Positions 1-61,148 of a DNA stretch of 61,148 nucleotides are shown piece by piece. Each line of letters begins with the position of its first letter. Within the stretch, counting starts at the first letter, position 1. The translations under genes and the position numbers were made by a program. The stretch lies in NCBI GenBank assembly GCA_902802795.1, contig CADCNI010000020.1, forward strand, positions 1-61,148, read 5' to 3'. The notes under the pieces are model-generated. The model was not told where the DNA came from, searched no databases, and worked only from the letters and a program-made list of their open reading frames with translations. Origin of the DNA: an uncultured Ruminococcus sp. Its GTDB lineage: Bacteria; Bacillota; Clostridia; Oscillospirales; Acutalibacteraceae.

Positions 1-92
1 TATTATTTCCCCGGTCTCCTTCCATGTGTCCTCAGATTGACAGGTGATTTTGTCTTGTGATTTATTTCCTCTTGACAAAGGTCACTTCATAA

Positions 93-124
93 CAGCTGTT
101 AGCCGATGGCTAATGGCTAACAGC
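93..124. repeat. Heptamer repeat array (GTTAGCN type)
   Basis: Short run of 7-bp units related to GTTAGCC. The left half reads GCTGTTAGCC and the right half GGCTAACAGC, so the run is also an inverted repeat. It ends just before the ribosome site of the first gene. The 92 bases before it hold two TTGACA-like boxes (near 37 and 74) but no well-placed -10 box that I can defend. Confidence 0.7.
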
Positions 125-150
125 GAATAATTGGAGAGGAGAAAACAGAA

Positions 151-1665
151 ATGAGCGGAGAAGCAAGCGGATTGATTTTAATTCCCGTGGCATTGGCGGC
201 CATGCCGATGCTGCTGGGAGGACTGGCGATTGCGGGCGCGGTGGCGGTCGGCGTAAAGGCGACCACCGCCGCCGTACAGTATGAAAGAGAGAAGCGCCGC
301 CGCCGCGAGGAAATCGCGCAAAGCAGCGCGGCGCGGGGCATCGGAGATTTCCGGGAGGAGTTGCGCCGGACGATGGAGGAGCAGAACCGCCTGAACGTCA
401 AAACATCCGATCAGATGATGAAGGAATTGGAAAGGCAGCGAAACGCCATCCGTCAGGCGGCGGAACAGCAGGACGCGGAGGGCTTTGCCAGATTTGCGGC
501 CAATATGAAAAATGCCCATCAGCAGGTGACGCAGAGCATGGCCGACGCGCAGAACCGCTTCACCTCGCAATACCGCCGCCGTATAGCCGAGAGCATGGAA
601 ACGGTGACATCCGCCGTCAACCGCACTTATGCGGAAGGGATGGAAGAACTGCGGCAGCTCCAAAACGACGCGGCCGCCAAGGAAAACCGCGCCCGTGAAA
701 TGGCGGAAACCTATATAGAGGAATTCCGCACGCTGACCGAATCGCTGCGCGGTCAGTTTCAGGGCGAAAAATTCCGTCCCGCGCAGCTCATGACGCTGGA
801 AAGCCAGCTTGAGCAGGCGGTGAGTCTTTACAACAAGGGTCTGTTTGAAGCGTGCATCGCCGCCGCCAAGGATGGCGCGGTCAACACGCTGGAGGAAATC
901 TATGAGGCCGACGCGCTGGCGCAGGAATGGGACAATTGTTACAAAATGGCGCTCGTCCTCTCGGAAGAGGTCAAGTCCTACATCGAGTCGCAGGCGGTGA
1001 TTACCGAGGGAGCGAAGGATTACGCGGAAAAAGCCACGGGTCAGACGCTCGAAAACGAGATCGTGGGCGTGCGGGTGGCGGATTATACCGACAAAAACGC
1101 CAAGGGACAGACGCGGTATGATTATCTGCTGCACCGCGCCACGGAGCTGTATGAAGCGCTCCGCCGACCCGACGCGGAGCGGCTGACCACCGCGCAGCTC
1201 AAGGAATCGGTGGAATTTCTCAACAATGAACTGTATCCCTCTATCGTCCGCTGTGTCAACAAAGCGGTCATCAATATGAACAACGCTTTTTCCCGACAGA
1301 ACATCAGCGAAGAGATCATTGATTTCTTTGAGGAACACAATTTTTCGTTTGCGGGTTTTGCCTATGACGACGACAGCCACGACAAAGCGCTGCACATCGG
1401 TCTGGAAAGCGAGGCGACGGGGGAGGAACTGATTGTTACGCTCGCGCCGGAACTGCTCAACAACGGCGATATACAGACCCGCGTGGATCTCAAACAGACC
1501 AAGGGCGACGCGATGAACGAGGAACGTAAGGCGTATTACCGGGAGTGCGTGCAGGAGGTTGTCACAGGAAACCATCCCGGCGCAAAGGTGGAACTGAAAT
1601 GCAACGCCGCCACCAGAAACCGGCTCTCGTCCGACACGGAAACCAAGAAGAAGCTCAGACAGTGA
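151..1665 (+). CDS. Membrane-anchored coiled-coil protein, unknown family
   Basis: 504 residues. I do not recognise the family. ATG 151 follows GGAGAGGA at good spacing. Residues about 8-36 are a Gly/Ala/Leu-rich hydrophobic stretch without a cleavage motif, so a single membrane anchor is likely. Residues about 40-240 are rich in Glu, Arg, Gln and Ala and look like a long coiled coil or helical stalk. The remainder is mixed, and the last 120 residues look globular (alternating hydrophobic segments around FAYDDD and LIVTLAPELL). It is first in a same-strand cluster with an alpha/beta hydrolase, a triple AAA+ protein and a VWA protein. A scaffold or substrate adaptor for the AAA+ protein is possible, but this is inferred only from neighbourhood. 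Confidence 0.8.
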   Translation: MSGEASGLILIPVALAAMPMLLGGLAIAGAVAVGVKATTAAVQYEREKRRRREEIAQSSAARGIGDFREELRRTMEEQNRLNVKTSDQMMKELERQRNAIRQAAEQQDAEGFARFAANMKNAHQQVTQSMADAQNRFTSQYRRRIAESMETVTSAVNRTYAEGMEELRQLQNDAAAKENRAREMAETYIEEFRTLTESLRGQFQGEKFRPAQLMTLESQLEQAVSLYNKGLFEACIAAAKDGAVNTLEEIYEADALAQEWDNCYKMALVLSEEVKSYIESQAVITEGAKDYAEKATGQTLENEIVGVRVADYTDKNAKGQTRYDYLLHRATELYEALRRPDAERLTTAQLKESVEFLNNELYPSIVRCVNKAVINMNNAFSRQNISEEIIDFFEEHNFSFAGFAYDDDSHDKALHIGLESEATGEELIVTLAPELLNNGDIQTRVDLKQTKGDAMNEERKAYYRECVQEVVTGNHPGAKVELKCNAATRNRLSSDTETKKKLRQ

Positions 1666-1683
1666 TTGGCCGTTAACAGATAG

Positions 1684-1799
1684 AAATGAGAATTTAGCGG
1701 GGTAAAGAAAAAGAAAAAAGCATAGCGCAGCGCCTAACTAGCGAGCTTTTTCTTTTTCTCTCCACTCCCCACTTCCCACTCCCCACTAAATTCTCATTT
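1684..1799. repeat. MITE-like element with AAATGAGAATTTAG ends
   Basis: 116-bp element. The left end AAATGAGAATTTAG (1684-1697) is matched by its reverse complement CTAAATTCTCATTT (1786-1799). Inside are a purine-rich AAAGAAAAAG tract, the module GCGCAGCGCCTAACTAGCGAG, and pyrimidine-rich heptamers. Relatives occur at 6356, 26152, 35787, 47822 and 60942. No ORF lies inside. Confidence 0.75.
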
Positions 1800-1827
1800 A
1801 GCCGAGAAAAAAGAAAGGAGAAAAACA

Positions 1828-2628
1828 ATGCTGAATGAAGAAATCGTCACACTGAACCTGCCCTATCCCAACCGAGGGGATAAAAAAGTGCGTATCTATA
1901 TTCCCGCACATGAGGAGGGCGAAACCCTGCCCGTTGTTTATATGACGGACGGACAGAATTTGTTTGATGCGGAAACCTCAAGTTACGGCAGTTGGCTGAC
2001 GCATGAAACGGTAAAAGCCGAACGCGAAAAGAGCGGCAAGGCCGCGATTATCGTCGGCATTCACAATGACGGCCGCCCCGTGGAGCGCAATAATGAACTG
2101 ACCCCGACAAGCATCGGCAAAGTCAAAGGGCTGCTCCTGCGTCTGCTGGCGTTTCCCGCTCCCGAGGGCGATGTGTTTGCCGCGTTTGTCATCGACGTGG
2201 TCAAGCCCGCCGTGGAAGCGCAGTTCCCTGTCAGGACAGGCCGCGAAAATACCGCGTTCTGCGGCAGTTCGTCGGGCGGACTGGAAGCCTTTTTCATGGC
2301 GTTGAACTATCCCGACGTATTCGGCACGGTCGGCGCGTTTTCCCCCGCTTTTGAGATTTATTCTCAAAAAACGCTGCGCCGCTGGATACAAAGCAAAATG
2401 CGGCCGGATATGCCGTTCCTGTATCTTTATTCCGGCAACGGCGAACCGAGGGAAAAATCCATTTACAGAAGCGTGCGGAAAATCGCTCCATTTATCAGGG
2501 AATGTTATCCCGCCTCCCGTCTGCGCGAGGTGGTCAAACAGGAGCAGCCTCACCATGAATCCGCGTGGGGCGAGGAGTTCAAGGATTTCCTGTCCCTCTT
2601 TCTCGCAACCGAAGCTGATATTAGCTGA
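1828..2628 (+). CDS. Alpha/beta hydrolase, putative esterase (COG2819-like)
   Basis: 266 residues; ATG 1828 follows AAAGGAG. The protein opens with a beta-rich segment leading to the motif VYMTDGQNLFD, typical of the esterase D / enterochelin-esterase-like group, and has the nucleophile elbow GSSSGG (about residues 151-156, GxSxG with the second Ser as nucleophile), followed by GAFSPAF. A histidine-bearing C-terminal segment (QPHHESAW) can complete the triad. There is no signal peptide, so it is cytoplasmic. The substrate is unknown. It sits between the coiled-coil membrane protein and the AAA+ protein with repeat-filled gaps. The stop codon lies inside the following heptamer array (ATT AGC TGA TAG CCG). 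Confidence 0.8.
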   Translation: MLNEEIVTLNLPYPNRGDKKVRIYIPAHEEGETLPVVYMTDGQNLFDAETSSYGSWLTHETVKAEREKSGKAAIIVGIHNDGRPVERNNELTPTSIGKVKGLLLRLLAFPAPEGDVFAAFVIDVVKPAVEAQFPVRTGRENTAFCGSSSGGLEAFFMALNYPDVFGTVGAFSPAFEIYSQKTLRRWIQSKMRPDMPFLYLYSGNGEPREKSIYRSVRKIAPFIRECYPASRLREVVKQEQPHHESAWGEEFKDFLSLFLATEADIS

Positions 2629-2711
2629 TAGCCGTTAGCGTTTAGCAGTTAGATAGTGGTGAGTGGGAAGTGAGGAGAAACCAATAACAGCTAACCGCTA
2701 ACGGCTAAAAA
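2619..2711. repeat. Heptamer repeat array
   Basis: Units such as GTTAGCG and GATAGCC, then GTGGGAA-like units, then the reverse orientation (GCTAACGGCTAA). It starts inside the stop region of the hydrolase gene and ends 6 bases before the ribosome site of the AAA+ gene. Confidence 0.7.
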
Positions 2712-2729
2712 AGAAAGGAGGGCACGAGA

Positions 2730-5700
2730 TTGAGCAGCGTATTGGAACGACCCGAACTCAATAAAATCTTTTTGATCTATGGCAATCTGGACGATATGTT
2801 CCTTTCGCCCGACCTGCAAAAGAACAATTTCCGTCCCTTTCTGTGCGGCTACCTGCGCAGTTTGGGCTACGAGCAGATCGTCTTTTATTCCGGCGCAAAA
2901 AACACGGGCAAATATGTCCTTGACGACCGCAGCGCGATGCTGGCCATCAACAAAAACAGGCGGCAGGCGGCGGCATCCCCATCAGGCGGCGCGCCGCGAA
3001 AAAAACGCAGAATCCGCAATCCCAATCTGAACGCTCCCGAAAACGCGGACGAAACGGCGGCTGATGCAAACAATACAGAAAACACAGAAAACACAGCGGC
3101 GGGGACGCAGACGCAGGCGCAAAACGACAGCGCGCGCGAAACCAAACTGGTCTATCAGCAGCCCAAAATCACCCCTGCCGAATTTCTGGACGACGCGAAA
3201 AAGATGATGGCGGACGGCAGCGTGAAAACAGCGATTGTCTTTCCTTTCTTTCAGGATTTCGTCACCGACAGCGCCGCGCCGCAGCAGCAATATACCGAGC
3301 TGCTTTCCCATCTGTGGGGGGAATACACGCTCAGCGCCAATGACAACATTTGCATTTTCCTCGCGCCGCAGATGAATGCCGAAGCCCTGACGGAGCTGTT
3401 TGACCGTCTGGCGGCGGGCGACGTCTTTCGCAGCCGCTTTTTCAACCCGAACGGCACGATCAACCGAAGCTGCACCATCGGCGTGGGACTGCCCGGCCGC
3501 GACGAACTGGGCAGGCTGCTGGAATACCTGCGGCTGGTGGGGGAGGGCGGCAAGCGCCTTTCCTTCCGTCGGAGCGACCTGCCGGACATGGCGTCCTCGC
3601 TGCTCTTTCTCAGCCGGGAGGCTGACCGCGAAGAAAACCGCGCGGGCTATCTCAGCGCGGTGTATGAAAATATTGTCCGCTATATGAAGAAACAGCCCGA
3701 AGCCGTCGTGCCGCTGGACGAGTCTGCCGTCAGGCACATTTACCGCCGTTACAGAACCGAGAATGTTGCCGACCCTATGGAAAAGCTGAGGCAGACCAAG
3801 GGCTGGGAGGCGGTCGCGGGGCGCGTGAACGAAATTGTGACGGATTACCGGCAGAAGAAAGAACGCGCGCTGCGGTCAAGCGGAGATGGCAAACCAAACG
3901 GCAGACAGCCGCCCGACCCGGCACAATCAAAACCAATCTGCGCAAGTGAGCGACTTGACGCGCCGGAGAGCGGCGGTTTTGACTATCCCATACCGCACTT
4001 TGTCATCAAGGGCAACCCCGGCGTGGGCAAAACCACCGTCGCGCGGCTGATCGGTCAGATTTTTTATGAAGCGGGCATTCTCCGGCGCGGCATGACGATT
4101 GAGGCGACCAAGGAGGATTTGGTCGACCGCTATGTCGGCGGCACCCCCGCCCGCACGCGCGCCAAGCTGCTGGAGGCGGAGGAGAGCGTGCTGTTTGTGG
4201 ACGACGCGTATTCCCTGATTGACAGGAGCGAGGACAACAATTATTCCAAAGAGGCCATCGATGAAATCGTCGCGGCCATGACCAATCCCAAGCAGTACCG
4301 CTTTTGCATGATACTGGCGGGCTATCCGGAACCTATGGATCAACTGCTGAAAATGAATCCCGGTCTGTCCAGCCGTTTCGGTCAGTCCAACATCCTGACC
4401 ATCGAGGATTATCCCCCTGAACTGCTCCAAAGCATCTTTACATCCAACTGCCGCAAGGACGGCTACCGCTTCTGGGGCGACGAAGAAGGGGAGGAACCGC
4501 CCCTTGACCTTGCCCTCTTTTTCCGCAATCTGTACGACGGACGCGACCGCGCCAATTTCGGCAACGCCCGCGACGCGGTGGCCATTGCCCGCGACGTGAA
4601 AATGCAGGCGTCGCTGCGGGACGACGAGGCGCGATGCATTACCCAGGCGGATTTTGTCGGGTATGAGCGTTATTTTACGCGTCACGGCGAGGACTCCATC
4701 GAGGCCATTTACGCGGAACTCAGCCGCTATGTGGGACTCGACTTTGTGCGGGAACTCTTTGACAACGTGCGGCTCGAAATCTTGGACGCGCGCGACTGTG
4801 AGCGGCGGGGCATCCGTCCCGATGTGACCCCCGACCACTACATCTTCGCGGGCAATCCCGGCACGGGCAAGACCACCGTGGGCAAAATGCTGGGGCGCTT
4901 CTATCACGCCATGGGCGTTCTGGGCGGCGCGGAAACCATCTTCACCGACGCGTCGGAGCTGATCGGCAGCCATGTGGGGGACTCCGCCAAACGGGTGAGC
5001 GAAAAAATGCAGGAGGCGATCGACCACAATGCCCTGCTCTATATCGACGAAGCCTATCAGATCGCGGACACGTCCTATTCCGCCGAAATCGTCGGCGCGA
5101 TGATGACAAAAATGACCGAGAACGCCGCCGATTTCAAGATGGTGTTCGGCATGTATCAGAACCGCGTGGAGGACTTTTTAAAGCTCAACGCGGGACTGTC
5201 GCGCCGCGTGCGGATCGTGCATTTTCCCGATTACACCCCCGCGCAGCTTCTGGCGATTTTCGACCGCAGCGTGGAGGCGCAGGGGCGGCGGATGACCGAC
5301 GAAGCGCGGCATCTGGTGGAGCTGCTTCTGACCTACCGCTACGACACCCGCACCGAGGACTTCGGTAACGCGGGCGAGGTCAAGCGGCTGGTCACCGACA
5401 TGAAGCGGATGCTGCTGCGACGGGCGGGCGGTGATGAAAACGCCGACCGCTATCTTTACACGGCGGAGGATATTCCGCCGGAGCAGCTTGCGCTCATACA
5501 GGATCAGATTCACCCGCGCACCTATGACGACATTCTGAAAGAGCTGAATGAGCAGATCGGGCTGTCCGACCTGAAAACTGTCCTGATGCAGAAGCGGGAG
5601 GAATGGCTTTTCGCGCAGAAGAGCGGCGGCTCGACGGATGATATTTGTCCCGGCTACTATTTTTTTGTCGGCAATCCCGGCACGGGCAAATCCACGGGGG

Positions 5701-6377
5701 CGAAACTCTTCGCGGAGTGCCTGCATCAGATGGGCATTGTCAAAACTCCCAACTTTTACGCCTGCACCGCCAAAGACCTGATCGGGCAGTATGTGGGGGA
5801 GACGGACAAGAAAACCTACGCGCTGCTGCAAAAATCCATGAACGGCGTGCTGTTTATCGACGAGGCCTACAGCCTGTCCTATGCCGACGACCCTCACGGC
5901 GGAGGATTCAAAAAAGAAGCGCTGGAGCAGATCATCGCCTTTATGGATACCCCGGAGCATCGCCAGAAATGCTGCATGATTTTCGCGGGGTACGAAAAGG
6001 ATATGCAGGGGCTTTACCGCTCCAACAGCGGCATGCGTTCGCGCGTTGAGGAAGTGCGTTTCCGCGATTTCACCGCCGGGGAGATGTTTCAGATTTTTGC
6101 CTTGTTCTGCCGCAAAGGGGGATATCTGATCGGAGAGGGCGTGGAGGAAACTTACACTCCGATTTTCGCACGGATGATCGGAATGCCCTATTTTTCCAAC
6201 GGGCGAACGGTGCGGACGGTATTTGAAAAGACGCTCACTCATTTCCGTCATAGGGTGCTTCACGCGCAGGAGGAACTGGGCGGAGACGCGCTCAGAACCA
6301 TCGAGAAGTGCGATCTGCTGAGCGAGGAAGAATGCGGAGCGATTGCAGGCGCGGCAAATGAGAATTTAGAGGAATAA
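2730..6377 (+). CDS. Triple AAA+ ATPase, CbxX/CfqX (SpoVK-like) family
   Basis: 1215 residues. The start is TTG 2730 behind AAAGGAGGG at 7-base spacing. Three AAA+ modules are visible. Walker A motifs are GNPGVGKTT (about residue 428), GNPGTGKTT (about 708) and GNPGTGKST (about 981). The matching Walker B motifs are VLFVDDAYS, ALLYIDEAYQ and VLFIDEAYS. This Walker B form is typical of CbxX/CfqX ATPases, ring remodellers related to rubisco activase CbbX and to SpoVK. Residues 1-400 hold a low-complexity linker (about 70-140) and a segment with a beta strand followed by NDNICIFLAP that may be a degenerate ATPase-like domain. The last codons (residues NENLEE and stop) lie in a repeat element starting at 6356, so the original C-terminus may have been replaced. 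The adjacent VWA protein suggests an AAA+/VWA partnership like MoxR-VWA or Ter-type systems. Substrate unknown. Confidence 0.88.
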   Translation: MSSVLERPELNKIFLIYGNLDDMFLSPDLQKNNFRPFLCGYLRSLGYEQIVFYSGAKNTGKYVLDDRSAMLAINKNRRQAAASPSGGAPRKKRRIRNPNLNAPENADETAADANNTENTENTAAGTQTQAQNDSARETKLVYQQPKITPAEFLDDAKKMMADGSVKTAIVFPFFQDFVTDSAAPQQQYTELLSHLWGEYTLSANDNICIFLAPQMNAEALTELFDRLAAGDVFRSRFFNPNGTINRSCTIGVGLPGRDELGRLLEYLRLVGEGGKRLSFRRSDLPDMASSLLFLSREADREENRAGYLSAVYENIVRYMKKQPEAVVPLDESAVRHIYRRYRTENVADPMEKLRQTKGWEAVAGRVNEIVTDYRQKKERALRSSGDGKPNGRQPPDPAQSKPICASERLDAPESGGFDYPIPHFVIKGNPGVGKTTVARLIGQIFYEAGILRRGMTIEATKEDLVDRYVGGTPARTRAKLLEAEESVLFVDDAYSLIDRSEDNNYSKEAIDEIVAAMTNPKQYRFCMILAGYPEPMDQLLKMNPGLSSRFGQSNILTIEDYPPELLQSIFTSNCRKDGYRFWGDEEGEEPPLDLALFFRNLYDGRDRANFGNARDAVAIARDVKMQASLRDDEARCITQADFVGYERYFTRHGEDSIEAIYAELSRYVGLDFVRELFDNVRLEILDARDCERRGIRPDVTPDHYIFAGNPGTGKTTVGKMLGRFYHAMGVLGGAETIFTDASELIGSHVGDSAKRVSEKMQEAIDHNALLYIDEAYQIADTSYSAEIVGAMMTKMTENAADFKMVFGMYQNRVEDFLKLNAGLSRRVRIVHFPDYTPAQLLAIFDRSVEAQGRRMTDEARHLVELLLTYRYDTRTEDFGNAGEVKRLVTDMKRMLLRRAGGDENADRYLYTAEDIPPEQLALIQDQIHPRTYDDILKELNEQIGLSDLKTVLMQKREEWLFAQKSGGSTDDICPGYYFFVGNPGTGKSTGAKLFAECLHQMGIVKTPNFYACTAKDLIGQYVGETDKKTYALLQKSMNGVLFIDEAYSLSYADDPHGGGFKKEALEQIIAFMDTPEHRQKCCMIFAGYEKDMQGLYRSNSGMRSRVEEVRFRDFTAGEMFQIFALFCRKGGYLIGEGVEETYTPIFARMIGMPYFSNGRTVRTVFEKTLTHFRHRVLHAQEELGGDALRTIEKCDLLSEEECGAIAGAANENLEE

Positions 6378-6640
6378 AAAAGAAAAAGCGCAGCGCATAA
6401 CTAGCGAGCGAATGCGAGCGTGGGGTCCAGGGGACTGGTTTCCTGGCGGGTCAAGGGCAGAGCCCTTGCGGGGATGCTGGCGGCTGGCCGACAGCGGGGG
6501 CAGCGCCCCGCTCGGTCGGCAATGCCGACCGAGCTTGCAAGACGCGCTTGGATTCGTGACGGGGTCGGGCGAATTCGGACGGGCAGCCCAGTAAGACGAG
6601 CCGAGAGATCAGACGCAAAAGACGGGTGACAGAGCGGCGT
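6356..6640. repeat. Composite MITE-like repeat overlapping the AAA+ gene end
   Basis: Begins with AAATGAGAATTTAG inside the last codons of the AAA+ gene. It continues with a purine tract, GCGCAGCGCATAACTAGCGAGCG, a GTCCAGGGGACTGG-type inverted repeat, and GC-rich hairpins such as GCTCGGTCGGCAATGCCGACCGAGC. The right terminal arm is not found, so the end is approximate. No gene seen inside. Confidence 0.55.
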
Positions 6641-6662
6641 TTTTTTAAAAGATATCGGAAAG

Positions 6663-7484
6663 GTGATGGAGATGGAAGAGACATTCGATTTCGGAGAATT
6701 TGATATACCCGCCGTCGAACGGCCGCCCGCGGCCGTACCGGAACTTTCCGCCTCTGCCGGGAGCGTCAGAAAACGCGCGGCGGTCGTGATCTTTGTCATC
6801 GACATATCGGGCAGCATGAAGGGCGCGCGCATCCGTGCGGTCAACAACGCCATCCGCGACGTGCTGGCGGAACTCAGGCAGAAAGAAACAAGTGCCCCCT
6901 CGACAGAAATCAGAATCGCGGTTCTGGAATTTTCCACGCGGGCGCACTGGCGCACGATCTATCCCGAATCGGTCGGCACCTTTGTCTGGCGCGACATCGA
7001 GCAGGTGGGCGGCGGCACCAATTACGGGCAGGCGTTTGCGGCGCTGGATGAAAAACTGACCGAACAGCAGTTCATGAGCGCCCCGGCGGGGGCCTATCCG
7101 CCGCTGATTGTCTTTCTGACCGACGGCCCGCCTTCGGATAGGGGACTGTATCGGGAAGAACTGGCGTCGCTGCGGGAGAATCCGTGGTTCCGTTCCGCCG
7201 TCCGTGCCGGGATTGCCATTGAGGAGGGCGCGCTGAGCGAGGACTGCCAGCGCGCGCTGACCGAATTTACCGAGGATGAAAACAGCGTTTATCCGGCGAC
7301 AAACCTGGTGACTCTCGCCAGACAAATCCGGACGGTCACACTGCGCGGTGTGGATTGCGTCACGCGGCAGGACGCTTCGCCGCCGATAGCATCTCCTATA
7401 ACACCGACAAATCCGATATACGAAGAAACGGCTCCCACCCTTCCGCTTGGAAAAATCGACTGGGACAGCGATTTTTCGTTCTGA
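6663..7484 (+). CDS. VWA-domain protein (TerY-like)
   Basis: Up to 273 residues. Frame-compatible starts are GTG 6663, ATG 6666 and ATG 6672; GGAAAGG at 6656-6662 favours ATG 6672. A von Willebrand A domain fills residues about 38-235. The metal-ion site is complete: DISGS (D47), the Thr in GGTNYG (about 118), and the Asp in FLTDGPPS (about 153). There is no signal peptide or membrane segment, so it should be cytoplasmic, as for TerY-type proteins. The C-terminal 40 residues are Pro/Thr-rich and end in an acidic aromatic tail. It follows the triple AAA+ gene and ends 20 bases before the convergent SH3 lipoprotein. It is probably a metal-dependent adaptor for the AAA+ protein (inference). Confidence 0.85.
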   Translation: MMEMEETFDFGEFDIPAVERPPAAVPELSASAGSVRKRAAVVIFVIDISGSMKGARIRAVNNAIRDVLAELRQKETSAPSTEIRIAVLEFSTRAHWRTIYPESVGTFVWRDIEQVGGGTNYGQAFAALDEKLTEQQFMSAPAGAYPPLIVFLTDGPPSDRGLYREELASLRENPWFRSAVRAGIAIEEGALSEDCQRALTEFTEDENSVYPATNLVTLARQIRTVTLRGVDCVTRQDASPPIASPITPTNPIYEETAPTLPLGKIDWDSDFSF

Positions 7485-7504
7485 TGTGAAATCAAAAATT
7501 AACA

Positions 7505-10099
7505 TTAACTGTAGGCGATGAAGAGTTCCCACTGGCTGTTGTATTCGTTGGTGATCCAGAAGCGGACGGTGGTCACGCCGTTTTTACGGTAGCCGTCGAG
7601 ACGTTCGGCAATGGCCTTGCGGATGGTCGCGTTGGTACTCGGACTTTCCACCGGAATCGAGGAATCCATGCCGCCCTCCTTGTCGTCCTTGACGGTCAGG
7701 CCGATGTTTCTGGCGTAGGAGCGGGCGTAATTCAGCCAATATTCGGCGTTGGTTTTCTTTTCCTTGTCGGACAGCGAGGAATTGGCGGTTTCCTTTTTCG
7801 CGACGAACTGCGCGGAGACATACGCGTAGCCCTCGGCGGTGTTGTATTGGATTTTATACCAGTCGCCCTCTTTGGCCAGCACCGTGACGGTAGTTCCCTT
7901 TTTCAGCGTGCCGAGCTTGGAGGCGTCCGTTGTGTCGGGAGCGCTTCTGACGAACACGCCGTTTTTAGTGATGGTGGCTGCCGTATTGGCGGCAATCGTA
8001 TTGGCGTTTTGCGCAGGGGCGCCTGTATCAGAGGCAAAGTTGACATATTGCGCGGAAATATAGGCATATCCTGCCGTGGTGTTGTACTCGATTTTTACCC
8101 AGTTTTCAGAGGTGGCGAGGACAGTGACGACGGCGTTTTTCTTGAGGGTAGCCAGCTTTGTTTTTTCGGAGGTGTCGGGCGAACTTCGTACGAATACGCC
8201 GTTTTTGGTGACGGTGGCCTTCGTCTTTTGCCCCAGCGCCGTGAAAGTGATATTGGACGCAACCGCGCCGTCCGGCAGGGTGAGGAACGCGGCGGCGATG
8301 TAACCGTAGCCGGAAGAAGTATTGTATTCGACTTTGTACCATTCGGCCGACTGCGCCACGACCGTGACGGTGGCGCCTTTGGTCAGCATTTTGATGCGGG
8401 AGGAGTTGGAGGTGTCGGGGGATTTTCGCACATACACGCCGTTTTTGGCGACAGTGCCTTTTACCTTTTTCGGCAGATCCACAAAGCTGTCGGGGGAGGC
8501 CGTGACGCTCGAAGAGAGCGTGACAAACTGCGACGCGATATAGGCGTAGCCGGAGGAGGTGCCGCTGTAGGCGATTTTATACCAACTGTCTGACTGCGCC
8601 ACCACCGTAACGGAGGAACCCTTTTCGAGCAGCTTGATTCTGGAAGACGCGGATGTGTCGGGGGAACGGCGCACATAGACGCCGGTGTCGTTGACCGTTC
8701 CCTTCACTTTGGCGGAGAGATTGGTGAAGCCGCTGGTGTCGGTGGGCAGGGTGACGAACTGCGACGCGACATAGGCATAGCCGGAGGAGGTGCCGCTGTA
8801 GGCGATCTTGTACCAACTGCCCGACTGCGCCACCACGGTGACGGCGGCGCCTTTTTCCAGCATTTTGATTTTGGACTGCGCGGAGGTGTCGGGGGATTTT
8901 CTGACATAGACGCCGTTGTCGTTGACGGTGCCTTTCACCTTATTGGGAAGGTTGACAAATCCGGAGGTGTCGGAGGGGAGATAGACAAACTGCGAGGCAA
9001 TATAGGCGTAGCCGGAGGTGGTTTTGTAGGTGATTTTATACCAACCGTCCGCCTTTGCCACGACCGTGACGGAAGCGCCCTTTTTGATCAGCTCGATGCG
9101 GGACGAGTTGTCGGTGTTGGGGGAACGGCGCACATAGACCCCGGCTTCTGTGACGGTGCCTTTGGTTTTCTGGCTCAGATTGGTAAAGGTGGGGGAGGCG
9201 TTTGCCGTATTGCTTGAAACGGTGACGTATTTTGAGGCAATGTACGCCACGCCGGACGAGGTCTTGTATTCGATCTGATACCAGTTGTCCGACTGCGCCA
9301 ATATCGTGACGGACGCGCCTTTTTCCATCATTTTCAGGCGGGTGTCCTTTTCCGTGTCGGGGGATTTTCTGACATAGACGCCTGTGTCGTTCACGGTGCC
9401 TTTCAGCTTCTGGCTCAGCGGTGTGAAACCTTCCGCCGCCACAGCGGAAACGGTCGTTTCTTTTTTCTCCAAGGAAATGTACTGGGAGGACACATAAGCA
9501 AACCCCGCAGTGGATTTATATTCAATCTTGTACCAGTCGCCGGTCTGCTCGATGACGTTGACGGACGTTCCCTTTTTGAGGGAACCGAGGCGGGTTTTTT
9601 CGTCGATTTCTGGCTGGCTGCGCACGATCACACCTTTTTTCATCACGGTGCCGGACTGATTGATGGCGATGACGGACGGGGCGGCGGCGCCGTCAGCGGC
9701 ATCGCCTTCCGCTCCGCTGCCGCCCGTGCCGCCTGTGCCGGCGGGGGAAGAGGAAGTGATTTCGATGAAGCCGATGGAAACATAACCGTAGCCCGTGTCG
9801 CTGCTTTCATATTGGATTTTATACCACCCGTCCGTCTCTCCGAGCACAACGACGGGGGTATTCTTTTTGAGATCACCGAGCTTGTTGTCCTCCGCCAGTC
9901 CCGGCGTGGAGCGGACAAAGGCATTGTCCTTGCAAATCACGCCTTTCCGGACGGAGGTGGTCCCCGTTTCGGCGGCCGAGGTGGTGGATTTGTCAGAAGC
10001 GGCGTTTTTCTTTTCGTCACCGCAGCCTGCTATCAGGCAGACGCACAGCGTCAGGGCAACCAGCCCCGCCAGCAGGCGCAGCGAATGCTTTTGTTTCAT
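7505..10099 (-). CDS. Lipoprotein with nine bacterial SH3-like repeats
   Basis: 864 residues. The start ATG 10099 follows GAAAGGAGAAAG. The N-terminus has a positive start, a hydrophobic core and the lipobox LIAGC (Cys about 26), so it is an exported lipoprotein. Nine SH3b repeats of roughly 75-80 residues follow, each opening with a form of GVYVRxSPDT and ending with GYAYxxxQFV. The middle repeats are very alike even in DNA, which suggests recent duplication. The C-terminal 95 residues are a different domain (ending FWITNEYNSQWELFIAYS) that I do not recognise. SH3b repeats usually bind peptidoglycan, so a wall-associated surface protein is likely. It is convergent with the VWA gene. Confidence 0.85.
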   Translation of the reverse strand: MKQKHSLRLLAGLVALTLCVCLIAGCGDEKKNAASDKSTTSAAETGTTSVRKGVICKDNAFVRSTPGLAEDNKLGDLKKNTPVVVLGETDGWYKIQYESSDTGYGYVSIGFIEITSSSPAGTGGTGGSGAEGDAADGAAAPSVIAINQSGTVMKKGVIVRSQPEIDEKTRLGSLKKGTSVNVIEQTGDWYKIEYKSTAGFAYVSSQYISLEKKETTVSAVAAEGFTPLSQKLKGTVNDTGVYVRKSPDTEKDTRLKMMEKGASVTILAQSDNWYQIEYKTSSGVAYIASKYVTVSSNTANASPTFTNLSQKTKGTVTEAGVYVRRSPNTDNSSRIELIKKGASVTVVAKADGWYKITYKTTSGYAYIASQFVYLPSDTSGFVNLPNKVKGTVNDNGVYVRKSPDTSAQSKIKMLEKGAAVTVVAQSGSWYKIAYSGTSSGYAYVASQFVTLPTDTSGFTNLSAKVKGTVNDTGVYVRRSPDTSASSRIKLLEKGSSVTVVAQSDSWYKIAYSGTSSGYAYIASQFVTLSSSVTASPDSFVDLPKKVKGTVAKNGVYVRKSPDTSNSSRIKMLTKGATVTVVAQSAEWYKVEYNTSSGYGYIAAAFLTLPDGAVASNITFTALGQKTKATVTKNGVFVRSSPDTSEKTKLATLKKNAVVTVLATSENWVKIEYNTTAGYAYISAQYVNFASDTGAPAQNANTIAANTAATITKNGVFVRSAPDTTDASKLGTLKKGTTVTVLAKEGDWYKIQYNTAEGYAYVSAQFVAKKETANSSLSDKEKKTNAEYWLNYARSYARNIGLTVKDDKEGGMDSSIPVESPSTNATIRKAIAERLDGYRKNGVTTVRFWITNEYNSQWELFIAYS

Positions 10100-10120
10100 G
10101 CGGCTTTCTCCTTTCTTTGA

Positions 10121-10202
10121 TTAGTGGTCAGTGGGGAGTGGTCAGTGGTCAGTGATTAGTGATCAGTGATCAGTGATCAGTGATCAGTGGGGAGTGAGGA
10201 GT
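10121..10202. repeat. Heptamer repeat array (GTCAGTG / ATCAGTG type)
   Basis: About eleven 7-bp units, mostly GTCAGTG, ATCAGTG and GTGGGGA, directly upstream of the ribosome site of the SH3 lipoprotein gene. The next bases (10205-10258) lead into TGAAATT/GTGTGAA-like units next to the rnhA stop codon. Confidence 0.8.
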
Positions 10203-10258
10203 GAGAATAAATTGAAAATGAGTAAAATACAATTTCACACTTCACATTTCACACTTGG

Positions 10259-10705
10259 CTAAAAAAACTTGCGTGACTCGGCGACGGCGAGCTTGTCGCA
10301 GATTTCGTTGTATTTATGACCCGCGTGGCCTTTGATCCAGACAAAGGTGACTTCGTGGGTTTGCAGCAGGGGGAGAAGGCGCTGCCAGAGATCGACATTG
10401 ATCGCGTCCTTGCCGTCGCTTTTTTTCCAGCCGCGTTTCTGCCAGCCGTAGACCCAGCCTTTGGTCACGCTGTCCGCTACATATTTGGAATCGGTGGTGA
10501 GCGTTACGCGGCAGGGGCGTTTGAGCAGGGAGAGCGCTTCGATCACGGCGGTCAGCTCCATGCGGTTGTTGGTGGTGTTGGCCTCGCCGCCGGAAAGCTG
10601 CTTTTCATGCTGCCCGTAAAGCAGCACCGCCCCCCAGCCGCCGGGGCCGGGATTGCCGGAACACGCGCCGTCGGTGTAAATTTGCACATTATCTGTCATG
10701 GTCAT
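10259..10705 (-). CDS. rnhA: Ribonuclease HI
   Basis: 148 residues. It degrades the RNA strand of RNA-DNA hybrids, in primer removal and R-loop clearance. All type 1 RNase H motifs are present: [15 protein letters not shown] (first catalytic Asp), NRMELTA (Glu), TTDSKYV (second Asp) and [15 protein letters not shown] (His and last Asp). The length is normal for the family. Two in-frame ATGs (10705 and 10699) compete; AAAGGA lies close before the first. The TAG stop is followed at once by heptamer repeats. Confidence 0.95.
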
Positions 10706-10740
10706 GGGTTCCTTTTCTGTGGTTTTTATTTTTACATTTC

Positions 10741-10769
10741 ATTATACCATTAAAATATGAACGATGCAA
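10741..10769 (-). promoter_or_regulatory. Sigma-A promoter of rnhA
   Basis: Read on the minus strand: TTGCAT (10769-10764), 17 bases, TATAAT (10746-10741). It lies 36 bases upstream of the rnhA start. Confidence 0.7.
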
Positions 10770-10802
10770 CGCTTTTTTGCAAGACACAAAAAATTCAGAT
10801 TA

Positions 10803-10992
10803 GATAGCCGTTAGCCGATAGCTGTTAGCAGTTAGCGTGTAGACAGAAGTGCATCCGGTTTTACCTTACTGCGATTTAGATTGCAGGCACGTTACGTATG
10901 ACATCCCAAAAATCCAATAAAGGTAGGGCAAATGCAGAAGCACTTTTGCCACAAGCGCTAACAGCTAACGGCTAACCGCTAACCGCTAAAAT
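10803..10992. repeat. Repeat-filled spacer before nadA
   Basis: GTTAGCN heptamers at 10803-10838 and, in reverse orientation, at 10963-10990, bracket a 120-bp segment that begins GTAGACAGAAGTGCAT and ends GCACTTTTGCC. A diverged relative of that segment lies at 22676-22785. No ORF of note. Confidence 0.5.
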
Positions 10993-11033
10993 TTCACACT
11001 TCACATTAAAATCGAATTCCCCGCTCTCAGCTA

Positions 11034-11063
11034 CTTGAAAAAATCAAATGTATGTGATACAAT
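11034..11063 (+). promoter_or_regulatory. Probable promoter of the nadA-nadB genes
   Basis: TTGAAA (11034-11039), 18 bases, TACAAT (11058-11063), about 50 bases before the nadA start. The -10 box sits in a partly symmetrical stretch (GTATGTGATACAATACAC) that could bind a repressor. I cannot assign a regulator. Confidence 0.55.
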
Positions 11064-11115
11064 ACACTTATATACGTTTTGCATAGCAGCATGAACGGCA
11101 AAGGACGGATGATTT

Positions 11116-12036
11116 ATGAAAACTGCGGAATTAAAAAATGCCATTCTCAGGGCGAAGGAAGAAACCGGCACGCTGGTGCTGGCGCATACCTATCAGGCGC
11201 CGGATATCATAGATATCGCGGATATCACGGGCGACAGCTTCGCGCTTGCCAAGGCGGCGACGAATATTCCCGACAAAAAGCGCGTGCTGCTTTGCGGCGT
11301 GCGGTTTATGGCGGACACGGTGAAGATTCTCTCTCCCGAAAAGGAAGTTGTGCTTTCCCATAAAAGCGCCACCTGCCCGATGGCGGAGCAGATCGCGCCC
11401 GAACGCGTGCGCGCGTTTCGCGAGGAAAACCCGGATGTGTGCGTCTGCGCCTACATCAACACCAGCACGGAACTCAAAGCCGAGTGCGACGTGTGCGTGA
11501 CCTCCTCCACGGCGGTCAAGATCGTTTCGGCGCTGCCGTCTGAGAAGGTGCTGTTTATTCCCGATCAGAATTTAGGCGGTTATGTCAGCCGGTTCGTGCC
11601 GGAGAAAGAGATCCTTCTGTGGGACGGCTGCTGTCCCACCCATCACAGCGTATCGGTCAAGGATGTGATGGAGGCAAAGGAAAAGCACCCCGGCGCGAAG
11701 ATCGCGGTGCATCCCGAATGCCGCAAAGAAGTGGTGGCGCTGTGCGATTTTATCGGCTCGACCTCCGAGATCATCACCTATTGCAAGAGTGTGGAGGACG
11801 ATGTGATCATCGCGACGGAACGCGGCGTGTGCGACAAGCTCAGCCGCGATTATCCCGAACGCGGCTTTTACCAGCTCGCGCCGAACAAGCTGACCTGCCC
11901 CAACATGAAGATGACCACGCTGCAAAACGTCTATGACGCGCTGCTCGGCCACTTCGGAGACGTGATCGGGATCGACGAGGAACTCCGCCTCAAAGCCAGG
12001 CGCAGCATTGACAATATGTTAAAATATGGCGGTTAA
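11116..12036 (+). CDS. nadA: Quinolinate synthase
   Basis: 306 residues. It condenses iminoaspartate with dihydroxyacetone phosphate to quinolinate in NAD synthesis, using a [4Fe-4S] cluster. Family signatures: LVLAHTYQAPDIIDIADITGDS near the N-terminus, the cluster cysteines in SATCPMA (about residue 83), HPECRKE (about 195) and LTCPNMK (about 258), and FIPDQNLGGYV. The start ATG 11116 has GGACGGATG upstream; a slightly weak ribosome site. The last codons and stop fall in a 23-bp tandem repeat. nadB follows 113 bases later, and together with nadC this gives the full aspartate-to-NaMN route. Confidence 0.96.
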   Translation: MKTAELKNAILRAKEETGTLVLAHTYQAPDIIDIADITGDSFALAKAATNIPDKKRVLLCGVRFMADTVKILSPEKEVVLSHKSATCPMAEQIAPERVRAFREENPDVCVCAYINTSTELKAECDVCVTSSTAVKIVSALPSEKVLFIPDQNLGGYVSRFVPEKEILLWDGCCPTHHSVSVKDVMEAKEKHPGAKIAVHPECRKEVVALCDFIGSTSEIITYCKSVEDDVIIATERGVCDKLSRDYPERGFYQLAPNKLTCPNMKMTTLQNVYDALLGHFGDVIGIDEELRLKARRSIDNMLKYGG

Positions 12037-12107
12037 GCCATATAGGATATGGCGGTTAAGCCATATAGGATATGGCGGTTAAGCCATATAGGATATGGCG
12101 GTTGAGC
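12024..12107 (+). repeat. 23-bp tandem repeat between nadA and nadB
   Basis: Three identical 23-bp units (12024-12046, 12047-12069, 12070-12092) plus a partial fourth. Each contains ATATGGC...GCCATAT around GGTTAA, so each can form a 7-bp stem. The nadA TAA stop lies in the first unit. The copy number may vary, and the hairpins could tune or protect the mRNA between nadA and nadB. Confidence 0.85.
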
Positions 12108-12149
12108 GCATTTTATAAAGAAAAATCAACAGCATAGGGATGACGTTTC

Positions 12150-13628
12150 ATGAAAGACAAATATGACGTAGTGATCGTGGGTTCAGGCGTTTCGGGTCTG
12201 TACGCGGCGCTGCAGTTTGACGAGGAAATCAGCGTGCTGGTCATCAGCAAGCGGGAGCTGTCGCTTTCCAACAGTTCGCTGGCACAGGGCGGCGTGGCAG
12301 CGGTGCTCGACAAGGATAACGACAACTACAAGCTGCACATTGCCGACACGCTGATCGCCGGCGGCTACAAAAACGACCTTTCCGCGCTGGAGGTGCTGGT
12401 GACGGAAGGTCCCACCGATGTGCTGAATCTGCGGACATTGGGCGTGAAATTTGACAGCGACAGCCAGGGCAACCTCTCCATGACGCTGGAGGGCGGTCAC
12501 AGCCGCCACCGCATCGCCCATCACAAGGATTCGACCGGACGGGAAATCGTGCGGCGGCTGCTCGAAGTGGTGGCGGAAAAGCCGAATGTGGAGCTTCTTG
12601 AAAACACGCTTCTCTGCTCGCTGCAAAAGGACAGCGGCGGCGGCTTCTGGCTCAGCGTGATGAGCGAGGGCGGCGAGATTCGCCCGGTCTTTGCGCCGTA
12701 TGTCATTCTCGGCACGGGGGGCATCGGCCGGGTGTTCAAATACACCACCAATTCCGCGATTGCCACGGGCGACGGCATCACCATGGCCTATCACCTCGGC
12801 GCAAAGATCAAAAATCTCTCTTACATACAGTTTCATCCCACCGGATTTGCGCCCAAGGACGCGACGCGCGAGCGGTTTCTGATCTCCGAGGCGGTTCGCG
12901 GCGAGGGGGCAGTCCTGCGCAACGCCGACGGCGAGCGCTTCGTGGGCAACTACGACGAGCGCGGAGAACTCGCGCCCCGCGATGTGGTGTCCCGCATTAT
13001 CATGCAGGAGGAACGCCGCATCGGCAAGAGCGACTTTTATCTCGATATCACCCACAAGGACGCGGATTTTATCAGAAACCGCTTCCCGATGATTTATGAA
13101 AAATGCCTCGAAGAGGGCATCGACATGACCAAGGACTGGATTCCGATTTATCCCACCCAGCACTATCTCATGGGCGGCATCAATGTCGATACCAAGGCGC
13201 GTACCTCCGTTTCGGGATTGTACGCGGTGGGCGAATGCTCCCACACGGGCATCCACGGACGCAACCGTCTGGCGAGCAATTCCCTGCTGGAGGCGCTGGT
13301 GTTCTCCCGCCGCGCCGCCACCGATATTATCGTCAATATCCGCGTCAACGGCAGTCCCGTGCCGAAAGACGAGCCTGTGGTGCCGCATACGACGGGCAAA
13401 CCGCTGCGTTCCGGCATCCGCACCGCTATCCGCGATATTTTGCAGGAGGCGCATTTCGTGACGCTCGATATTGAAAAGGCAAAGGAAAACCTGCCCCGCA
13501 TCGAGGAAATGATGCGGGAGCTGAGCGACGAAGGACTCGCCATGAGCAAAGACCTCATCGAAGCCCGCAGCGCCGTGACGGTGGCGTATATCGTGCTGAG
13601 CGAGGACATCGCTAATAGTATGGAGTGA
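12150..13628 (+). CDS. nadB: L-aspartate oxidase
   Basis: 492 residues. This flavoenzyme oxidises L-aspartate to iminoaspartate for NadA. The FAD-binding GSGVSGLYAA (about residues 11-20) opens the protein. SLAQGGVAAV, HHKDSTGREIV, YIQFHPTGF and GRNRLASNSLLEALVF are typical of the succinate dehydrogenase/aspartate oxidase flavoprotein family. The active-site HxxxE region and the helical C-terminal domain are present, though the C-terminus is somewhat short. The start ATG 12150 has a weak upstream ribosome site, which is consistent with translation partly coupled to nadA. The stop TGA lies in the first units of a GTGGGAA heptamer array. Confidence 0.95.
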   Translation: MKDKYDVVIVGSGVSGLYAALQFDEEISVLVISKRELSLSNSSLAQGGVAAVLDKDNDNYKLHIADTLIAGGYKNDLSALEVLVTEGPTDVLNLRTLGVKFDSDSQGNLSMTLEGGHSRHRIAHHKDSTGREIVRRLLEVVAEKPNVELLENTLLCSLQKDSGGGFWLSVMSEGGEIRPVFAPYVILGTGGIGRVFKYTTNSAIATGDGITMAYHLGAKIKNLSYIQFHPTGFAPKDATRERFLISEAVRGEGAVLRNADGERFVGNYDERGELAPRDVVSRIIMQEERRIGKSDFYLDITHKDADFIRNRFPMIYEKCLEEGIDMTKDWIPIYPTQHYLMGGINVDTKARTSVSGLYAVGECSHTGIHGRNRLASNSLLEALVFSRRAATDIIVNIRVNGSPVPKDEPVVPHTTGKPLRSGIRTAIRDILQEAHFVTLDIEKAKENLPRIEEMMRELSDEGLAMSKDLIEARSAVTVAYIVLSEDIANSME

Positions 13629-13690
13629 GAAGTGGGAAGTGGGGAGTGGTTAGTGGTTAGCCGTTAGCCGTCAAGCTGTTAGCGATTCAC
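13622..13690. repeat. Heptamer repeat array after nadB
   Basis: GTGGGAA, GTGGTTA and GTTAGCC units; the first unit overlaps the nadB stop codon. Confidence 0.7.
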
Positions 13691-13702
13691 GGTTCACTAT
13701 CC

Positions 13703-13829
13703 ACAACTTAAGCACTCCCTCAGTCAGCTTCGCTGACAGCTCCCTCAGGGTGGGAGCCGATAATGCCTCCCTCAGGGAGGTGTATGTTTTGCAAGCAAAC
13801 GGCGGAGGGAGTGAATATCACTAAGTTGT
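13703..13829. repeat. Palindromic CTCCCTC repeat element
   Basis: 127-bp element bounded by ACAACTTA (13703-13710) and TAAGTTGT (13822-13829). Inside are CACTCCCTCAGTCAGCTTC, the hairpin TCAGCTTCGCTGA, and paired CCTCCCTCAGGGAGG segments. Related copies are at 27572-27674 and 45808-46114. This type of repeat is common in Clostridia (from memory). Confidence 0.75.
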
Positions 13830-13841
13830 AGATAGCCGTTA

Positions 13842-13912
13842 GCGAAATGAACAGTTTACTTCCCACTAACCACTGACCACTGACCACTGACCACTTCACA
13901 CTTCACATTAAC
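13842..13912. repeat. Heptamer repeat array before nadC
   Basis: Reverse-orientation units (CACTGAC, CACTTCA, CACTAAC) end about 10 bases before the nadC ribosome site. With the two preceding entries this accounts for the whole nadB-nadC gap. Confidence 0.7.
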
Positions 13913-13935
13913 CAAAGAAAAGAGGAGAACCCCAC

Positions 13936-14769
13936 ATGGTTCTGGATTTTTACATGGATGACGTCATTAAAAACGCCATCAAAGAGGACATCAATTACAT
14001 CGACACCACCGCTGATCTGGTGATTCCCGCCGAGCAGCGGGGGAGCGCGTATTTTGTGGCGAAGGCGTCGGGCGTGCTGTGCGGCATCGACGCGGCCATG
14101 CGCGTGTTTGCGCTGCTCGACAACACCTTTGAAAGCAGGGTGTATTTCCACGACGGCGACGCGCTGCAAAAGGGCGACGTGATCTGCGAATTTGAGGGCA
14201 ATATGCGCTGCCTGCTCAAAGGGGAACGCACGGCGCTCAATCTCATCCAGCATATGTCGGGCATCGCCACCGAAACCGCGCGCTGCGTGGCAATCGTGAA
14301 AGGCACCAAGGCGGCCGTTACCGACACGCGCAAGACGCTGCCCGGACTGCGCGCCCTGCAAAAATATGCCGTGACAGTGGGCGGCGGCAGGAATCACCGC
14401 TACAATCTCAGCGACGGCGCGATGCTCAAGGACAACCACATCGACGCGTGCGGCGGCATCACCGGCGCGGTGAACACCCTTCGCGGCAAGCTGGGTCACA
14501 TGGTCAAGATCGAGGTGGAAACCCGCAATCTGGCCGAAGTCAAAGAAGCCTTGGAAGCGGGCGCGGACATCATCATGCTCGACAACATGGACTGCCCCAC
14601 CATGAAGGAAGCAGTCGCCATCGTGGGCGGCAGAGCGCTTCTCGAGGCATCCGGCGGCATTACGCATGACACCTTGCGCGAGGTGGCGGAAACCGGGGTG
14701 GATATCATTTCCATTGGCGCGCTGACGCATTCCGTGCAGGCGTTTGACATTTCCATGCGGATTTCCTGA
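13936..14769 (+). CDS. nadC: Nicotinate-nucleotide pyrophosphorylase (carboxylating)
   Basis: 277 residues. It converts quinolinate and PRPP to nicotinate mononucleotide. Recognisable motifs are ERTALNLIQHMSGIAT (about 97-112), TRKTLPGLRALQKYAV (about 133-148), the GGGRNHRYNLSDGAMLKDNH block with substrate-binding Arg, His and Lys residues, and VEVETRNL/IMLDNMD in the barrel. The length is standard. ATG 13936 follows AAAAGAGGAG. It completes the nadA-nadB-nadC set but is separated from nadB by 307 bases of repeats, so it may have its own promoter; none is clear. Confidence 0.96.
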   Translation: MVLDFYMDDVIKNAIKEDINYIDTTADLVIPAEQRGSAYFVAKASGVLCGIDAAMRVFALLDNTFESRVYFHDGDALQKGDVICEFEGNMRCLLKGERTALNLIQHMSGIATETARCVAIVKGTKAAVTDTRKTLPGLRALQKYAVTVGGGRNHRYNLSDGAMLKDNHIDACGGITGAVNTLRGKLGHMVKIEVETRNLAEVKEALEAGADIIMLDNMDCPTMKEAVAIVGGRALLEASGGITHDTLREVAETGVDIISIGALTHSVQAFDISMRIS

Positions 14770-14810
14770 GAAAACAAAAAATAAAATAGGAGAAAGGGCG
14801 GTGGTGAATC

Positions 14811-15506
14811 ATGGCAACGCAAAAGTTTCCCGCCAAGAATCAGGAGACAGCCGAAACCGGGCTGCGTTTGCGGAGGCTCCGCAGACAGGCGGGGCTTTCC
14901 CAGAGCGATGTGGCGGATCGGCTCAACCGCGATTTTGGAGCGAACGTGAACAAGGGCATGATTTCCAAGTATGAAAACGGGATTCACGAGCCGTCCGCGG
15001 GCACCATGTTTTGTCTGGCGAAGGTGCTGGGGGTTTCCGCCGATTACCTGATGGGCAAATCCGATGTGCCGGGTCTGTCCGAATCGGAGCAGAGCAGCGA
15101 GCGGCAGGGGCATGTCATCCCCGTCTTTGCCCGATACAATCCGGCTGACGGCGGCGAATGCGAGTCCGATACGGTGGAGCTGGTGCCGCAGTCGTGGCTG
15201 GTGGGCGGCAGGGAATTTTTCGGTCTGCGCATCCGGGGCGGTTCGCTCGCGCCGCGGTATTATGACGGCGACCTGGTGATCTTTGAGCGGCGCAGAAAAA
15301 TGAGTGACAGCAGAATCGGTCTTGTCAGCGTAGCCGACGGCGACGCGTTTCTTTGCTTTATTCTGAAAAAGCGAGGCGGCAAGTGGATCAAGCCCCTCGA
15401 TCGCGACAGGAAAGACGTGTTTTATACCACCGAGCAGTTGGCCGCCATTCCGGTGCGGATTCTCGGCGCGGCCGTACAGGTCCGGCGCATGGAGTATCAG
15501 TTTTAG
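14811..15506 (+). CDS. XRE/LexA-type repressor (HTH plus S24-like domain)
   Basis: 231 residues. Residues about 15-78 form an XRE helix-turn-helix (RLRRLRRQAGLSQSDVADRL ... ISKYENGIHEPS) with a longer insert than usual. Residues about 105-230 resemble the S24/LexA self-cleavage domain: RGGSLAPRYYDGD has the Ser and following Gly-Asp typical of the active site, and a Lys is present in the FILKKRGGKWIKPL segment. Such proteins are often phage CI-like or stress regulators, but no phage genes are nearby. It lies 41 bases after nadC, so it may be co-transcribed with it. Its target is unknown. The CRISPR array starts 215 bases after its end. Confidence 0.85.
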   Translation: MATQKFPAKNQETAETGLRLRRLRRQAGLSQSDVADRLNRDFGANVNKGMISKYENGIHEPSAGTMFCLAKVLGVSADYLMGKSDVPGLSESEQSSERQGHVIPVFARYNPADGGECESDTVELVPQSWLVGGREFFGLRIRGGSLAPRYYDGDLVIFERRRKMSDSRIGLVSVADGDAFLCFILKKRGGKWIKPLDRDRKDVFYTTEQLAAIPVRILGAAVQVRRMEYQF

Positions 15507-15516
15507 TAATCATCAA

Positions 15517-15556
15517 CCCCGCTGTAACGCCTCTTTGTTGCAGCGGGAAGTTTTAT
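15517..15556 (+). terminator. Terminator after the XRE/LexA-type gene
   Basis: Stem CCCGCTG (15518-15524) with CAGCGGG (15541-15547), then AAGTTTTATT. The T-run is short, so the strength is uncertain. Confidence 0.5.
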
Positions 15557-15559
15557 TAA

Positions 15560-15668
15560 TGTGAAGTGTGAAGTGTGAAGTGAGGAGTGAGAAGTGTGAA
15601 GTGTGAAGTGAGGAGTGAGGAGTGAGGAGTGAGAAGTGTGAAGTGTGAAATGTGAAGTGACCGTTAGT
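15560..15668. repeat. Heptamer repeat array (GTGAAGT / GTGAGGA type)
   Basis: About fifteen 7-bp units of the GTGAAGT, GTGTGAA and GTGAGGA kind, ending just before the CRISPR promoter. Confidence 0.8.
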
Positions 15669-15685
15669 TAAAAAAACAAAAAAGC

Positions 15686-15714
15686 TTGACAAGTTCCTTC
15701 AATTTGGGTATAAT
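15686..15714 (+). promoter_or_regulatory. Sigma-A promoter of the CRISPR array
   Basis: TTGACA (15686-15691), exactly 17 bases, TATAAT (15709-15714): a full consensus promoter. A start about 7 bases after the -10 box falls on the first base of the first repeat (15721), so the transcript would begin with a repeat. Confidence 0.85.
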
Positions 15715-15720
15715 GTGAAT

Positions 15721-16088
15721 GTACGACTACACCCTTGTTATTTGCAAGGGTCTGAAATACATTACCATTCAATAACCATCCGGAACTTGTCTCACTACAC
15801 CCCAAAATAACAGGGGTCTGAAACGGATAAAATCCGTACCTGCATTCTTACCGTGTCTCACTACACCCCTAAATAACAGGGGTCTAAAACAGAATGTGGC
15901 TTAGCTGCTTACACGCCCTGGTCTCACTACACCCCTAAATAACAGGGGTCTAAAACCCTACAACACGACATCTCAAAATTCCACCAGTCTCACTACACCC
16001 CTAAATAACAGGGGTCTAAAACTCATAACCTTGAATATCCATGCTTTCGATTGTCTCACTACACCCCTAAATAACAGGGGTCTAAAAC
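15721..16088 (+). CRISPR. CRISPR array, type VI-D (Cas13d)-like repeat; no cas genes in window
   Basis: Six repeats and five spacers. Full 36-bp repeats lie at 15789-15824, 15855-15890, 15921-15956, 15987-16022 and 16053-16088. A diverged first repeat is at 15721-15758. The repeat opens GTCTCACTACACCCC, has the stem ACCCCT/AGGGGT around a 7-base loop, and ends GGGGTCTAAAAC. All spacers are 30 bp. From memory, ACTACACCC...GCAGGGGTCTAAAAC closely matches the Eubacterium siraeum Cas13d repeat, and 30-base spacers fit type VI-D. The first repeat differs in sequence but keeps a 6-bp stem (CCCTTG/CAAGGG). No cas13d, cas1, cas2 or WYL gene lies within the window, so the effector must be elsewhere or lost. 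Confidence 0.9.
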
Positions 16089-16356
16089 CGCAAGATATTG
16101 TGTATTTTGCGGTTTCAGAGGGCGGGGCACCACAAGTCATCCCCCGTTCGTGCGAAAACGCACGAAAAAACACGGGAAAACGCAGAAAATCCACCCCGAA
16201 AATCCAAAGACAGGCGGTCACGATCTGCCTGTCCGGACAACAAAAAAAAACAAACCCATTCCCCGCATTGCGATGCGACCGGAATAGGCTTGGTTTTTGT
16301 GTTTTTTGAAAAAAATAACGGAATGGTTCCGTCTGCCGTTTGCGGCAGATTTTACA
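16089..16356 (+). other. Non-coding hairpin-rich trailer after the CRISPR array
   Basis: No credible gene. It contains several inverted repeats: AAACCGCAA (from the end of the last repeat, 16085-16093) with TTGCGGTTT (16108-16115); TTCGTGCG-AAAA-CGCACGAA (16147-16166); GACAGGC (16209-16215) with GCCTGTC (16227-16233); and TCTGCCG/CGGCAGA near 16331-16349 followed by TTTT. It may be a processed trailer or a structured RNA. Confidence 0.5.
16252..16306 (+). terminator. Probable terminator of the CRISPR transcript
   Basis: Imperfect stem ATTCC (near 16258) with GGAAT (near 16281), an inner CGCAT/ATGCG stem, followed by GGTTTTTGTGTTTTTT. Confidence 0.5.
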
Positions 16357-16462
16357 GTTTACTTCCCACTAACCACTTCCCACTTCCCACTAACCACTGA
16401 CCACTGACCACTGACCACTGACCACTTCCCACTTCCCACTAATCGCTAACGGCTAACGGCTA
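16357..16462. repeat. Heptamer repeat array
   Basis: CACTTCC, CACTAAC and CACTGAC units followed by GCTAACGGCTAACG. The final units overlap the end of the SpoIVFB-like gene and supply its last codons and stop. Confidence 0.8.
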
Positions 16463-17100
16463 AAGAGGCGCAGGAGGAGGGAAAAGAGCAGGCAGAGGGA
16501 CATGCCGAGCAGGGTGAAATTGTACCGCGTGCGCAGCAGGACGATAAACCCCGCGAATGCCATGACCGTCAGCGTGACCAGCGAAACGGCGGTCATGAGG
16601 ATATCGCAGGCACGGTCGGAGAAAAAGCGGCGCAGCAGCAGGCGGAGCAGTCCGCCCCCGTCGAGCGTTTCCACGGGCAGCAGATTGACCAACCCCATCA
16701 CGAGGTTGAGCGAGGCGAACCTGTAAAAAAAGGTAAGATGGGGAAAAAAGGATCCAAGGGCATAAAAAATCGCCGCGAGCGCCAGATTGACCCCGCTGCC
16801 CGCTGCGAGTACCGCCGGATTGCCGTCCGCGAACGCCGCGAGGGGGCTGCTGCGGATTTTCAGACCGAAGGGTGTGAGGCTGATTTCGGTGGGCGCGTGA
16901 CCGGGGAGCAGCAGCATGGCGGTCAGATGTCCCGCCTCATGCAGCCCCGCCGACAGCAGCCCCATGAGCAGCATGCCGCTTTTGTTGGAGAGGGCGATGA
17001 CGGCGGCGACGGCGAAGAAGTAAAAACTGACATTGACACGGACGCGGCGTTTGATGTAAAATGAAAATGCGCTCAATTGTAGATCCCGCCGATCACCCAT
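16453..17100 (-). CDS. spoIVFB: Site-2-type M50 metalloprotease, SpoIVFB-like
   Basis: Up to 215 residues. It is an intramembrane zinc protease; SpoIVFB activates pro-sigma-K in the mother cell during sporulation. The zinc motif HEAGH lies in a membrane helix (LLSAGLHEAGHLTAML) and the third ligand in NLLPVETLDGG. About five hydrophobic segments are present. The longest frame starts at ATG 17100, overlapping the upstream gene by 28 bases with a poor ribosome site. TTG 17076 overlaps the upstream TGA as TTGA and fits translational coupling better (207 residues). The last residues (FSR, stop) are read from heptamer repeats. Paired with a SpoIVFA-like partner. Confidence 0.85.
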   Translation of the reverse strand: MGDRRDLQLSAFSFYIKRRVRVNVSFYFFAVAAVIALSNKSGMLLMGLLSAGLHEAGHLTAMLLLPGHAPTEISLTPFGLKIRSSPLAAFADGNPAVLAAGSGVNLALAAIFYALGSFFPHLTFFYRFASLNLVMGLVNLLPVETLDGGGLLRLLLRRFFSDRACDILMTAVSLVTLTVMAFAGFIVLLRTRYNFTLLGMSLCLLFSLLLRLFSR

Positions 17101-17846
17101 TCGGGGTCATAGCGCTGGTTGTTTTTGCGGAATTCGATGTGCAGGTGAGGCCCCGTGGAGTTGCCGGTGGAACCCACCCGCGCGATGACCTGCCCTTTTT
17201 TCACCTTGTCGCCCGCCTCCACCAGCAGCTTGGAGCAGTGGGCGTAGAGTGTGCGGACGCCGCCGGAATGTTCGATTACCACGAAATTGCCGTAGCCGCT
17301 GTCATAGGTGGCACGCACCACGCGCCCCGCCTTCATGGCGTGGATGTCCGCCCCCTGCGGCGCGCCGAGATCCATGCCGGTGTGAAAGACATACCGCCCC
17401 GTCACGGGATTGACGCGGTAGTCAAACAGCGACGTGACCCGCGCACTGTCGAGGGGCGGCACAAAGTCGGTGCCGAAGTCGATCTTGTCCAGCCGCACAT
17501 TGGCGGGAATGTCCAGTTTACCGTTGTAGCTGGCGGAAACGCCCGAGTCGATTTCCTCCGCGTCGAGAAAGACGTCGCTCAGATCGTCGTCCACCGTCAG
17601 CACCACGTTGGCGGCGGCGCTGTCCGAAGAGGGTCGCGCGACATCGGCGGCGGGGGAGAGGGGACCCGCCTGGGAAGAAGCGGCGGAACCCTTGTCCGTC
17701 ATGGAAAAAGCGGCGGGATGTCCCGCAGAGGCGCAGAGCATGAGCGCGGCCGCGATCACCGAGCAGACGGTGGCGGCGCGTCTGGGATGGGCGAAAATGC
17801 CCCGCCCCGCATGGTTGTTTTGAAACTTCCTGCAAATGATTTTCAT
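17073..17846 (-). CDS. M23-family (LytM) protein, SpoIVFA-like
   Basis: 257 residues. The start ATG 17846 follows AGGAGGTTATTAA. A membrane segment lies at about residues 24-45, then a Ser/Ala-rich linker, then a C-terminal M23 domain with zinc ligands in HTGMDLGAPQG (HxxxD) and HLHIE, plus GNFVVIEHSGG and YAHCSKLLV. SpoIVFA in Bacillus carries a LytM domain and anchors and inhibits SpoIVFB; this gene is directly upstream of a SpoIVFB-like gene and overlaps it. Unlike Bacillus SpoIVFA, which I recall as lacking full catalytic residues, the metal ligands here look intact, so a peptidoglycan hydrolase role (as for SpoIIQ-like proteins) is not excluded. Confidence 0.8.
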   Translation of the reverse strand: MKIICRKFQNNHAGRGIFAHPRRAATVCSVIAAALMLCASAGHPAAFSMTDKGSAASSQAGPLSPAADVARPSSDSAAANVVLTVDDDLSDVFLDAEEIDSGVSASYNGKLDIPANVRLDKIDFGTDFVPPLDSARVTSLFDYRVNPVTGRYVFHTGMDLGAPQGADIHAMKAGRVVRATYDSGYGNFVVIEHSGGVRTLYAHCSKLLVEAGDKVKKGQVIARVGSTGNSTGPHLHIEFRKNNQRYDPEWVIGGIYN

Positions 17847-17865
17847 TTAATAACCTCCTGTTTGT

Positions 17866-17925
17866 TAGCCGTCAGCCGTTAGCGGTTGACTGTCAGCCGT
17901 TAGTTGTGGGCTGTTGGCCGTTCGT
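17866..17925. repeat. Heptamer repeat array
   Basis: GTTAGCC, GTCAGCC and GTTGGCC units upstream of the M23 gene. The next 230 bases (17926-18150) are AT-rich and hold no gene. Confidence 0.7.
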
Positions 17926-18153
17926 TTTATAATCGTCTGGTGCCATATATATGCGGTGTTGGGAAAAATATGCCACTATTTACAGATCGGAAAATCAGGG
18001 CTTTTTCGGTTTAAAGCGCTGCACGGATGAAGATGAAAAATGTATCGTTTGACACATTTTTAACAATCGGAAAATGGATGAAATTTGTATAGATTAGCTG
18101 AATTTTATGGATAATTATCAACATTGTGCGTGCAAATTTGACTTATATGTAAA

Positions 18154-18174
18154 ATTTGGCGAATTCTGCCAAAT
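18154..18174 (+). promoter_or_regulatory. Candidate operator upstream of the hydrogenase operon
   Basis: Inverted repeat ATTTGGC (18154-18160), 7 bases, GCCAAAT (18168-18174), ending 14 bases before the -35 box. The position suits a transcription factor site. I cannot name the regulator. Confidence 0.45.
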
Positions 18175-18188
18175 GAAAAAAATAACTG

Positions 18189-18217
18189 TAGACAAACAAT
18201 ATAAAAAATGATATAAT
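18189..18217 (+). promoter_or_regulatory. Sigma-A promoter of hydCBA
   Basis: TAGACA (18189-18194), 17 bases, TATAAT (18212-18217). The predicted 5' leader is about 115 bases. It contains a doubled 13-bp segment (GATGTATTCTTTC twice, from 18244) and a strong stem GCCGTCGTCCGG/CCGGGGCGGCGGC (18278-18308) that ends 14 bases before the GGGAGG ribosome site. Confidence 0.75.
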
Positions 18218-18337
18218 TAGTGTGTTAAAGAGTGCAGTCTGACGATGTATTCTTTCGATGTATTCTTTCAAACAATTGCCGTCGTCCGGGACTATCCGGG
18301 GCGGCGGCGAAATTTTGTTGCAGGGAGGCAATATTTA

Positions 18338-18835
18338 ATGCAGAAGCGAATCAGTACGCTGCCTTTCAATGGCACTGCAGAACAAAAGAGCAAGCTTGAC
18401 GCCGTCATCGCCGAGCACAAGTCTCAGCCCGGCGCGGTCATGCCGGTGCTGCAGGCGGCTCAGGAAATCTACGGGTACCTGCCGATCCAGGTGCAGGAGA
18501 TGATCGCCGACGGACTGGGCGTATCGCTCGAGGAAGTCTACGGCGTGTCCACCTTCTATGCCCAGTTTGCACTGTCCCCGAAGGGCAAGTACAATATCTC
18601 GGTATGTCTTGGCACCGCTTGTTATGTCAAAGGTTCAGGTGATCTTCTCGATAAGCTGGTGGAAGAACTGAAGATCCAGCCGGAGGAATGCTCCGCTGAC
18701 GGTATGTTCTCGCTCACCGCGTGCCGCTGCATCGGCGCGTGCGGTCTGGCGCCCGTCCTCACCGTCAATGACGATGTGTACGGCCGTCTGACCACCAAGG
18801 ACATCCCCGGCATCATCGCCAAATACAGACAATAA
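18338..18835 (+). CDS. hydC: NAD-linked [FeFe] hydrogenase subunit, NuoE-like (HydC)
   Basis: 165 residues from ATG 18338, which has GGGAGG 9 bases upstream; the frame is open further upstream but lacks a ribosome site there. It is a thioredoxin-like [2Fe-2S] protein of the NuoE family. The cluster ligands are CLGTAC (C-x4-C) and CRCIGAC (C-x3-C, the outer Cys). Such small subunits support electron bifurcation or NADH oxidation in HydABC complexes. It is first of three genes with short gaps (28 and 18 bases). It shares the strong codon bias of the operon (many GGT, GTC and CGT codons), which suggests high expression. Confidence 0.93.
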   Translation: MQKRISTLPFNGTAEQKSKLDAVIAEHKSQPGAVMPVLQAAQEIYGYLPIQVQEMIADGLGVSLEEVYGVSTFYAQFALSPKGKYNISVCLGTACYVKGSGDLLDKLVEELKIQPEECSADGMFSLTACRCIGACGLAPVLTVNDDVYGRLTTKDIPGIIAKYRQ

Positions 18836-18863
18836 TTTATCATACGGAGGTGCCAACAAGTAA

Positions 18864-20765
18864 ATGGAATCATTGACAATCAAGTCCCTGTCCGATCTGA
18901 ACGCCATCAAGGCCGATGAATACGTTCACGTTGCGATGCGCAAGTCGGCGGACGAGGCAAAACAATATGAAGGCAAGACCTACCGCAAGAATGTACTGAT
19001 CTGCGGCGGTACCGGCTGTACGTCGTCCGACAGCGAAAAGCTGATCGCGGCGATGAAGGAAGAGCTCAGGAAGAGCGGTCTTGACAAGGAGATCAACGTC
19101 GTGCGCACCGGCTGTTTCGGTCTTTGCGCGCTCGGTCCGATCATGATCGTCTATCCCGAGGGCAGCTTCTACTCCCGCGTCAAGGTGGAGGATATTCCCC
19201 ACATCGTCGAGGAACACCTCAAGAACGGCAACGTCGTCAAGGAGCTTCTCTATGATGAGACAGTGGACGGCGACAACATCAAGAGCCTGAATGAAACCAC
19301 CTTCTACGCCAAGCAGAAGAGAGTCGCGCTGCGCAACTGCGGCGTGATCAACCCCGAAGATATCAAAGAGTATATCGCGGTGGACGGCTACCAGGCGCTC
19401 CATAAGGTACTTACCGAGATGTCCCGCAAGGACGTTATCGAATGCGTCAAGGCTTCCGGTCTGCGCGGCAGAGGCGGCGGAGGATTCCCCACCGGTCTGA
19501 AGTGGCAGTTCGCGGCGGCGAATGAAGCCGACCAGAAGTATGTCTGCTGCAACGCCGACGAAGGCGACCCGGGCGCATTCATGGATCGTTCCGTCCTCGA
19601 AGGCGACCCCCACGCGCTCGTAGAAGCGATGGCAATCGCCGGCTACGCTATCGGCGCCAGCCAGGGCTATGTCTATGTCCGCGCGGAGTATCCGATCGCT
19701 GTCAAGCGTCTCTCCATCGCCATCGAGCAGGCGCGTGAATACGGCATGCTCGGCAAGAACATTTTCGGCACAGGCTATGATTTTGACCTCGACATCCGTC
19801 TCGGCGCGGGCGCGTTCGTCTGCGGCGAGGAAACCGCTCTGATGACCTCCATCGAGGGCAAGCGCGGTGAGCCGCGTCCCCGTCCTCCGTTCCCGGCGGT
19901 CAAGGGTCTGTTCGGCAAGCCCACCGTTCTCAATAACGTGGAATCTTACGCCAATATTCCGCGCATCATCCTCAACGGCGCGGAGTGGTTCGCTGCCATG
20001 GGCACCGAGAAGGCGAAAGGCACCAAGGTCTTCGCGCTCGGCGGCAAGATCAAGCACACCGGTCTGCTCGAAATCCCGATGGGTACCACCCTTCGCGAAG
20101 TCGTCGAGGAAATCGGCGGCGGCATCCCGAACGGCAAGAAGTTCAAGGCGGCGCAGATGGGCGGTCCTTCCGGCGGCTGCGTTCCCGCGGAGCATTTCGA
20201 CGTGCCGCTCGATTATGACAACCTCATCGCCATCGGCGCGATGGTCGGTTCCGGCGGTCTGATCGTCATGGACGAGGATAGTTGTATGGTCGATATCGCC
20301 AAGTTCTTCCTCGAATTCACGGTTGACGAGTCCTGCGGTAAGTGCACCCCCTGCCGTATCGGTACCCGCAGACTGCTCGAAATCCTCGAAAAGATTACCC
20401 AGGGCAACGGTACCATGGAAGACCTCGACAAGCTCGAAGAGCTTTGCTACTACATCAAGGCGAACTCTCTCTGCGGTCTGGGTCAGACGGCTCCCAACCC
20501 GATTCTCTCCACACTCCGTTACTTCCGCGACGAATATGTCGCCCATGTGGTTGACAAGAAGTGTCCCGCCGGCGTCTGCAAGTCGCTGCTCAGCTACGTC
20601 ATCGACGCTGACAAGTGCAAGGGCTGCACCGCCTGCGCGAGAAAGTGTCCTGTTGGCGCGATTTCCGGCGCTGTCAAGCAGCCGCACACCATCGACCAGA
20701 CCAAGTGCATCAAGTGCGGCGCGTGCATGGCCACCTGTAAGTTCGGCGCAATTTCAAAGCAGTAA
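18864..20765 (+). CDS. hydB: NAD-linked [FeFe] hydrogenase subunit, NuoF-like (HydB)
   Basis: 633 residues. Order of domains: N-terminal thioredoxin-like [2Fe-2S] domain (CGGTGC about 47-52 and CFGLCALGP about 87-95); NuoF core with the Gly-rich NADH/FMN motif RGRGGGGFPTGLKW (about 200-213) and NADEGDPGAFMDR; SLBB region; NuoF [4Fe-4S] site ESCGKCTPCRIGTRR (about 489-503); and two C-terminal ferredoxin clusters CKGCTACARKCP and CIKCGACMATCK. This is the full architecture of HydB from bifurcating hydrogenases. It carries the flavin where electrons from NADH enter or leave. Start ATG 18864 with GGAGGTG upstream at long spacing. Confidence 0.95.
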   Translation: MESLTIKSLSDLNAIKADEYVHVAMRKSADEAKQYEGKTYRKNVLICGGTGCTSSDSEKLIAAMKEELRKSGLDKEINVVRTGCFGLCALGPIMIVYPEGSFYSRVKVEDIPHIVEEHLKNGNVVKELLYDETVDGDNIKSLNETTFYAKQKRVALRNCGVINPEDIKEYIAVDGYQALHKVLTEMSRKDVIECVKASGLRGRGGGGFPTGLKWQFAAANEADQKYVCCNADEGDPGAFMDRSVLEGDPHALVEAMAIAGYAIGASQGYVYVRAEYPIAVKRLSIAIEQAREYGMLGKNIFGTGYDFDLDIRLGAGAFVCGEETALMTSIEGKRGEPRPRPPFPAVKGLFGKPTVLNNVESYANIPRIILNGAEWFAAMGTEKAKGTKVFALGGKIKHTGLLEIPMGTTLREVVEEIGGGIPNGKKFKAAQMGGPSGGCVPAEHFDVPLDYDNLIAIGAMVGSGGLIVMDEDSCMVDIAKFFLEFTVDESCGKCTPCRIGTRRLLEILEKITQGNGTMEDLDKLEELCYYIKANSLCGLGQTAPNPILSTLRYFRDEYVAHVVDKKCPAGVCKSLLSYVIDADKCKGCTACARKCPVGAISGAVKQPHTIDQTKCIKCGACMATCKFGAISKQ

Positions 20766-20783
20766 GAAAGGAGTGTTGCTGAA

Positions 20784-22520
20784 ATGGATATGGTCAATAT
20801 TAAAATTAACGGGGCGGAATATGCCGTTCCCCAGGGTTCTACAATTCTTGAAGCAGCACGCTATGCCGGAATTGAAATTCCCACACTTTGCTATCTGAAG
20901 AAAATCAACGCCATCGGCGCCTGCCGTATCTGCGTTGTCGAAGTCAAGGGCGCGCGTTCGCTGGTCGCAGCCTGCGTTTACCCGGTCAACGAGGGTATGG
21001 AGATCTTCACCAACACCCCCACTGTGCGCAACAGCCGCAAGACCACCCTCGAGCTGATTCTTTCCAATCACGACAAGAAGTGTCTCTCCTGCGTCAGAAG
21101 CGGTAACTGCGAGCTGCAAAAGCTCTGCAACGACTACGGCGTGGACGAGACGAAATATGCCGGCGCGATGACTCCCTCCGAGATCGACGATTCCGCCGCC
21201 CACCTCGTCAGAAACAACAAGAAGTGCATCCTCTGCCGCCGCTGCGTCGCCGCCTGCCGTGAGCAGTTCGTCAGCGTCATCGGTGCGAATGCCAGAGGCT
21301 TTGACACCAACATCGGCTGCGCTTTTGAGAAGAAGCTGGCGGATGTACCCTGTATCTCTTGCGGTCAGTGTATCGTCGCATGTCCGACGGGCGCTCTCAC
21401 CGAGAAGAGCCAGATCGACGAAGTTTTCGCCGCTATCGCAGACCCCACCAAGCATGTGGTGGTGCATACCGCTCCTTCCGTGCGCGTCACGCTGGGCGAA
21501 TGCTTCGGTATGCCCATCGGCTCCAACGTCGAGGGCAAGATGGCCGCGGCACTGCGCAGACTCGGCTTTGACAAGGTGTTCGACACCGATTTCGGCGCCG
21601 ACCTCACCATCATGGAAGAAGCCAACGAGTTTGTCGAGCGCGTCAAGAACGGCGGCGTGCTGCCGATGATCACCTCCTGCTCGCCCGGATGGGTCAAGTT
21701 CGCGGAGACTTATTATCCCGACTTCATCCCGAACCTCTCGACCTGCAAGAGCCCGCAGCAGATGGAAGGCGCGACCATCAAGACATGGTACGCCAAGAAG
21801 AACGGCATCGACCCGAAGGACATCGTCTGCGTTTCCGTCATGCCCTGCACCGCGAAGAAGTTCGAGGTCGGCCGTGACAACCAGAGCGCGGCGGGCGTTC
21901 CCGATGTGGATATCTCCCTGACCACCCGCGAGCTGGCGAGAATGATCGAGCGCGCCGGTATCACCTTTACCTCTCTGCCCGACGAGAAGTTTGACTCCAT
22001 CCTCGGTGAATCCACCGGTGCGGCTGTCATCTTCGGTTCCTCCGGCGGCGTTATGGAAGCGGCTCTCAGAACCGCTGCCGACTGGCTGGAGAACAAGGAC
22101 CTCGAGAGCGTGGATTACCACGAGGTCAGAGGCATGGCCGACGTGAAGGAAGCCACCTATCATGTGGGCGGCATGGACGTCAACGTCGCGGTCTGCTCCG
22201 GTCTGTCCAATGTGGCAAAGCTGCTTGACGCTGTCAGAGCCGGCGAGAAGAACTACCACTTCATCGAGATCATGTGCTGCCCCGGCGGCTGCATCAACGG
22301 CGGCGGTCAGCCCATCCAGCCCGCGTCCGTGCGCAACTTCGTGGACGTCAAGGGTCTGCGCAGCAAGGCGATCTATGAAGCCGACAAGAATATGCCGATC
22401 CGCAAGTCCCATCAGAACCCCGCCATCAAGGTGGTTTACGATGAGTTCTTCGGCAAGCCCGGCAGCCATGTGGCACACGAAGTGCTGCACACCTCCTATG
22501 TGGAGCGCAAGAAGTATTAA
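20784..22520 (+). CDS. hydA: [FeFe] hydrogenase catalytic subunit (HydA)
   Basis: 578 residues. Order: N-terminal [2Fe-2S] ferredoxin (CYLKKINAIGACRICVVEV, ligands about 36-51), the Cys-His [4Fe-4S] segment (HDKKCLSCVRSGNC), two [4Fe-4S] clusters (CILCRRCVAAC, CISCGQCIVACP), then the H-cluster domain. H-cluster motifs: L1 reads TSCSPGW at 297-303, L2 MPCTAKKFE at 353-361, and L3 EIMCCPGGCINGGGQP near 497-512. L1 has Ser where the textbook motif has a second Cys. The C-terminal small-subunit tail is fused, as in clostridial enzymes. With HydB and HydC it should form an NADH-dependent, perhaps ferredoxin-bifurcating, soluble hydrogenase. Maturation genes (hydEFG) are not in the window. Confidence 0.96.
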   Translation: MDMVNIKINGAEYAVPQGSTILEAARYAGIEIPTLCYLKKINAIGACRICVVEVKGARSLVAACVYPVNEGMEIFTNTPTVRNSRKTTLELILSNHDKKCLSCVRSGNCELQKLCNDYGVDETKYAGAMTPSEIDDSAAHLVRNNKKCILCRRCVAACREQFVSVIGANARGFDTNIGCAFEKKLADVPCISCGQCIVACPTGALTEKSQIDEVFAAIADPTKHVVVHTAPSVRVTLGECFGMPIGSNVEGKMAAALRRLGFDKVFDTDFGADLTIMEEANEFVERVKNGGVLPMITSCSPGWVKFAETYYPDFIPNLSTCKSPQQMEGATIKTWYAKKNGIDPKDIVCVSVMPCTAKKFEVGRDNQSAAGVPDVDISLTTRELARMIERAGITFTSLPDEKFDSILGESTGAAVIFGSSGGVMEAALRTAADWLENKDLESVDYHEVRGMADVKEATYHVGGMDVNVAVCSGLSNVAKLLDAVRAGEKNYHFIEIMCCPGGCINGGGQPIQPASVRNFVDVKGLRSKAIYEADKNMPIRKSHQNPAIKVVYDEFFGKPGSHVAHEVLHTSYVERKKY

Positions 22521-22584
22521 TTCCTTATTAATACATTTCCCCCGCGCCTTTGCGGCGCACAGAATCACGGAAGTTTAAAGCTAT

Positions 22585-22643
22585 AAAAAATCCGCCCGTT
22601 GGTTTTCTTTCCAAGCGAAAGATACCGGCGGGCGGGATTTTTA
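22585..22643 (+). terminator. Terminator after hydA
   Basis: AAAAAATCCGCCCG pairs with CGGGCGGGATTTTT across a loop, with one bulge. It ends in a T-run and works on paper in both directions. Confidence 0.75.
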
Positions 22644-22644
22644 G

Positions 22645-22832
22645 CTGTTAGCAGTTAGCCATTAGCTATCAGAGCGTAGACAAAAGTGCATTTGTATTCG
22701 CCTTATTGCAATTTATATTTTGGCACACCATGCAATGATAGCAAAATCAGTAAGGCAGACCATCATTTTGCCTAACAGCCCATAGCTAACAGCTAATGGC
22801 TAACAGCTAACGGCTAATGGCTAACCGCTAAC
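22645..22832. repeat. Heptamer arrays flanking a 110-bp repeat segment
   Basis: GTTAGCN units at 22645-22672 and, reversed, at 22783-22832. Between them is a segment (22676-22785) related to 10839-10962 (GTAGACAAAAGTGCAT...). The last units supply the C-terminal residues LAVSH and the stop of the aminotransferase-family gene on the minus strand. Confidence 0.65.
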
Positions 22833-23956
22833 GAAAGCGCGTTCAGGAAAGCGTTCATTTCCTCGGTGGAGGTGAAGGCGGAGGGGCAGACCCGCACGGT
22901 GCCTGTTTTTTGGGTACCCATCGCGCGGTGGGCTTCTCCGGCGCAGTGGAGTCCGGCGCGCACGGCGATGTCGTGCTGTCCGAGCTTCTCCGCGATCTCG
23001 TCGGAGGGGGTGTCTCCGACGTTGAAGGAGAGCAGCGGCACATGGGTCTCGCTGTCGGGGCGCGATGTGTAGAGTTTACACTGGGGCATCCGGGCAATTG
23101 CGTCGTAAGCCGTGGTAATGAGCTTCATTTCGTGCTGCTCGATGCGCTGGCGCGTTTCGGACTGAATGAAGCGCAGTCCCACATCCAGCGCGGCAATGGC
23201 GGGAAGATTCAGAGTGCCGCTTTCGAAGCGGTCGGGCAGGAAGTCGGGCTGGGTGTTCACGCCGGAGAGACTGCCTGTGCCGCCCTCGATGACTGTGGCG
23301 AGGGGAACCTGACAGTTGAGAATCAGCAGTCCCAGCCCCGGAACGCCGTATAAGCCCTTGTGGGCGGGCATGCAGAGAAAATCGGCGGGCAGGGTGCGCA
23401 GGTCGAGCGGAGCGGTGCCGGCGCTCTGGGCGCAGTCCACACCGAACAGAATGCCGTTGCGGTGGGCAAGCTGTCCGATGCGGTCAATGGGCAGCTTGAT
23501 GCCGAATACGTTGGAGGCGTGGGTGCAGAAGATCAGCTTGGTGTTGACCCGCAGGCAGCGGCGGAATTCCGCCACCGTCGCGTCGGGGTCGCCCTCATGC
23601 ACCTTTGCCACGCTGAACTGCACGCCGCGTCTGGCAAGCTGCATGACGGGGCGGGTGACGGCGTTGTGCTCCATGTCGGAGATGATGACGTGGTCGCCCG
23701 CTGACAGCACGCCCTTCAGGACGTAGTTGATCGACTGCGTGCAGGAGGGGGTAAAGATGACGTTTTCGGGCGCTTTTGCGCCGAAGAAATCGGCGGCGCG
23801 GCAGCGGCACTGGTAGACCGTCTCGGAGGCCAGCTCCGCCATCTTGTAATGCCCGCGTCCGGGATTCGCGCCGCGGTTGGCAATCACATCAGCCATGACC
23901 GCCGCCGTACCGGGCGGCTTGGGCCATGTGGTCGCGGCGTTGTCAAGATAAATCAT
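22814..23956 (-). CDS. Class V aminotransferase / cysteine desulfurase-like protein
   Basis: 380 residues. It is a PLP enzyme of the NifS/SufS fold: LDNAATTWPKP at the N-terminus, DMEHNAVTRP, FGVDCAQSAGT, and the PLP lysine in MPAHKGLYGVPG (about residue 200). The active-site Cys may be in RAGLHCAGEAH (about 336-346). It matches the subfamily usually annotated as 'cysteine desulfurase family protein' (TIGR01977), which often sits beside a DUF3343 gene, as here. It likely delivers sulfur or selenium from cysteine or selenocysteine to the small partner; this is inferred from family context. The final codons come from heptamer repeats. The start ATG 23956 follows a GGAGGA-type site. Confidence 0.88.
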   Translation of the reverse strand: MIYLDNAATTWPKPPGTAAVMADVIANRGANPGRGHYKMAELASETVYQCRCRAADFFGAKAPENVIFTPSCTQSINYVLKGVLSAGDHVIISDMEHNAVTRPVMQLARRGVQFSVAKVHEGDPDATVAEFRRCLRVNTKLIFCTHASNVFGIKLPIDRIGQLAHRNGILFGVDCAQSAGTAPLDLRTLPADFLCMPAHKGLYGVPGLGLLILNCQVPLATVIEGGTGSLSGVNTQPDFLPDRFESGTLNLPAIAALDVGLRFIQSETRQRIEQHEMKLITTAYDAIARMPQCKLYTSRPDSETHVPLLSFNVGDTPSDEIAEKLGQHDIAVRAGLHCAGEAHRAMGTQKTGTVRVCPSAFTSTEEMNAFLNALSLAVSH

Positions 23957-23980
23957 ATTTTTTCAATCCTCCTTTCCGCC

Positions 23981-24190
23981 TCACGGCAGCACCATGATGC
24001 CGGAGGAACGCAGAATGCTTTCCGCCCTCCACAGATGGTTTTCACTCACCGCGATGGAATAAAGGCAGCCGTATTGACCCGCGCTGTCGGAGCATTTGCG
24101 CAGCTCGCAGGGGATGCCGTTTTGTCTGAGAAGCTCGCACCCCCGTCGGGCGAGGGTATAGGAGCCGATTTTAATGGTTGTCGTATGCAA
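23981..24190 (-). CDS. DUF3343 protein, putative sulfur/selenium carrier
   Basis: 69 residues. It is small and compact, with Cys 18, Cys 28, Cys 33 and Cys 42 (CELLRQNGIPCELRKC and YGCLYSIAV). The pattern of a beta strand, GSYTLARRG helix, and a later GCxYxI strand fits DUF3343, thought to be a Se/S carrier-like fold. It lies 24 bases upstream of the desulfurase-like gene on the same strand, so the two form an operon. Function is inferred from this pairing only. Confidence 0.8.
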   Translation of the reverse strand: MHTTTIKIGSYTLARRGCELLRQNGIPCELRKCSDSAGQYGCLYSIAVSENHLWRAESILRSSGIMVLP

Positions 24191-24232
24191 TGCAATTCAC
24201 CGTCCTGTTTCAATTTAAAAAATCATCCTATG

Positions 24233-24291
24233 AGAAAACGCCGTATCGGCAGGTATGCTCTTTCACATACTATGCCTGATCCGGCGTTTTG
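24233..24291. other. Long hairpin in a divergent spacer
   Basis: AAAACGCCG pairs with CGGCGTTTT, and GGCA/TGCC plus GGTATG/CATAC pair further in. It lies between the starts of two divergent genes, where a terminator is not expected. It may be an attenuator, the end of a lost gene, or a small element. Confidence 0.5.
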
Positions 24292-24379
24292 GTTCATTGA
24301 TCGCGTGGATGATGGTTAGCGGGAAGTGCGAAGTGTGGCGCGGCACAACTGCAAATGACTGCAAGATTGTTTCCGTCTC

Positions 24380-24408
24380 TTGACACTCTCGTTTTTGCGT
24401 GTTATACT
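24380..24408 (+). promoter_or_regulatory. Sigma-A promoter of the DUF4373 gene
   Basis: TTGACA (24380-24385), 17 bases, TATACT (24403-24408); 70 bases before the ATG. Confidence 0.8.
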
Positions 24409-24478
24409 AGAATAAAAGTTCCGTAAAAGGTATTAAAAATCAAAATAACGACGAAAAAACAGAATGGAGAGATGAAAA

Positions 24479-25519
24479 ATGGCACGTCCACGCAAGACAG
24501 GACTCACTTATTTCTATAAAGACACGAGTGAGTGGGATGATTATCGCATCATCGACCTGGTGGGGACTTTCGGCCCCGCAGGGTATGCCGTGTACGATGT
24601 GATACGAGGCGAGGTGTATAAAAACGGGTATTATCTGGAGATTTCCATCGAAAAACTCGCGTTGCTGGTCATACGGGAGATAGGAAACCGATGGATACAG
24701 GACAAGGCTTTTGTGCGGGAAGTAGTGGCCTACTGCGGGGAGATCGGGCTGTTGGATCCCGTTCTTCTGTCGCAATCGGTCTTTACATCGAAAGACATTC
24801 AGCAGCATTATGACGAAGTGACCGCGAGAAGCAAGGCGGATAAGACACAATATTGGCTGCTGGCGCCCAAACAAAAAAAGGAGCCGACGGCTTTCGGCAC
24901 ACCGGAAAAAGATGAAAAAGCCACAAAAACCGATGAATCCTCCGTGGAAAATGCGGTTTTCACAGCGAAAATGCAACAAAGTAAAGTAAAGCAAAGCAAA
25001 CAAAACAAAAGCAAATCAAAGCAAAGCAAACAAAAGCAAAGCAAAACGCCGCCGTGCCCTCCGGAAATCGACATGACGGGCGCGGAAGCGACTGCTGCCA
25101 TCGCTGCTGCTGCTGCTGCTGCTGCTGCCGCTGCTGATGAACAGGAACGGAGAGATATTTCTGACAGGGTTCAGGATGACTGCCAGGACATTGAAACTGC
25201 CTATTATGCCGTAACAGGACGGAGATTGACAGTGGAGGACAGACAAATGATTGATTCCTTGCAGCATAAGGGATTAACCATGCGGCATATGGTACAGACC
25301 ATCACCGATGTGGGCAGGAGAAACCGCGATCCCATCCATTCCTTCCGCTATTTTGTCCCCATTCTGCGGGAGTCCGTCCGCCAGGAAAGCCGCTACAGCA
25401 ACGAAAATGACGGTCGATATCCGCCGACCTACGATACGGCGGATATCGAGGCGATTCTGACCGCCGCGCAGATGTCTGTTCAGGTGGGACCGGATGAAGA
25501 CTATATCTATGACGATTGA
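24479..25519 (+). CDS. DUF4373 (Lin1244/Lin1753-like) protein
   Basis: 346 residues; ATG 24479 behind GGAGAG. Residues 1-110 match the Lin1244/Lin1753-like domain (KTGLTYFYKDTSEWDDYRI, then FGPAGYAVYDVI), found mostly in phage, plasmid and conjugative-element replication proteins. Residues about 160-190 are a Lys/Ser/Gln repeat (KQSK and NKSK units coded by AAGCAAA repeats) and about 205-220 are poly-alanine coded by GCTGCTGCT. The C-terminal helical domain (about 225-310) looks like a helicase-loader or replication-initiator tail. There are no other mobile-element genes beside it, so it is either a remnant or a solitary domesticated gene. The two simple repeats are prone to slippage. Confidence 0.75.
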   Translation: MARPRKTGLTYFYKDTSEWDDYRIIDLVGTFGPAGYAVYDVIRGEVYKNGYYLEISIEKLALLVIREIGNRWIQDKAFVREVVAYCGEIGLLDPVLLSQSVFTSKDIQQHYDEVTARSKADKTQYWLLAPKQKKEPTAFGTPEKDEKATKTDESSVENAVFTAKMQQSKVKQSKQNKSKSKQSKQKQSKTPPCPPEIDMTGAEATAAIAAAAAAAAAAADEQERRDISDRVQDDCQDIETAYYAVTGRRLTVEDRQMIDSLQHKGLTMRHMVQTITDVGRRNRDPIHSFRYFVPILRESVRQESRYSNENDGRYPPTYDTADIEAILTAAQMSVQVGPDEDYIYDD

Positions 25520-25551
25520 CCGCCGTGGCACTGCCGACGGCATGGACGGTA

Positions 25552-26028
25552 TTACACCAGCAGCGCCACGGCATGCGCCGCAATGCCATCGCCGCTGCCC
25601 GTGAAGCCGAGTTTTTCTTCCGTAGTCGCCTTGACGCTGATCCGGTCAACGCCGACCGAGCAGGCCTTGGCGATGGTTTCCCGCATGGACTGGATGTGGG
25701 GCGCGAGTTTGGGCGCCTGTGCGATGACGGTGGCGTCCACGTTGCCGATTTCATAGCCGTGTTCGCGTATGACGCGGCAGACTTCCGCCAGCAGCACCAT
25801 GCTGTCCGCGCCGAGGAAGCGGTCGTCGTTGTCGGGGAACAGATGCCCGATGTCCCCCAGCGCCGCCGCGCCTAAAATCGCGTCGGCGATCGCGTGCGCC
25901 AGCACATCCGCGTCGGAATGCCCCAGCAAGCCCTTTTCATAGGGGATATCCACGCCGCCGATGATGCATTTGCGTCCTTCCACCAGACGGTGAACGTCAT
26001 ATCCGTGTCCGATTCTCATATGTTTCAT
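25552..26028 (-). CDS. ispF: 2-C-methyl-D-erythritol 2,4-cyclodiphosphate synthase
   Basis: 158 residues. It cyclises CDP-ME 2-phosphate in the MEP isoprenoid pathway. Metal and substrate motifs are clear: GHGYDVHRL (Asp and His ligands, about 7-15), [12 protein letters not shown] (about 36-47), [11 protein letters not shown], and the C-terminal [10 protein letters not shown] block. Alternative starts are ATG 26028 and ATG 26019; AGGAA lies very close to the first. It ends 32 bases from the convergent DUF4373 gene. No other MEP gene is nearby. Confidence 0.96.
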
Positions 26029-26105
26029 GTTCCTTTCTTTTTACCCGGTGAGGGGGGGATTTGCTTTTATGATACCACATCCCAAGAAAAAATGCAATCG
26101 GAACC

Positions 26106-26134
26106 TTGACAGACAGACCAAAATGCAATACAAT
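26106..26134 (+). promoter_or_regulatory. Sigma-A-type promoter, probably for cwlD
   Basis: TTGACA (26106-26111), 17 bases, TACAAT (26129-26134). The gene it points to (TTG 26606) is now about 470 bases away, because a repeat element fills 26152-26525. Confidence 0.65.
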
Positions 26135-26151
26135 AGAGTAAAAATATTGTC

Positions 26152-26525
26152 TTAGGCGATTGTAAAAGCCAGTGGGAAGTGGGGAGTGGGAAGTGGGGAG
26201 AAAAAGAAGAAAAAGCGAAGCGCAACTAGCGAGCGAATGCGGATAGGTAAACTCCCTGTATTCGCCCAGCCTCGTCTTAGGCCTTGGCGCGTCTTGCTCG
26301 CGCCGTTTGCGGCGCTCGTGGGGCTTTGCCTCACTCCCCAGCAGGGCGCTGCCCTGCACCCGCGAGGAGGACCAGTCCGAGATGACGCTTGCCGTCATCG
26401 GCTCGACTCCCACGCTCGCATTCGCTCGCTAATTGCGCTTCGCTTTTTCTTCTTTTTTTCTTTTTCTCTCCACTCCCCACTTCCCACTCCCCACTAAATT
26501 TTCATTTACTTTTACAATCGCCTAA
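26152..26525. mobile_element. MITE-like element with complete terminal inverted repeats
   Basis: 374 bp. The left end TTAGGCGATTGTAAAAG (26152-26168) is matched exactly by CTTTTACAATCGCCTAA (26509-26525). Inside are GTGGGAA heptamers, a purine tract, AAGCGAAGCGCAACTAGCGAGCG, GC-rich hairpins, and the reverse of the same modules. A second copy of the left end is at 60942. No transposase, so movement would need one in trans. Confidence 0.8.
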
Positions 26526-26605
26526 AAATGAAAAGTCATAAAAAACGCCTGCGGGACATACATTGAACTGTACGGAAACAGATCAAAATCGGAGGCGTAT
26601 CAAAA

Positions 26606-27334
26606 TTGATTCATCTGAGGGCGAAGCATTGGTTTTTGGGTTTCATGGCGGCGGCGCTGGTGTTGTCGCTGCTGTTTTGCCACAGGCTTTACCGCGCGGA
26701 ACACGGCGTGAAAACGACGACGGCGCAGCAGGACAACAGCAGGGTCATCATCGTGGATGCGGGACACGGCGGCTTTGACGGCGGCGCGGTCGGCATTCAC
26801 GGCACCGTCGAAAAGGAGATCAACCTTGACATTGCGCTCAAGCTCCGCGATATGCTCGAGGAGGCAGGCTACACGGTGGTGATGACCCGTGAAACCGATA
26901 CCGCCACCAACGACAACGACAATACATCCACCCGCAGCAAAAAAGTCAGCGATATGCGCAACCGGCTCAATCTCACAAAGGTCTATCCCGGTTCTACCCT
27001 CGTGAGCATTCACCAGAATAAGCTCGAGGGCAGCAGCAGCGTGCGCGGAGGACAGATTTTTTATTCGCCCAACCGCGAGAGCAGCAAGCAGTTGGCGGAG
27101 TCGATCCAGCAGGAATTCAATCAGGCTATTCAGCCGGAAAAGCCCCGTGAGGTGGTGAAAACCGGCAAGAACCTGTATCTCTTTTACCATGCGCAAAACA
27201 CCGCCGTGCTATGCGAATGCGGCTTTCTCTCCAATCCGGAGGAGGAATCCCTGCTGAATACCGACGAATACCAGACCAAAATCGCCTATACCATCTATCG
27301 CGGTATTTTGCTCTACAAAGAGTGTGAAGTGTGA
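26606..27334 (+). CDS. cwlD: N-acetylmuramoyl-L-alanine amidase, CwlD-like
   Basis: 242 residues. TTG 26606 follows GGAGG by 10 bases. An N-terminal membrane/signal segment (about 9-27) leads to an Amidase_3 domain: the first zinc ligand in VDAGHGGFDGG (about 49-59), a Glu in VEKEINLD, the second His in VSIHQNKLEG, and the catalytic Glu in AVLCECGFLSN (about 206-216). The size fits CwlD, which removes peptides from muramic acid during spore cortex synthesis, allowing muramic-lactam formation. It could be another small amidase. The end of the protein (KECEV, stop) is read from GTGAAGT heptamers. Confidence 0.88.
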   Translation: MIHLRAKHWFLGFMAAALVLSLLFCHRLYRAEHGVKTTTAQQDNSRVIIVDAGHGGFDGGAVGIHGTVEKEINLDIALKLRDMLEEAGYTVVMTRETDTATNDNDNTSTRSKKVSDMRNRLNLTKVYPGSTLVSIHQNKLEGSSSVRGGQIFYSPNRESSKQLAESIQQEFNQAIQPEKPREVVKTGKNLYLFYHAQNTAVLCECGFLSNPEEESLLNTDEYQTKIAYTIYRGILLYKECEV

Positions 27335-27527
27335 AGTGCGAAGTGTGAAGTGTGAAGTGTGAAATGTGAAATGTGAAGTGTGAAGTGTGAAGTGCGAAGT
27401 GTGAAGTGTGAAATGTGAAATGTGAAATGTGAAGTGTGAAGTGTGAAGTGTGAAGTGTGAAGTGTGAAGTGTGAAATGTGAAATGTGAAATGTGAAGTGT
27501 GAAGTGTGAAATGGGAAGTTGTCAGCT
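27318..27527. repeat. Longest heptamer array (GTGAAGT type)
   Basis: About 29 contiguous 7-bp units, almost all GTGAAGT, GTGAAAT or GCGAAGT, starting inside the last codons of cwlD. Runs of the variant GTGAAAT recur in blocks (three blocks), suggesting duplication of larger groups of units. Confidence 0.9.
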
Positions 27528-27545
27528 TGTAAAGTCAGCCTACAG

Positions 27546-27742
27546 GGAAATCAATTTTGAAAACCGGGAGAACTCCCTCCGCCGTTTGCTTGCAAAACAT
27601 GCACCTCCCTCAGGGAGGGAGGCATTATCGGCTCCCTCTTTGAGGGGGCTGTCTGACGGGTGACTGGGGGAGTGCAAACTGCGCCGGGTTTTTCAACGCA
27701 GTTTAGCGAATCCGGCGAATGTTATCACCAAAATTGATTTCC
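27546..27742. mobile_element. MITE-like element carrying a palindromic CTCCCTC repeat
   Basis: 197 bp bounded by GGAAATCAATTTTG (27546-27559) and its reverse complement CAAAATTGATTTCC (27729-27742). The inside (27572-27674) is related to the palindromic repeats at 13703 and 45808. No ORF. Confidence 0.65.
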
Positions 27743-27763
27743 GTGGTCAGCCTACAAAAGCAA

Positions 27764-27791
27764 TTGACTTTTCGGAGATTTGTGGTATAAT
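27764..27791 (+). promoter_or_regulatory. Promoter of the LRR lipoprotein pair
   Basis: TTGACT (27764-27769), 16 bases, TATAAT (27786-27791), 34 bases before ATG 27825. Confidence 0.75.
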
Positions 27792-27824
27792 GGGAATAAT
27801 CATACAGGAAAGAAGCTGGTGGTC

Positions 27825-29150
27825 ATGTTTTTTCAGAGTGGATGGAAGAAAGGCGTCGTGCTGAGCGTATGGATGACGGCGCTTGTTCTGTTGCTGGCGG
27901 GGTGTGCTTCGCCCTTCCAGCCGAAAGACGTTACGGTGGGCGGCGTTTCGTATGCGCCCGATACAACGGATTTTGTGGTGACGCGTTCGGATTTTAACGA
28001 TTACGAGGGCTTGCGGCAGTTGGAATCGCTGAAGGTGCTGGATCTTACCGCGCTGGAGCTGACGGGCGAAGCCTACGACGCGATTGCCGCGCAGGTGAGC
28101 GATCAGGTGAAGATCCTCTGGAGCGTTCCGCTGGGAGAAAAAAAGGTTCCCAACACCCAGACCGATTGGCAGGTGTCGCCCGACGAACTCGTGGAACTGG
28201 TACCCAATCTCCGTTATTTTCCGCCGGTTGCCAGCCTTTCCATAGAGGAAGAATGCCCACTGACGGAAGAAGTGGCGGGCAGCATGCAGACCTTGCGGGA
28301 AACCTATCCCGATCTGACGGTGGCGTGTCATTCACAGATATACGGTCAGGCCATCGACAGCAGCACGGACAAGCTGGTGCTCAGCAATCAGAAGATCAAG
28401 GATGTGGAGCCGCTGCGGCTGGCCGTCCGGATTTTCCCCGCTATCAAAACCTATGAAATGTGCGAGTGCGGCCTTTCCGATGAGGTGATGGGGGGGCTGC
28501 GTGAGGAATTCCCCGATGTGACGTTTATCTGGGTGGTACACTGCGGAAGATTCAGCATCCGCACGGACGCGCAGGTTTTTTCCACATGGGAAGTCAAGGC
28601 TGCGCCGGAATACACCGAACAGACTTTTGCTCCCCTTTTCCGGTACTGCACAGAGCTGAGAGCGCTGGATCTGGGGCATCATGGCATTAAGGATATCAGT
28701 GAAATCGTCAATCTCAAAAAATTGCAGGCGCTTGATCTGACGGACAACGAAATCAAGGATATTTCTCCCCTGGCGGAATTGCCGGATCTGACATTTCTGA
28801 TGATGTTTGACAATAAAATCAAAGACCTTTCACCGCTGGAAAATAATCAAAAATTGGAGGACATCAATATTATCTTCAATAAGTACGTGAAAAACGTCAC
28901 AGTGGTGACAAAACTTCCCCGTCTGAGGCGGTTGTTTATCGCCTATTGTCTCGTCAGTGATGAGGACAAGGAAATTATCGAAAAGGGCATTCCGAAGGAC
29001 TGTCAGTTTGCGAAAAACGATTATGGCTTTGGTAAATACGACTCCGGGTGGCGCTGGGATGACAGAGTAAAGACGCTCCGCAACGCCTTTGGCCACTGGA
29101 GAAAGGTGAAGGAATTCCGTAGCTGCGACGACGTGGTGTTTTACGAATAA
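27825..29150 (+). CDS. Leucine-rich-repeat lipoprotein (paralogue 1)
   Basis: 441 residues from ATG 27825 (an in-frame GTG 27819 is possible; AGGAAAG lies upstream). The N-terminus has a lipobox LLAGC (Cys about 27), so it is anchored outside the membrane. A Cys-containing middle domain with the pair TYEMCECGLSD is followed by LRRs of the internalin type (ALDLGHHGIKDISEIVNLKKL, ALDLTDNEIKDISPLAEL). The next gene is a paralogue with the same order of domains. Such lipoproteins bind proteins or glycans at the surface; no specific ligand can be given. Confidence 0.85.
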   Translation: MFFQSGWKKGVVLSVWMTALVLLLAGCASPFQPKDVTVGGVSYAPDTTDFVVTRSDFNDYEGLRQLESLKVLDLTALELTGEAYDAIAAQVSDQVKILWSVPLGEKKVPNTQTDWQVSPDELVELVPNLRYFPPVASLSIEEECPLTEEVAGSMQTLRETYPDLTVACHSQIYGQAIDSSTDKLVLSNQKIKDVEPLRLAVRIFPAIKTYEMCECGLSDEVMGGLREEFPDVTFIWVVHCGRFSIRTDAQVFSTWEVKAAPEYTEQTFAPLFRYCTELRALDLGHHGIKDISEIVNLKKLQALDLTDNEIKDISPLAELPDLTFLMMFDNKIKDLSPLENNQKLEDINIIFNKYVKNVTVVTKLPRLRRLFIAYCLVSDEDKEIIEKGIPKDCQFAKNDYGFGKYDSGWRWDDRVKTLRNAFGHWRKVKEFRSCDDVVFYE

Positions 29151-29169
29151 CTGAAAGGAGAATCGGGAA

Positions 29170-30486
29170 ATGCATTGCATGCCTCAGATAAAAAAAGTAT
29201 CGGTTTTGTTGGGGATGCTGCTTGGGTGTCTGCTGTTTTTTTGCGCCTGCGGCGGCGGGAAGGACAGCGGCGTGAAAATCGGCGACCGGACATTTGACGC
29301 GGACACGACGGCGGTTTCCATCACGGACGCCGCCTTTGACGATTACGCCGCGCTGTCGCAATTAACGCAGCTTTCCGTGCTCGATCTGACGGCGCTGCCC
29401 CTTACGCCTGAGAAATACGAACAGATTTCCGCGCAGGTGGGGGAGGACGTAACCATTCTATGGAATGTGCCGCTGGGAGAGAAACAGGTGCCGTGTACGG
29501 CCGACGCTCTTCATCTGACGGAATCGCAGTTGGCACAGGCGGCAGAAGCGCTGCCGTATTTTACCGATTTGAAAAGCGTTACCGTCGAACCGTGCGCTTT
29601 GTCGGAAGATCTGTGCCGCGTGGCGGAGACCGTTCGCGAGCGGTTTCCTGACGCGCAGGTGAAGGCCGGTTCTCAGATTGCGGGAGTGGCCGTTGACACC
29701 GAAACGGAAAAAGTGGTTCTGAACAAAATCAAACTCTCCGACAGTGATATCATCCGTCTGGCCGTGAGGGCGTTCCCCAACATCAAGACCTATGAGATGT
29801 GCCAGTGCGGATTAAGCGACGACGTGATGGGCAAGTTGCGGGAGGATTTTCCGGATATTACGTTTATCTGGACGGTCGAGTTCGACCGGTTTTCCGTCAG
29901 AACGGATGCGGTGGTTTTTTCGACCCTCGAATATGAAATTTTCCGCAATATGACGGAGGAAACCTTCCGTCCGCTTTTCACCTATTGCACCGAACTGCGG
30001 GCGCTGGATATCGGCCATCACGGCATAAAGGATCTCAGCGGGCTGGCCAATCTCAAAAAGCTTCAGGTTTTGATATTGACGGATAATCCCGTCTCGGATA
30101 TTTCCCCTCTGGCCGAGCTGAAGGATCTGAAGTATCTCGAAATCAACCGCAGCGAGGTAACCGACGTCACGCCTCTTACCAAGATAGATATAGAAATGCT
30201 TTCGCTCAACGAAAACCGCCACCTGCAAAATATTCCGGAGCTGGTAAAATGTCAGAAGCTCGAAGGACTGTTTCTCTTTCTTACCAATATGAAGAAGGAT
30301 GAGGCGAATACCCTCTTAAAAGGCCTTCCCGATGGTTGCTATTTCAATTACGGTCCGTCTACGCCTGATTTTCATACCATTTTTTTTGAAAAAAAGGGCA
30401 TAAAGGTCCGGGAAGCATTTCGCAACTGGAAAAACGTGGAATCGTTTGATTACAACACCAAAAATATGTATGTGCTGAAAAAATAA
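29170..30486 (+). CDS. Leucine-rich-repeat lipoprotein (paralogue 2)
   Basis: 438 residues; ATG 29170 behind AAAGGAG, 19 bases after paralogue 1. An internal ATG (29179, MPQIKK...) is a possible alternative start. Signal peptide with lipobox (FFCAC, Cys about 27). Shared landmarks with paralogue 1: DFDDYxxLxQL near the N-terminus, ILWNVPLGEK, TYEMCQCGLSDDVMGKLREDFPD, and LRRs beginning ALDIGHHGIKDLSGLANLKKL. They clearly arose by tandem duplication but are well diverged, so the duplication is old. Confidence 0.85.
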   Translation: MHCMPQIKKVSVLLGMLLGCLLFFCACGGGKDSGVKIGDRTFDADTTAVSITDAAFDDYAALSQLTQLSVLDLTALPLTPEKYEQISAQVGEDVTILWNVPLGEKQVPCTADALHLTESQLAQAAEALPYFTDLKSVTVEPCALSEDLCRVAETVRERFPDAQVKAGSQIAGVAVDTETEKVVLNKIKLSDSDIIRLAVRAFPNIKTYEMCQCGLSDDVMGKLREDFPDITFIWTVEFDRFSVRTDAVVFSTLEYEIFRNMTEETFRPLFTYCTELRALDIGHHGIKDLSGLANLKKLQVLILTDNPVSDISPLAELKDLKYLEINRSEVTDVTPLTKIDIEMLSLNENRHLQNIPELVKCQKLEGLFLFLTNMKKDEANTLLKGLPDGCYFNYGPSTPDFHTIFFEKKGIKVREAFRNWKNVESFDYNTKNMYVLKK

Positions 30487-30560
30487 CGCAAAAATCAACG
30501 CTATCAGATGATATCTCATCCGGCCTGTCATCCGACGTGCCGGCGTTGCAAGCGGAACAG

Positions 30561-30605
30561 CGGCAGACGTTGCAGGCGAAGCCGACGTCTGCCGCGATTT
30601 TTTTT
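30561..30605 (+). terminator. Strong terminator after the LRR lipoproteins
   Basis: Perfect 10-bp stem CGGCAGACGT (30561-30570) with ACGTCTGCCG (30585-30594), then CGATTTTTTTT. It lies 25 bases before the radA start, so radA needs readthrough or its own promoter. Confidence 0.85.
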
Positions 30606-30629
30606 AACGGAAAGGGAGAAAATGATCGT

Positions 30630-32027
30630 ATGGCAAAAGCGAGAAATGTCTATGTGTGCAGCGAGTGCGGCTACGAGTCGGGCAAATGGTATGGCAAATG
30701 CCCTTCCTGCGGGGAATGGAATACGCTGGAAGAACAGGTGCGGGAGGCCGCTCCGGCCGCGTCAGGATTGAGGCGGAGCGGTACTGCCGCCGCGACGGGG
30801 GTGACGCTGGCCGCGTCGGATCTGCCGGTGGCCATCCGCGATATCAGCACCGCCAGTGAACCGCGCTACAGCACCGGCATGGGAGAGCTTGACCGCGTGC
30901 TGGGCGGCGGCATCGTGAAAGGCTCGCTGATTCTGCTGGGCGGTGACCCCGGCATCGGCAAATCCACCATATTGTTGCAAATCTGCGAGTTTATGGGGCG
31001 GGACAAGAAGATACTGTATGTCTCCGGCGAGGAATCCCGCCGGCAGCTCAAGCTGCGCGCCATCCGGCTGGGAGTCAACAGCGAAAATCTGTACGTACTC
31101 GCGGAAACCGACGTGGAGCGCGTCATTGAAAACATCCGCGTGATGAAGCCGGACATGGTGATGATCGACTCGATTCAGACCATGTGTCTCAAAGATCTCA
31201 GCTCGTCCCCCGGCAGCGTGGTGCAGGTGAGGGAATGCACCAACGCCATTATGCGCACCATCAAGGCGCTGGAAATTCCTACCGTATTGGTAGGCCACGT
31301 CAACAAGGACGGCGCAATCGCGGGGCCGAAGGTGCTGGAGCATGTGGTGGACGCGGTGCTGTACATCGAGGGCGACCGCCATTTGTCCTACCGCATTCTG
31401 CGGGCGGTCAAGAACCGCTACGGCTCCACCAACGAGATCGGCGTGTTTGACATGCAGGACAACGGCCTGCGGGAAGTGGAGAACCCCTCCATGATGCTGC
31501 TGTCGGGTCGTCCGGTCAATGTGTCCGGCACCTGCGTCGCCTGCACAATGGAGGGAACGCGTCCCATTCTGGCGGAGGTGCAGGGATTGGCGGCGTCAAG
31601 CGGCTTCGGCAATCCGAGGCGCATGTCCACGGGCTTCGATATCAGCCGCATGAACCTCATCATTGCGGTGCTGGAAAAGCGTTCGGGGTACTTCTTTGCC
31701 AATATGGACACCTACATCAACATCGTAGGGGGATTGAAGCTCTACGAACCCGCCGCCGATCTGGCGGTCGCCATTGCGCTGGTGAGCAGTCTGAAGGATC
31801 TGTGCGTGGGGGAGGACGTCATCGCCTTCGGGGAGATCGGGCTTGCGGGCGAACTCCGGGCGGTCAATCACGCAGAAGCCCGCATCCGTGAAGCCGCGCG
31901 ACTCGGTTTCAAGCGGTGCATTCTGCCCTATCACAATTTAAAGACGCTCTCCCTTTCGCCGCAGGAATACGGCATTCAGCTCTACGCCGTCAAGTCGGTG
32001 CGGCAGGCCATCGAGGTGCTTTCCTGA
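30630..32027 (+). CDS. radA: DNA repair protein RadA (Sms)
   Basis: 465 residues from ATG 30630; the frame is open further upstream, but that part covers a terminator. Zinc finger CSECGYESGKWYGKCPSCGEW (about 8-28), RecA-like ATPase with Walker A GGDPGIGKST (about 102-111), the RadA signature KNRYGSTNEIGVF (about 264-276), and a C-terminal Lon-like domain. RadA drives branch migration of recombination intermediates. The ribosome site AAAGGGAG is present. Confidence 0.96.
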   Translation: MAKARNVYVCSECGYESGKWYGKCPSCGEWNTLEEQVREAAPAASGLRRSGTAAATGVTLAASDLPVAIRDISTASEPRYSTGMGELDRVLGGGIVKGSLILLGGDPGIGKSTILLQICEFMGRDKKILYVSGEESRRQLKLRAIRLGVNSENLYVLAETDVERVIENIRVMKPDMVMIDSIQTMCLKDLSSSPGSVVQVRECTNAIMRTIKALEIPTVLVGHVNKDGAIAGPKVLEHVVDAVLYIEGDRHLSYRILRAVKNRYGSTNEIGVFDMQDNGLREVENPSMMLLSGRPVNVSGTCVACTMEGTRPILAEVQGLAASSGFGNPRRMSTGFDISRMNLIIAVLEKRSGYFFANMDTYINIVGGLKLYEPAADLAVAIALVSSLKDLCVGEDVIAFGEIGLAGELRAVNHAEARIREAARLGFKRCILPYHNLKTLSLSPQEYGIQLYAVKSVRQAIEVLS

Positions 32028-32074
32028 ACAGAGCAGGAAGGAAGGCGTGACAGGAATAAAACGGATTTTGTCTA

Positions 32075-32103
32075 TTGTAAAGAGGAAAGAAATATGGTAT
32101 AAT
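32075..32103 (+). promoter_or_regulatory. Promoter of the Rpn-family gene
   Basis: TTGTAA (32075-32080), 17 bases, TATAAT (32098-32103). Confidence 0.65.
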
Positions 32104-32126
32104 AAAACCGAGAGGGGATGATACCC

Positions 32127-33050
32127 ATGGAGCAGCATCCGATTGTCAAATTAAAGCTCGACGTGATCTTTAAAAGAGTGTTTGGCGACGCCAACAACGA
32201 GGATATTATTGCCGCCATGATATCCGCCCTGCTGGAGATACCGCGGGAGGATATCCGGAAAATCGAGATTCAGAATGTGGAACTGCCGCCGGAGGAAATG
32301 GAAGGGAAATTCAGCCGTCTGGATCTCAAACTGAATGTGGACGGTCAAACTGTGAATGTGGAAATGCAGATCAATTATGAGCCCGATTTCCGCGAACGCA
32401 CCCTTTTCTACTGGTCGAAAATGTACGGCAGCGATCTGAGAGCGGGGCAGGCATACGGAGATCTGAAACAAACGTATTGTGTGAATATTATCAATTTTAA
32501 CATTTTTGACTGTGAGGACTATCATTCGGATTTTGTCGTCATGGAAAAGAACCGACATGAAATACTGTCCGACAAGTTAGGCATCCATTTTTTTGAACTG
32601 AAAAAAATAGATAATGTCAGAAAAAACCAGGCGATGGAGGACTGGCTCCATCTGATTAACGCAGAAACGGAGGAAGAACTGATGGCCATTCAGCAAACAA
32701 CCACCATACCGGAAGTGAAGAAGACGATCGTCATGCTGCGTCACCTGAGCGCGGACGAGAAGGTGCGACAGGAAGCATACTACCGCGAAAAACGGATGCA
32801 TGACGAAGACAACGCCATCATCGGCTCCCGCAGAGAGGGATTTCAGGCAGGACTGGCAGAAGGCGAAGCCAGAGGATTAGTCAAAGGTCGTGCCGAGGGT
32901 CGTGCCGAGGGTCGCGCCGAGGGTCGTGCCGAGGGTCGTGCCGAAGGTCGTGCCGAGGGCGAAGCCAGAGTGAAGCAGACGCTTATCGAAAAATGGCGTG
33001 CCAAAGGCATGACGGACGAAGAAATCCGGGAATTGCTGGGCGAAAAATAA
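32127..33050 (+). CDS. Rpn-family recombination-promoting nuclease (PD-(D/E)XK)
   Basis: 307 residues from ATG 32127, with GAGAGGGG 9 bases upstream (an ATG at 32118 sits on the ribosome site and is less likely). LKLDVIFKRVFGD is the family opening. Catalytic residues of the PD-(D/E)XK fold are in SRLDLKLNVDGQTVNVEMQ (Asp, then ExQ, about 68-86). The C-terminal part is charged, and residues about 250-276 are a repeat of the tetrapeptide GRAE coded by a 12-bp tandem repeat, so length variation is likely. These proteins are DNA endonucleases linked to recombination and, in recent work, to phage defence. A decayed relative lies at 59220-59869. Confidence 0.88.
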   Translation: MEQHPIVKLKLDVIFKRVFGDANNEDIIAAMISALLEIPREDIRKIEIQNVELPPEEMEGKFSRLDLKLNVDGQTVNVEMQINYEPDFRERTLFYWSKMYGSDLRAGQAYGDLKQTYCVNIINFNIFDCEDYHSDFVVMEKNRHEILSDKLGIHFFELKKIDNVRKNQAMEDWLHLINAETEEELMAIQQTTTIPEVKKTIVMLRHLSADEKVRQEAYYREKRMHDEDNAIIGSRREGFQAGLAEGEARGLVKGRAEGRAEGRAEGRAEGRAEGRAEGEARVKQTLIEKWRAKGMTDEEIRELLGEK

Positions 33051-33068
33051 CAAAGGGGAGTGTTTCCG

Positions 33069-33719
33069 TTGGAAATCCGTGAATTACTGGCCGTTACCGA
33101 CCACACGCTGTTAAAGCCCGACGCGACGTGGGCACAGATCAGGACGCTTTGCGATGAGGGGGTGCGCTTCGGCACTGCTTCGGTGTGCCTTCCGCCGTCG
33201 TTTGTCAGGCAGGCGGCGGATTATCTGGACGGCAGGCTGCCGGTGTGTACCGTGATCGGCTTTCCGAACGGCTACGCCACCACCGCCGCAAAGGTCTTTG
33301 AAACACAGGACGCGGTGGCAAACGGGGCGGATGAAATCGACATGGTGATTGACGTTGGCTGGCTCAAAGAGCAGCGGTATGACGCACTGCTCAGCGAGAT
33401 CAGGGCGGTCAGGGAAGCGTGCGAAGGAAAAACTCTCAAAGTCATCGTCGAGACCTGTCTGCTGAGCGAGGCGGAAAAAATCAGAATGTGTGAGATCGTT
33501 TCCGAGTCGGGGGCGGATTTCATCAAGACCTCCACGGGCTTTTCCAAAGGGGGAGCCACCCCCGAAGATATCCGGCTCTTTGCCGCACACGTCGCGCCGC
33601 ATGTGAAAATCAAAGCGGCCGGCGGAATATCTTCCGTTGCCGACGCGCGGGCGCTGGTCGATAGCGGCGCGGACAGACTGGGTTCCAGCCGCATGGTGGC
33701 GCTGGCCGAGAAATCATGA
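33069..33719 (+). CDS. deoC: Deoxyribose-phosphate aldolase
   Basis: 216 residues from TTG 33069, with AAGGGGAG 8 bases upstream; a GTG at 33060 is too close to it. It cleaves deoxyribose 5-phosphate to acetaldehyde and glyceraldehyde 3-phosphate. The motifs are clear: DHTLLKP at the N-terminus, VCTVIGFPNG, EIDMVIDVGWL, the Schiff-base lysine in LKVIVETCLL, and FIKTSTGFSKGGAT and KAAGGISS. It belongs with deoB-cdd and deoD (46-48.6 kb) in deoxynucleoside breakdown. Confidence 0.96.
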   Translation: MEIRELLAVTDHTLLKPDATWAQIRTLCDEGVRFGTASVCLPPSFVRQAADYLDGRLPVCTVIGFPNGYATTAAKVFETQDAVANGADEIDMVIDVGWLKEQRYDALLSEIRAVREACEGKTLKVIVETCLLSEAEKIRMCEIVSESGADFIKTSTGFSKGGATPEDIRLFAAHVAPHVKIKAAGGISSVADARALVDSGADRLGSSRMVALAEKS

Positions 33720-33723
33720 TAAC

Positions 33724-33779
33724 AAAAAAATACCGTCCGGCTGCGGGATTATCCCATCACGCGGTCGGGCGGTATTTTT
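33724..33779. terminator. Bidirectional terminator between deoC and the serine hydrolase
   Basis: AAAAAAATACCG (33724-33735) with CGGTATTTTT (33770-33779) and further inner pairing. Confidence 0.8.
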
Positions 33780-33802
33780 GGTATGAGAAAAACGATAAAA
33801 AA

Positions 33803-35758
33803 TTACTTGTCGATCAGATCTTTATAGCACTGCTGGGTGATGGTCTGGCAGACCTTGTAGAAATGATAGTCGTCCACGGAACCGTAGGCGCCGCTGGTCA
33901 TGACTACCACGCCGCTTTTCTGCTGCTCGTCATAGCAGACGCTCGCGTAGACGCCGTAGGCATTGCCGCCGTGGTAATAAAGGTCGTGTCCGTCCACATA
34001 GGCGTTGGTCTTTTTGAAGCCGAGGCAGTAGCGGAACTGATCGTCGTGGAGGTATTCCTTTTCGACTTCCCTGACCGCCGCTTCGGACAGCACGCGGATG
34101 TTGCCGTACATGCCGTCATTGACGAAAATCGTCACCAGCTTGGCGTAATCCTTGGGGCTGATGAGCAGGCTTCCCTGCGCGAGAATGTAAGTTTCACCCG
34201 GAGCTCTGATCTGTCTGTCCTTGACGAGCACTGCGCGGGAGCGGGACACCTTGTCGATCTTATAGCATTCCGCGACGTTGGTTTTGTCTTGCAGGCTCTG
34301 TCCGCCGAAAGCAGCGTCCATTCCCAGCCGGTCAAAGAGCACCGAGTCGGTGAAGTAGATGTAGTGCATATTCGTGACCACTTCATCCAGCGAGCCGACG
34401 ATGCCGAAGCCGGAGTTACTGTAGGAGAATTCGGTGCCGGGCTTCTGGTCCTTGTAGCTTTTGAGGTCGATGACGAGGTCTTTCAGACGGGTGCCGGCGT
34501 TGCTGCCCGTGTAGATGATGTATTCGTCGTCGAGGGAGGAGGAGTGGTTGAGCAGCATGCGGGGGGTGATCTCCGATTGCGGGAAAAGGGGATTGCGGAA
34601 CTTGAAGCCGAAGTAATTCTCCACATTGCGGTCGAGGTCAATCCGGCCCGCGTCCACCAGCGTCATGGTGGAGAGGGTGGAGATGATTTTGGAGAGGGAA
34701 GCGGGGCGGAATTTCGTGTCGGCGTTGATTTTCTTCTTCTGCTGCCTGTTGGCGTAGCCGTAGGAATAGGTGTATTCCACCTTGCCGTCTTTGATGACCG
34801 CCACGCCCACGCCCATGGCGCTGTACTTCTGGCAGATGTTTTTGAGTTCCGTGGCGGTGTTGCCGGTCAGTTCTTCGGGATGATGGGGGTCGATCACCTT
34901 GGGTTCCTCGTGTCCCTCCACGTCCACATAATATTTGTCGATCCAGCCGAAGCAGTTTTTGAGGTATTCGATACGGTAGAAGTCGCCGCTTGTTTCCAGC
35001 ACCTCAAAGACCTGTCCTTTCATGACGGTATTCTGAATCTTCTTGGAAAAGTCGGGTTCGGAGCAGATGGTGCCGGTGGTGAATTTGACCGTGACGTTGA
35101 AGCCGCTCTCCGGTTCCTCCGCGCTCACCGTCTCCGCCTTGTCGGCGGCGTTGGTCTTGGGGTGAAGCCATTCTTTGATGATCGCCATGTAATCGGTGGG
35201 GGAGAAGCGGAATGTCAGAACGAGGCTGACGCACAAGCAGAGGACAATGCCGACGGTGCCGATGCCGCGGATGCGGCTGCGCCGATAATAATGCAGATAG
35301 CGCTGCCACCACGAGGAGGCCAGCCCCCCGACCACCGCGCCTATGCCGACAGGCTGATCGGGGGTCGGTCGCGTTTTTTCTCGTTCGTCGTCTATGGCGT
35401 TAAAATAATCTATGTCGTCATCGTCATCCCCGCTGACTTCCGCGCCGCGAAGATAGGCGTTGCGGCGGTAGTAGGAGGCGTAATCGCCGCGCTCTCCGCC
35501 GTCGTGAGAAGCGGAGACTCCTGCGCTGCTGTCGTAATACGCAGAATGCGCCGCGTTGCTGTCGTAAGGCTCGTAACGTCCCGGGGTGTGGTCGTAATAT
35601 TCGTAACGCTCCGTGTCATTATCGAAATCCGTGGGATATCGGCGGTATTCGGCGCGGGCGTTGTCCGCAGCATATCTCCGACCGCCTGAGCGCGAACCGC
35701 CGCGGCGGAATCTCCCCGAAGCGCCGCCGTTGTTGTCGTTGTTGTTATCCTGCCGCAT
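33803..35758 (-). CDS. Membrane-bound serine hydrolase (beta-lactamase/PBP4* family)
   Basis: 651 residues; ATG 35758 behind AAGGAGG. Residues 1-160 are a cytoplasmic, low-complexity tail rich in Tyr, Asp, Arg and Gly. One membrane helix lies at about 166-185. An SH3-like segment (about 222-282) precedes the serine hydrolase domain: SLSK (SxxK, S354-K357), YSNSGFG (YxN motif), and a C-terminal YYHGGNAYG in place of KTG. Class C-like D-Ala-D-Ala hydrolases and esterases share this plan. Likely action is on cell-wall peptides outside the membrane. The tyrosine-rich tail is unusual. Confidence 0.88.
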   Translation of the reverse strand: MRQDNNNDNNGGASGRFRRGGSRSGGRRYAADNARAEYRRYPTDFDNDTERYEYYDHTPGRYEPYDSNAAHSAYYDSSAGVSASHDGGERGDYASYYRRNAYLRGAEVSGDDDDDIDYFNAIDDEREKTRPTPDQPVGIGAVVGGLASSWWQRYLHYYRRSRIRGIGTVGIVLCLCVSLVLTFRFSPTDYMAIIKEWLHPKTNAADKAETVSAEEPESGFNVTVKFTTGTICSEPDFSKKIQNTVMKGQVFEVLETSGDFYRIEYLKNCFGWIDKYYVDVEGHEEPKVIDPHHPEELTGNTATELKNICQKYSAMGVGVAVIKDGKVEYTYSYGYANRQQKKKINADTKFRPASLSKIISTLSTMTLVDAGRIDLDRNVENYFGFKFRNPLFPQSEITPRMLLNHSSSLDDEYIIYTGSNAGTRLKDLVIDLKSYKDQKPGTEFSYSNSGFGIVGSLDEVVTNMHYIYFTDSVLFDRLGMDAAFGGQSLQDKTNVAECYKIDKVSRSRAVLVKDRQIRAPGETYILAQGSLLISPKDYAKLVTIFVNDGMYGNIRVLSEAAVREVEKEYLHDDQFRYCLGFKKTNAYVDGHDLYYHGGNAYGVYASVCYDEQQKSGVVVMTSGAYGSVDDYHFYKVCQTITQQCYKDLIDK

Positions 35759-35786
35759 AGACGGACACCTCCTTATTGATTATGAT

Positions 35787-35992
35787 AAATGAGAATTTAG
35801 TGGGGAGTGGGGAGTGGAGAGAAAAAGAAAAAAGAAGAAAAAGCGAAGCGCAACTAGCGAGCGTCTTTTTTCCAGGCGAGCGTGGGAGTCCAGGGGGGTA
35901 GGCCCTCCTGGACTCCCACGCTCGCATTCGCTCGCTAGTTAGGCGCTGCGCTATGCTTTTTTCTTTTTCTTTACCCCGCTAAATTCTCATTT
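35787..35992. mobile_element. MITE-like element with AAATGAGAATTTAG ends
   Basis: 206 bp; the left arm AAATGAGAATTTAG (35787-35800) is matched by 35979-35992. Inside is a long palindrome around GTCCAGGGGGGTAGGCCCTCC, flanked by CGAGCGTGGGA and TCCCACGCTCG, and the GCGAAGCGCAACTAGCGAGCG module in both orientations. The remaining 36000-36106 is AT-rich with no gene. Confidence 0.8.
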
Positions 35993-36106
35993 ACCTCATT
36001 ACTACCTCATTCGCCTGCACATGAAAATCATTATAACAAATTTGCGTGAAGAGTACAAGCCGCAAATTATGAAATTTTGGCTAACGGAAAATGACCAAAA
36101 ACAATC

Positions 36107-36158
36107 AAAACGCCGGACTGCGTTTCTCCGGCAAATGGGAAAGCAGTCCGGCGTTTTT
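36107..36158 (-). terminator. Terminator of htpG
   Basis: AAAACGCCGGACTGC (36107-36121) pairs with GCAGTCCGGCGTTTTT (36143-36158). On the minus strand the stem is followed by TTTTGATTG. Confidence 0.85.
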
Positions 36159-36186
36159 GTAAATCGCGGCCATTCGGAAATAAAGA

Positions 36187-38094
36187 TTATTGCGCGTCCG
36201 TGAGCAGAGAGCAGACCGCGTTGGCGTAAGCCACCGGGTCCTCAATGGCGATACCCTCGATGAGAGAGGCCTGCGCATAGAGAATATCCGTCAGCTTGCC
36301 CGCCTTTTCCTTGTCCTCGGCATAGGCCTTGGTCAGCGCGGCGAAGATGGGATGACTGGCGTTGATTTCGAGAACGCGGGTGGCCTTGACCTTTTCCTCG
36401 TTGCCCGGCATGGCGTTGAGCACCTTCTCCATTTCGAGCGAAATGCCGCCGTCGCTCGTCAGGCAGACGGGGTGGCTCTTGAGACGGCTGCTGAGGCGCA
36501 CTTCCTTGACGTTTTCGCCCAAGTGCTCCTTCATGAAGTCAAAGAGGCTCTTGTTGTCCTCGGCGGTTTTCTTGATTTCTTCCTTCTCGGCTTCGTCCTC
36601 CACGTCAAGCGCCGCGTCGGACACCGAACGGAATTCCTTTTCCTTGTAGTCGCGCATGGATTTCAGGGCAAATTCGTCGATCTCATCGGTGAGGTAGAGG
36701 ATTTCAAAGCCCTTGTCCTTGAGAAGTTCGGTCTGCGGCAGCATGTCGAGCTTGGCAGTGGATTCGCCGCAGGCGTAGTAGATGTATGGCTGGCTCTCCT
36801 TCATGCGGCCGACGTACTCGTCCAGCGTGACGGGCTTCTTCTCGGAGGAGGAATAGTACAGCAGCAGGTCTTGCAGCAGGTCTTTCTTCATGCCATAGGA
36901 GCTGTAGATGCCGAACTTGATTTGCAGACCGAAGTTTTTGAAGAAAGATTCATACTTCTCGCGGTCACCCCTCTGCATATTGAGGAGTTCGGACTTGATC
37001 TTCTTTTCTAGACTCGCCGCGATGGATTTGAGCTGGCGGTCGTGCTGGAGCATTTCGCGGCTGATGTTGAGCGACAGGTCGGGGGAGTCCACCAGACCCT
37101 TGACGAAGCTGAAATAATCGGGCAGCAGGTCGGCGCATTTCTCCATGATCATCACGCCGTTGCTGTAGAGCTGGAGTCCCTTTTCGTAGTCCTTGGAGTA
37201 GTAGTTGAAGGGCGTGCGGGAGGGAATGAACATCAGCGCGGTGTAGGTGGTCACACCCTCGACATTCTGATGAATGCAGCGGGCGGGGTCCTCAAAGTCG
37301 TTGAACTTTGCCTTGTAAAATTCCTCGTATTCCTTTTCGCCCAGCTCCGCCTTGGTCTTTTTCCAGACCGGCACCATGCTGTTGACGGTTTCGTTTTCGA
37401 TGGTGGTGGCGTATTCTTCGCTCTCGTCGTGTTCTTCGCCCTCCTCCCAGTCGCGGGACTTGGGCATGGGCATGACGATGGGGTAGCGGATGTAGTCGGA
37501 GTATTTCTTGATCAGATTGCGCAGCGTGTAGGTTTCGAGGTATTCGTCATAGTTTTCATCCTCGGTGTTGTCCTTGATGTAAAGGGTGATTTCCGTGCCG
37601 TTGTCGGCTTTTTCGGCTTCCTCGATGGTGTAGCCGTCTGCGCCGTCGGATTCCCAGCGGAAGGCCTTGTCGCTGCCGGCGGCCTTGGAGAGAACCACGA
37701 TCTTCTTGGCGACCATGAAGGCAGAGTAAAAGCCCACGCCGAACTGACCGATGATATCCACGTCGCTGTCGAGATTGTGCTCCTGCTTAAAGGCGAGAGA
37801 ACCGCTCTGGGCGATGGTGCCGAGGTTGTTTTCCAGTTCGTCAGGGGTCATGCCGATGCCCTTGTCGGTGACGGTGAGGGTGCGCGCCTCCTTGTCCGGC
37901 TCCACGGTGATGGTGAGGTCGTCGCGGCTCAGACCCGCGTTGCCCGCCTGCATGGCGTTGTAGTACAGCTTGTCGGTCGCGTCGCTGGCGTTGGAAATCA
38001 GTTCGCGCAGAAAGATTTCCTTGTGGGTATAGATCGAGTTGATCATCATATCAAGCAGACGCTTGGATTCGGCTTTGAATTGTTTCTTTTCCAT
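36187..38094 (-). CDS. htpG: Chaperone HtpG (Hsp90)
   Basis: 635 residues. The N-terminal GHKL ATPase is intact: [12 protein letters not shown] (catalytic Glu nearby in [12 protein letters not shown]), [23 protein letters not shown]. Middle and C-terminal dimer domains follow at normal length. It folds or holds client proteins under stress. The start ATG 38094 has AAAGGATG upstream. It has its own promoter and CIRCE site, so it should be under HrcA control. Confidence 0.97.
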
Positions 38095-38124
38095 AATGCA
38101 AGTTCATCCTTTCTTACGAAACAA

Positions 38125-38151
38125 TTAGCACTCGGAATGACTGAGTGCTAA
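38125..38151 (-). promoter_or_regulatory. CIRCE operator (HrcA site) of htpG
   Basis: Perfect TTAGCACTC (38125-38133), 9 bases, GAGTGCTAA (38143-38151), between the promoter and the htpG start. Confidence 0.97.
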
Positions 38152-38166
38152 TTGATGGTAATACAT

Positions 38167-38195
38167 ATGATATACCCTTTGGCAATGCTTGTCAA
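38167..38195 (-). promoter_or_regulatory. Sigma-A promoter of htpG
   Basis: On the minus strand: TTGACA (38195-38190), 17 bases, TATCAT (38172-38167). The transcript would start at the CIRCE element. Confidence 0.8.
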
Positions 38196-38298
38196 GAGGG
38201 CAAATGTGAACTTTTTTGCAAAGATGCAAAATCAGCGGAATTATTACCGTTTCTGCTTTACGCCGGACCCGTTCCGCGGACTGACACGCGAGGGCATA

Positions 38299-41200
38299 TT
38301 ATTTTCTGAGCATTTTCTTCATGCGGTTGCGGAAGGGAGTTTTTTCGCCGTGTTTATTGATTGCCGCACGGTAAAGCGCCTGGAAACGATCATCCTGCGC
38401 ATAGCCATTAAACGGCCGGGACAGGATAGCTTCCGGATCGACAGGCGCAAACATGGACCCGTTGAAATAATACTCCGCCTCACTGAGACACCGCATGGCG
38501 TTGTAAAACGCTGTCTTCGGATAGATCTTGGGGAGATTTTCGGCCGATGAAGGCTTACTGACGATAAACTGATTCTGTTGTATGTCATACTCTCTGACGC
38601 AGAAGAAATAAAGGGGGTTCTTATTCATATCGGGTGTTTTTTCGTTGGGCCAGCTGTAAACACAATTGGTTTTACCCACAAATACCCCGGCGACGTTCAT
38701 GATGACCATATTTCCCTGCACTTCTTTGAAATCTCCCGTCAGGAAACGGTCAAACAACTGCGGAAATTCTTTCTGACAGTCGATGCGGTCGGGCAAGGTG
38801 TCGTTGGACGTAAGGTGATGCTTTTTGGCGTACATCGCCTTTACCACATCGCCAAAGGGAATCACCCGCCGCAGGAAGGAATTCATATACAGTTCAAAAA
38901 GCATTTTCGGGCTGAGATGCGAGTACAGAATCGTTTTGTAATTCATTTCCTTCAATATCGCATTTTTAAGGCTGGCAACATCGTCGTTTTGTATTTTCAG
39001 CGTGTTACGACCAAAGGGGTCGTAAACCAAGAGGTTGCCCATGCCGTCCGTCCGCCGTCTGAGGGTGCGAAGCAGATCTATCAGCGCGTTCTGGTCGTTT
39101 CTCAGCGCGATCATGGCCTTAGTCTGTGCTATGACGAGCCGACGGGCTTCTTCCTGCGGAATATTCTCGATGAGATTGCAGTACATGCGTCCGGTTGACG
39201 CTTTCATGTCGATCCAGCAGGAGCACGCTCCCAGCTTAGCGATGGTTGTTTCGTTGAATTTGCCTGTTGCCGCTACGTTTTCCAACAAACTGACGTAACT
39301 GTCAAATTTCGCTTTTCGCGCGGGAAAAAACATATTGTCCTTCGTGGAATACATGTACGGGGTACAGATATTGTTATTGTTGGGAAAGGCAATGAGATAG
39401 TTTTTATCCTCATTCGGATCAAAGTTGTTCTGCAACGTAAAAGTGAGCTCTCTCTCGCCGCTGATAAGCGTGCTGTTTGCCCGGATGCTGTCGCTGAATG
39501 AATAGGCCTGTACGGACAGTTCCTTCCGGGCTGAATTGCCCGCTTTCGGGATAAAGACAGAAGGCCACACCCATTGCGTCATGTTTGTTTCATTCAGTTT
39601 ACGGAAGAGATAATTGTTTCCGTAGACTTTTACCCCTCTGTTTTTATTATCCTTCCACTCGAAAGCGCTGAGACTGACAGGGCGTGCGTAGAGAATCCCT
39701 TTTTCGTAGCTTTTGGGGACAAAGAATAACGACAAACCGCTTGCCGACTGATTATTGTTGAAGCCGATCAGATGGACGCCGGGCGTGTCTTCACAATTGA
39801 GCGCCACGCCGCCGTCCACACAGTGACCGCCGAAAATGACCTCCGCAAAAGGGGTAGCGGCTATGTCGGGGTAACATCCGGCTTTTTTCCAGATGAGCTC
39901 CATAAACTCGCAGAAAGAAAGGTTGATGTGGAGCAGCGTGTTGAGATAAAGCCGGATGACGTCGTTGACCGGATAAATATCCAGCAGGTTCCTGACGACG
40001 GTTTCCGCTTTTGAATGAAAAGAATCGAAATGCATGGATTGTGGCATAAGGTGGAACATGACGTGATGTTTGCCGTAGTCGTCGCCTACCAACGTCAAAA
40101 AAGGCATCACCTTGTACGGAGCGTCAGTCATCAGCCGGACCAACGCGTCGTTGACGTCCGGTTTAAGAAACTCGGGGGTCAGATGTTTCGGTTTGCTTTT
40201 CTCATTGATGTCCCATTCTTTCTCTTCGCTTTCCTGGTTTTCTTCATTGGCGAAGGAATCACCTGTATTATTGACGGAGTATTTTCCATTTCGCTCATTA
40301 CTGAGATAATTGAAAGTGTCAAAGGCTCTACAATCCAGGTCGGCAGGGGAATAAATGGCCGTCTGGATGAAAACGCAGCGCCGCATTTCCGGTTCCTTAC
40401 AGATATCCATGCGGTCGATATATTTCAACCACTGCTGAAATCCGGCTCGCCGCGCCTCCTGCTGATCACTGCGTTCCTTATCCGCCGTCAGCCGTCGGTT
40501 CATCTGGTTTTTCAGACACGCGACATAGCTGGCATGCACCATCCGGTATTTCATAAAGTAGAGCGCCCGGGGATTGTCGCTTTTGTTTTTCCTGATAACT
40601 TCCGCCAGTTTTTGGGTGTCGATGCCGAGCAGATCCAGCAAATCCTGTTTCTCAAAAAGACGGCATAAATCCATTACTGTGATGTATTCGTCGTAACGAT
40701 ACAGACAGTTTTCGATATAATCCTTTACGCTTTTACCGTATTCCGTCAGTTGATTCCTTTTTTCCACCAGCACGGTATCTTTGACGATATGGTCGAGATA
40801 GTTGGCGGAGACGGCTCTGCACAGTTCCCTGACACTGTGAGCGTTTTCGGCCGAAGGTTGCTTTCTTTTAATGAGTGCGTCAAACAGCAGAAAAAACAGT
40901 TTTTCGACGGAGACGGTAAAATAATAATTCTCCGGATTTAAAAGAGCGTTCGATCTGTTTTTAATCAGGTCGTCCAGCAGTTCCGGCAGTTTGTCCGTTT
41001 TTCGGCTGGAGATGATGATGACTCTCGCCTTCAGCAGCCGGATACCCGACTTGTTTTTTTTATAGGAATCTATGTCTTTTATAACGAATGAATCGAGGAT
41101 TTTGCCGACTGCTTCCATCGTTTGTCTGTCCGCCTTTCCTTTGCGCGCGCACCAGTAGTAGAGATAAGCGGTTTCAACGATATGACCGTTTTCAGACAGG

Positions 41201-41334
41201 GCTTTCGCGCCTTCGATCACTTGAAGATTCTTTTCCCATTCGGGAAAAAAATTATCAAGTATGTCCCTGCTGATATCCTGATTCTGATAAAGGCGAAAAA
41301 CCGTACTCTTCAATTCTTGCGGACTGTAGCTCAA
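38299..41334 (-). CDS. 1011-residue protein of unknown family, partner of the HEPN-NACHT protein
   Basis: 1011 residues. TTG 41334 follows AGGTGA by 7 bases and starts 14 bases after the NACHT gene stop, so the two are co-transcribed and probably translated together. I do not recognise a domain. Residues 1-330 look alpha-helical with Leu-rich segments. Residues about 345-385 form an acidic linker (NEENQESEEKEW). The middle (about 390-700) has beta-rich segments such as LIGFNNNQSASGLSLFFVP. The C-terminal 300 residues are again helical. No Walker, nuclease or protease motif is evident and there is no signal peptide. The DNA is visibly lower in GC than its surroundings, suggesting transfer. It could be a target sensor or scaffold for the NTPase. 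Confidence 0.85.
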   Translation of the reverse strand: MSYSPQELKSTVFRLYQNQDISRDILDNFFPEWEKNLQVIEGAKALSENGHIVETAYLYYWCARKGKADRQTMEAVGKILDSFVIKDIDSYKKNKSGIRLLKARVIIISSRKTDKLPELLDDLIKNRSNALLNPENYYFTVSVEKLFFLLFDALIKRKQPSAENAHSVRELCRAVSANYLDHIVKDTVLVEKRNQLTEYGKSVKDYIENCLYRYDEYITVMDLCRLFEKQDLLDLLGIDTQKLAEVIRKNKSDNPRALYFMKYRMVHASYVACLKNQMNRRLTADKERSDQQEARRAGFQQWLKYIDRMDICKEPEMRRCVFIQTAIYSPADLDCRAFDTFNYLSNERNGKYSVNNTGDSFANEENQESEEKEWDINEKSKPKHLTPEFLKPDVNDALVRLMTDAPYKVMPFLTLVGDDYGKHHVMFHLMPQSMHFDSFHSKAETVVRNLLDIYPVNDVIRLYLNTLLHINLSFCEFMELIWKKAGCYPDIAATPFAEVIFGGHCVDGGVALNCEDTPGVHLIGFNNNQSASGLSLFFVPKSYEKGILYARPVSLSAFEWKDNKNRGVKVYGNNYLFRKLNETNMTQWVWPSVFIPKAGNSARKELSVQAYSFSDSIRANSTLISGERELTFTLQNNFDPNEDKNYLIAFPNNNNICTPYMYSTKDNMFFPARKAKFDSYVSLLENVAATGKFNETTIAKLGACSCWIDMKASTGRMYCNLIENIPQEEARRLVIAQTKAMIALRNDQNALIDLLRTLRRRTDGMGNLLVYDPFGRNTLKIQNDDVASLKNAILKEMNYKTILYSHLSPKMLFELYMNSFLRRVIPFGDVVKAMYAKKHHLTSNDTLPDRIDCQKEFPQLFDRFLTGDFKEVQGNMVIMNVAGVFVGKTNCVYSWPNEKTPDMNKNPLYFFCVREYDIQQNQFIVSKPSSAENLPKIYPKTAFYNAMRCLSEAEYYFNGSMFAPVDPEAILSRPFNGYAQDDRFQALYRAAINKHGEKTPFRNRMKKMLRK

Positions 41335-41348
41335 TAAAAGTCACCTAC

Positions 41349-43277
41349 TTAATTGTTATATTTTGCGATGATTTTGCTGAACTCTTCGTTAACCAGATTA
41401 ACCGTTCCGTAATTCCTCATTTCAGTTTTCAGGTCTTCGCTGTAAAGAGAATAGGTGCTGGTTTTATCGTCCAGCCCCGCTTCCGCGAGAACCATGATGC
41501 CGAGTTCCTTAAGCAGCCTTACGCAATCCGGGGCATACGTACCGGAGTAACCGCATGCTGGAAGAATTTCGGCAAAGAGCAATTGCAGCTTGGAAAGATA
41601 ATTGGCGTTATTTTTCAGCATGGCAAGCGCAAACATGCAGTATTCCGCCTGATCGGTCAAATCGTTGTTTTTCTCCCTGCATTCTCTCTCCAGAATTTTC
41701 ATGCAGTGGGTGTATTCGGGAAACTTCGGAACGCCGTCTTTTACGGTGGTGCCTTCGATGATATGCGTCAGTTTCAGTGGCGTACAGTTATTGAAATAAC
41801 GATTATTATTCTGGAGTTCATTGAGCAAAATCGGTCTGATTTTGGCGTTGGCGTTTTTGTTGATCAGCGCCTTATAGTCCTCGACAGTGTAACTGACTCT
41901 CAGACGGAACGCAATATCGGGAGCGGTATTTTTATTCTCAAGGCGGTTGGATACGATGAGAATGAGGTGAGGGTACTTTTTCAGTTGTTCTATTTGTTCC
42001 TTGACCGCTGTTTTGATTGCACTTTTACGGATCTCGTCATATCCGTCCAGCATGAGGATAAAGCGTCCGTTTCTCAGAAGAAGATCAGACCGACTGGCGT
42101 CCACGCCAAGCGCTTGGCAAAAAGCGTCGGTGACAGGCGACTTCGTTTCCTCCAGATTTTTCAGCTCGATAAACACAGGCAGATAGGGGGGCTTTTTCAG
42201 ACAAACGGCGTACTTTTTTTTCTTTTCCTCCGCAAAAGCGTGGCGCTCCTGACGATTCATATTGTTGAGAGGATTTCCCTTCCGCTTGGCGGCGCTGCCG
42301 ATGGCGTTACCGTCAAGGTCTCTGAGTTCGTTTCTCATGGCCGTTTTTTGCTGTAGGAAATTCAGCGTTCCGTCTGCAAAGTTGCAGGTCAGCTTTTTCA
42401 GAAGGAAGGTCTTTCCGGTGCCGGCGTTGCCCTCCAGCATGAACTGACGGATGTCCGGATGAATGACCTCCTTCGGGGTGAGCATTTTCAGCTTGATGGT
42501 GCGATTCAGCATGTCGCTGCCCTTCCAGACCAGGTTGACATACGTGCCGACTTTCTCTTCATACTCTTCATACTCTTTTTGAATCTTTTGGCAGTAATCT
42601 TTCACATCGAATGATTTCTCTGTGACATACCACTGGTACTTCTCGTTAATTACTGTTTTATACTTATTGGCGATGCAGAGAAAACCCGCAAGGGTGCGGA
42701 ACGTGTAAGTATCTATCTGAGTGCGGTAAGAATCTTTCTTGAGTTTGGGAGGTAGATGCACGCCACCATTTCTGTAAAGATATACCCACCAGTAATAACG
42801 CTCTTCCGGGGACTTCTTTTTTTCTTTCAGTTCCTTGTTGTATTCATCTTCACTGGACAGCGAAGTTTCCGGATCATCTATCAGTTTCAACGCGTATTTA
42901 TACAAATCTTCGTCCGACCATTCCTTCTTATATGTGCCATCGGGATGTTTGGGCGTGTCATTGCACTGTAAAGAAAAAGGATCAATAAGACCATAGAGAT
43001 GTTTTAAGAAAATCTCTATTTGGCTATTCAGGTCAATCAGTGCGGTATAGTAATGCCTTGATGACTCATACTCGATTGTGTCTTTATATAACCTGGCACA
43101 CGTCAAGACTTTATCAGCCGTACCGATATACCGATTAGGGATATAGCTTGGGATTGCCAGAAGCTTTTCAAAGGTTGCGATCATTGCATCGGCATTTGGG
43201 AAGGTATTTTTAACTCTGTTTTTGATCCAGTCGCGGCTTTCCTTGTCGAGAATAACGGGTTGTTTGGTAGATTTCAA
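41349..43277 (-). CDS. NACHT-family STAND NTPase with a probable N-terminal HEPN domain
   Basis: 642 residues from TTG 43277, which has AAGGAG 10 bases upstream. The frame is open to 43472 but that part is a MITE, so I chose the inner start. The NACHT domain has Walker A EGNAGTGKTFLLKKL (about 280-294) and Walker B FILMLDGYDEIRKS (about 404-418), the NACHT-type DGxDE form, then LILIVSNRLENKN as sensor. The N-terminal 260 residues are helical and include YLYRNGGVHLPP, an RNxxxH motif (R169, N170, H174) typical of HEPN ribonucleases, preceded by a suitable helix (HYYTALIDLNSQIEIFLKHL). The C-terminal 190 residues are helical, perhaps a sensor. It is followed by the 1011-residue gene. Bacterial NACHT proteins are known phage-defence effectors. 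The HEPN call is inference. Confidence 0.85.
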   Translation of the reverse strand: MKSTKQPVILDKESRDWIKNRVKNTFPNADAMIATFEKLLAIPSYIPNRYIGTADKVLTCARLYKDTIEYESSRHYYTALIDLNSQIEIFLKHLYGLIDPFSLQCNDTPKHPDGTYKKEWSDEDLYKYALKLIDDPETSLSSEDEYNKELKEKKKSPEERYYWWVYLYRNGGVHLPPKLKKDSYRTQIDTYTFRTLAGFLCIANKYKTVINEKYQWYVTEKSFDVKDYCQKIQKEYEEYEEKVGTYVNLVWKGSDMLNRTIKLKMLTPKEVIHPDIRQFMLEGNAGTGKTFLLKKLTCNFADGTLNFLQQKTAMRNELRDLDGNAIGSAAKRKGNPLNNMNRQERHAFAEEKKKKYAVCLKKPPYLPVFIELKNLEETKSPVTDAFCQALGVDASRSDLLLRNGRFILMLDGYDEIRKSAIKTAVKEQIEQLKKYPHLILIVSNRLENKNTAPDIAFRLRVSYTVEDYKALINKNANAKIRPILLNELQNNNRYFNNCTPLKLTHIIEGTTVKDGVPKFPEYTHCMKILERECREKNNDLTDQAEYCMFALAMLKNNANYLSKLQLLFAEILPACGYSGTYAPDCVRLLKELGIMVLAEAGLDDKTSTYSLYSEDLKTEMRNYGTVNLVNEEFSKIIAKYNN

Positions 43278-43294
43278 TAAAAAAACACTCCTTC

Positions 43295-43454
43295 TATAGC
43301 AATCCAAATAATCAGGGAGACAAAAGGAGGCGATGATGGTGAGTGCAGGGCAAGGCGGAGGACGACGGTGGGCTGGCGACCACCTAGGACGACAACGCAG
43401 CCATGTGCTCACCAGCGCGCCGAACTTGTCTTTTTGTTTGTTTGGATTGCTATA
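43295..43454. mobile_element. MITE (TAGCAATCC ends, TA target) in the leader of the NACHT gene
   Basis: Element proper 43297-43452 with ends TAGCAATCCAAA/TTTGGATTGCTA, flanked by TA on both sides. It is nearly identical, in reverse orientation, to the copy at 45932-46108, which has one extra 17-bp internal duplication. The right-to-left NACHT transcript would run through it. Confidence 0.9.
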
Positions 43455-43470
43455 GTAAAAATATGATATC

Positions 43471-43499
43471 ATTATATCGTATCATTTCATATAAGTAAA
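43471..43499 (-). promoter_or_regulatory. Probable promoter of the NACHT operon
   Basis: On the minus strand: TTTACT (43499-43494), 17 bases, TATAAT (43476-43471). It lies beyond the MITE, about 190 bases before the TTG start. A dyad (ATGATAC...GATATCAT) overlaps the -10 box and could bind a regulator. Confidence 0.55.
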
Positions 43500-43532
43500 G
43501 AGAAAAAATATGAATTTTTATTAATAAAATAC

Positions 43533-43571
43533 AAAAAGCGGAGACAATTTCTTAGAAAACTGTCTCTGCTT
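43533..43571 (-). terminator. Terminator of the DAHP synthase gene
   Basis: AAGCGGAGACA with TGTCTCTGCTT; on the minus strand the stem is followed by TTTTTGTATTTT. Confidence 0.75.
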
Positions 43572-43600
43572 ATGGTTATGCGTAAAAAGCAACGGTATCT

Positions 43601-44623
43601 TTACAGCGTGTCGGCGATATCCAGCACCAGACGTTCGCTCTTGTCCCAGCCGAGGCAGGGGTCGGTGATGGATTTGCCGTAAACGCCGCCGTCCACCGAC
43701 TGATTGCCGTCCTCGATGTAGCTTTCGATCATCAGCCCCTTGACCATGCGGGCAATGTCGCCGTTGTGATTGCGGGAATGCAGCACCTCCTTGCAGATGC
43801 GGATCTGTTCGATGTACTGCTTGTTGGAGTTGCTGTGGTTCACGTCCACGATGACCGCCGGATTGAGAAGGCCGCGCGCGGCATACATGTCATGCAGCAG
43901 AATCAGGTCCTCGTAGTGGTAATTCTGCATATTGCGGCCGTGCTTGTTGACCGAACCGCGCAGGATGGCGTGGGCGAGGGGATTGCCTTCCGTTTCGACC
44001 TCCCAGCCGCGGTAAAGGAAGGTGTGGCTGAGCTGCGCGGCCTTGATGGAGTTGAGCATGACGCTCAGATCGCCGCTGGTGGGGTTCTTCATGCCAACGG
44101 GAACGGCGATGCCGCTGGAAGTCAGGCGGTGCTGCTGGTTCTCCACCGAACGCGCGCCCACCGCGACATACGACAGCAGGTCGCTGAGGTAGCGGTAGTT
44201 TTCGGGATAGAGCATTTCGTCCGCGCAGACAAATCCCGTTTCCTCGATGGCGCGGGTGTGCAGACGGCGGATGGCGATCAGACCTTCGAGAAGATCGGGC
44301 TTTTTGGTGGGATCGGGCTGGGTGGCCATGCCCTTGTATCCCTCGCCCGTGGTGCGGGGCTTGTTGGTGTAGATACGGGGGATGATGATGATTTTGTCCT
44401 TGACCTTTTCCTGCAATCCCGCGAGGCGGCCGATGTAATCCATGACGGAGGTTTCGTTGTCCGCCGAGCAGGGGCCGATGATGAGCAGGAATTTATCGCT
44501 CTGGCCGGTGAATACGTCGGCGATCATCGCGTCACGCGCCGCTTTGATTTCGGCGCAGCGCTGCGAAATGGGGAACTGTTCCTTGATATCCTGCGGAATG
44601 GGGAGTTTTCTGATGAAATTCAT
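43601..44623 (-). CDS. aroG: 3-deoxy-7-phosphoheptulonate (DAHP) synthase, AroG type
   Basis: 340 residues. First step of aromatic amino-acid synthesis: PEP plus erythrose 4-phosphate. Motifs: LLIIGPCSADNE (about 47-58), IPRIYTNKPRTTGEGYKGM with PEP-binding Arg and Lys, ADEMLYPEN, GARSVENQQHR, VGMKNPTSGD, and IVDVNHSNSNK for metal binding. The length and the N-terminal extension fit the type I alpha enzymes that are feedback-controlled by Phe or Tyr. ATG 44623 has GAGAGGAAA upstream. The 5' leader has a striking four-copy repeat. Confidence 0.96.
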   Translation of the reverse strand: MNFIRKLPIPQDIKEQFPISQRCAEIKAARDAMIADVFTGQSDKFLLIIGPCSADNETSVMDYIGRLAGLQEKVKDKIIIIPRIYTNKPRTTGEGYKGMATQPDPTKKPDLLEGLIAIRRLHTRAIEETGFVCADEMLYPENYRYLSDLLSYVAVGARSVENQQHRLTSSGIAVPVGMKNPTSGDLSVMLNSIKAAQLSHTFLYRGWEVETEGNPLAHAILRGSVNKHGRNMQNYHYEDLILLHDMYAARGLLNPAVIVDVNHSNSNKQYIEQIRICKEVLHSRNHNGDIARMVKGLMIESYIEDGNQSVDGGVYGKSITDPCLGWDKSERLVLDIADTL

Positions 44624-44650
44624 AAATGCTGTTTCCTCTCAAAAATAATA

Positions 44651-44722
44651 GCTGATTTTTTAGCATCTGCTAAGGATTTAGCGAACGCTAAGAATTTAGC
44701 GGATGCTAAGAATTTAGCAGTT
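44651..44722 (-). repeat. Four 18-bp tandem repeats in the aroG leader
   Basis: Units 44651-44668, 44669-44686, 44687-44704 and 44705-44722, each a form of GCTAAGAATTTAGCGGAT. Each can form a small hairpin (GCTAA/TTAGC). They are followed upstream by the hairpin AAAGCG-TAA-CGCTTT. All lie between promoter and ribosome site. Confidence 0.85.
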
Positions 44723-44753
44723 TAAAGCGTAACGCTTTTATGTGCTGAATAAC

Positions 44754-44782
44754 AGTATATCCTATCTCTCTTGGAATTGCAA
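44754..44782 (-). promoter_or_regulatory. Sigma-A promoter of aroG
   Basis: On the minus strand: TTGCAA (44782-44777), 17 bases, TATACT (44759-44754). The leader would be about 124 bases. Confidence 0.7.
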
Positions 44783-44790
44783 GTGTTTTT

Positions 44791-45744
44791 TTATGAAATA
44801 GCGTTTGCTTGGCAGAATTTTCCCACGATTTCCTCGATGAAGTCGGGGCGCGCGATTTTGCTTCGCCAATCGGCGGGAATGCCCTCGTAGCCGTAAAGCA
44901 GTCCTGCGAGAGCGCCCGCCACGCAGGCGGCGGTGTCGGTGTCGCCCCCGAAATTGACCGCGCACAGAATACAGTCGCGGTAGCTGTGGGTATTCATCAG
45001 GCTCCACAGGGCGCATTCCAGCGTGCTGACGACATAACCGGAACTGTGGATTTCGTCGCGTGACAGGGAGAAGAAATTCTCTCCCAGAACGCGCCCGTAT
45101 TCGTCCCGTTCCGACGAATAGGCGGGATCCGCGTAGAAGATTCCCGCTCTTTGCAGTCCCTCGGTCACGGCGGCTTTGGCGGGATTCTCAATGAGCGCCA
45201 GCGCAACGCAGGTGAAGATGCCGCAGCCGATCTGCGAACGGAGATGGGCGTGCGTGAGCCGGGAAAGCGCGTGGCTGAGGAGTACCGCTTCTTCTGGGGT
45301 CAGTCCGTGGGCGGCGGCATAGAGCGCGGCGGGAAGGATGCGCATAAGCGACCCGTTGCCGTTGCTGTGTTCGTCGTCTAACCCGCAATCCTCAATATCC
45401 CCGAAGCGGGCATAATTCATCAGAGCAAAAGATGTGGTGCCGCCGATGTCAAAGCAGTCGTGATAGGGTGTGTATTCTCCCTTTGTTTGCCACGAGACAA
45501 AGGCTTTCATAATCGCGTGAAAATCCCTTTTCTCGTCGAGGTTGTCAAGCGTGCAGAGAATCATGGACGTATCGTCCGACCATGTGCCGACAGGCTGACC
45601 GTAGGTACCGTGTCCGACCATATCGACGGCGGGGGACAGCATCATCCGGTCGGGGCTGTGAAATTCGTAGGGAACGCCCACCGCGTCGCCGATCGCCGCT
45701 CCGAACACCGCGCCGCGCACGGTTTGCAATGTGATGTGTTTCAT
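44791..45744 (-). CDS. ADP-ribosylglycohydrolase family protein
   Basis: 317 residues. The DraG/ARH3-type fold is shown by GAAIGDAVGVPYEF (about 14-27), TWSDDTSM (metal ligands, about 54-61), EHSNGNGSLMRI, and NFGGDTDTAACVAGALAG (second metal site, about 267-284). It removes ADP-ribose from proteins or nucleic acids. ATG 45744 has AAAGGAT upstream. No ADP-ribosyltransferase is visible nearby, so it may act on endogenous or phage-borne modification. It lies between two inverted MITE copies together with aroG. Confidence 0.92.
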   Translation of the reverse strand: MKHITLQTVRGAVFGAAIGDAVGVPYEFHSPDRMMLSPAVDMVGHGTYGQPVGTWSDDTSMILCTLDNLDEKRDFHAIMKAFVSWQTKGEYTPYHDCFDIGGTTSFALMNYARFGDIEDCGLDDEHSNGNGSLMRILPAALYAAAHGLTPEEAVLLSHALSRLTHAHLRSQIGCGIFTCVALALIENPAKAAVTEGLQRAGIFYADPAYSSERDEYGRVLGENFFSLSRDEIHSSGYVVSTLECALWSLMNTHSYRDCILCAVNFGGDTDTAACVAGALAGLLYGYEGIPADWRSKIARPDFIEEIVGKFCQANAIS

Positions 45745-45807
45745 ATTTTTTGTTATCCTTTCTTTTTGTGCAACGGATAGCCAACAGCTAATGGCTAACC
45801 ACTGACC

Positions 45808-46114
45808 ACAACTTAGGGAAAATAACTCCCTCCGTCACGCCTACGGCGTGCCACCTCCCTCAAAGAGGGAGGCAATATTCGGCTCCCTCTTTGAGGGGGC
45901 TGTCAGCGTAGCTGACTGGGGGGAGTGCGCTTATAGCAATCCAAACAAACAAAAAGACAAGTTCGGCGCGCTGGTGAGCACATGGCTGCGTTGTCGTCCT
46001 AGGTGGGCGCCAGCCCACCGTCGTCCTCAGCCCACCGTCGTCCTCCGCCTTGCCCTGCACTCACCATCATCGCCTCCTTTTGTCTCCCTGATTATTTGGA
46101 TTGCTATAAGTTGT
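45808..46114. repeat. Palindromic CTCCCTC repeat interrupted by a MITE
   Basis: Left end ACAACTTA (45808-45815), right end TAAGTTGT (46107-46114), the same ends as the element at 13703-13829. The MITE 45932-46108 is inserted at the TA of the right end. Confidence 0.8.
45932..46108. mobile_element. MITE (TAGCAATCC ends, TA target), second copy
   Basis: 177 bp including the TA duplications. It is the reverse complement of 43295-43454 apart from about one base change and a 17-bp tandem duplication (CAGCCCACCGTCGTCCT twice, near 46010-46043). The TA target duplication is confirmed by the interrupted host repeat. Confidence 0.92.
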
Positions 46115-46184
46115 TGATAGTGAATGGCTAACCGCTAACCGCTAACGGCTAACAGCTAACGGCTAACAGCTAACGGCTAACGGC
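46113..46184. repeat. Heptamer repeat array (reverse GTTAGCN)
   Basis: About nine units GCTAACG/GCTAACC/GCTAACA; the last supplies the TAG stop of the deoB-cdd gene on the minus strand. Confidence 0.8.
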
Positions 46185-47749
46185 TACAGCGTAAATCCCA
46201 GCGGGAGCAGGTCGGAGAGGGTATATTCCTCCCATCCGTCGGCTTTGGCGAGAATAATGGAAAAATCCGGGGCGCAAAATTCCTGCATGACCTGACGGCA
46301 GACGCCGCAGGGCGGGCAGATGCCGGAGATCACGCCGTCCTTGCCGCCCGCAATGGCGATCATGACAAAGCCGCGTTCTCCCTCGCTGACTGCCTTGGCA
46401 AAAGCGGTGCGTTCGGCGCAGAGGGAGGGGGAAAAGGCGCCGTTTTCGACGTTGCAGCCCGTGTAGATCTTTCCGCTTTTGCCGAGAAGCGCCGCGCCGA
46501 CGTGAAAGCCGGAATAAGGGCAATAGGCACGCAAAGCGGCCTGTCTGGCGAGCTGCGCCAGATGGACGCGGATATCGCTGATTTCCCCAAAGAAGCTGCG
46601 ACCGGCGCAGGGAAAATCCACGCCGAAGACGTCCGTTACGGTGGCGGCGATGTCCGCGAAGGTGTCCCGCGTGCCGAGATTGACGGGAAGCGCCGACTTT
46701 CCGTACACCAGCAGGGGAATATATTCGCGCGTGTGGTCGGTGCTGTTGTCGGCGGGGTCACAGCCGTGGTCGGCAGTGATCATCAGCAGGTCATTCTCCC
46801 GCAGCTTGGGCAGAAAGCCGCCCAGCCATCTGTCAAAGGCGGAGAGCGCCGCCGCGTAGCCCTCCACGTCCTGACGGTGGCCGTAGAGCATATCGAAATC
46901 CACCAGATTGACGTAGCACAGCCCATGAAAATCCTTTTCCGCGATCTTCGCCGTGACGCGCATGCCCTCGTCGTTGCCGGAGGTGGCATACTTCTGTGTG
47001 ATGCCGCGTCCGGCAAACAAATCCTTGATTTTGCCGACCGAAATCACATCATATCCCGCGCCGGACAGCGCGTCGAGCATGGTGTCCTGCGGCGGCGGCA
47101 GGGAAAAATCGTGGCGGCGGGAGGTGCGGGTGAAGTGACCCGGCTGCCCGGTAAAGGGACGGGCGATGACGCGTCCCACGCCGTGCTCCCCGACAAGGAG
47201 GTTCCGCGCGGCTTCGCAGTAAGCGTAGAGCGTCTCAACGGGAACGATCTCCTCATGCGCGGCGATCTGAAAGACGCTGTCCGCCGAAGTGTAGACGATC
47301 AGCTTGCCGGTTTTCATGTGTTTCTCGCCGTAGTCGGCAATGACCTGTGTGCCGGAATAAGGCAGATTGCAGAGAACACCGCGCCCGGTGCGGCGGGAAA
47401 ATTCGTCGAGAATCTCCTGCGGAAACCCGTCCGGATAGGTGGGGAGGGGACGGGGAGAGACAACGCCCGCCATTTCCCAGTGACCCACGGTGGAATCCTT
47501 GCCGCGGGACAATTCGCCCAGACGGCAGACCGCCGCTCCGGGCGAATCGGCGGTGCCGAGGAATCCCAGCCCGTCGATATTCCCGATGCCGAGCCGCCGC
47601 AGATTCGGAAGAAACAGCCTGTCGGAGTCCGCGACGCTGCGCAAGGTATGCGCCCCCGCGTCACCGAAATCCGCCGCGTCAGGCAATGCGCCCGCGCCCA
47701 CGCTGTCCAGCACGATCAGAAACACACGGCGAATGTCTGGCAGATGCAT
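46184..47749 (-). CDS. deoB-cdd: Phosphopentomutase-cytidine deaminase fusion
   Basis: 521 residues. Residues 1-395 are phosphopentomutase: FLIVLDSVGAGALPDA (metal Asp), GKDSTVGHWEMAG with the phospho-Thr, SADSVFQIAAHE, LVDFDMLYGH, MITADHGCDP, DHTREYIPLLVY. Residues about 396-521 are a cytidine deaminase: CPYSGFHVGAALL, CNVENGAFSPSLCAERTA (zinc Cys and catalytic Glu) and PPCGVCRQVMQEF (two zinc Cys). No stop or ribosome site separates them, so it is a real fusion in the sequence as given. It couples cytidine deamination to ribose 1-phosphate isomerisation. deoD lies directly upstream and deoC at 33 kb. Confidence 0.94.
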   Translation of the reverse strand: MHLPDIRRVFLIVLDSVGAGALPDAADFGDAGAHTLRSVADSDRLFLPNLRRLGIGNIDGLGFLGTADSPGAAVCRLGELSRGKDSTVGHWEMAGVVSPRPLPTYPDGFPQEILDEFSRRTGRGVLCNLPYSGTQVIADYGEKHMKTGKLIVYTSADSVFQIAAHEEIVPVETLYAYCEAARNLLVGEHGVGRVIARPFTGQPGHFTRTSRRHDFSLPPPQDTMLDALSGAGYDVISVGKIKDLFAGRGITQKYATSGNDEGMRVTAKIAEKDFHGLCYVNLVDFDMLYGHRQDVEGYAAALSAFDRWLGGFLPKLRENDLLMITADHGCDPADNSTDHTREYIPLLVYGKSALPVNLGTRDTFADIAATVTDVFGVDFPCAGRSFFGEISDIRVHLAQLARQAALRAYCPYSGFHVGAALLGKSGKIYTGCNVENGAFSPSLCAERTAFAKAVSEGERGFVMIAIAGGKDGVISGICPPCGVCRQVMQEFCAPDFSIILAKADGWEEYTLSDLLPLGFTL

Positions 47750-47769
47750 GATACAAAACCTCCTTGAAA

Positions 47770-47817
47770 TAATGTGAAGTGTGAAATGTGAAGTGTGAAA
47801 TGTGAAGTGTGAAATGA
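47770..47817. repeat. Heptamer repeat array (GTGAAGT / GTGAAAT)
   Basis: About seven units upstream of the deoB-cdd ribosome site, on the side of deoD. Confidence 0.75.
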
Positions 47818-47821
47818 GGCA

Positions 47822-47916
47822 TAAAAATGGAGGAATAACAAAAAAGAAAGAAAAAGCGAAGCGTAACTAGCGAGCGTCTTTTTTCTTTTTTATTTTTCTC
47901 CGCTAAATTTTCATTT
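47822..47916. repeat. Partial MITE-like element overlapping the deoD stop
   Basis: Purine tract, AAGCGAAGCGTAACTAGCGAGCG, and the right end CTAAATTTTCATTT (47903-47916). The deoD stop codon (TGA on the minus strand) lies in this end sequence. The left arm is missing. Confidence 0.65.
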
Positions 47917-48639
47917 GCTTCCCACTCGAAGCGCCGTTTCGAGGGCAATTTCCATCATGGTGGTGAAGGTGGTCTGGCGTTCCTCGGCGGTGGTTTCCTC
48001 TCCTGTGAGGATGTGATCGGAGACGGTGAAAATGCCGAGGGCGCGTTTGCCGCAGCGCGCCGCGTTCATATACAGCGCGGCGGCTTCCATCTCGATGCAG
48101 AGCACGCCCATTTTACTCCACTGCGCGGTGGCGGTGGGGTCGTCGCAATAAAAGGTGTCGGAGGAAAGGCAGCTTCCGACGTGATAGGCCGTGCCGAGGT
48201 GCTCCGCGCAGTCGATGGCGGTCTTCATCAGGGTATAATCGGCGATCGGCGCGAAAGTGCCGGGGAGACGGTACTGGGAAGCGTAAGCGGAGTTGGTGCA
48301 GGCGCTCATGGCGAATACGACGTCGCGCACATGCACCTTTTCATTGATCGCGCCCGCCGTGCCGACGCGGATGATGTTTTCCACGCCGAAGAAGTGGTAA
48401 AGCTCATAGCTGTAGATGCCGATGGAGGGCATACCCATGCCGGAAGCCATCACAGAAACGCGCTGACCGTTGTAGGTTCCCGTGTAGCCCTGAATGCCGC
48501 GCACGTTGTTGACCAGCACCGCGTCGGTCAGATAGGTTTCCGCGATGAATTTCGAGCGGAGCGGGTCGCCGGGCATCAGCACGGTCGGCGCGAAATCGCC
48601 GGGGTTCGCATGGATGTGGGGGGTAGGGGTGTTTGACAT
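47911..48639 (-). CDS. deoD: Purine-nucleoside phosphorylase, DeoD type
   Basis: 242 residues from ATG 48639, with AAGGAG 8 bases upstream; the frame is open 12 codons further but without a ribosome site. It cleaves purine (deoxy)nucleosides with phosphate. Hexameric PNP motifs: ANPGDFAPTVLMPGDPLRSK, ASGMGMPSIGIYSYEL (GMG phosphate loop), RVGTAGA, IEMEAAALY and VSDH with the catalytic Asp. The last codons GSK and the stop are read in the start of a repeat element. The gene pair with deoB-cdd gives ribose 1-phosphate to ribose 5-phosphate conversion. Confidence 0.95.
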   Translation of the reverse strand: MSNTPTPHIHANPGDFAPTVLMPGDPLRSKFIAETYLTDAVLVNNVRGIQGYTGTYNGQRVSVMASGMGMPSIGIYSYELYHFFGVENIIRVGTAGAINEKVHVRDVVFAMSACTNSAYASQYRLPGTFAPIADYTLMKTAIDCAEHLGTAYHVGSCLSSDTFYCDDPTATAQWSKMGVLCIEMEAAALYMNAARCGKRALGIFTVSDHILTGEETTAEERQTTFTTMMEIALETALRVGSK

Positions 48640-48683
48640 AATACAACTCCTTTTGAAATGAAAATGAAACAGCATGAATATCG

Positions 48684-48740
48684 GAAAAAAACAAACAACC
48701 GCATTTGCATGTCGAACGGTTCATCCATAGCAAATGCGGT
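48684..48740 (-). terminator. Terminator of the pyrophosphatase gene
   Basis: ACCGCATTTGC (48698-48708) with GCAAATGCGGT (48730-48740); on the minus strand it is followed by TTGTTTGTTTTTTT. Confidence 0.8.
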
Positions 48741-48792
48741 GTTGTATTATCCTCTGATTTTCAGTTACCGCATCGGAAACCGCGCGGAATCA

Positions 48793-49896
48793 TCAGTCCT
48801 TGCTTTCAAGAACGGTGGTCATAGCGGGAATGATCTGCTTCTTTCTGGAAAGATTCTCTTTGAAGATAAAGAGATCTCCGTCCTGCGTGCAATCGAAGGA
48901 TTTCAGGAGCAGTTCACTTGCGCCTTCGCCGTAGGCGACCATGTACATCATGTTTTCGTCGCTGTCTTCCTTGGCGTTGGAAACCTTTGCAAAGAGCATA
49001 TCCAGTCCCATTTCGGCGTAGTTTTCTTCCATGACCTTGACCATTCTTTCGGCGAGGTCGCGGGTCTTTTCTTCGCCGTACGCGTCAAGGCTCGCCATGC
49101 CGAAGGTCTTGCCGCCGATCTCGTAGTCCTTGTAATCCGAGAGGAAAATTTCCTTGTCGGACAAACCTTCATAGGACATTTCCGCTTCCGCCATGCCGGT
49201 ATACAGCGCTTCCGTATCCTCCACGCCGGCGATTTCCCTGAGTTCATCGTAGGCGGTCTGATCCAGATCGGTCACGCTTCTCTTCATGTTGTGTGTGTCG
49301 GAAATGATGGAAACGAGCATATATTTCGCCATGTCCTCCGGGATCTCCACACCGCATTCGCGATAGGCGAGGTACACCAAAGAAGCCGTCGCTCCCACAG
49401 GCGCGCATCTGACATTGATAAGCTCGCTGACGTTCACGTCGCCGATACCGTGGTGATCCAGAATGCCCACAACCTTCGCGCCGTTCATGCCGTCGATGGC
49501 CTGCGAATAGCTGCTGTGATCCACCAGCACAAACTGCTTGCCTTCGGCATTGTCCACAATGGCAGGGGATTCGATGCCGAGCTGTGCATACGCGTAGGAC
49601 GTTTCCTTGTTGAGTTCACCGCTGACGGCTGCCTGTGCTTTGATGCCGAGGCGGTTGAGCAGACCGGCGTACGCAACAGCCGAACCGACAGTGTCGGCAT
49701 CCGGCGTTTTGTGTCCGATGACATAGGTGGTTTCCTCACCGTAATCGAAACTTGTGAGCAGACTGCGGTAGCAGGTCATCGGTACGTCACTGGCGCTTAC
49801 TGTGTTTTTGCTGTCTGTCCTGTGACACGCAACCAGACCGACCGTCAGCAGGCACACAACCGCAGCTGAAACGGCTTTGAAGAGTACGTTTTTCAT
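48793..49896 (-). CDS. Family II inorganic pyrophosphatase (DHH) with lipoprotein signal
   Basis: 367 residues from ATG 49896, with CAGGAGT upstream. Residues 1-22 are a signal peptide with lipobox VGLVAC (Cys about 24). Then comes a manganese-type pyrophosphatase: GHKTPDADTVGSAVAY, VLVDHSSYSQ, GILDHHGIGDV (DHH), SDTHN, and the C-terminal substrate motif LSRKKQIIP. PpaC enzymes are normally cytoplasmic; this one should be a lipoprotein on the outer face of the membrane. Second-motif residues (DHSSYSQ where the family usually has DHNE) are unusual. Substrate could be external pyrophosphate, polyphosphate or another phosphoester. Confidence 0.9.
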   Translation of the reverse strand: MKNVLFKAVSAAVVCLLTVGLVACHRTDSKNTVSASDVPMTCYRSLLTSFDYGEETTYVIGHKTPDADTVGSAVAYAGLLNRLGIKAQAAVSGELNKETSYAYAQLGIESPAIVDNAEGKQFVLVDHSSYSQAIDGMNGAKVVGILDHHGIGDVNVSELINVRCAPVGATASLVYLAYRECGVEIPEDMAKYMLVSIISDTHNMKRSVTDLDQTAYDELREIAGVEDTEALYTGMAEAEMSYEGLSDKEIFLSDYKDYEIGGKTFGMASLDAYGEEKTRDLAERMVKVMEENYAEMGLDMLFAKVSNAKEDSDENMMYMVAYGEGASELLLKSFDCTQDGDLFIFKENLSRKKQIIPAMTTVLESKD

Positions 49897-49925
49897 TATA
49901 AAGACTCCTGTCATATTTTATTTCG

Positions 49926-49994
49926 TCACTCCGGTTTCGTTGCGACGACCGGAAGTGACAGGGGGAATTATAGCACACATTCTCCGCAAATGCA
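49926..49994 (-). promoter_or_regulatory. Promoter and leader hairpin of the pyrophosphatase gene
   Basis: On the minus strand: TTGCAT (49994-49989), 17 bases, TATAAT (49971-49966), then a leader stem TCACTTCCGGT/ACCGGAGTGA (49960-49926) before the ribosome site. Confidence 0.65.
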
Positions 49995-50075
49995 ATACCG
50001 TATCCTCCGTTTTTTGAGAGGTGTTTCGTAGTTTTTTTGAGAGAAGTTTCGGATTTTTTTGTGATATGGCAGACA

Positions 50076-50966
50076 TCATGGCTGCGGCAGGCGGACAGTG
50101 AAGGTCAGGGTGTCGCCGGACAGTTGTGCCGAAACGTCGCCGCCCAGCTGCTCCGCCAGAATCCTGACGATGGAAAGCCCCAGTCCGGTGGATTTGCGGC
50201 GGGCTTTGTCTCCCGTGTAAAAGCGGTCAAAGAGCCGATTTATGTCGATTTTTCCGGGGTCTTTGACGGGATTGGCAACCGTCAGCACCGCCATGCCATC
50301 CTGCTGCGTGACCGACACCGTGATATCCCCGGCGGCGTGCTGGAGACAGTTGCGAATGAGATTCTGGATAATGCGCACCGTGCGTTCGCGGTCGGCACAG
50401 ACCGACACCTGCCCGAATTCGCCCAAGTGAACGGTCAGCCCTTTTTCCTCCAGTTGCGGCACCGCCGCGGCGAGGCATTCGGCTGTCTCGTCGGTCAGGC
50501 AAAAGACCTCGGGCGTAAGCTCGCTGTCGTCGCTCAGCAGGCAGGAATATTCAAAGAAATGCTCGATCAGATCGCCGAGTTCGTCGGTGTGCTTCCGGAT
50601 GACCCGTATGCGTTCGAGCTGCTGCGGCTGGGCGAGCGTTTTCTCCAAAAGCTGCACATATCCCTTGACGGAGGTGAGGGGGGTGCGCAGGTCGTGGGAG
50701 ATATTGGCGATGGTGTCGCGGAACTGTTTTTCTTCCCTTTCGAGGGTTTGCCGTTTTTTCTCGTCTTCTTCCAGGCAGCGGTTGATATCCGCCGCCAGCC
50801 GGATGGCGGAGGGGTCGAGCAGCGCGGTATGAATGGAATTGCGCGAGCCGTCCGACAGGCGTTTTTCGAGCTGCCGGCTGAGGGAACGCATCTGCATTTT
50901 CAGATGAATCAGCCACGCCGTCACCAGCAGGAGCAGCAGGCAAAGAATGATAATCGTGTACTTCAT
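50076..50966 (-). CDS. Sensor histidine kinase
   Basis: 296 residues from ATG 50966 with AGAGGG upstream; the frame is open to 51086 without a ribosome site. One N-terminal membrane helix (about 5-22) and almost no extracytoplasmic part, as in intramembrane-sensing kinases near ABC transporters. H-box ANISHDLRTPLTS (about 96-108), N-box IQNLIRNCLQHA, and G-box KSTGLGLSIV. No response regulator gene is found in the window. It is last in a minus-strand set after an ABC ATPase and permease, so it may control or sense through this exporter. Confidence 0.92.
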   Translation of the reverse strand: MKYTIIILCLLLLLVTAWLIHLKMQMRSLSRQLEKRLSDGSRNSIHTALLDPSAIRLAADINRCLEEDEKKRQTLEREEKQFRDTIANISHDLRTPLTSVKGYVQLLEKTLAQPQQLERIRVIRKHTDELGDLIEHFFEYSCLLSDDSELTPEVFCLTDETAECLAAAVPQLEEKGLTVHLGEFGQVSVCADRERTVRIIQNLIRNCLQHAAGDITVSVTQQDGMAVLTVANPVKDPGKIDINRLFDRFYTGDKARRKSTGLGLSIVRILAEQLGGDVSAQLSGDTLTFTVRLPQP

Positions 50967-51114
50967 TGGCATCACCCTCTTTATTGTACATGAAATGTTG
51001 TCCGATGTCAAATCAATCGTGCAAATAAACCAAAAAAATCCATTGCAAAGCCCCCGCGTACAGGAAAAACGCGCAGGGCTTGGCAACGGTGAGGTGATAG
51101 ATAATCATAATCAC

Positions 51115-51918
51115 TTATTTGATTTCAGTCTTGCGGAACGCCGCGATGGACAATCCGGTAAAGACCGCGATAAAGACAACCGATATGGCGACGACTTTCA
51201 GCATCATGCCGATCTCTGAGGCGTGGTTGAGGTTGTAAGCGTCCGCGCTGAAGGGGGTGTAGGAAATGACTTTTTCGACCGTTTCGCTGCTGCTGCTCAG
51301 CAGGGAAGAGGTCATGCCGATCAGCGTGCAGGTGAGGAAACCCACCGCCGTGACGATCAGCGCCTTGTTTTTGAGGACGAACGCGAGGAAAAAGACAAAC
51401 GACGTCTGCGCGGTGTACGCCAGCGCCATGATGGCGGTGATGGCAATGTATTTCAGCAGCGTGCCGACGGAAAAATCGACCGTATTGGTTTCAAACAGAA
51501 TATTGAGATAGACCGAAGCCGAATAGGGAGCGCCGAACGCCGCGCCCGAGGCATAGCCGACAACGGCGCAGAGCGCATAGGGCAGGGTGATCAGCCCGAT
51601 CAGCAGCGTGTAGGTAATCATCTTGGCGCAAACGAGCGTGCCTCTGCTGCTGCATCCCGCGACCGCCGACTGAATGAGCTTGTTCTCGAAGTCGCCGCAG
51701 ATCAGTTGTCCCGCGACAACGGAGCCGAGCAGGTTGAGCATGACCACGTCGGTGAGCAGCGCCGCAGTGCCGGCGGAGGACATTTCCATATCGCCCGTTC
51801 CTACAAAATGGGACACGAGGGTGGTGGTGACGGCGCTGACCGCCGCAATGAGAAACAGCACCTTATAAATCATAGACCGGTTGATCTTGTAAAAATCCGC
51901 TTTGATTAAATTGAACAT
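51115..51918 (-). CDS. ABC-2-type transporter permease
   Basis: 267 residues with six hydrophobic segments (about 18-40, 55-75, 100-125, 150-180, 190-215, 235-258). The N-terminus LIKADFYKINRSMIYKVL is typical of bacitracin/lantibiotic exporter permeases. It begins 21 bases after the ATPase gene and works with it in peptide export or resistance. Confidence 0.88.
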   Translation of the reverse strand: MFNLIKADFYKINRSMIYKVLFLIAAVSAVTTTLVSHFVGTGDMEMSSAGTAALLTDVVMLNLLGSVVAGQLICGDFENKLIQSAVAGCSSRGTLVCAKMITYTLLIGLITLPYALCAVVGYASGAAFGAPYSASVYLNILFETNTVDFSVGTLLKYIAITAIMALAYTAQTSFVFFLAFVLKNKALIVTAVGFLTCTLIGMTSSLLSSSSETVEKVISYTPFSADAYNLNHASEIGMMLKVVAISVVFIAVFTGLSIAAFRKTEIK

Positions 51919-51939
51919 GATAAAAATTCCTCCTCCCGC

Positions 51940-52860
51940 TTATTGCTGTCCGACGACTGAAATGAAATAGTTTTCCAGCGTTTCGCCCTTGAGCGAGAAG
52001 CCGGTGGTTTTCACGCCGTTTTCAAACAGCACATCCGACACCTTGTCGCGTTCGTCGGTGAAATCGTAAAGCTGCACGCTGCCGTCCGGCATGACCTTGA
52101 AATTGGTGGTGCCGAGCTGCTGCTCCAGCACCGTGGCGAGCTTTTCCCTGTCGGGGGTTTCGATCTGGAGATAGTGGCGGCATCTTTCTTCGAGTTCCTC
52201 GAGGCTGATTTCCTGCTTGACTTCGCCCTTGTCGATAATGATGTAATCGGTGGCGCACTGGTAGAGTTCCGGCAGGTTGTGGCTGGAAATCAGGATGGTC
52301 ATGCCGCGCTCTTCGCTGAGCTTTTTGATCAGTTCGCGAATCTCCACCACGCCGATGGGGTCAAGTCCGTTGATGGGCTCGTCGAGAATGACCAGTTCGG
52401 GATTGGTGAGAAGGGCGATGGCAATGCCGAGGCGCTGCTTCATGCCGAGGGAGAAGTCCTTCGTCTTTTTTTTGCCGGTACCCGCCAGCCCCACGGTGGC
52501 GAGAAGTTCGTCCTCAATCGCCTTGTCGGCAATGCCGTGCATAATGCGGTGGAGGCGGAGATTCTGCTTGGCGGTCATGCCCAGCACCAGACCGGGGGAT
52601 TCGATGAGGCAGCCGAGGCGGGCGCGTTCCTTGAGGATATCCCGTCCGCGATTGCCGAAAAGCTCGATTTCGCCCGAGGTGGGAACCGACAGCCCTAAAA
52701 TCTGCCGCATGAGGGTGGTCTTGCCCGCGCCGTTCACGCCGATCAGACCGTAAATTCTGCCGCTTTCGAGGGTGATGCTGACGTCGTGCAGCACCTGTGT
52801 ATTGCCGTATTTCTTTGAGATGTTTTCGGTTTTCAGAATGATATTGCTCACGTTCTTCAC
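51940..52860 (-). CDS. ABC transporter ATP-binding protein, BcrA type
   Basis: 306 residues. Walker A GVNGAGKTT (about 41-49), signature SLGMKQRL, Walker B LVILDEPINGLDP, and the switch His in SSHN. The C-terminal 90 residues are the extension common to antibiotic-resistance ATPases. GTG 52860 is the annotated start (AAAGGA very close before it), and GTG 52851 is an alternative. It is first gene of the ABC-kinase set. Confidence 0.93.
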   Translation of the reverse strand: MKNVSNIILKTENISKKYGNTQVLHDVSITLESGRIYGLIGVNGAGKTTLMRQILGLSVPTSGEIELFGNRGRDILKERARLGCLIESPGLVLGMTAKQNLRLHRIMHGIADKAIEDELLATVGLAGTGKKKTKDFSLGMKQRLGIAIALLTNPELVILDEPINGLDPIGVVEIRELIKKLSEERGMTILISSHNLPELYQCATDYIIIDKGEVKQEISLEELEERCRHYLQIETPDREKLATVLEQQLGTTNFKVMPDGSVQLYDFTDERDKVSDVLFENGVKTTGFSLKGETLENYFISVVGQQ

Positions 52861-52932
52861 CGTTCCTTTCTTGTATGATGATACCCCCCAAAGGTTTAGA
52901 AAAGGTTAAGAGAACGGGAGAAAATGGTTAAT

Positions 52933-52998
52933 TTAGTGGTTAGCGGTTAGCGGTTAGCGGTTAGCGGTTAGCCATTAGCCGATAGCCGTTAGCGGGGC
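52933..52998. repeat. Heptamer repeat array (GTTAGCG type)
   Basis: Five near-perfect GTTAGCG units followed by GTTAGCC, ATTAGCC, GATAGCC and GTTAGCG. Confidence 0.85.
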
Positions 52999-53030
52999 GG
53001 ATGAAATTTCTGAGGCATTTTTATCCACAT

Positions 53031-53070
53031 AAAAAAGCACTTGATTTCGGACTTTGCCGTTTCAAGTGCT
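53031..53070 (-). terminator. Terminator of the brnTA operon
   Basis: AGCACTTGA (53036-53044) with TCAAGTGCT (53062-53070); on the minus strand it is followed by TTTTTT. Confidence 0.85.
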
Positions 53071-53085
53071 GTTTATCTGGAAGAT

Positions 53086-53295
53086 TTATTGCCACGAGAT
53101 GTGAAGCCGGCGGCGGTTCTGCACACAATCGGACAGATAAAGATTAATCAGCGTCTGATAAGGAACGCCGGATGACGCTGCCATTTCCTTGAAATAGTCG
53201 ATTACACTGCTGTCAAGATTGATGGTTACCTGCTGTTTGATTTTTTGGGCGTAGGGATTTTTCTTTGCGGTTGAAAAGTCATACTCTGCCTTCAT
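53086..53295 (-). CDS. brnA: Antitoxin BrnA
   Basis: 69 residues from ATG 53295, with GAGGTGT upstream; the frame is open 9 codons more. It has the BrnA layout: short N-terminal tail that wraps the toxin (YDFSTAKKNPYAQKIK), then a ribbon-helix-helix DNA-binding fold (QVTINLDSSVIDYFKEMAASSGVPYQTLINLYL). It should neutralise BrnT and repress the operon. It appears intact while the toxin gene upstream is frameshifted. Confidence 0.9.
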   Translation of the reverse strand: MKAEYDFSTAKKNPYAQKIKQQVTINLDSSVIDYFKEMAASSGVPYQTLINLYLSDCVQNRRRLHISWQ

Positions 53296-53305
53296 TGGAT
53301 ACACC

Positions 53306-53603
53306 TCATTTCCATTCGTCATATTGTCTGGCTTCGTTTTTGGTCGCTTTTCTTGCGGAGATAATCCGGATGACGGTTTCGGATTGACGATAGCAATGAC
53401 AGACTACCAGCAAGTTGGCTTTTGCACTCATTCCCAAAATAATAAATCTCTCCTCCTGCCCGGAATGTTCGGGGTCGTCGATCACTAATCACTAAAGCTT
53501 CGTCGTCATAGAAAACTGTCTGCGCCTCTTCAAAAGATATTTTATGCTTTCTCTTGTTGATGGCGTTTTTATTTTCATCCCATTCAAATTTTATTATTTC
53601 CAT
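53306..53603 (-). pseudogene. brnT: Toxin BrnT, frameshifted by a 7-bp duplication
   Basis: BrnT is a ribonuclease toxin of type II toxin-antitoxin systems. The first frame reads FEWDENKNAINKRKHKISF, EEAQTVFYDDEALVIS. It then departs from the family and runs to a late stop at 53319. Removing one of two adjacent TTAGTGA heptamers (minus strand, near 53482-53495) restores the frame, and it then reads ALVIDDPEHSGQEERFIILG through ARKATKNEARQYDEWK with a stop at 53306-53308. That is a full-length BrnT. As written, the toxin should be non-functional unless frameshifting occurs. Confidence 0.92.
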
Positions 53604-53609
53604 AATTAT

Positions 53610-53638
53610 ATTATAATTATCATTTGATTATTTGTCAA
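53610..53638 (-). promoter_or_regulatory. Promoter of brnTA
   Basis: On the minus strand: TTGACA (53638-53633), 17 bases, TATAAT (53615-53610). The start would be at about 53603, the brnT ATG itself, and no Shine-Dalgarno is present, so the mRNA may be leaderless. The AT-rich dyad AATTATAATATAATT overlaps the -10 box and is a likely BrnA site. Confidence 0.8.
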
Positions 53639-53688
53639 TCAAAATTTCCGTCCGATACCCTCACGACATGAAACGGCGGCTTTTTATT

Positions 53689-53830
53689 TAGTGGTAAGTG
53701 GTTAGTCATCAGCACTTCACACATATCGGTCACTTTGCATAAAAACAGCCCCCATCTCCATTTGAGATAAGGGCAGTTTCTCAACGCTTGACAATATGAA
53801 ATTTCACACTTCACATTTCACACTTCACAT
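53689..53830. repeat. Heptamer units and a terminator between brnTA and the unknown gene
   Basis: GTGGTAA/GTGGTTA units at 53689-53708; a stem GCCCCCATCTC/GAGATAAGGGC at 53748-53774 that acts as terminator for the minus-strand gene upstream; and CACTTCACATT heptamers at 53802-53830 that overlap the end of that gene. Confidence 0.65.
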
Positions 53831-54513
53831 TCATCCTCCGTCCAGCGGATGGGAAAGGGGAGAGGGGGCTTTGGGGATTGGATGGCGGCGGAGAGGATTT
53901 GATCCACCTCGACATCCGACAGCAGGGCGTGCCATTCTCCGTAGGGGGTGGTTTGCCATGTGAGCGGTTTTTTTGCCAGTTCCTTGAGGATGGCGATTTG
54001 CTTGTCATTTAAAATGTTTTTTAATCGCTCCGCGTATTGCCGAAAAAGGGCGTGTGCCGCCTCCTCGTTAGAGGCAACTACGTTTGCCGGGGCAACTACG
54101 TTTGCCGGGGCAACCACGTTAGCCGGGGCAACTACGTTTGCCGGGGCAACCACGTTAGCCGGGGAAGTCGTGGGCGCGTCATCAAAACAGGCGGTGCTGC
54201 CGTAAAAGACAATCTCGCGGAAAATCGCGTCGGGGAGAGAGGACGCAAAAAAGGAGCCTTCCGGTTCGGTGTGTTCACAGAAGCAGACGGCAGGTTCCGC
54301 CCCGCCCGCGTCCGGAAGAAAACACCAGTAATCGCCGCCCATGCCGCGGGCAAAAGTAGTCAAAGGAATATCACCCACATAAATCTCCGGTTCCGGCGAC
54401 AGCTTTTTGACGGGAATCCATTTCATATCAAAGACCCACAGATAGCGGCTGTCCCGGTAGTCCAGCATACCCCATGCGTCCATTTTTTCATAAAGGGCGG
54501 GTATCGTGCGCAT
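53818..54513 (-). CDS. Unknown protein with NVVAPA repeats
   Basis: 231 residues. I do not recognise the family with confidence. Residues 1-105 (GMLDYRDSRYLWVFDMKWIPV ... GGDYWCFLPD ... REIVFYGS) vaguely recall SMI1/KNR4 (SUKH) immunity-type proteins. Residues about 118-147 are five copies of a 6-residue repeat (NVVAPA) coded by 18-bp tandem repeats with two alternating variants. The rest is helical. The last residues (DECEV, stop) come from GTGAAGT heptamers, as in cwlD. Neighbouring BrnTA fits an accessory role, but this is weak. ATG 54513 follows GGAAGGAGA. Confidence 0.65.
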   Translation of the reverse strand: MRTIPALYEKMDAWGMLDYRDSRYLWVFDMKWIPVKKLSPEPEIYVGDIPLTTFARGMGGDYWCFLPDAGGAEPAVCFCEHTEPEGSFFASSLPDAIFREIVFYGSTACFDDAPTTSPANVVAPANVVAPANVVAPANVVAPANVVASNEEAAHALFRQYAERLKNILNDKQIAILKELAKKPLTWQTTPYGEWHALLSDVEVDQILSAAIQSPKPPLPFPIRWTEDECEV

Positions 54514-54538
54514 CAGTATCAGTCTCCTTCCAATCAGT

Positions 54539-54638
54539 CGTCAGCCGTTGGCGCAATACGTGCCACGACATAAAAAGGATTCGGGCAAATACAGTCGCGC
54601 TTATGTCAACAATGCTAACAGCTAACGGCTAACAGCTA
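54539..54638. repeat. Repeat-containing spacer upstream of the unknown gene
   Basis: CGTCAGCCGTTGGCG at 54539 and reversed GTTAGCN units at 54613-54638. The last unit supplies the TAG stop of the topoisomerase A gene (CTT TAG CTG). Confidence 0.6.
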
Positions 54639-56864
54639 AAGCAGCGTCATCTGTTCGCCCTCGTCGGAATCGTCGGCGGAGCCTGCGGCGGGCAGGTTTT
54701 TGGGACGGAATTTGCTCTCGTTTTTGACCATACCCTCGGCGAAGACGACCATATCGCTGACTCTGGCGTTGCGGCGCAGGGTGATGACCTGCACGCCTTG
54801 GGAGCTGCGGGTCTTGGCGGCAACGGCGTCGGAACCGAAAATCAGCACCTTGCCGTTGGTGGCGCGGAGAAGGATGTCGCAGTCGGCGGGGATGTGCAGC
54901 ATTTTGACCAGCGGCGCCTTGTCGCTGTAGGCGGCAAGAAGCTTGCGGCGGTTGGTCTTGGTCGCGTAGGCGCTGAGTTCCGCCTTGGCGACCTTGCCGT
55001 TTTCGTAGGCAAAGAGGACATAGCCGCTGTAATCGGTAGTCAGCACGCAGCAGATGACGTGTTCGTCCTCCGCCATGCCCAGCACGGCGGGGATATATTC
55101 GCCGAGGACGCTCGCCTTGGTGTCGCTGAATTCGGAGGCCTTGGATTTATAGACCTGGCACTGGTCGGTGAAGAAGAGAAGCTCCGCCACGTTGCGCGTC
55201 TCGAAGGTCTGCACGATTTCGTCGCCGTCCTTGAGCTTCTGGTCGCTGCTCATGCGGAGCGACTGGGGGCTGATCTTTTTGATGTAGCCTTCTTTGGTGA
55301 CAAAGAGATGCACCGGGTAATCGGGGACCAGCGATACCTCGTCGATGGCGGTTTCCTCCACATCGTAGAGGATCATGCTCTTGCGCGGCTGACCGTATTT
55401 CTTGGCGACCTCTTTGAGTTCGGCGATGATGATTTTCTTGACGCGCTGGGGAGAGGACAGGATATCCTCTAAATCGGCAATGTCATGGCGGAGATTTTCG
55501 ATATCCTCGGTGCGTTTGAGGATATACTCGCGGTTGATGTGGCGCAGCTTGATTTCCGCGACATACTCCGCCTGTATTTCGTCGATGCCGAAGCCGCTCA
55601 TGAGGTTCGGCACCACGTCGGCTTCTTCTTCGGTTTCGCGGATGATTTTGATCGCCTTGTCGATGTCGAGCAGAATCTTCTGCAAGCCTTCGAGCAGGTG
55701 CAGGCGGTCTTTCTTCTTTTCCAGTGTAAAGCGGGTGCGGCGTTCGACGCAGTTCATGCGGAATCTGATCCACTCGTCGAGAATCCCGTCCACGCCCAGC
55801 ACTCTGGGAGAGCCGTCGATCAGCACGTTGAAATTACAGGCGAAGCTGTCCTCCAGCGTGGTGAATTTGTAAAGCTTTTGCATGAGCTTGTCGGGGTCGG
55901 CATTGCGTTTGAGGTCGATAGTGACACGCAGACCGTGCAGACCCTGCTCGTCGCGGATGTCGGAAATCTCCTTGATCTTGCCGGTCTTGACGAGGTCGAT
56001 GACCTTTTCGATGATCTGTTCGCAGGTGGTGGTGGGGGGAATCTGCGTGATGTCGATGCAGTTCGCGTCTTTGTCGTAGGTATAGCGGGCGCGCACCTTG
56101 ATGCTGCCGCGTCCCGTGTGGTACACTTTTTGCAGCTCGTCCTTGTTGTAGAGAATCTGCCCGCCGCCGGGGAAATCAGGGGCGAGAAGGGTGGAGCTGA
56201 TGTCGTGTTTGGGATTTTTGAGAAGCTGGATGGTGGTTTCGATCAGTTCGTTGAGGTTGAAGGAGCAGATGGCGCTCGCCATGCCGACCGCGATGCCGGT
56301 GTTGCTGTTGCAGAGGATGGTGGGAAAGGTGACGGGGAGGAGGGACGGCTCCTTCATGGTATTGTCGAAGTTGTCGATCATGTCAATCGCGTCGCTGTCG
56401 ATGTCGCGGAAGAGTTCGGCGGCAATGGGCGCGAGCTTGGCTTCGGTATATCGAGAGGCTGCCGCCTGCGTGTCGCGGGAATACGCCTTGCCGAAGGACC
56501 CCTTGGAATCCACATAAGGGTGCAGGAGCGCTTCATACGCGACGGTCATGCGCACCATGGTGTCGTAAATCGCCGCGTCGCCGTGGGGATTGAGCGCCAT
56601 GGTGGAACCCGCGATTTTGGAGGATTTCTGCCGCGCCCCCGTGAGAAGCCCCATTTTGTACATCGTATAGAGCAGCTTGCGGTGGGAGGGCTTGAAGCCG
56701 TCGATTTCGGGAATGGCGCGGCTCATGATGACGCTCATGGCGTAGGGCATATAATTGCCCTCGAGCGTGTCAACGATCGCCTGCGAAACGACTTCGCCCG
56801 CGCCTTTGATGTAACCGCTCATGGCGGCTTTTTGTGGTGTGGCTCTTCTCTTTTTAGGTGCCAT
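54636..56864 (-). CDS. Type IIA topoisomerase subunit A (GyrA/ParC-like)
   Basis: 742 residues. The breakage-reunion domain opens at YMPYAMSVIMSRAIPEIDGFKPSHRKLLYTM (about 38-68); the catalytic Tyr is in QAAASRYTEAKL (about 139). The quinolone region reads NPHGDAAIYDT, with Ala at the GyrA Ser83 position. After the coiled-coil/tower part comes a beta-pinwheel C-terminal domain with weak blades (LFVTKEGYIKKIS, LLFFTDQCQVYK). The lack of a clear GyrA box suggests a topoisomerase IV-like enzyme. It pairs with the GyrB/ParE-like gene upstream. ATG 56864 follows AAAGGAGAA. Confidence 0.92.
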   Translation of the reverse strand: MAPKKRRATPQKAAMSGYIKGAGEVVSQAIVDTLEGNYMPYAMSVIMSRAIPEIDGFKPSHRKLLYTMYKMGLLTGARQKSSKIAGSTMALNPHGDAAIYDTMVRMTVAYEALLHPYVDSKGSFGKAYSRDTQAAASRYTEAKLAPIAAELFRDIDSDAIDMIDNFDNTMKEPSLLPVTFPTILCNSNTGIAVGMASAICSFNLNELIETTIQLLKNPKHDISSTLLAPDFPGGGQILYNKDELQKVYHTGRGSIKVRARYTYDKDANCIDITQIPPTTTCEQIIEKVIDLVKTGKIKEISDIRDEQGLHGLRVTIDLKRNADPDKLMQKLYKFTTLEDSFACNFNVLIDGSPRVLGVDGILDEWIRFRMNCVERRTRFTLEKKKDRLHLLEGLQKILLDIDKAIKIIRETEEEADVVPNLMSGFGIDEIQAEYVAEIKLRHINREYILKRTEDIENLRHDIADLEDILSSPQRVKKIIIAELKEVAKKYGQPRKSMILYDVEETAIDEVSLVPDYPVHLFVTKEGYIKKISPQSLRMSSDQKLKDGDEIVQTFETRNVAELLFFTDQCQVYKSKASEFSDTKASVLGEYIPAVLGMAEDEHVICCVLTTDYSGYVLFAYENGKVAKAELSAYATKTNRRKLLAAYSDKAPLVKMLHIPADCDILLRATNGKVLIFGSDAVAAKTRSSQGVQVITLRRNARVSDMVVFAEGMVKNESKFRPKNLPAAGSADDSDEGEQMTLL

Positions 56865-56879
56865 AGGTTCTCCTTTTTT

Positions 56880-57021
56880 AGTGGACAGTGATTAGTGGTC
56901 AGTGGTTAGTAAAGAAGATGGTGTCACCGTGTGCTATCTATTTCAGCGCCAAAGGCGCTCCGACACTATTCACTATTCGTTATTCTCTATTCTCTATTCT
57001 CTTAGCGAGCGAATGCGAGCG
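56880..57021. repeat. Repeats between the two topoisomerase genes
   Basis: GTGGACA, GTGATTA, GTGGTCA and GTGGTTA heptamers at 56880-56909; ATTCTCTATTCTCTATTCTC direct repeats near 56980-57001; and the module TAGCGAGCGAATGCGAGCG at 57003-57021 just after the upstream gene. Confidence 0.65.
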
Positions 57022-59013
57022 CTACTGTACGTCTGCCAGTTCGATGAATTCGCTGCCGTGCTGGGCGATGTATTCCTTGCGTCCGCTGAGGTTGTCGCCC
57101 AGCAGCACGTCAAACATCCGCTCGGTGGGTTCCACATCGGTGGGCATGACCTGGATGAGGCGGCGGGTGGCGGGCGCCATGGTGGTGAAGCTCATCATAT
57201 CCGCGTCGTTTTCGCCCAGACCTTTGGAGCGCTGGATGGTGAATTTTTTACCGTCGATTTTTTCCATGATTTCCGCCTTTTCCTGCTCGGTGTAGGCGAA
57301 ATAGGTGTCGCTGCCGCAGGTGATTTCATAGAGGGGTGACTCCGCGATATAGACCTTGCCCGCGTCGATCAGCTTGGGCATGAGGCGGTAGATCATGGTG
57401 AGAATCAGCGTGCGGATCTGGAAGCCGTCCACGTCGGCATCGGTACAGATGATGACCTTGTTCCAGCGAAGCTGATTTAAGTCAAAGGTGGAGAGGTTCT
57501 TGTTCTGATGACCCTTCACGTCCACGCCGCAGCCCAGCACCTTGATAAGGTCGGTGATGATGTCGCTCTTGAAGATTTTGGTGTAGTCGGCTTTGAGGCA
57601 GTTGAGAATCTTGCCGCGCACCGGCATAATGCCCTGGAAGCCGGGGTCGCGGGCGTTCTTGCAGGAACCGGCCGCCGAATCGCCCTCCACGATGTACAGC
57701 TCCCGCTCATTGGGGTCTTTGGAGCGGCAGTCGATGAATTTGTTGACGCGGGAGGTGATGTCCATGTTGGACGAGAGGTTCTTCTTGATAGCGAGGCGCT
57801 GTTTTTCCGCCTGTTCGCGGCTCTGTTTGTTGAGAAGCACCTGCCCGCAGATTTTGTCGGCTTCGAGGGGATTCTCAATGAACCAGATTTCAAGCTGATG
57901 GCGGAAAAATTCGGTCATCGCCTCCTGGATAAACTTGTTGGTAATCGCCTTTTTGGTCTGATTTTCGTAGCTGGTCTGGTTGGAGAAGGAGGACACCACG
58001 ATAATCAGACAGTCCTCCACGTCCTGAAACGTGACCTTGCTCTCGTTCTTGGTGTATTTGCCGGTCTGCTTGAGCCGCGCGTCGATCATGGCGACAAACG
58101 CGCTGCGCATAGCCTTCTGCGGCGCGCCGCCGTATTCCAGCCAGCTCGAATTGTGGTAGTATTCGGTCAGCGTCACGCGGTTGGAGAACGCCACCGCCGC
58201 GTTGATTTTGACATTGTATTCGGGCTTGTCGTCGCGGTCGCGTCCGCGGCGTTCACACTGCCAATACTGCACCTGTGAAATCGCGTCGTCCCCCGCCAGC
58301 TCCCGCACATGGTCGGCAATGCCGTCCTTGTAGTAATACTCGAATTTCTCCCCGCTCACCTTGTCGTCGAGGAGAAACAGCACGCCCGCGTTGACGATGG
58401 CCTGCCGCTTGATGGTGTCCTGGTAATATTCGAGGGGAATATTGATGTCGGTAAAGACCTCCAGATCCGGCTTCCACTTGATGCGGGAACCGGTCTGTCT
58501 ACCCTTCCAAGGCTCCTTTTGCAGACCGCCCACATTCTCGCCGTGTTCAAAGTGCAGCGTGAAGCGGGTGCCGTCGCGGTGAATCTCCGCGTCCATATAT
58601 TCCGAGGCGTACTGCGTGGCGCAAAGACCCAGACCGTTCAGACCCAGCGAATATTCATAGATTTCGCCGCCGTCGTTGTTGTATTTGCCCCCCGCGTACA
58701 TCTCGCAGAAAACCAGTTCCCAGTTGAAGCGCTGTTCCTTGTTATTGTAATCGACGGGGATGCCGCGTCCGAAGTCCTCCACCTGCACCGAACCATCCGC
58801 AAAGCGGGTGACAATGATCTTGCTGCCGTAGCCCTCGCGCGCTTCGTCGATGGAGTTGGAAAGGATTTCAAAGACCGAATGACAGCAGCCCTCGATGCCG
58901 TCCGAACCGAAGATAACGGCGGGGCGCTTGCGCACGCGGTCGGCGCCTTTCAGCGCGACGATATTGTCGTTGCCGTATTCTTTTTTTTCGTTTGTCAGTT
59001 TGTTGGAACTCAT
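57022..59013 (-). CDS. Type IIA topoisomerase subunit B (GyrB/ParE-like)
   Basis: 663 residues. GHKL ATPase: EILSNSIDEAREG, VEDFGRGIPVD, LGLNGLGLCATQYAS. TOPRIM domain: YIVEGDSAAGSCKNARD and ICTDADVDGFQIRTLILTM (acidic metal site). The C-terminal zinc-binding-like tail ends FIELADVQ. The EGDSAAGSCKNARDPGFQGIMPVRGK segment differs from usual gyrase (EGDSAGGSAKQGRD), and the sequence as a whole is diverged, which fits a second topoisomerase in Clostridia. It heads the operon with subunit A. Confidence 0.92.
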   Translation of the reverse strand: MSSNKLTNEKKEYGNDNIVALKGADRVRKRPAVIFGSDGIEGCCHSVFEILSNSIDEAREGYGSKIIVTRFADGSVQVEDFGRGIPVDYNNKEQRFNWELVFCEMYAGGKYNNDGGEIYEYSLGLNGLGLCATQYASEYMDAEIHRDGTRFTLHFEHGENVGGLQKEPWKGRQTGSRIKWKPDLEVFTDINIPLEYYQDTIKRQAIVNAGVLFLLDDKVSGEKFEYYYKDGIADHVRELAGDDAISQVQYWQCERRGRDRDDKPEYNVKINAAVAFSNRVTLTEYYHNSSWLEYGGAPQKAMRSAFVAMIDARLKQTGKYTKNESKVTFQDVEDCLIIVVSSFSNQTSYENQTKKAITNKFIQEAMTEFFRHQLEIWFIENPLEADKICGQVLLNKQSREQAEKQRLAIKKNLSSNMDITSRVNKFIDCRSKDPNERELYIVEGDSAAGSCKNARDPGFQGIMPVRGKILNCLKADYTKIFKSDIITDLIKVLGCGVDVKGHQNKNLSTFDLNQLRWNKVIICTDADVDGFQIRTLILTMIYRLMPKLIDAGKVYIAESPLYEITCGSDTYFAYTEQEKAEIMEKIDGKKFTIQRSKGLGENDADMMSFTTMAPATRRLIQVMPTDVEPTERMFDVLLGDNLSGRKEYIAQHGSEFIELADVQ

Positions 59014-59073
59014 TTTTTATCTCCCGATTGAAAGTTTTTTCCGTTTTTAGGGTTTCAAACTCTACAAATCTTT

Positions 59074-59102
59074 ATTTTACGCAAATTTTGGGAAAATGTC
59101 AA
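59074..59102 (-). promoter_or_regulatory. Sigma-A promoter of the topoisomerase operon
   Basis: On the minus strand: TTGACA (59102-59097), 17 bases, TAAAAT (59079-59074); 60 bases before the ATG. Confidence 0.75.
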
Positions 59103-59166
59103 GAGTAAAATACAATCGTTTCACGGAAAGTGAAAAGCATCATCCGTGCTATTCACACATTTCGCC

Positions 59167-59195
59167 TTGACAGCACCGCGCAAAAAGGATATAAT
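59167..59195 (+). promoter_or_regulatory. Sigma-A promoter of the decayed Rpn gene
   Basis: TTGACA (59167-59172), 17 bases, TATAAT (59190-59195). It is still at consensus though the gene is broken. Confidence 0.8.
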
Positions 59196-59219
59196 AAAAT
59201 CGAAAGAAGTGTGAGGCAA

Positions 59220-59869
59220 ATGGCGGATAAAGATACGGTAACCACGGGAAACGCTGATTAAGTCGATTCACGCACCGCTCAAAGACGTATCCTCGCGGCG
59301 CGGAATCGACGGCTACGCCTTTAATCAGCATTTCCCAAGGAATATATGCAGGACAGCACCACTTTTGCGGACGCGTTCAATTTTCTGTTGTACGGCGGGC
59401 GGCAGGTCATCCGACCCGAACAGCTGCGACCGCTCGATACGACTGCCATTGCGCTGCCCTATGGCGGCGAAGGACAGCCCGAGCCGATACAGAGATTTCG
59501 CGACGTGCTGAAAATGGTGACGGCGATGGAGGACGGAAAGAGGGCGTATCTGGTATTGGGCATAGAAAATCAGTCGCAGATTCACTATGCCATGCCGGTA
59601 CGGAATATGCTGTACGACGCGATTCAATATATGACGCAGGTGGAAGAACGCAGGAAAGCCCGCCGTGAAAACGGGGAAAAGACCCAGGCGGAGGAGGAAT
59701 ACCTTTCCGGATTCCGATCTTCGGATAAGCTGCTGCCGGTGGTAGAGCCGAGGGCAAAGCCGAGGGGATTGTAAGTACCCTGACACAGGCTGCCGAACGC
59801 GCACAAATGACGGTGGAGGAATTTGAGAGTAAAATGGATTCCTTCTCCAATTTACAAAATGAATATTGA
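59220..59869 (+). pseudogene. Decayed Rpn-family (PD-(D/E)XK transposase-like) gene
   Basis: ATG 59220 reads MADKDTVT, is broken by a 91-bp element, and resumes as KEYMQDSTTFADAFNFLLYGG at 59337. The family N-terminal domain continues (YLVLGIENQSQIHYAMPVRNM) to LSGFRSSDKLLPV. About 200 family residues are then missing, and a +1-frame C-terminal tail is recognisable (GGRAEGKAEGIVSTL ... ending LQNEY, stop 59867-59869). So there are two lesions: an insertion near codon 9 and an internal deletion with a frame change. The remaining frame from ATG 59346 (142 residues) could still be translated but lacks the catalytic core. Confidence 0.85.
59246..59336. mobile_element. 91-bp MITE inside the Rpn pseudogene
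   Basis: Ends GGGAAACGCTGATTAA (59246-59261) and TTAATCAGCATTTCCC (59321-59336) are inverted repeats with one mismatch. It interrupts the reading frame between codons for Thr and Lys that belong together. Confidence 0.85.
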
Positions 59870-59894
59870 CAATTCCAAACAATCATACTATAAT
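59866..59894 (+). promoter_or_regulatory. Sigma-A promoter of the DUF1858 gene
   Basis: TTGACA (59866-59871), 17 bases, TATAAT (59889-59894). The -35 box overlaps the stop of the decayed gene. Confidence 0.85.
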
Positions 59895-59927
59895 AAATAA
59901 CACAAAAGCAAGGGAGGCAAATCCAAA

Positions 59928-60128
59928 ATGACAATTACAAAGAACACGATTATCGGCGATATTCTCGACACAGACGGCACGACGGCGCCCTATTTTCTGG
60001 AAATGGGCATGCATTGTCTCGGCTGCCCCGCTTCGAGAGGCGAGTCCATCGAGCAGGCCTGCATGGTTCATGGTGTTGACCCCGACGAATTGGTCAGCAA
60101 GCTGAACGAGCATTTGCAGGGCAAATAA
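59928..60128 (+). CDS. DUF1858 small redox-disulfide protein
   Basis: 66 residues; ATG 59928 behind GGGAGG. The family signature is MGMHCLGCPASRGESIEQAC, with a CxxC pair at about 31-34 and a third Cys at about 45. DUF1858 proteins (hybrid-cluster-protein-associated redox disulfide family) are small anaerobe proteins thought to handle thiol-disulfide exchange. It has its own promoter and terminator, so it is a single-gene unit. Confidence 0.92.
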   Translation: MTITKNTIIGDILDTDGTTAPYFLEMGMHCLGCPASRGESIEQACMVHGVDPDELVSKLNEHLQGK

Positions 60129-60140
60129 ACGCTGAATGAG

Positions 60141-60183
60141 AAGGTCTGTCGCTTCCGGCTTGTGTGGCGGCAGACCTTTTTTC
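60141..60183 (+). terminator. Terminator after the DUF1858 gene
   Basis: AAGGTCTG (60141-60148) with CAGACCTT (60171-60178) followed by TTTT. Confidence 0.9.
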
Positions 60184-60232
60184 AATGTGAAGTGTGAAGT
60201 GTATGAAAGATTTTTCTTCTCACTTCTCACAA
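60184..60232. repeat. Short heptamer array
   Basis: GTGAAGT units at 60185-60201, then CACTTCTCAC in reverse orientation, before the trmK ribosome site. Confidence 0.6.
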
Positions 60233-60251
60233 AAAAGGGAGGGAATATATC

Positions 60252-60965
60252 ATGATGGAGGAACCCTTTGCGCTCGGCGCGCGGCTTTCAGCCTGTGCCG
60301 GGATGGTGCGGGAGGGCAGGGTGCTGGCGGATATCGGCACCGATCATGCCTATCTTCCGATCTGGCTGGTGCGGACGGGGAAAATCCCCCGCGCCTTTGC
60401 GTCGGATATTAACGAGGAACCCATTCAACTGGCGAAAGAACATATTCGACGGTATGGGATCGCTGACAAGATAACCGCCTTTACAGCGGATGGGATGGAA
60501 AAAATCCCCCCCGACGAGGTGGATGACATCGTAATCGCGGGCATGGGCGGAGACAATATTGCGGGGATCTTAGAAGGCGCCCCGTGGCTGCTTTCGCCGC
60601 GTTACCGCCTGATTTTGCAGCCGATGTCCAAAGCCGAACGCCTGCGGGCGTATCTGTATTCCCGCCAATTTTTTGTTTTGGAGGAGAAACCTATCTGTGA
60701 AGCGAATCGGATTTACACAGTGATTTGCGCCGAATACAGCCCCGAACCGTTTCACTACAGTGATTTTGACATATACGCCGGACGGCTCGATAAAAGGAAT
60801 CCCTACGCAGCCGCCTTGCTGCAAAGACAGGCAGGCATTCTGCGTGATATGGCGGACGGATGTGCCGTCAGACACGACGAGGAGGGCGAGAAGAATTTTC
60901 GCGCCCTCGCTGAGCAGCTTTTGCGTTGGCGGTTGGCCATATTAGGCGATTGTAAAAGTAAATGA
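60252..60965 (+). CDS. trmK: tRNA (adenine(22)-N1)-methyltransferase TrmK
   Basis: 237 residues; ATG 60252 behind GGGAGG. Class I SAM-dependent methyltransferase: LADIGTDHAYLPIWLV (SAM-binding motif I, about 25-40), DINEEPIQLAKEHI, VIAGMGGDNIAGIL (motif IV), LQPMSKAERLRAYL. It modifies A22 in tRNAs such as tRNA-Ser. The last seven residues (LGDCKSK) and the TGA stop are coded by a MITE starting at 60942, so the native C-terminus has been replaced or trimmed by the insertion. The C-terminal helical domain seems otherwise complete. Confidence 0.93.
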   Translation: MMEEPFALGARLSACAGMVREGRVLADIGTDHAYLPIWLVRTGKIPRAFASDINEEPIQLAKEHIRRYGIADKITAFTADGMEKIPPDEVDDIVIAGMGGDNIAGILEGAPWLLSPRYRLILQPMSKAERLRAYLYSRQFFVLEEKPICEANRIYTVICAEYSPEPFHYSDFDIYAGRLDKRNPYAAALLQRQAGILRDMADGCAVRHDEEGEKNFRALAEQLLRWRLAILGDCKSK

Positions 60966-61148
60966 GAATTTAGCGGGAAGAAGAAAAAAGAAAAAGCATC
61001 GCGCAGCGCATAACTAGCGAGCGCAGCGAGCGTGGGAGTCCAGGGGGGTAGGCCCTCCTGGCAGGTCAAGGGCAGCGCCCTTGTGGGGAGTGGGGCAAGG
61101 CCCCACAAGCGCCGCAAACGGCGCGAGCAAGACGCGCCAAGGCCTAAG
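60942..61148. mobile_element. MITE-like element, left part, running off the window
   Basis: Starts with TTAGGCGATTGTAAAAG, the same end as the element at 26152-26525, followed by TAAATGAGAATTTAGCGGG, a purine tract, GCGCAGCGCATAACTAGCGAGCG, the GTCCAGGGGGGTAGGCCCTCC module, and hairpins. Its right end is outside the window. Confidence 0.85.

Follow-up and report, generated by a model that had tools for sequence, protein, structure and literature searches.

The window analysed here, 61,148 nucleotides of DNA from an uncultured Ruminococcus sp. (contig CADCNI010000020.1, assembly GCA_902802795.1), carries two open reading frames on the minus strand between aroG and htpG. One encodes a NACHT protein of 642 residues (41349-43277) and the other, 14 bases beyond it, a partner of 1011 residues with no known domain (38299-41334). 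Pfam calls the flanking frames HSP90 (htpG) and DAHP synthetase (aroG), and no Rfam family reaches its gathering score between 30000 and 50000. The GC contents of the two genes are 45.2% and 47.6%, as compared to 55.2% in the rest of the window. The spacing, the lower GC and the position between htpG and aroG are as the earlier note on this DNA had described them, whereas its two-gene island of 38299-43499 keeps both minus-strand frames and loses its upstream end, as the NACHT gene begins at 43277 and not at 43499. The TTG starts that the note had assigned to both genes are plausible with the same correction: TTG at 43277 is preceded by a ribosome-binding-site-like GAAGGAG (43294-43288, recognised by eye), and the 707-residue frame of the ORF list is dropped as an artefact, because the additional bases, up to 43472, only continue the frame through a MITE.

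The MITE is 156 bp long (43297-43452; 43295-43454 with the TA that flanks it on each side), has terminal inverted repeats and at least 40 matches in the genome. It lies in the 5' leader, between the ribosome-binding site and a promoter-like site, TTTACT-17-TATAAT (43499-43471, minus strand), and the leader RNA carrying it is predicted to form a fold of -70 kcal/mol (z -6.2) whose pairing covers most of the ribosome-binding site. Of the promoter that the pair was said to own, what stands is the match to the consensus at 10 of 12 positions; the number of such sites in the region, 11 versus 6.8 ± 2.7 expected, is not clearly above chance. A terminator-like hairpin after aroG (43541-43566, minus strand) is likewise a consensus match, one of 10 such sites where 7.1 ± 2.4 are expected. 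The htpG gene has its own promoter-like site and a CIRCE-like operator, and nothing supports a link between it and the pair.

Four of the 14 other congeners with aroG, the closest congener included, have htpG directly after aroG, i.e., an empty site, and among 18 genomes of the genus the NACHT protein is matched in this genome only. Relative to the aroG-htpG interval of the sister species the island extends approximately from 38240 to 43600. Comparisons of this kind support the view that the pair is an acquired island. As the gene order, the 14-base gap and the joint low GC argue for one operon, we propose that the two genes were horizontally acquired as a unit and are probably co-transcribed.

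The 642-residue protein has Walker A GNAGTGKTF at residue 283 and Walker B LMLDGYDEI at residue 408, the latter of the acidic Walker B type, hhhhDGxDE. Pfam NACHT (PF05729) scores 27.3 bits, barely above the cutoff of 26.7, PHROG matches run over residues 358-449 and 364-446, and the NACHT core is placed at residues ~278-450 (41928-42446, minus strand). With both motifs present and PF05729 above its cutoff, the NACHT-type NTPase reported earlier is confirmed, and the presence of a NACHT switch is supported. The ~190 residues past the core have no Pfam match. At E ≤ 1 the protein matched 29 plasmid records and 2 phage records, the 20 plasmid rows and all phage rows that were listed falling within residues 323-504; viral contigs gave no confirmed match to the protein or to its N-terminal part.

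According to the available text of PMC3710099, HEPN RNases carry Rx4-6H with a polar residue after R and an acidic residue upstream, typically as Ex3[KR], and bacterial proteins with N-terminal HEPN and STAND NTPase modules are named there. The N-terminal region of the NACHT protein (candidate HEPN region, residues 60-215; 42633-43100, minus strand) fits this description: RNGGVH (R169 to H174) is the sole Rx4-6H of the protein and has the polar N after R; EIFLK at residue 88, a short pattern that is weak alone, supplies the upstream Ex3K, within a predicted helix that comes earlier; and a helix of residues 157-170 reaches the RNGGVH motif in a single-sequence AlphaFold model of low confidence. 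By chance, RN...H arises in 3.0% of whole-protein shuffles and in 0.5% of shuffles of the first 270 residues; the looser pattern R[NDH]x3-5H turns up in 16% when the whole protein is shuffled. The Pfam HEPN profiles matched neither the whole protein nor its N-terminal part alone, which counts against a HEPN domain; as HEPN families are very divergent, a missing profile match does not rule out the fold. The structure prediction that the earlier note had suggested, run on the NACHT protein as a single sequence, reached a pLDDT of only 36.6, too poor for judging the HEPN fold. The HEPN reading of RNGGVH thus gains from the motif, the upstream Ex3K and the helix-end position, loses from the missing profile match, and is supported at the level of motifs only.

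The 1011-residue partner, noticed earlier for its lack of a recognisable domain, indeed stays below every family cutoff (best E values 0.084 in Pfam, 0.016 in NCBIfam and 0.1 in PHROGs; no match in PADLOC). Searches with it found only itself in its own genome, among the genomes of its family (1 of 200) and among those of its order (1 of 295). Two of 398 phylum genomes were matched, its own and one at L008, where a stop-riddled match antisense to CRISPR-like frames (by eye) was rejected. At a threshold loosened to E ≤ 0.5, 16 of 391 class genomes were matched, namely its own, one accepted (L012) and 14 not accepted; these four samples of 200, 295, 398 and 391 genomes overlap. Six of the 14 were viewed (L013, L018, L021, L022, L024 and L025) and are by eye unrelated frames, a sensor kinase, an isoleucyl-tRNA synthetase and a chemoreceptor among them. 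The one locus from a scan of genome contigs (L002) is a chance match inside an efflux-pump frame. The sole accepted relative is a 946-residue protein from another family of the class (genome G698, L026:8301-11141, minus strand). A search with it in 32 genomes of its family retrieved no protein but itself, and the two-row profile that includes it found only that protein in 33 genomes of its order. Nothing was confirmed in viral contigs for the partner, the relative or the two-row alignment; plasmids gave nothing for the partner, the island DNA or the relative, and phages nothing for the partner or the relative. We counted this absence of relatives from viral contigs, plasmids and phages against the reading that we favour below.

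BLASTP aligns the partner with the relative at E 1e-5, and a profile built from the relative's repeats ranks the partner 1st of 2358 frames (E 3.1e-10, with stretches of i-E 2.4e-6 and 0.17), values to be read with the caveat that the relative was chosen out of 391 genomes; hhalign gives a probability of only 20.7%, which counts against homology. On the sequence comparisons, the two proteins probably have in common a tandem alpha-beta module, in two copies in the partner and three in the relative. Module 1 of the partner would span residues ~393-660 (39355-40158, minus strand; core helix 446-486; i-E 0.17, weak alone) and module 2 residues ~727-940 (38515-39156, minus strand; core 790-849). 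Compared directly, the two modules show no likeness above shuffles, 243 of 500 of which reach the score. Of 219 phylum genomes searched with a module profile, 14 match at E ≤ 0.1, and the 13 others were not accepted: L029 with L043, L030, L032 and L034 carry an SKxxILELYLNS-like stretch, which we take to be the motif that marks the glycosyltransferase of penicillin-binding proteins; L031, a short frame, runs antisense to EF-P-like genes; and the remaining matches are weaker, several of them containing stops or falling in short frames. A by-eye reading of the beta part as an S1/OB fold was unsupported by a narrow S1 profile, by Pfam on one piece and by PDB profile searches. The profile, made of four E. 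coli S1 repeats, matched neither protein at E 1000 and is so narrow (S1's own repeats 1-2 score just 4.6 and 7.7 bits) that a remote OB fold could escape it. Foldseek with a model of the C-terminal 287 residues of the partner (pLDDT 47.4) returned nothing at E ≤ 0.001, a result that is uninformative at this model quality.

A type III restriction-modification pair stands ~1.3 kb away from the relative, a position that we counted for a role in defence, and no NACHT gene is found within the relative's 20 kb. Co-occurrence of the two genes elsewhere, which the earlier note had named as a check on their association, was thus not found, and as the one relative lacks a NACHT neighbour the pairing rests on one locus. 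PADLOC gave no clear model match of both components: the partner is without any match, and the NACHT protein has weak matches only, around Walker A (best E 0.0003, 17.4 bits). Of the five other window proteins scanned with PADLOC, four are also without a match, and the fifth, an AAA protein of 1215 residues at a distance of 32 kb, is matched only in part (best IetA, E 3.3e-12). The weak matches of the NACHT protein and the four blanks count against the reading proposed below. In the available text of PMC12169576, bNACHT proteins act against phages and sense through a C-terminal part, and defence by bNACHT25 and bNACHT32 requires their N-terminal nuclease. By its genes, a defence role of the pair is plausible.

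We tentatively propose that the pair is a split NLR-like defence operon made of a HEPN-NACHT effector-switch and a 1011-residue sensor or scaffold acting in trans, a reading that we hold to be possible, somewhat short of probable. The 642-residue protein would be an NLR-related effector-switch, its N-terminal HEPN-like domain an RNase turned on by ATP binding and oligomerisation of the NACHT domain. As its C-terminal part is short for a sensor, the 1011-residue protein may sense or scaffold in trans; it would recognise an infection signal and set off assembly, and RNA cleavage would then stop growth or phage production. Like the earlier note, we infer a division of labour in which the large protein senses and the NTPase cuts RNA. 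In a wider proposal, which we consider unlikely, the 1011-residue protein would found a new defence family whose tandem alpha-beta modules sense an infection signal and activate a neighbouring effector, here, in trans, a HEPN-NACHT RNase without its own sensor and in one other genome perhaps something linked to type III restriction. On this view a bacterial NLR would be divided between two proteins, a sensor and an RNase-switch.

The lack of a Pfam HEPN match, and the frequency at which shuffles yield the loose HEPN pattern, would also suit an N-terminal region that is some other helical adaptor, the NACHT protein then being a switch or sensor and the 1011-residue protein the effector or effector platform. 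The relative points the same way, since standing near restriction-modification genes without a NACHT gene it suggests that the partner family may act without NACHT. An exact Rx4H whose R is followed by N, the predicted helix end (in a low-confidence model) and the upstream ExxxK speak against such an adaptor, and family searches reveal no enzyme domain that would make the partner an effector; we regard this alternative as somewhat unlikely. That the relative occurs without a NACHT gene would fit, too, a chance co-arrival of two genes with unrelated roles, and the predicted leader fold over the ribosome-binding site would fit an operon silenced by the MITE; as both frames are intact, 14 bases apart and similar in composition, chance or silencing seems improbable. 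Two adjoining genes, one with an RNase-like motif, might instead form a selfish addiction island resembling a toxin-antitoxin system, the HEPN-NACHT protein being toxic, the partner restraining it and neither having a dedicated antiviral role, and HEPN toxins paired with antitoxins have been described (PMC3710099; PMC4621449, in their available parts). We find this quite improbable, as 1011 residues would be large for an antitoxin, an NTPase switch would suggest a triggered response, and the partner and the island DNA were not found in the plasmids searched, where the listed matches of the NACHT protein are confined to the stretch given above.

If the split defence operon is real, it would represent a bacterial NLR-like switch with its sensor on a protein of its own, from a new family. 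Bacterial HEPN-STAND proteins are already published. The family of the partner seems to be new; it is also very divergent, with one accepted relative at a loosened threshold, and sequence-based defence catalogues would therefore miss it. The 946-residue relative probably has the same tandem module after an N-terminal part of ~300 residues and differs in having three modules, no NACHT neighbour and type III restriction-modification genes nearby. As far as the available text of PMC3710099 goes, bacterial HEPN-STAND proteins resemble the 642-residue protein in the N-terminal HEPN-type motif before a STAND-class NTPase, and some bear C-terminal cold-shock-like OB folds, whereas here the partner is a separate protein in which no OB domain was recognised. 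The system of two STAND proteins, of which one is inactive and carries a HEPN or GT4 effector as a fusion (PMC8195603, in the part available), is similar in combining a HEPN effector, here a candidate, with STAND NTPases in an arrangement of two proteins, and differs in that here the NTPase has intact Walker motifs and no STAND domain is seen in the partner. The bNACHT antiphage proteins, as presented in the available part of PMC12169576, are alike in the central NACHT, the Walker A, the DGxDE Walker B and an N-terminal domain placed where the effector sits. Unlike them, the protein described here shows no large C-terminal sensor in cis and is followed by the gene of a 1011-residue partner, and its effector candidate is HEPN-like where that of bNACHT25 is a PD-(D/E)XK DNase; if our reading is true, it would give NACHT defence proteins a HEPN effector that can be tested, next to the DNase described in that source.

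The island comprises two genes on the minus strand between aroG (DAHP synthetase) and htpG (HSP90; both by Pfam). Read from aroG towards htpG on this strand, its elements are a terminator-like hairpin at the aroG end of the interval (43566-43541), a promoter-like site (43499-43471), a 156-bp MITE, the RBS-like GAAGGAG, the NACHT gene and the gene of its partner. The NACHT gene (43277 to 41349, 642 residues) starts with TTG after GAAGGAG, and 14 bases past it the partner gene (1011 residues, ending at 38299) likewise starts with TTG, an adjoining pair that the earlier note had described and that ORF and Pfam evidence bears out. The boundary at 43499 given there is not the gene start: the ORF list's longer frame, of 707 residues, runs on upstream through the in-frame MITE, and the true start is likely 43277. 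The promoter claimed for the island corresponds to a site matching 10 of 12 consensus positions, but a consensus scan finds such sites near chance level in this region.

MITE copies flanked by TA lie at 43295-43454 and 45930-46110, and across the genome (2.8 Mb) the family is matched at least 40 times, 40 being how many of 141 candidates were scored. In 24 of 30 copies both ends were located by script, and all 24 start with TAGCAATCC, finish in its exact or near-exact complement, and have TA on both sides. The island copy occupies the leader, between the promoter-like site and the RBS of the NACHT gene. For the leader RNA containing it, the predicted folding energy is -70.1 kcal/mol (z -6.2) and most of GAAGGAG would be paired; this strong modelled hairpin may damp island expression. 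Short repeats of the type GCTAACGGCTAAC are found at 46123-46186, and similar TTAGCTG repeats occur where the sister species lacks the island. At 46184-47749, one 521-aa frame joins a Metalloenzyme-superfamily domain (8-378) to a cytidine deaminase domain (397-496; Pfam), apparently a phosphopentomutase-cytidine deaminase (deoB-cdd) fusion.

Of the 18 genus genomes, 15, among them that of the window, gave a match to aroG; 10 of the 18 have completeness below 90% or contamination above 5%. The spot after aroG rearranges within the genus, since the 14 other congeners (loci L046-L059) differ in the next gene: four (G855, G859, G845 and G856) have htpG, nine an aquaporin-like ORF and one a sugar-isomerase-like ORF, the latter two kinds identified by eye. 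Neither island gene lies within 1.5 kb of aroG, or less at contig ends, in any of these 14. Judged by aroG, G855 is the nearest of them (95% identity at the DNA level), and the 421 htpG residues compared are 99% identical. About 230 bases separate aroG from htpG there, and the section of this spacer next to htpG matches the window at 78%, beginning at about 38238. Given this short interval and alignment, about 5.3 kb either was acquired here, between about 38240 and 43600, or has been lost from the other genomes, and as both genes are rare, gain is favoured. The NACHT protein has no match in the 18 genus genomes besides the window's own, and among 391 class genomes four others match (E <= 0.001), all within residues 360-467. 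Before htpG, at 38125-38151, lies the inverted repeat TTAGCACTC-N9-GAGTGCTAA, which we take to be a CIRCE-type operator; similar inverted repeats occur in the aroG-htpG intervals of the four congeners compared, a pattern that suggests control of htpG by HrcA.

The island genes have a GC content of 45-48% and GC3 of 56-60%, whereas of 16 other window genes, chosen by hand, 13 have a GC3 above 0.70 and the remaining three 0.56-0.63. Those three also exceed the island genes in codon-usage distance (0.122-0.163, against 0.113 and 0.121), so the island composition is atypical, not unique, and the lower GC noted earlier holds. No integrase or transposase was seen by eye among further island ORFs of at least 80 residues. 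Elsewhere, at 32118-33050, the window carries a PD-(D/E)XK nuclease family transposase gene of low GC3 (PDDEXK_2, E 3e-51).

That the first gene encodes a NACHT-type NTPase stands: Pfam places it above the curated cutoff (27.3 against 26.7 bits), and its Walker motifs are at residues 283 (A) and 408 (B, DGYDE). Residues 358-449 and 364-446 each match a PHROG family of unknown function. The proposed HEPN ribonuclease fared less evenly. In a survey of HEPN proteins, the most conserved feature is Rx4-6H, which lies where helix 3 ends and whose R is typically followed by a polar residue; an extra acidic residue is often found within Ex3[KR] (PMC3710099). The NACHT protein shares with that family an Rx4H with N after R (RNGGVH, residue 169, within the first 270 residues) and an upstream Ex3K (EIFLK, residue 88). 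When only the first 270 residues are shuffled, RN...H arises in 0.5% of cases; shuffling the whole protein gives it in 3.0%, and a looser HEPN pattern in 16%. A helix at 157-170 extends to RNGGVH in a predicted model whose pLDDT of 36.6 is too low for a fold test. As the motifs are present but no HEPN family turns up in Pfam for the N-terminal part and model confidence is too low, we regard this region as a candidate HEPN domain. At 2730-6377 the window also encodes a 1215-aa protein with several AAA stretches, an nSTAND3 match and partial matches to the IetA and TRIP13 models (PADLOC).

The partner, rightly said to have no recognisable domain, reached no cutoff in any family search, and a narrow S1 profile did not recognise its beta part. 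In a search of 391 class genomes (E <= 0.5), a weak match (E 0.0069, calculated for a single genome) pointed to a protein of 946 residues encoded by G698. By eye, both proteins contain a module with a helical core of the type YLNSYLRxVLxFGxxLK and then a beta-rich stretch; the relative has it three times (around 343, 605 and 841) and the partner twice (around 465 and 818). BLASTP of the pair gives E 1e-5. Module 2 of the partner scores 89 against module 2 of the relative (best of 500 shuffles, 61). None of 500 shuffles reaches the score of partner module 1 against relative module 3, nor those of the relative's module 2 against its own modules 1 and 3. For each remaining cross comparison, between 1 and 10 of the 500 shuffles do as well. 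A profile from the relative's repeats alone ranks the partner first of 2358 frames (E 3.1e-10), through one stretch at 2.4e-6 and another at 0.17; the runner-up, a chance frame, has 0.0053. Against homology count the hhalign results for the two single sequences (probability 20.7%, E 0.0011); the partner's own modules 1 and 2 show no likeness above shuffles (243 of 500 reach the score). Because the relative was picked from the 391 genomes by likeness to module 2, independent support comes from the second of the two stretches, together with the layout common to both proteins. We consider it very likely that the two proteins are homologous, and a common module family is probable from these alignments. 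The gene pair does not recur at the relative's locus: about 1.3 kb from the relative lie a type III methyltransferase and restriction enzyme (PADLOC, E 8.7e-179 and 5.3e-196), Pfam finds neither NACHT nor HEPN in nine other ORFs and this pair within its 20 kb, and the NACHT protein has no match in G698, by inference one of the class genomes searched.

In bNACHT proteins the C-terminal part is described as sensing, and bNACHT25 and bNACHT32 have an N-terminal nuclease whose activity is required for defence (PMC12169576). On this plan, the RNase-like N-terminal domain of the NACHT protein would be the effector and its NACHT domain the switch. Its C-terminal part is short, which would allow for sensing in trans, and the 1011-residue partner with its repeated modules could take that role. 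The gene layout, the NACHT domain, the motif and the presence or absence of the genes at the site are directly observed, whereas co-transcription, RNase activity, complex formation, sensing and an antiviral purpose of the pair are what we infer. The titles and abstracts searched, mostly outside subscription journals, hold no description of the NACHT/1011-residue pair, and the partner family seems undescribed. The combination of HEPN and STAND in bacteria is already known, as N-terminal HEPN proteins with a STAND NTPase appear in the 2013 survey (PMC3710099), and a two-STAND arrangement has an inactive STAND fused to HEPN (PMC8195603). DefensePredictor yielded validated systems with HEPN domains and others with NACHT domains (PMC13092281).
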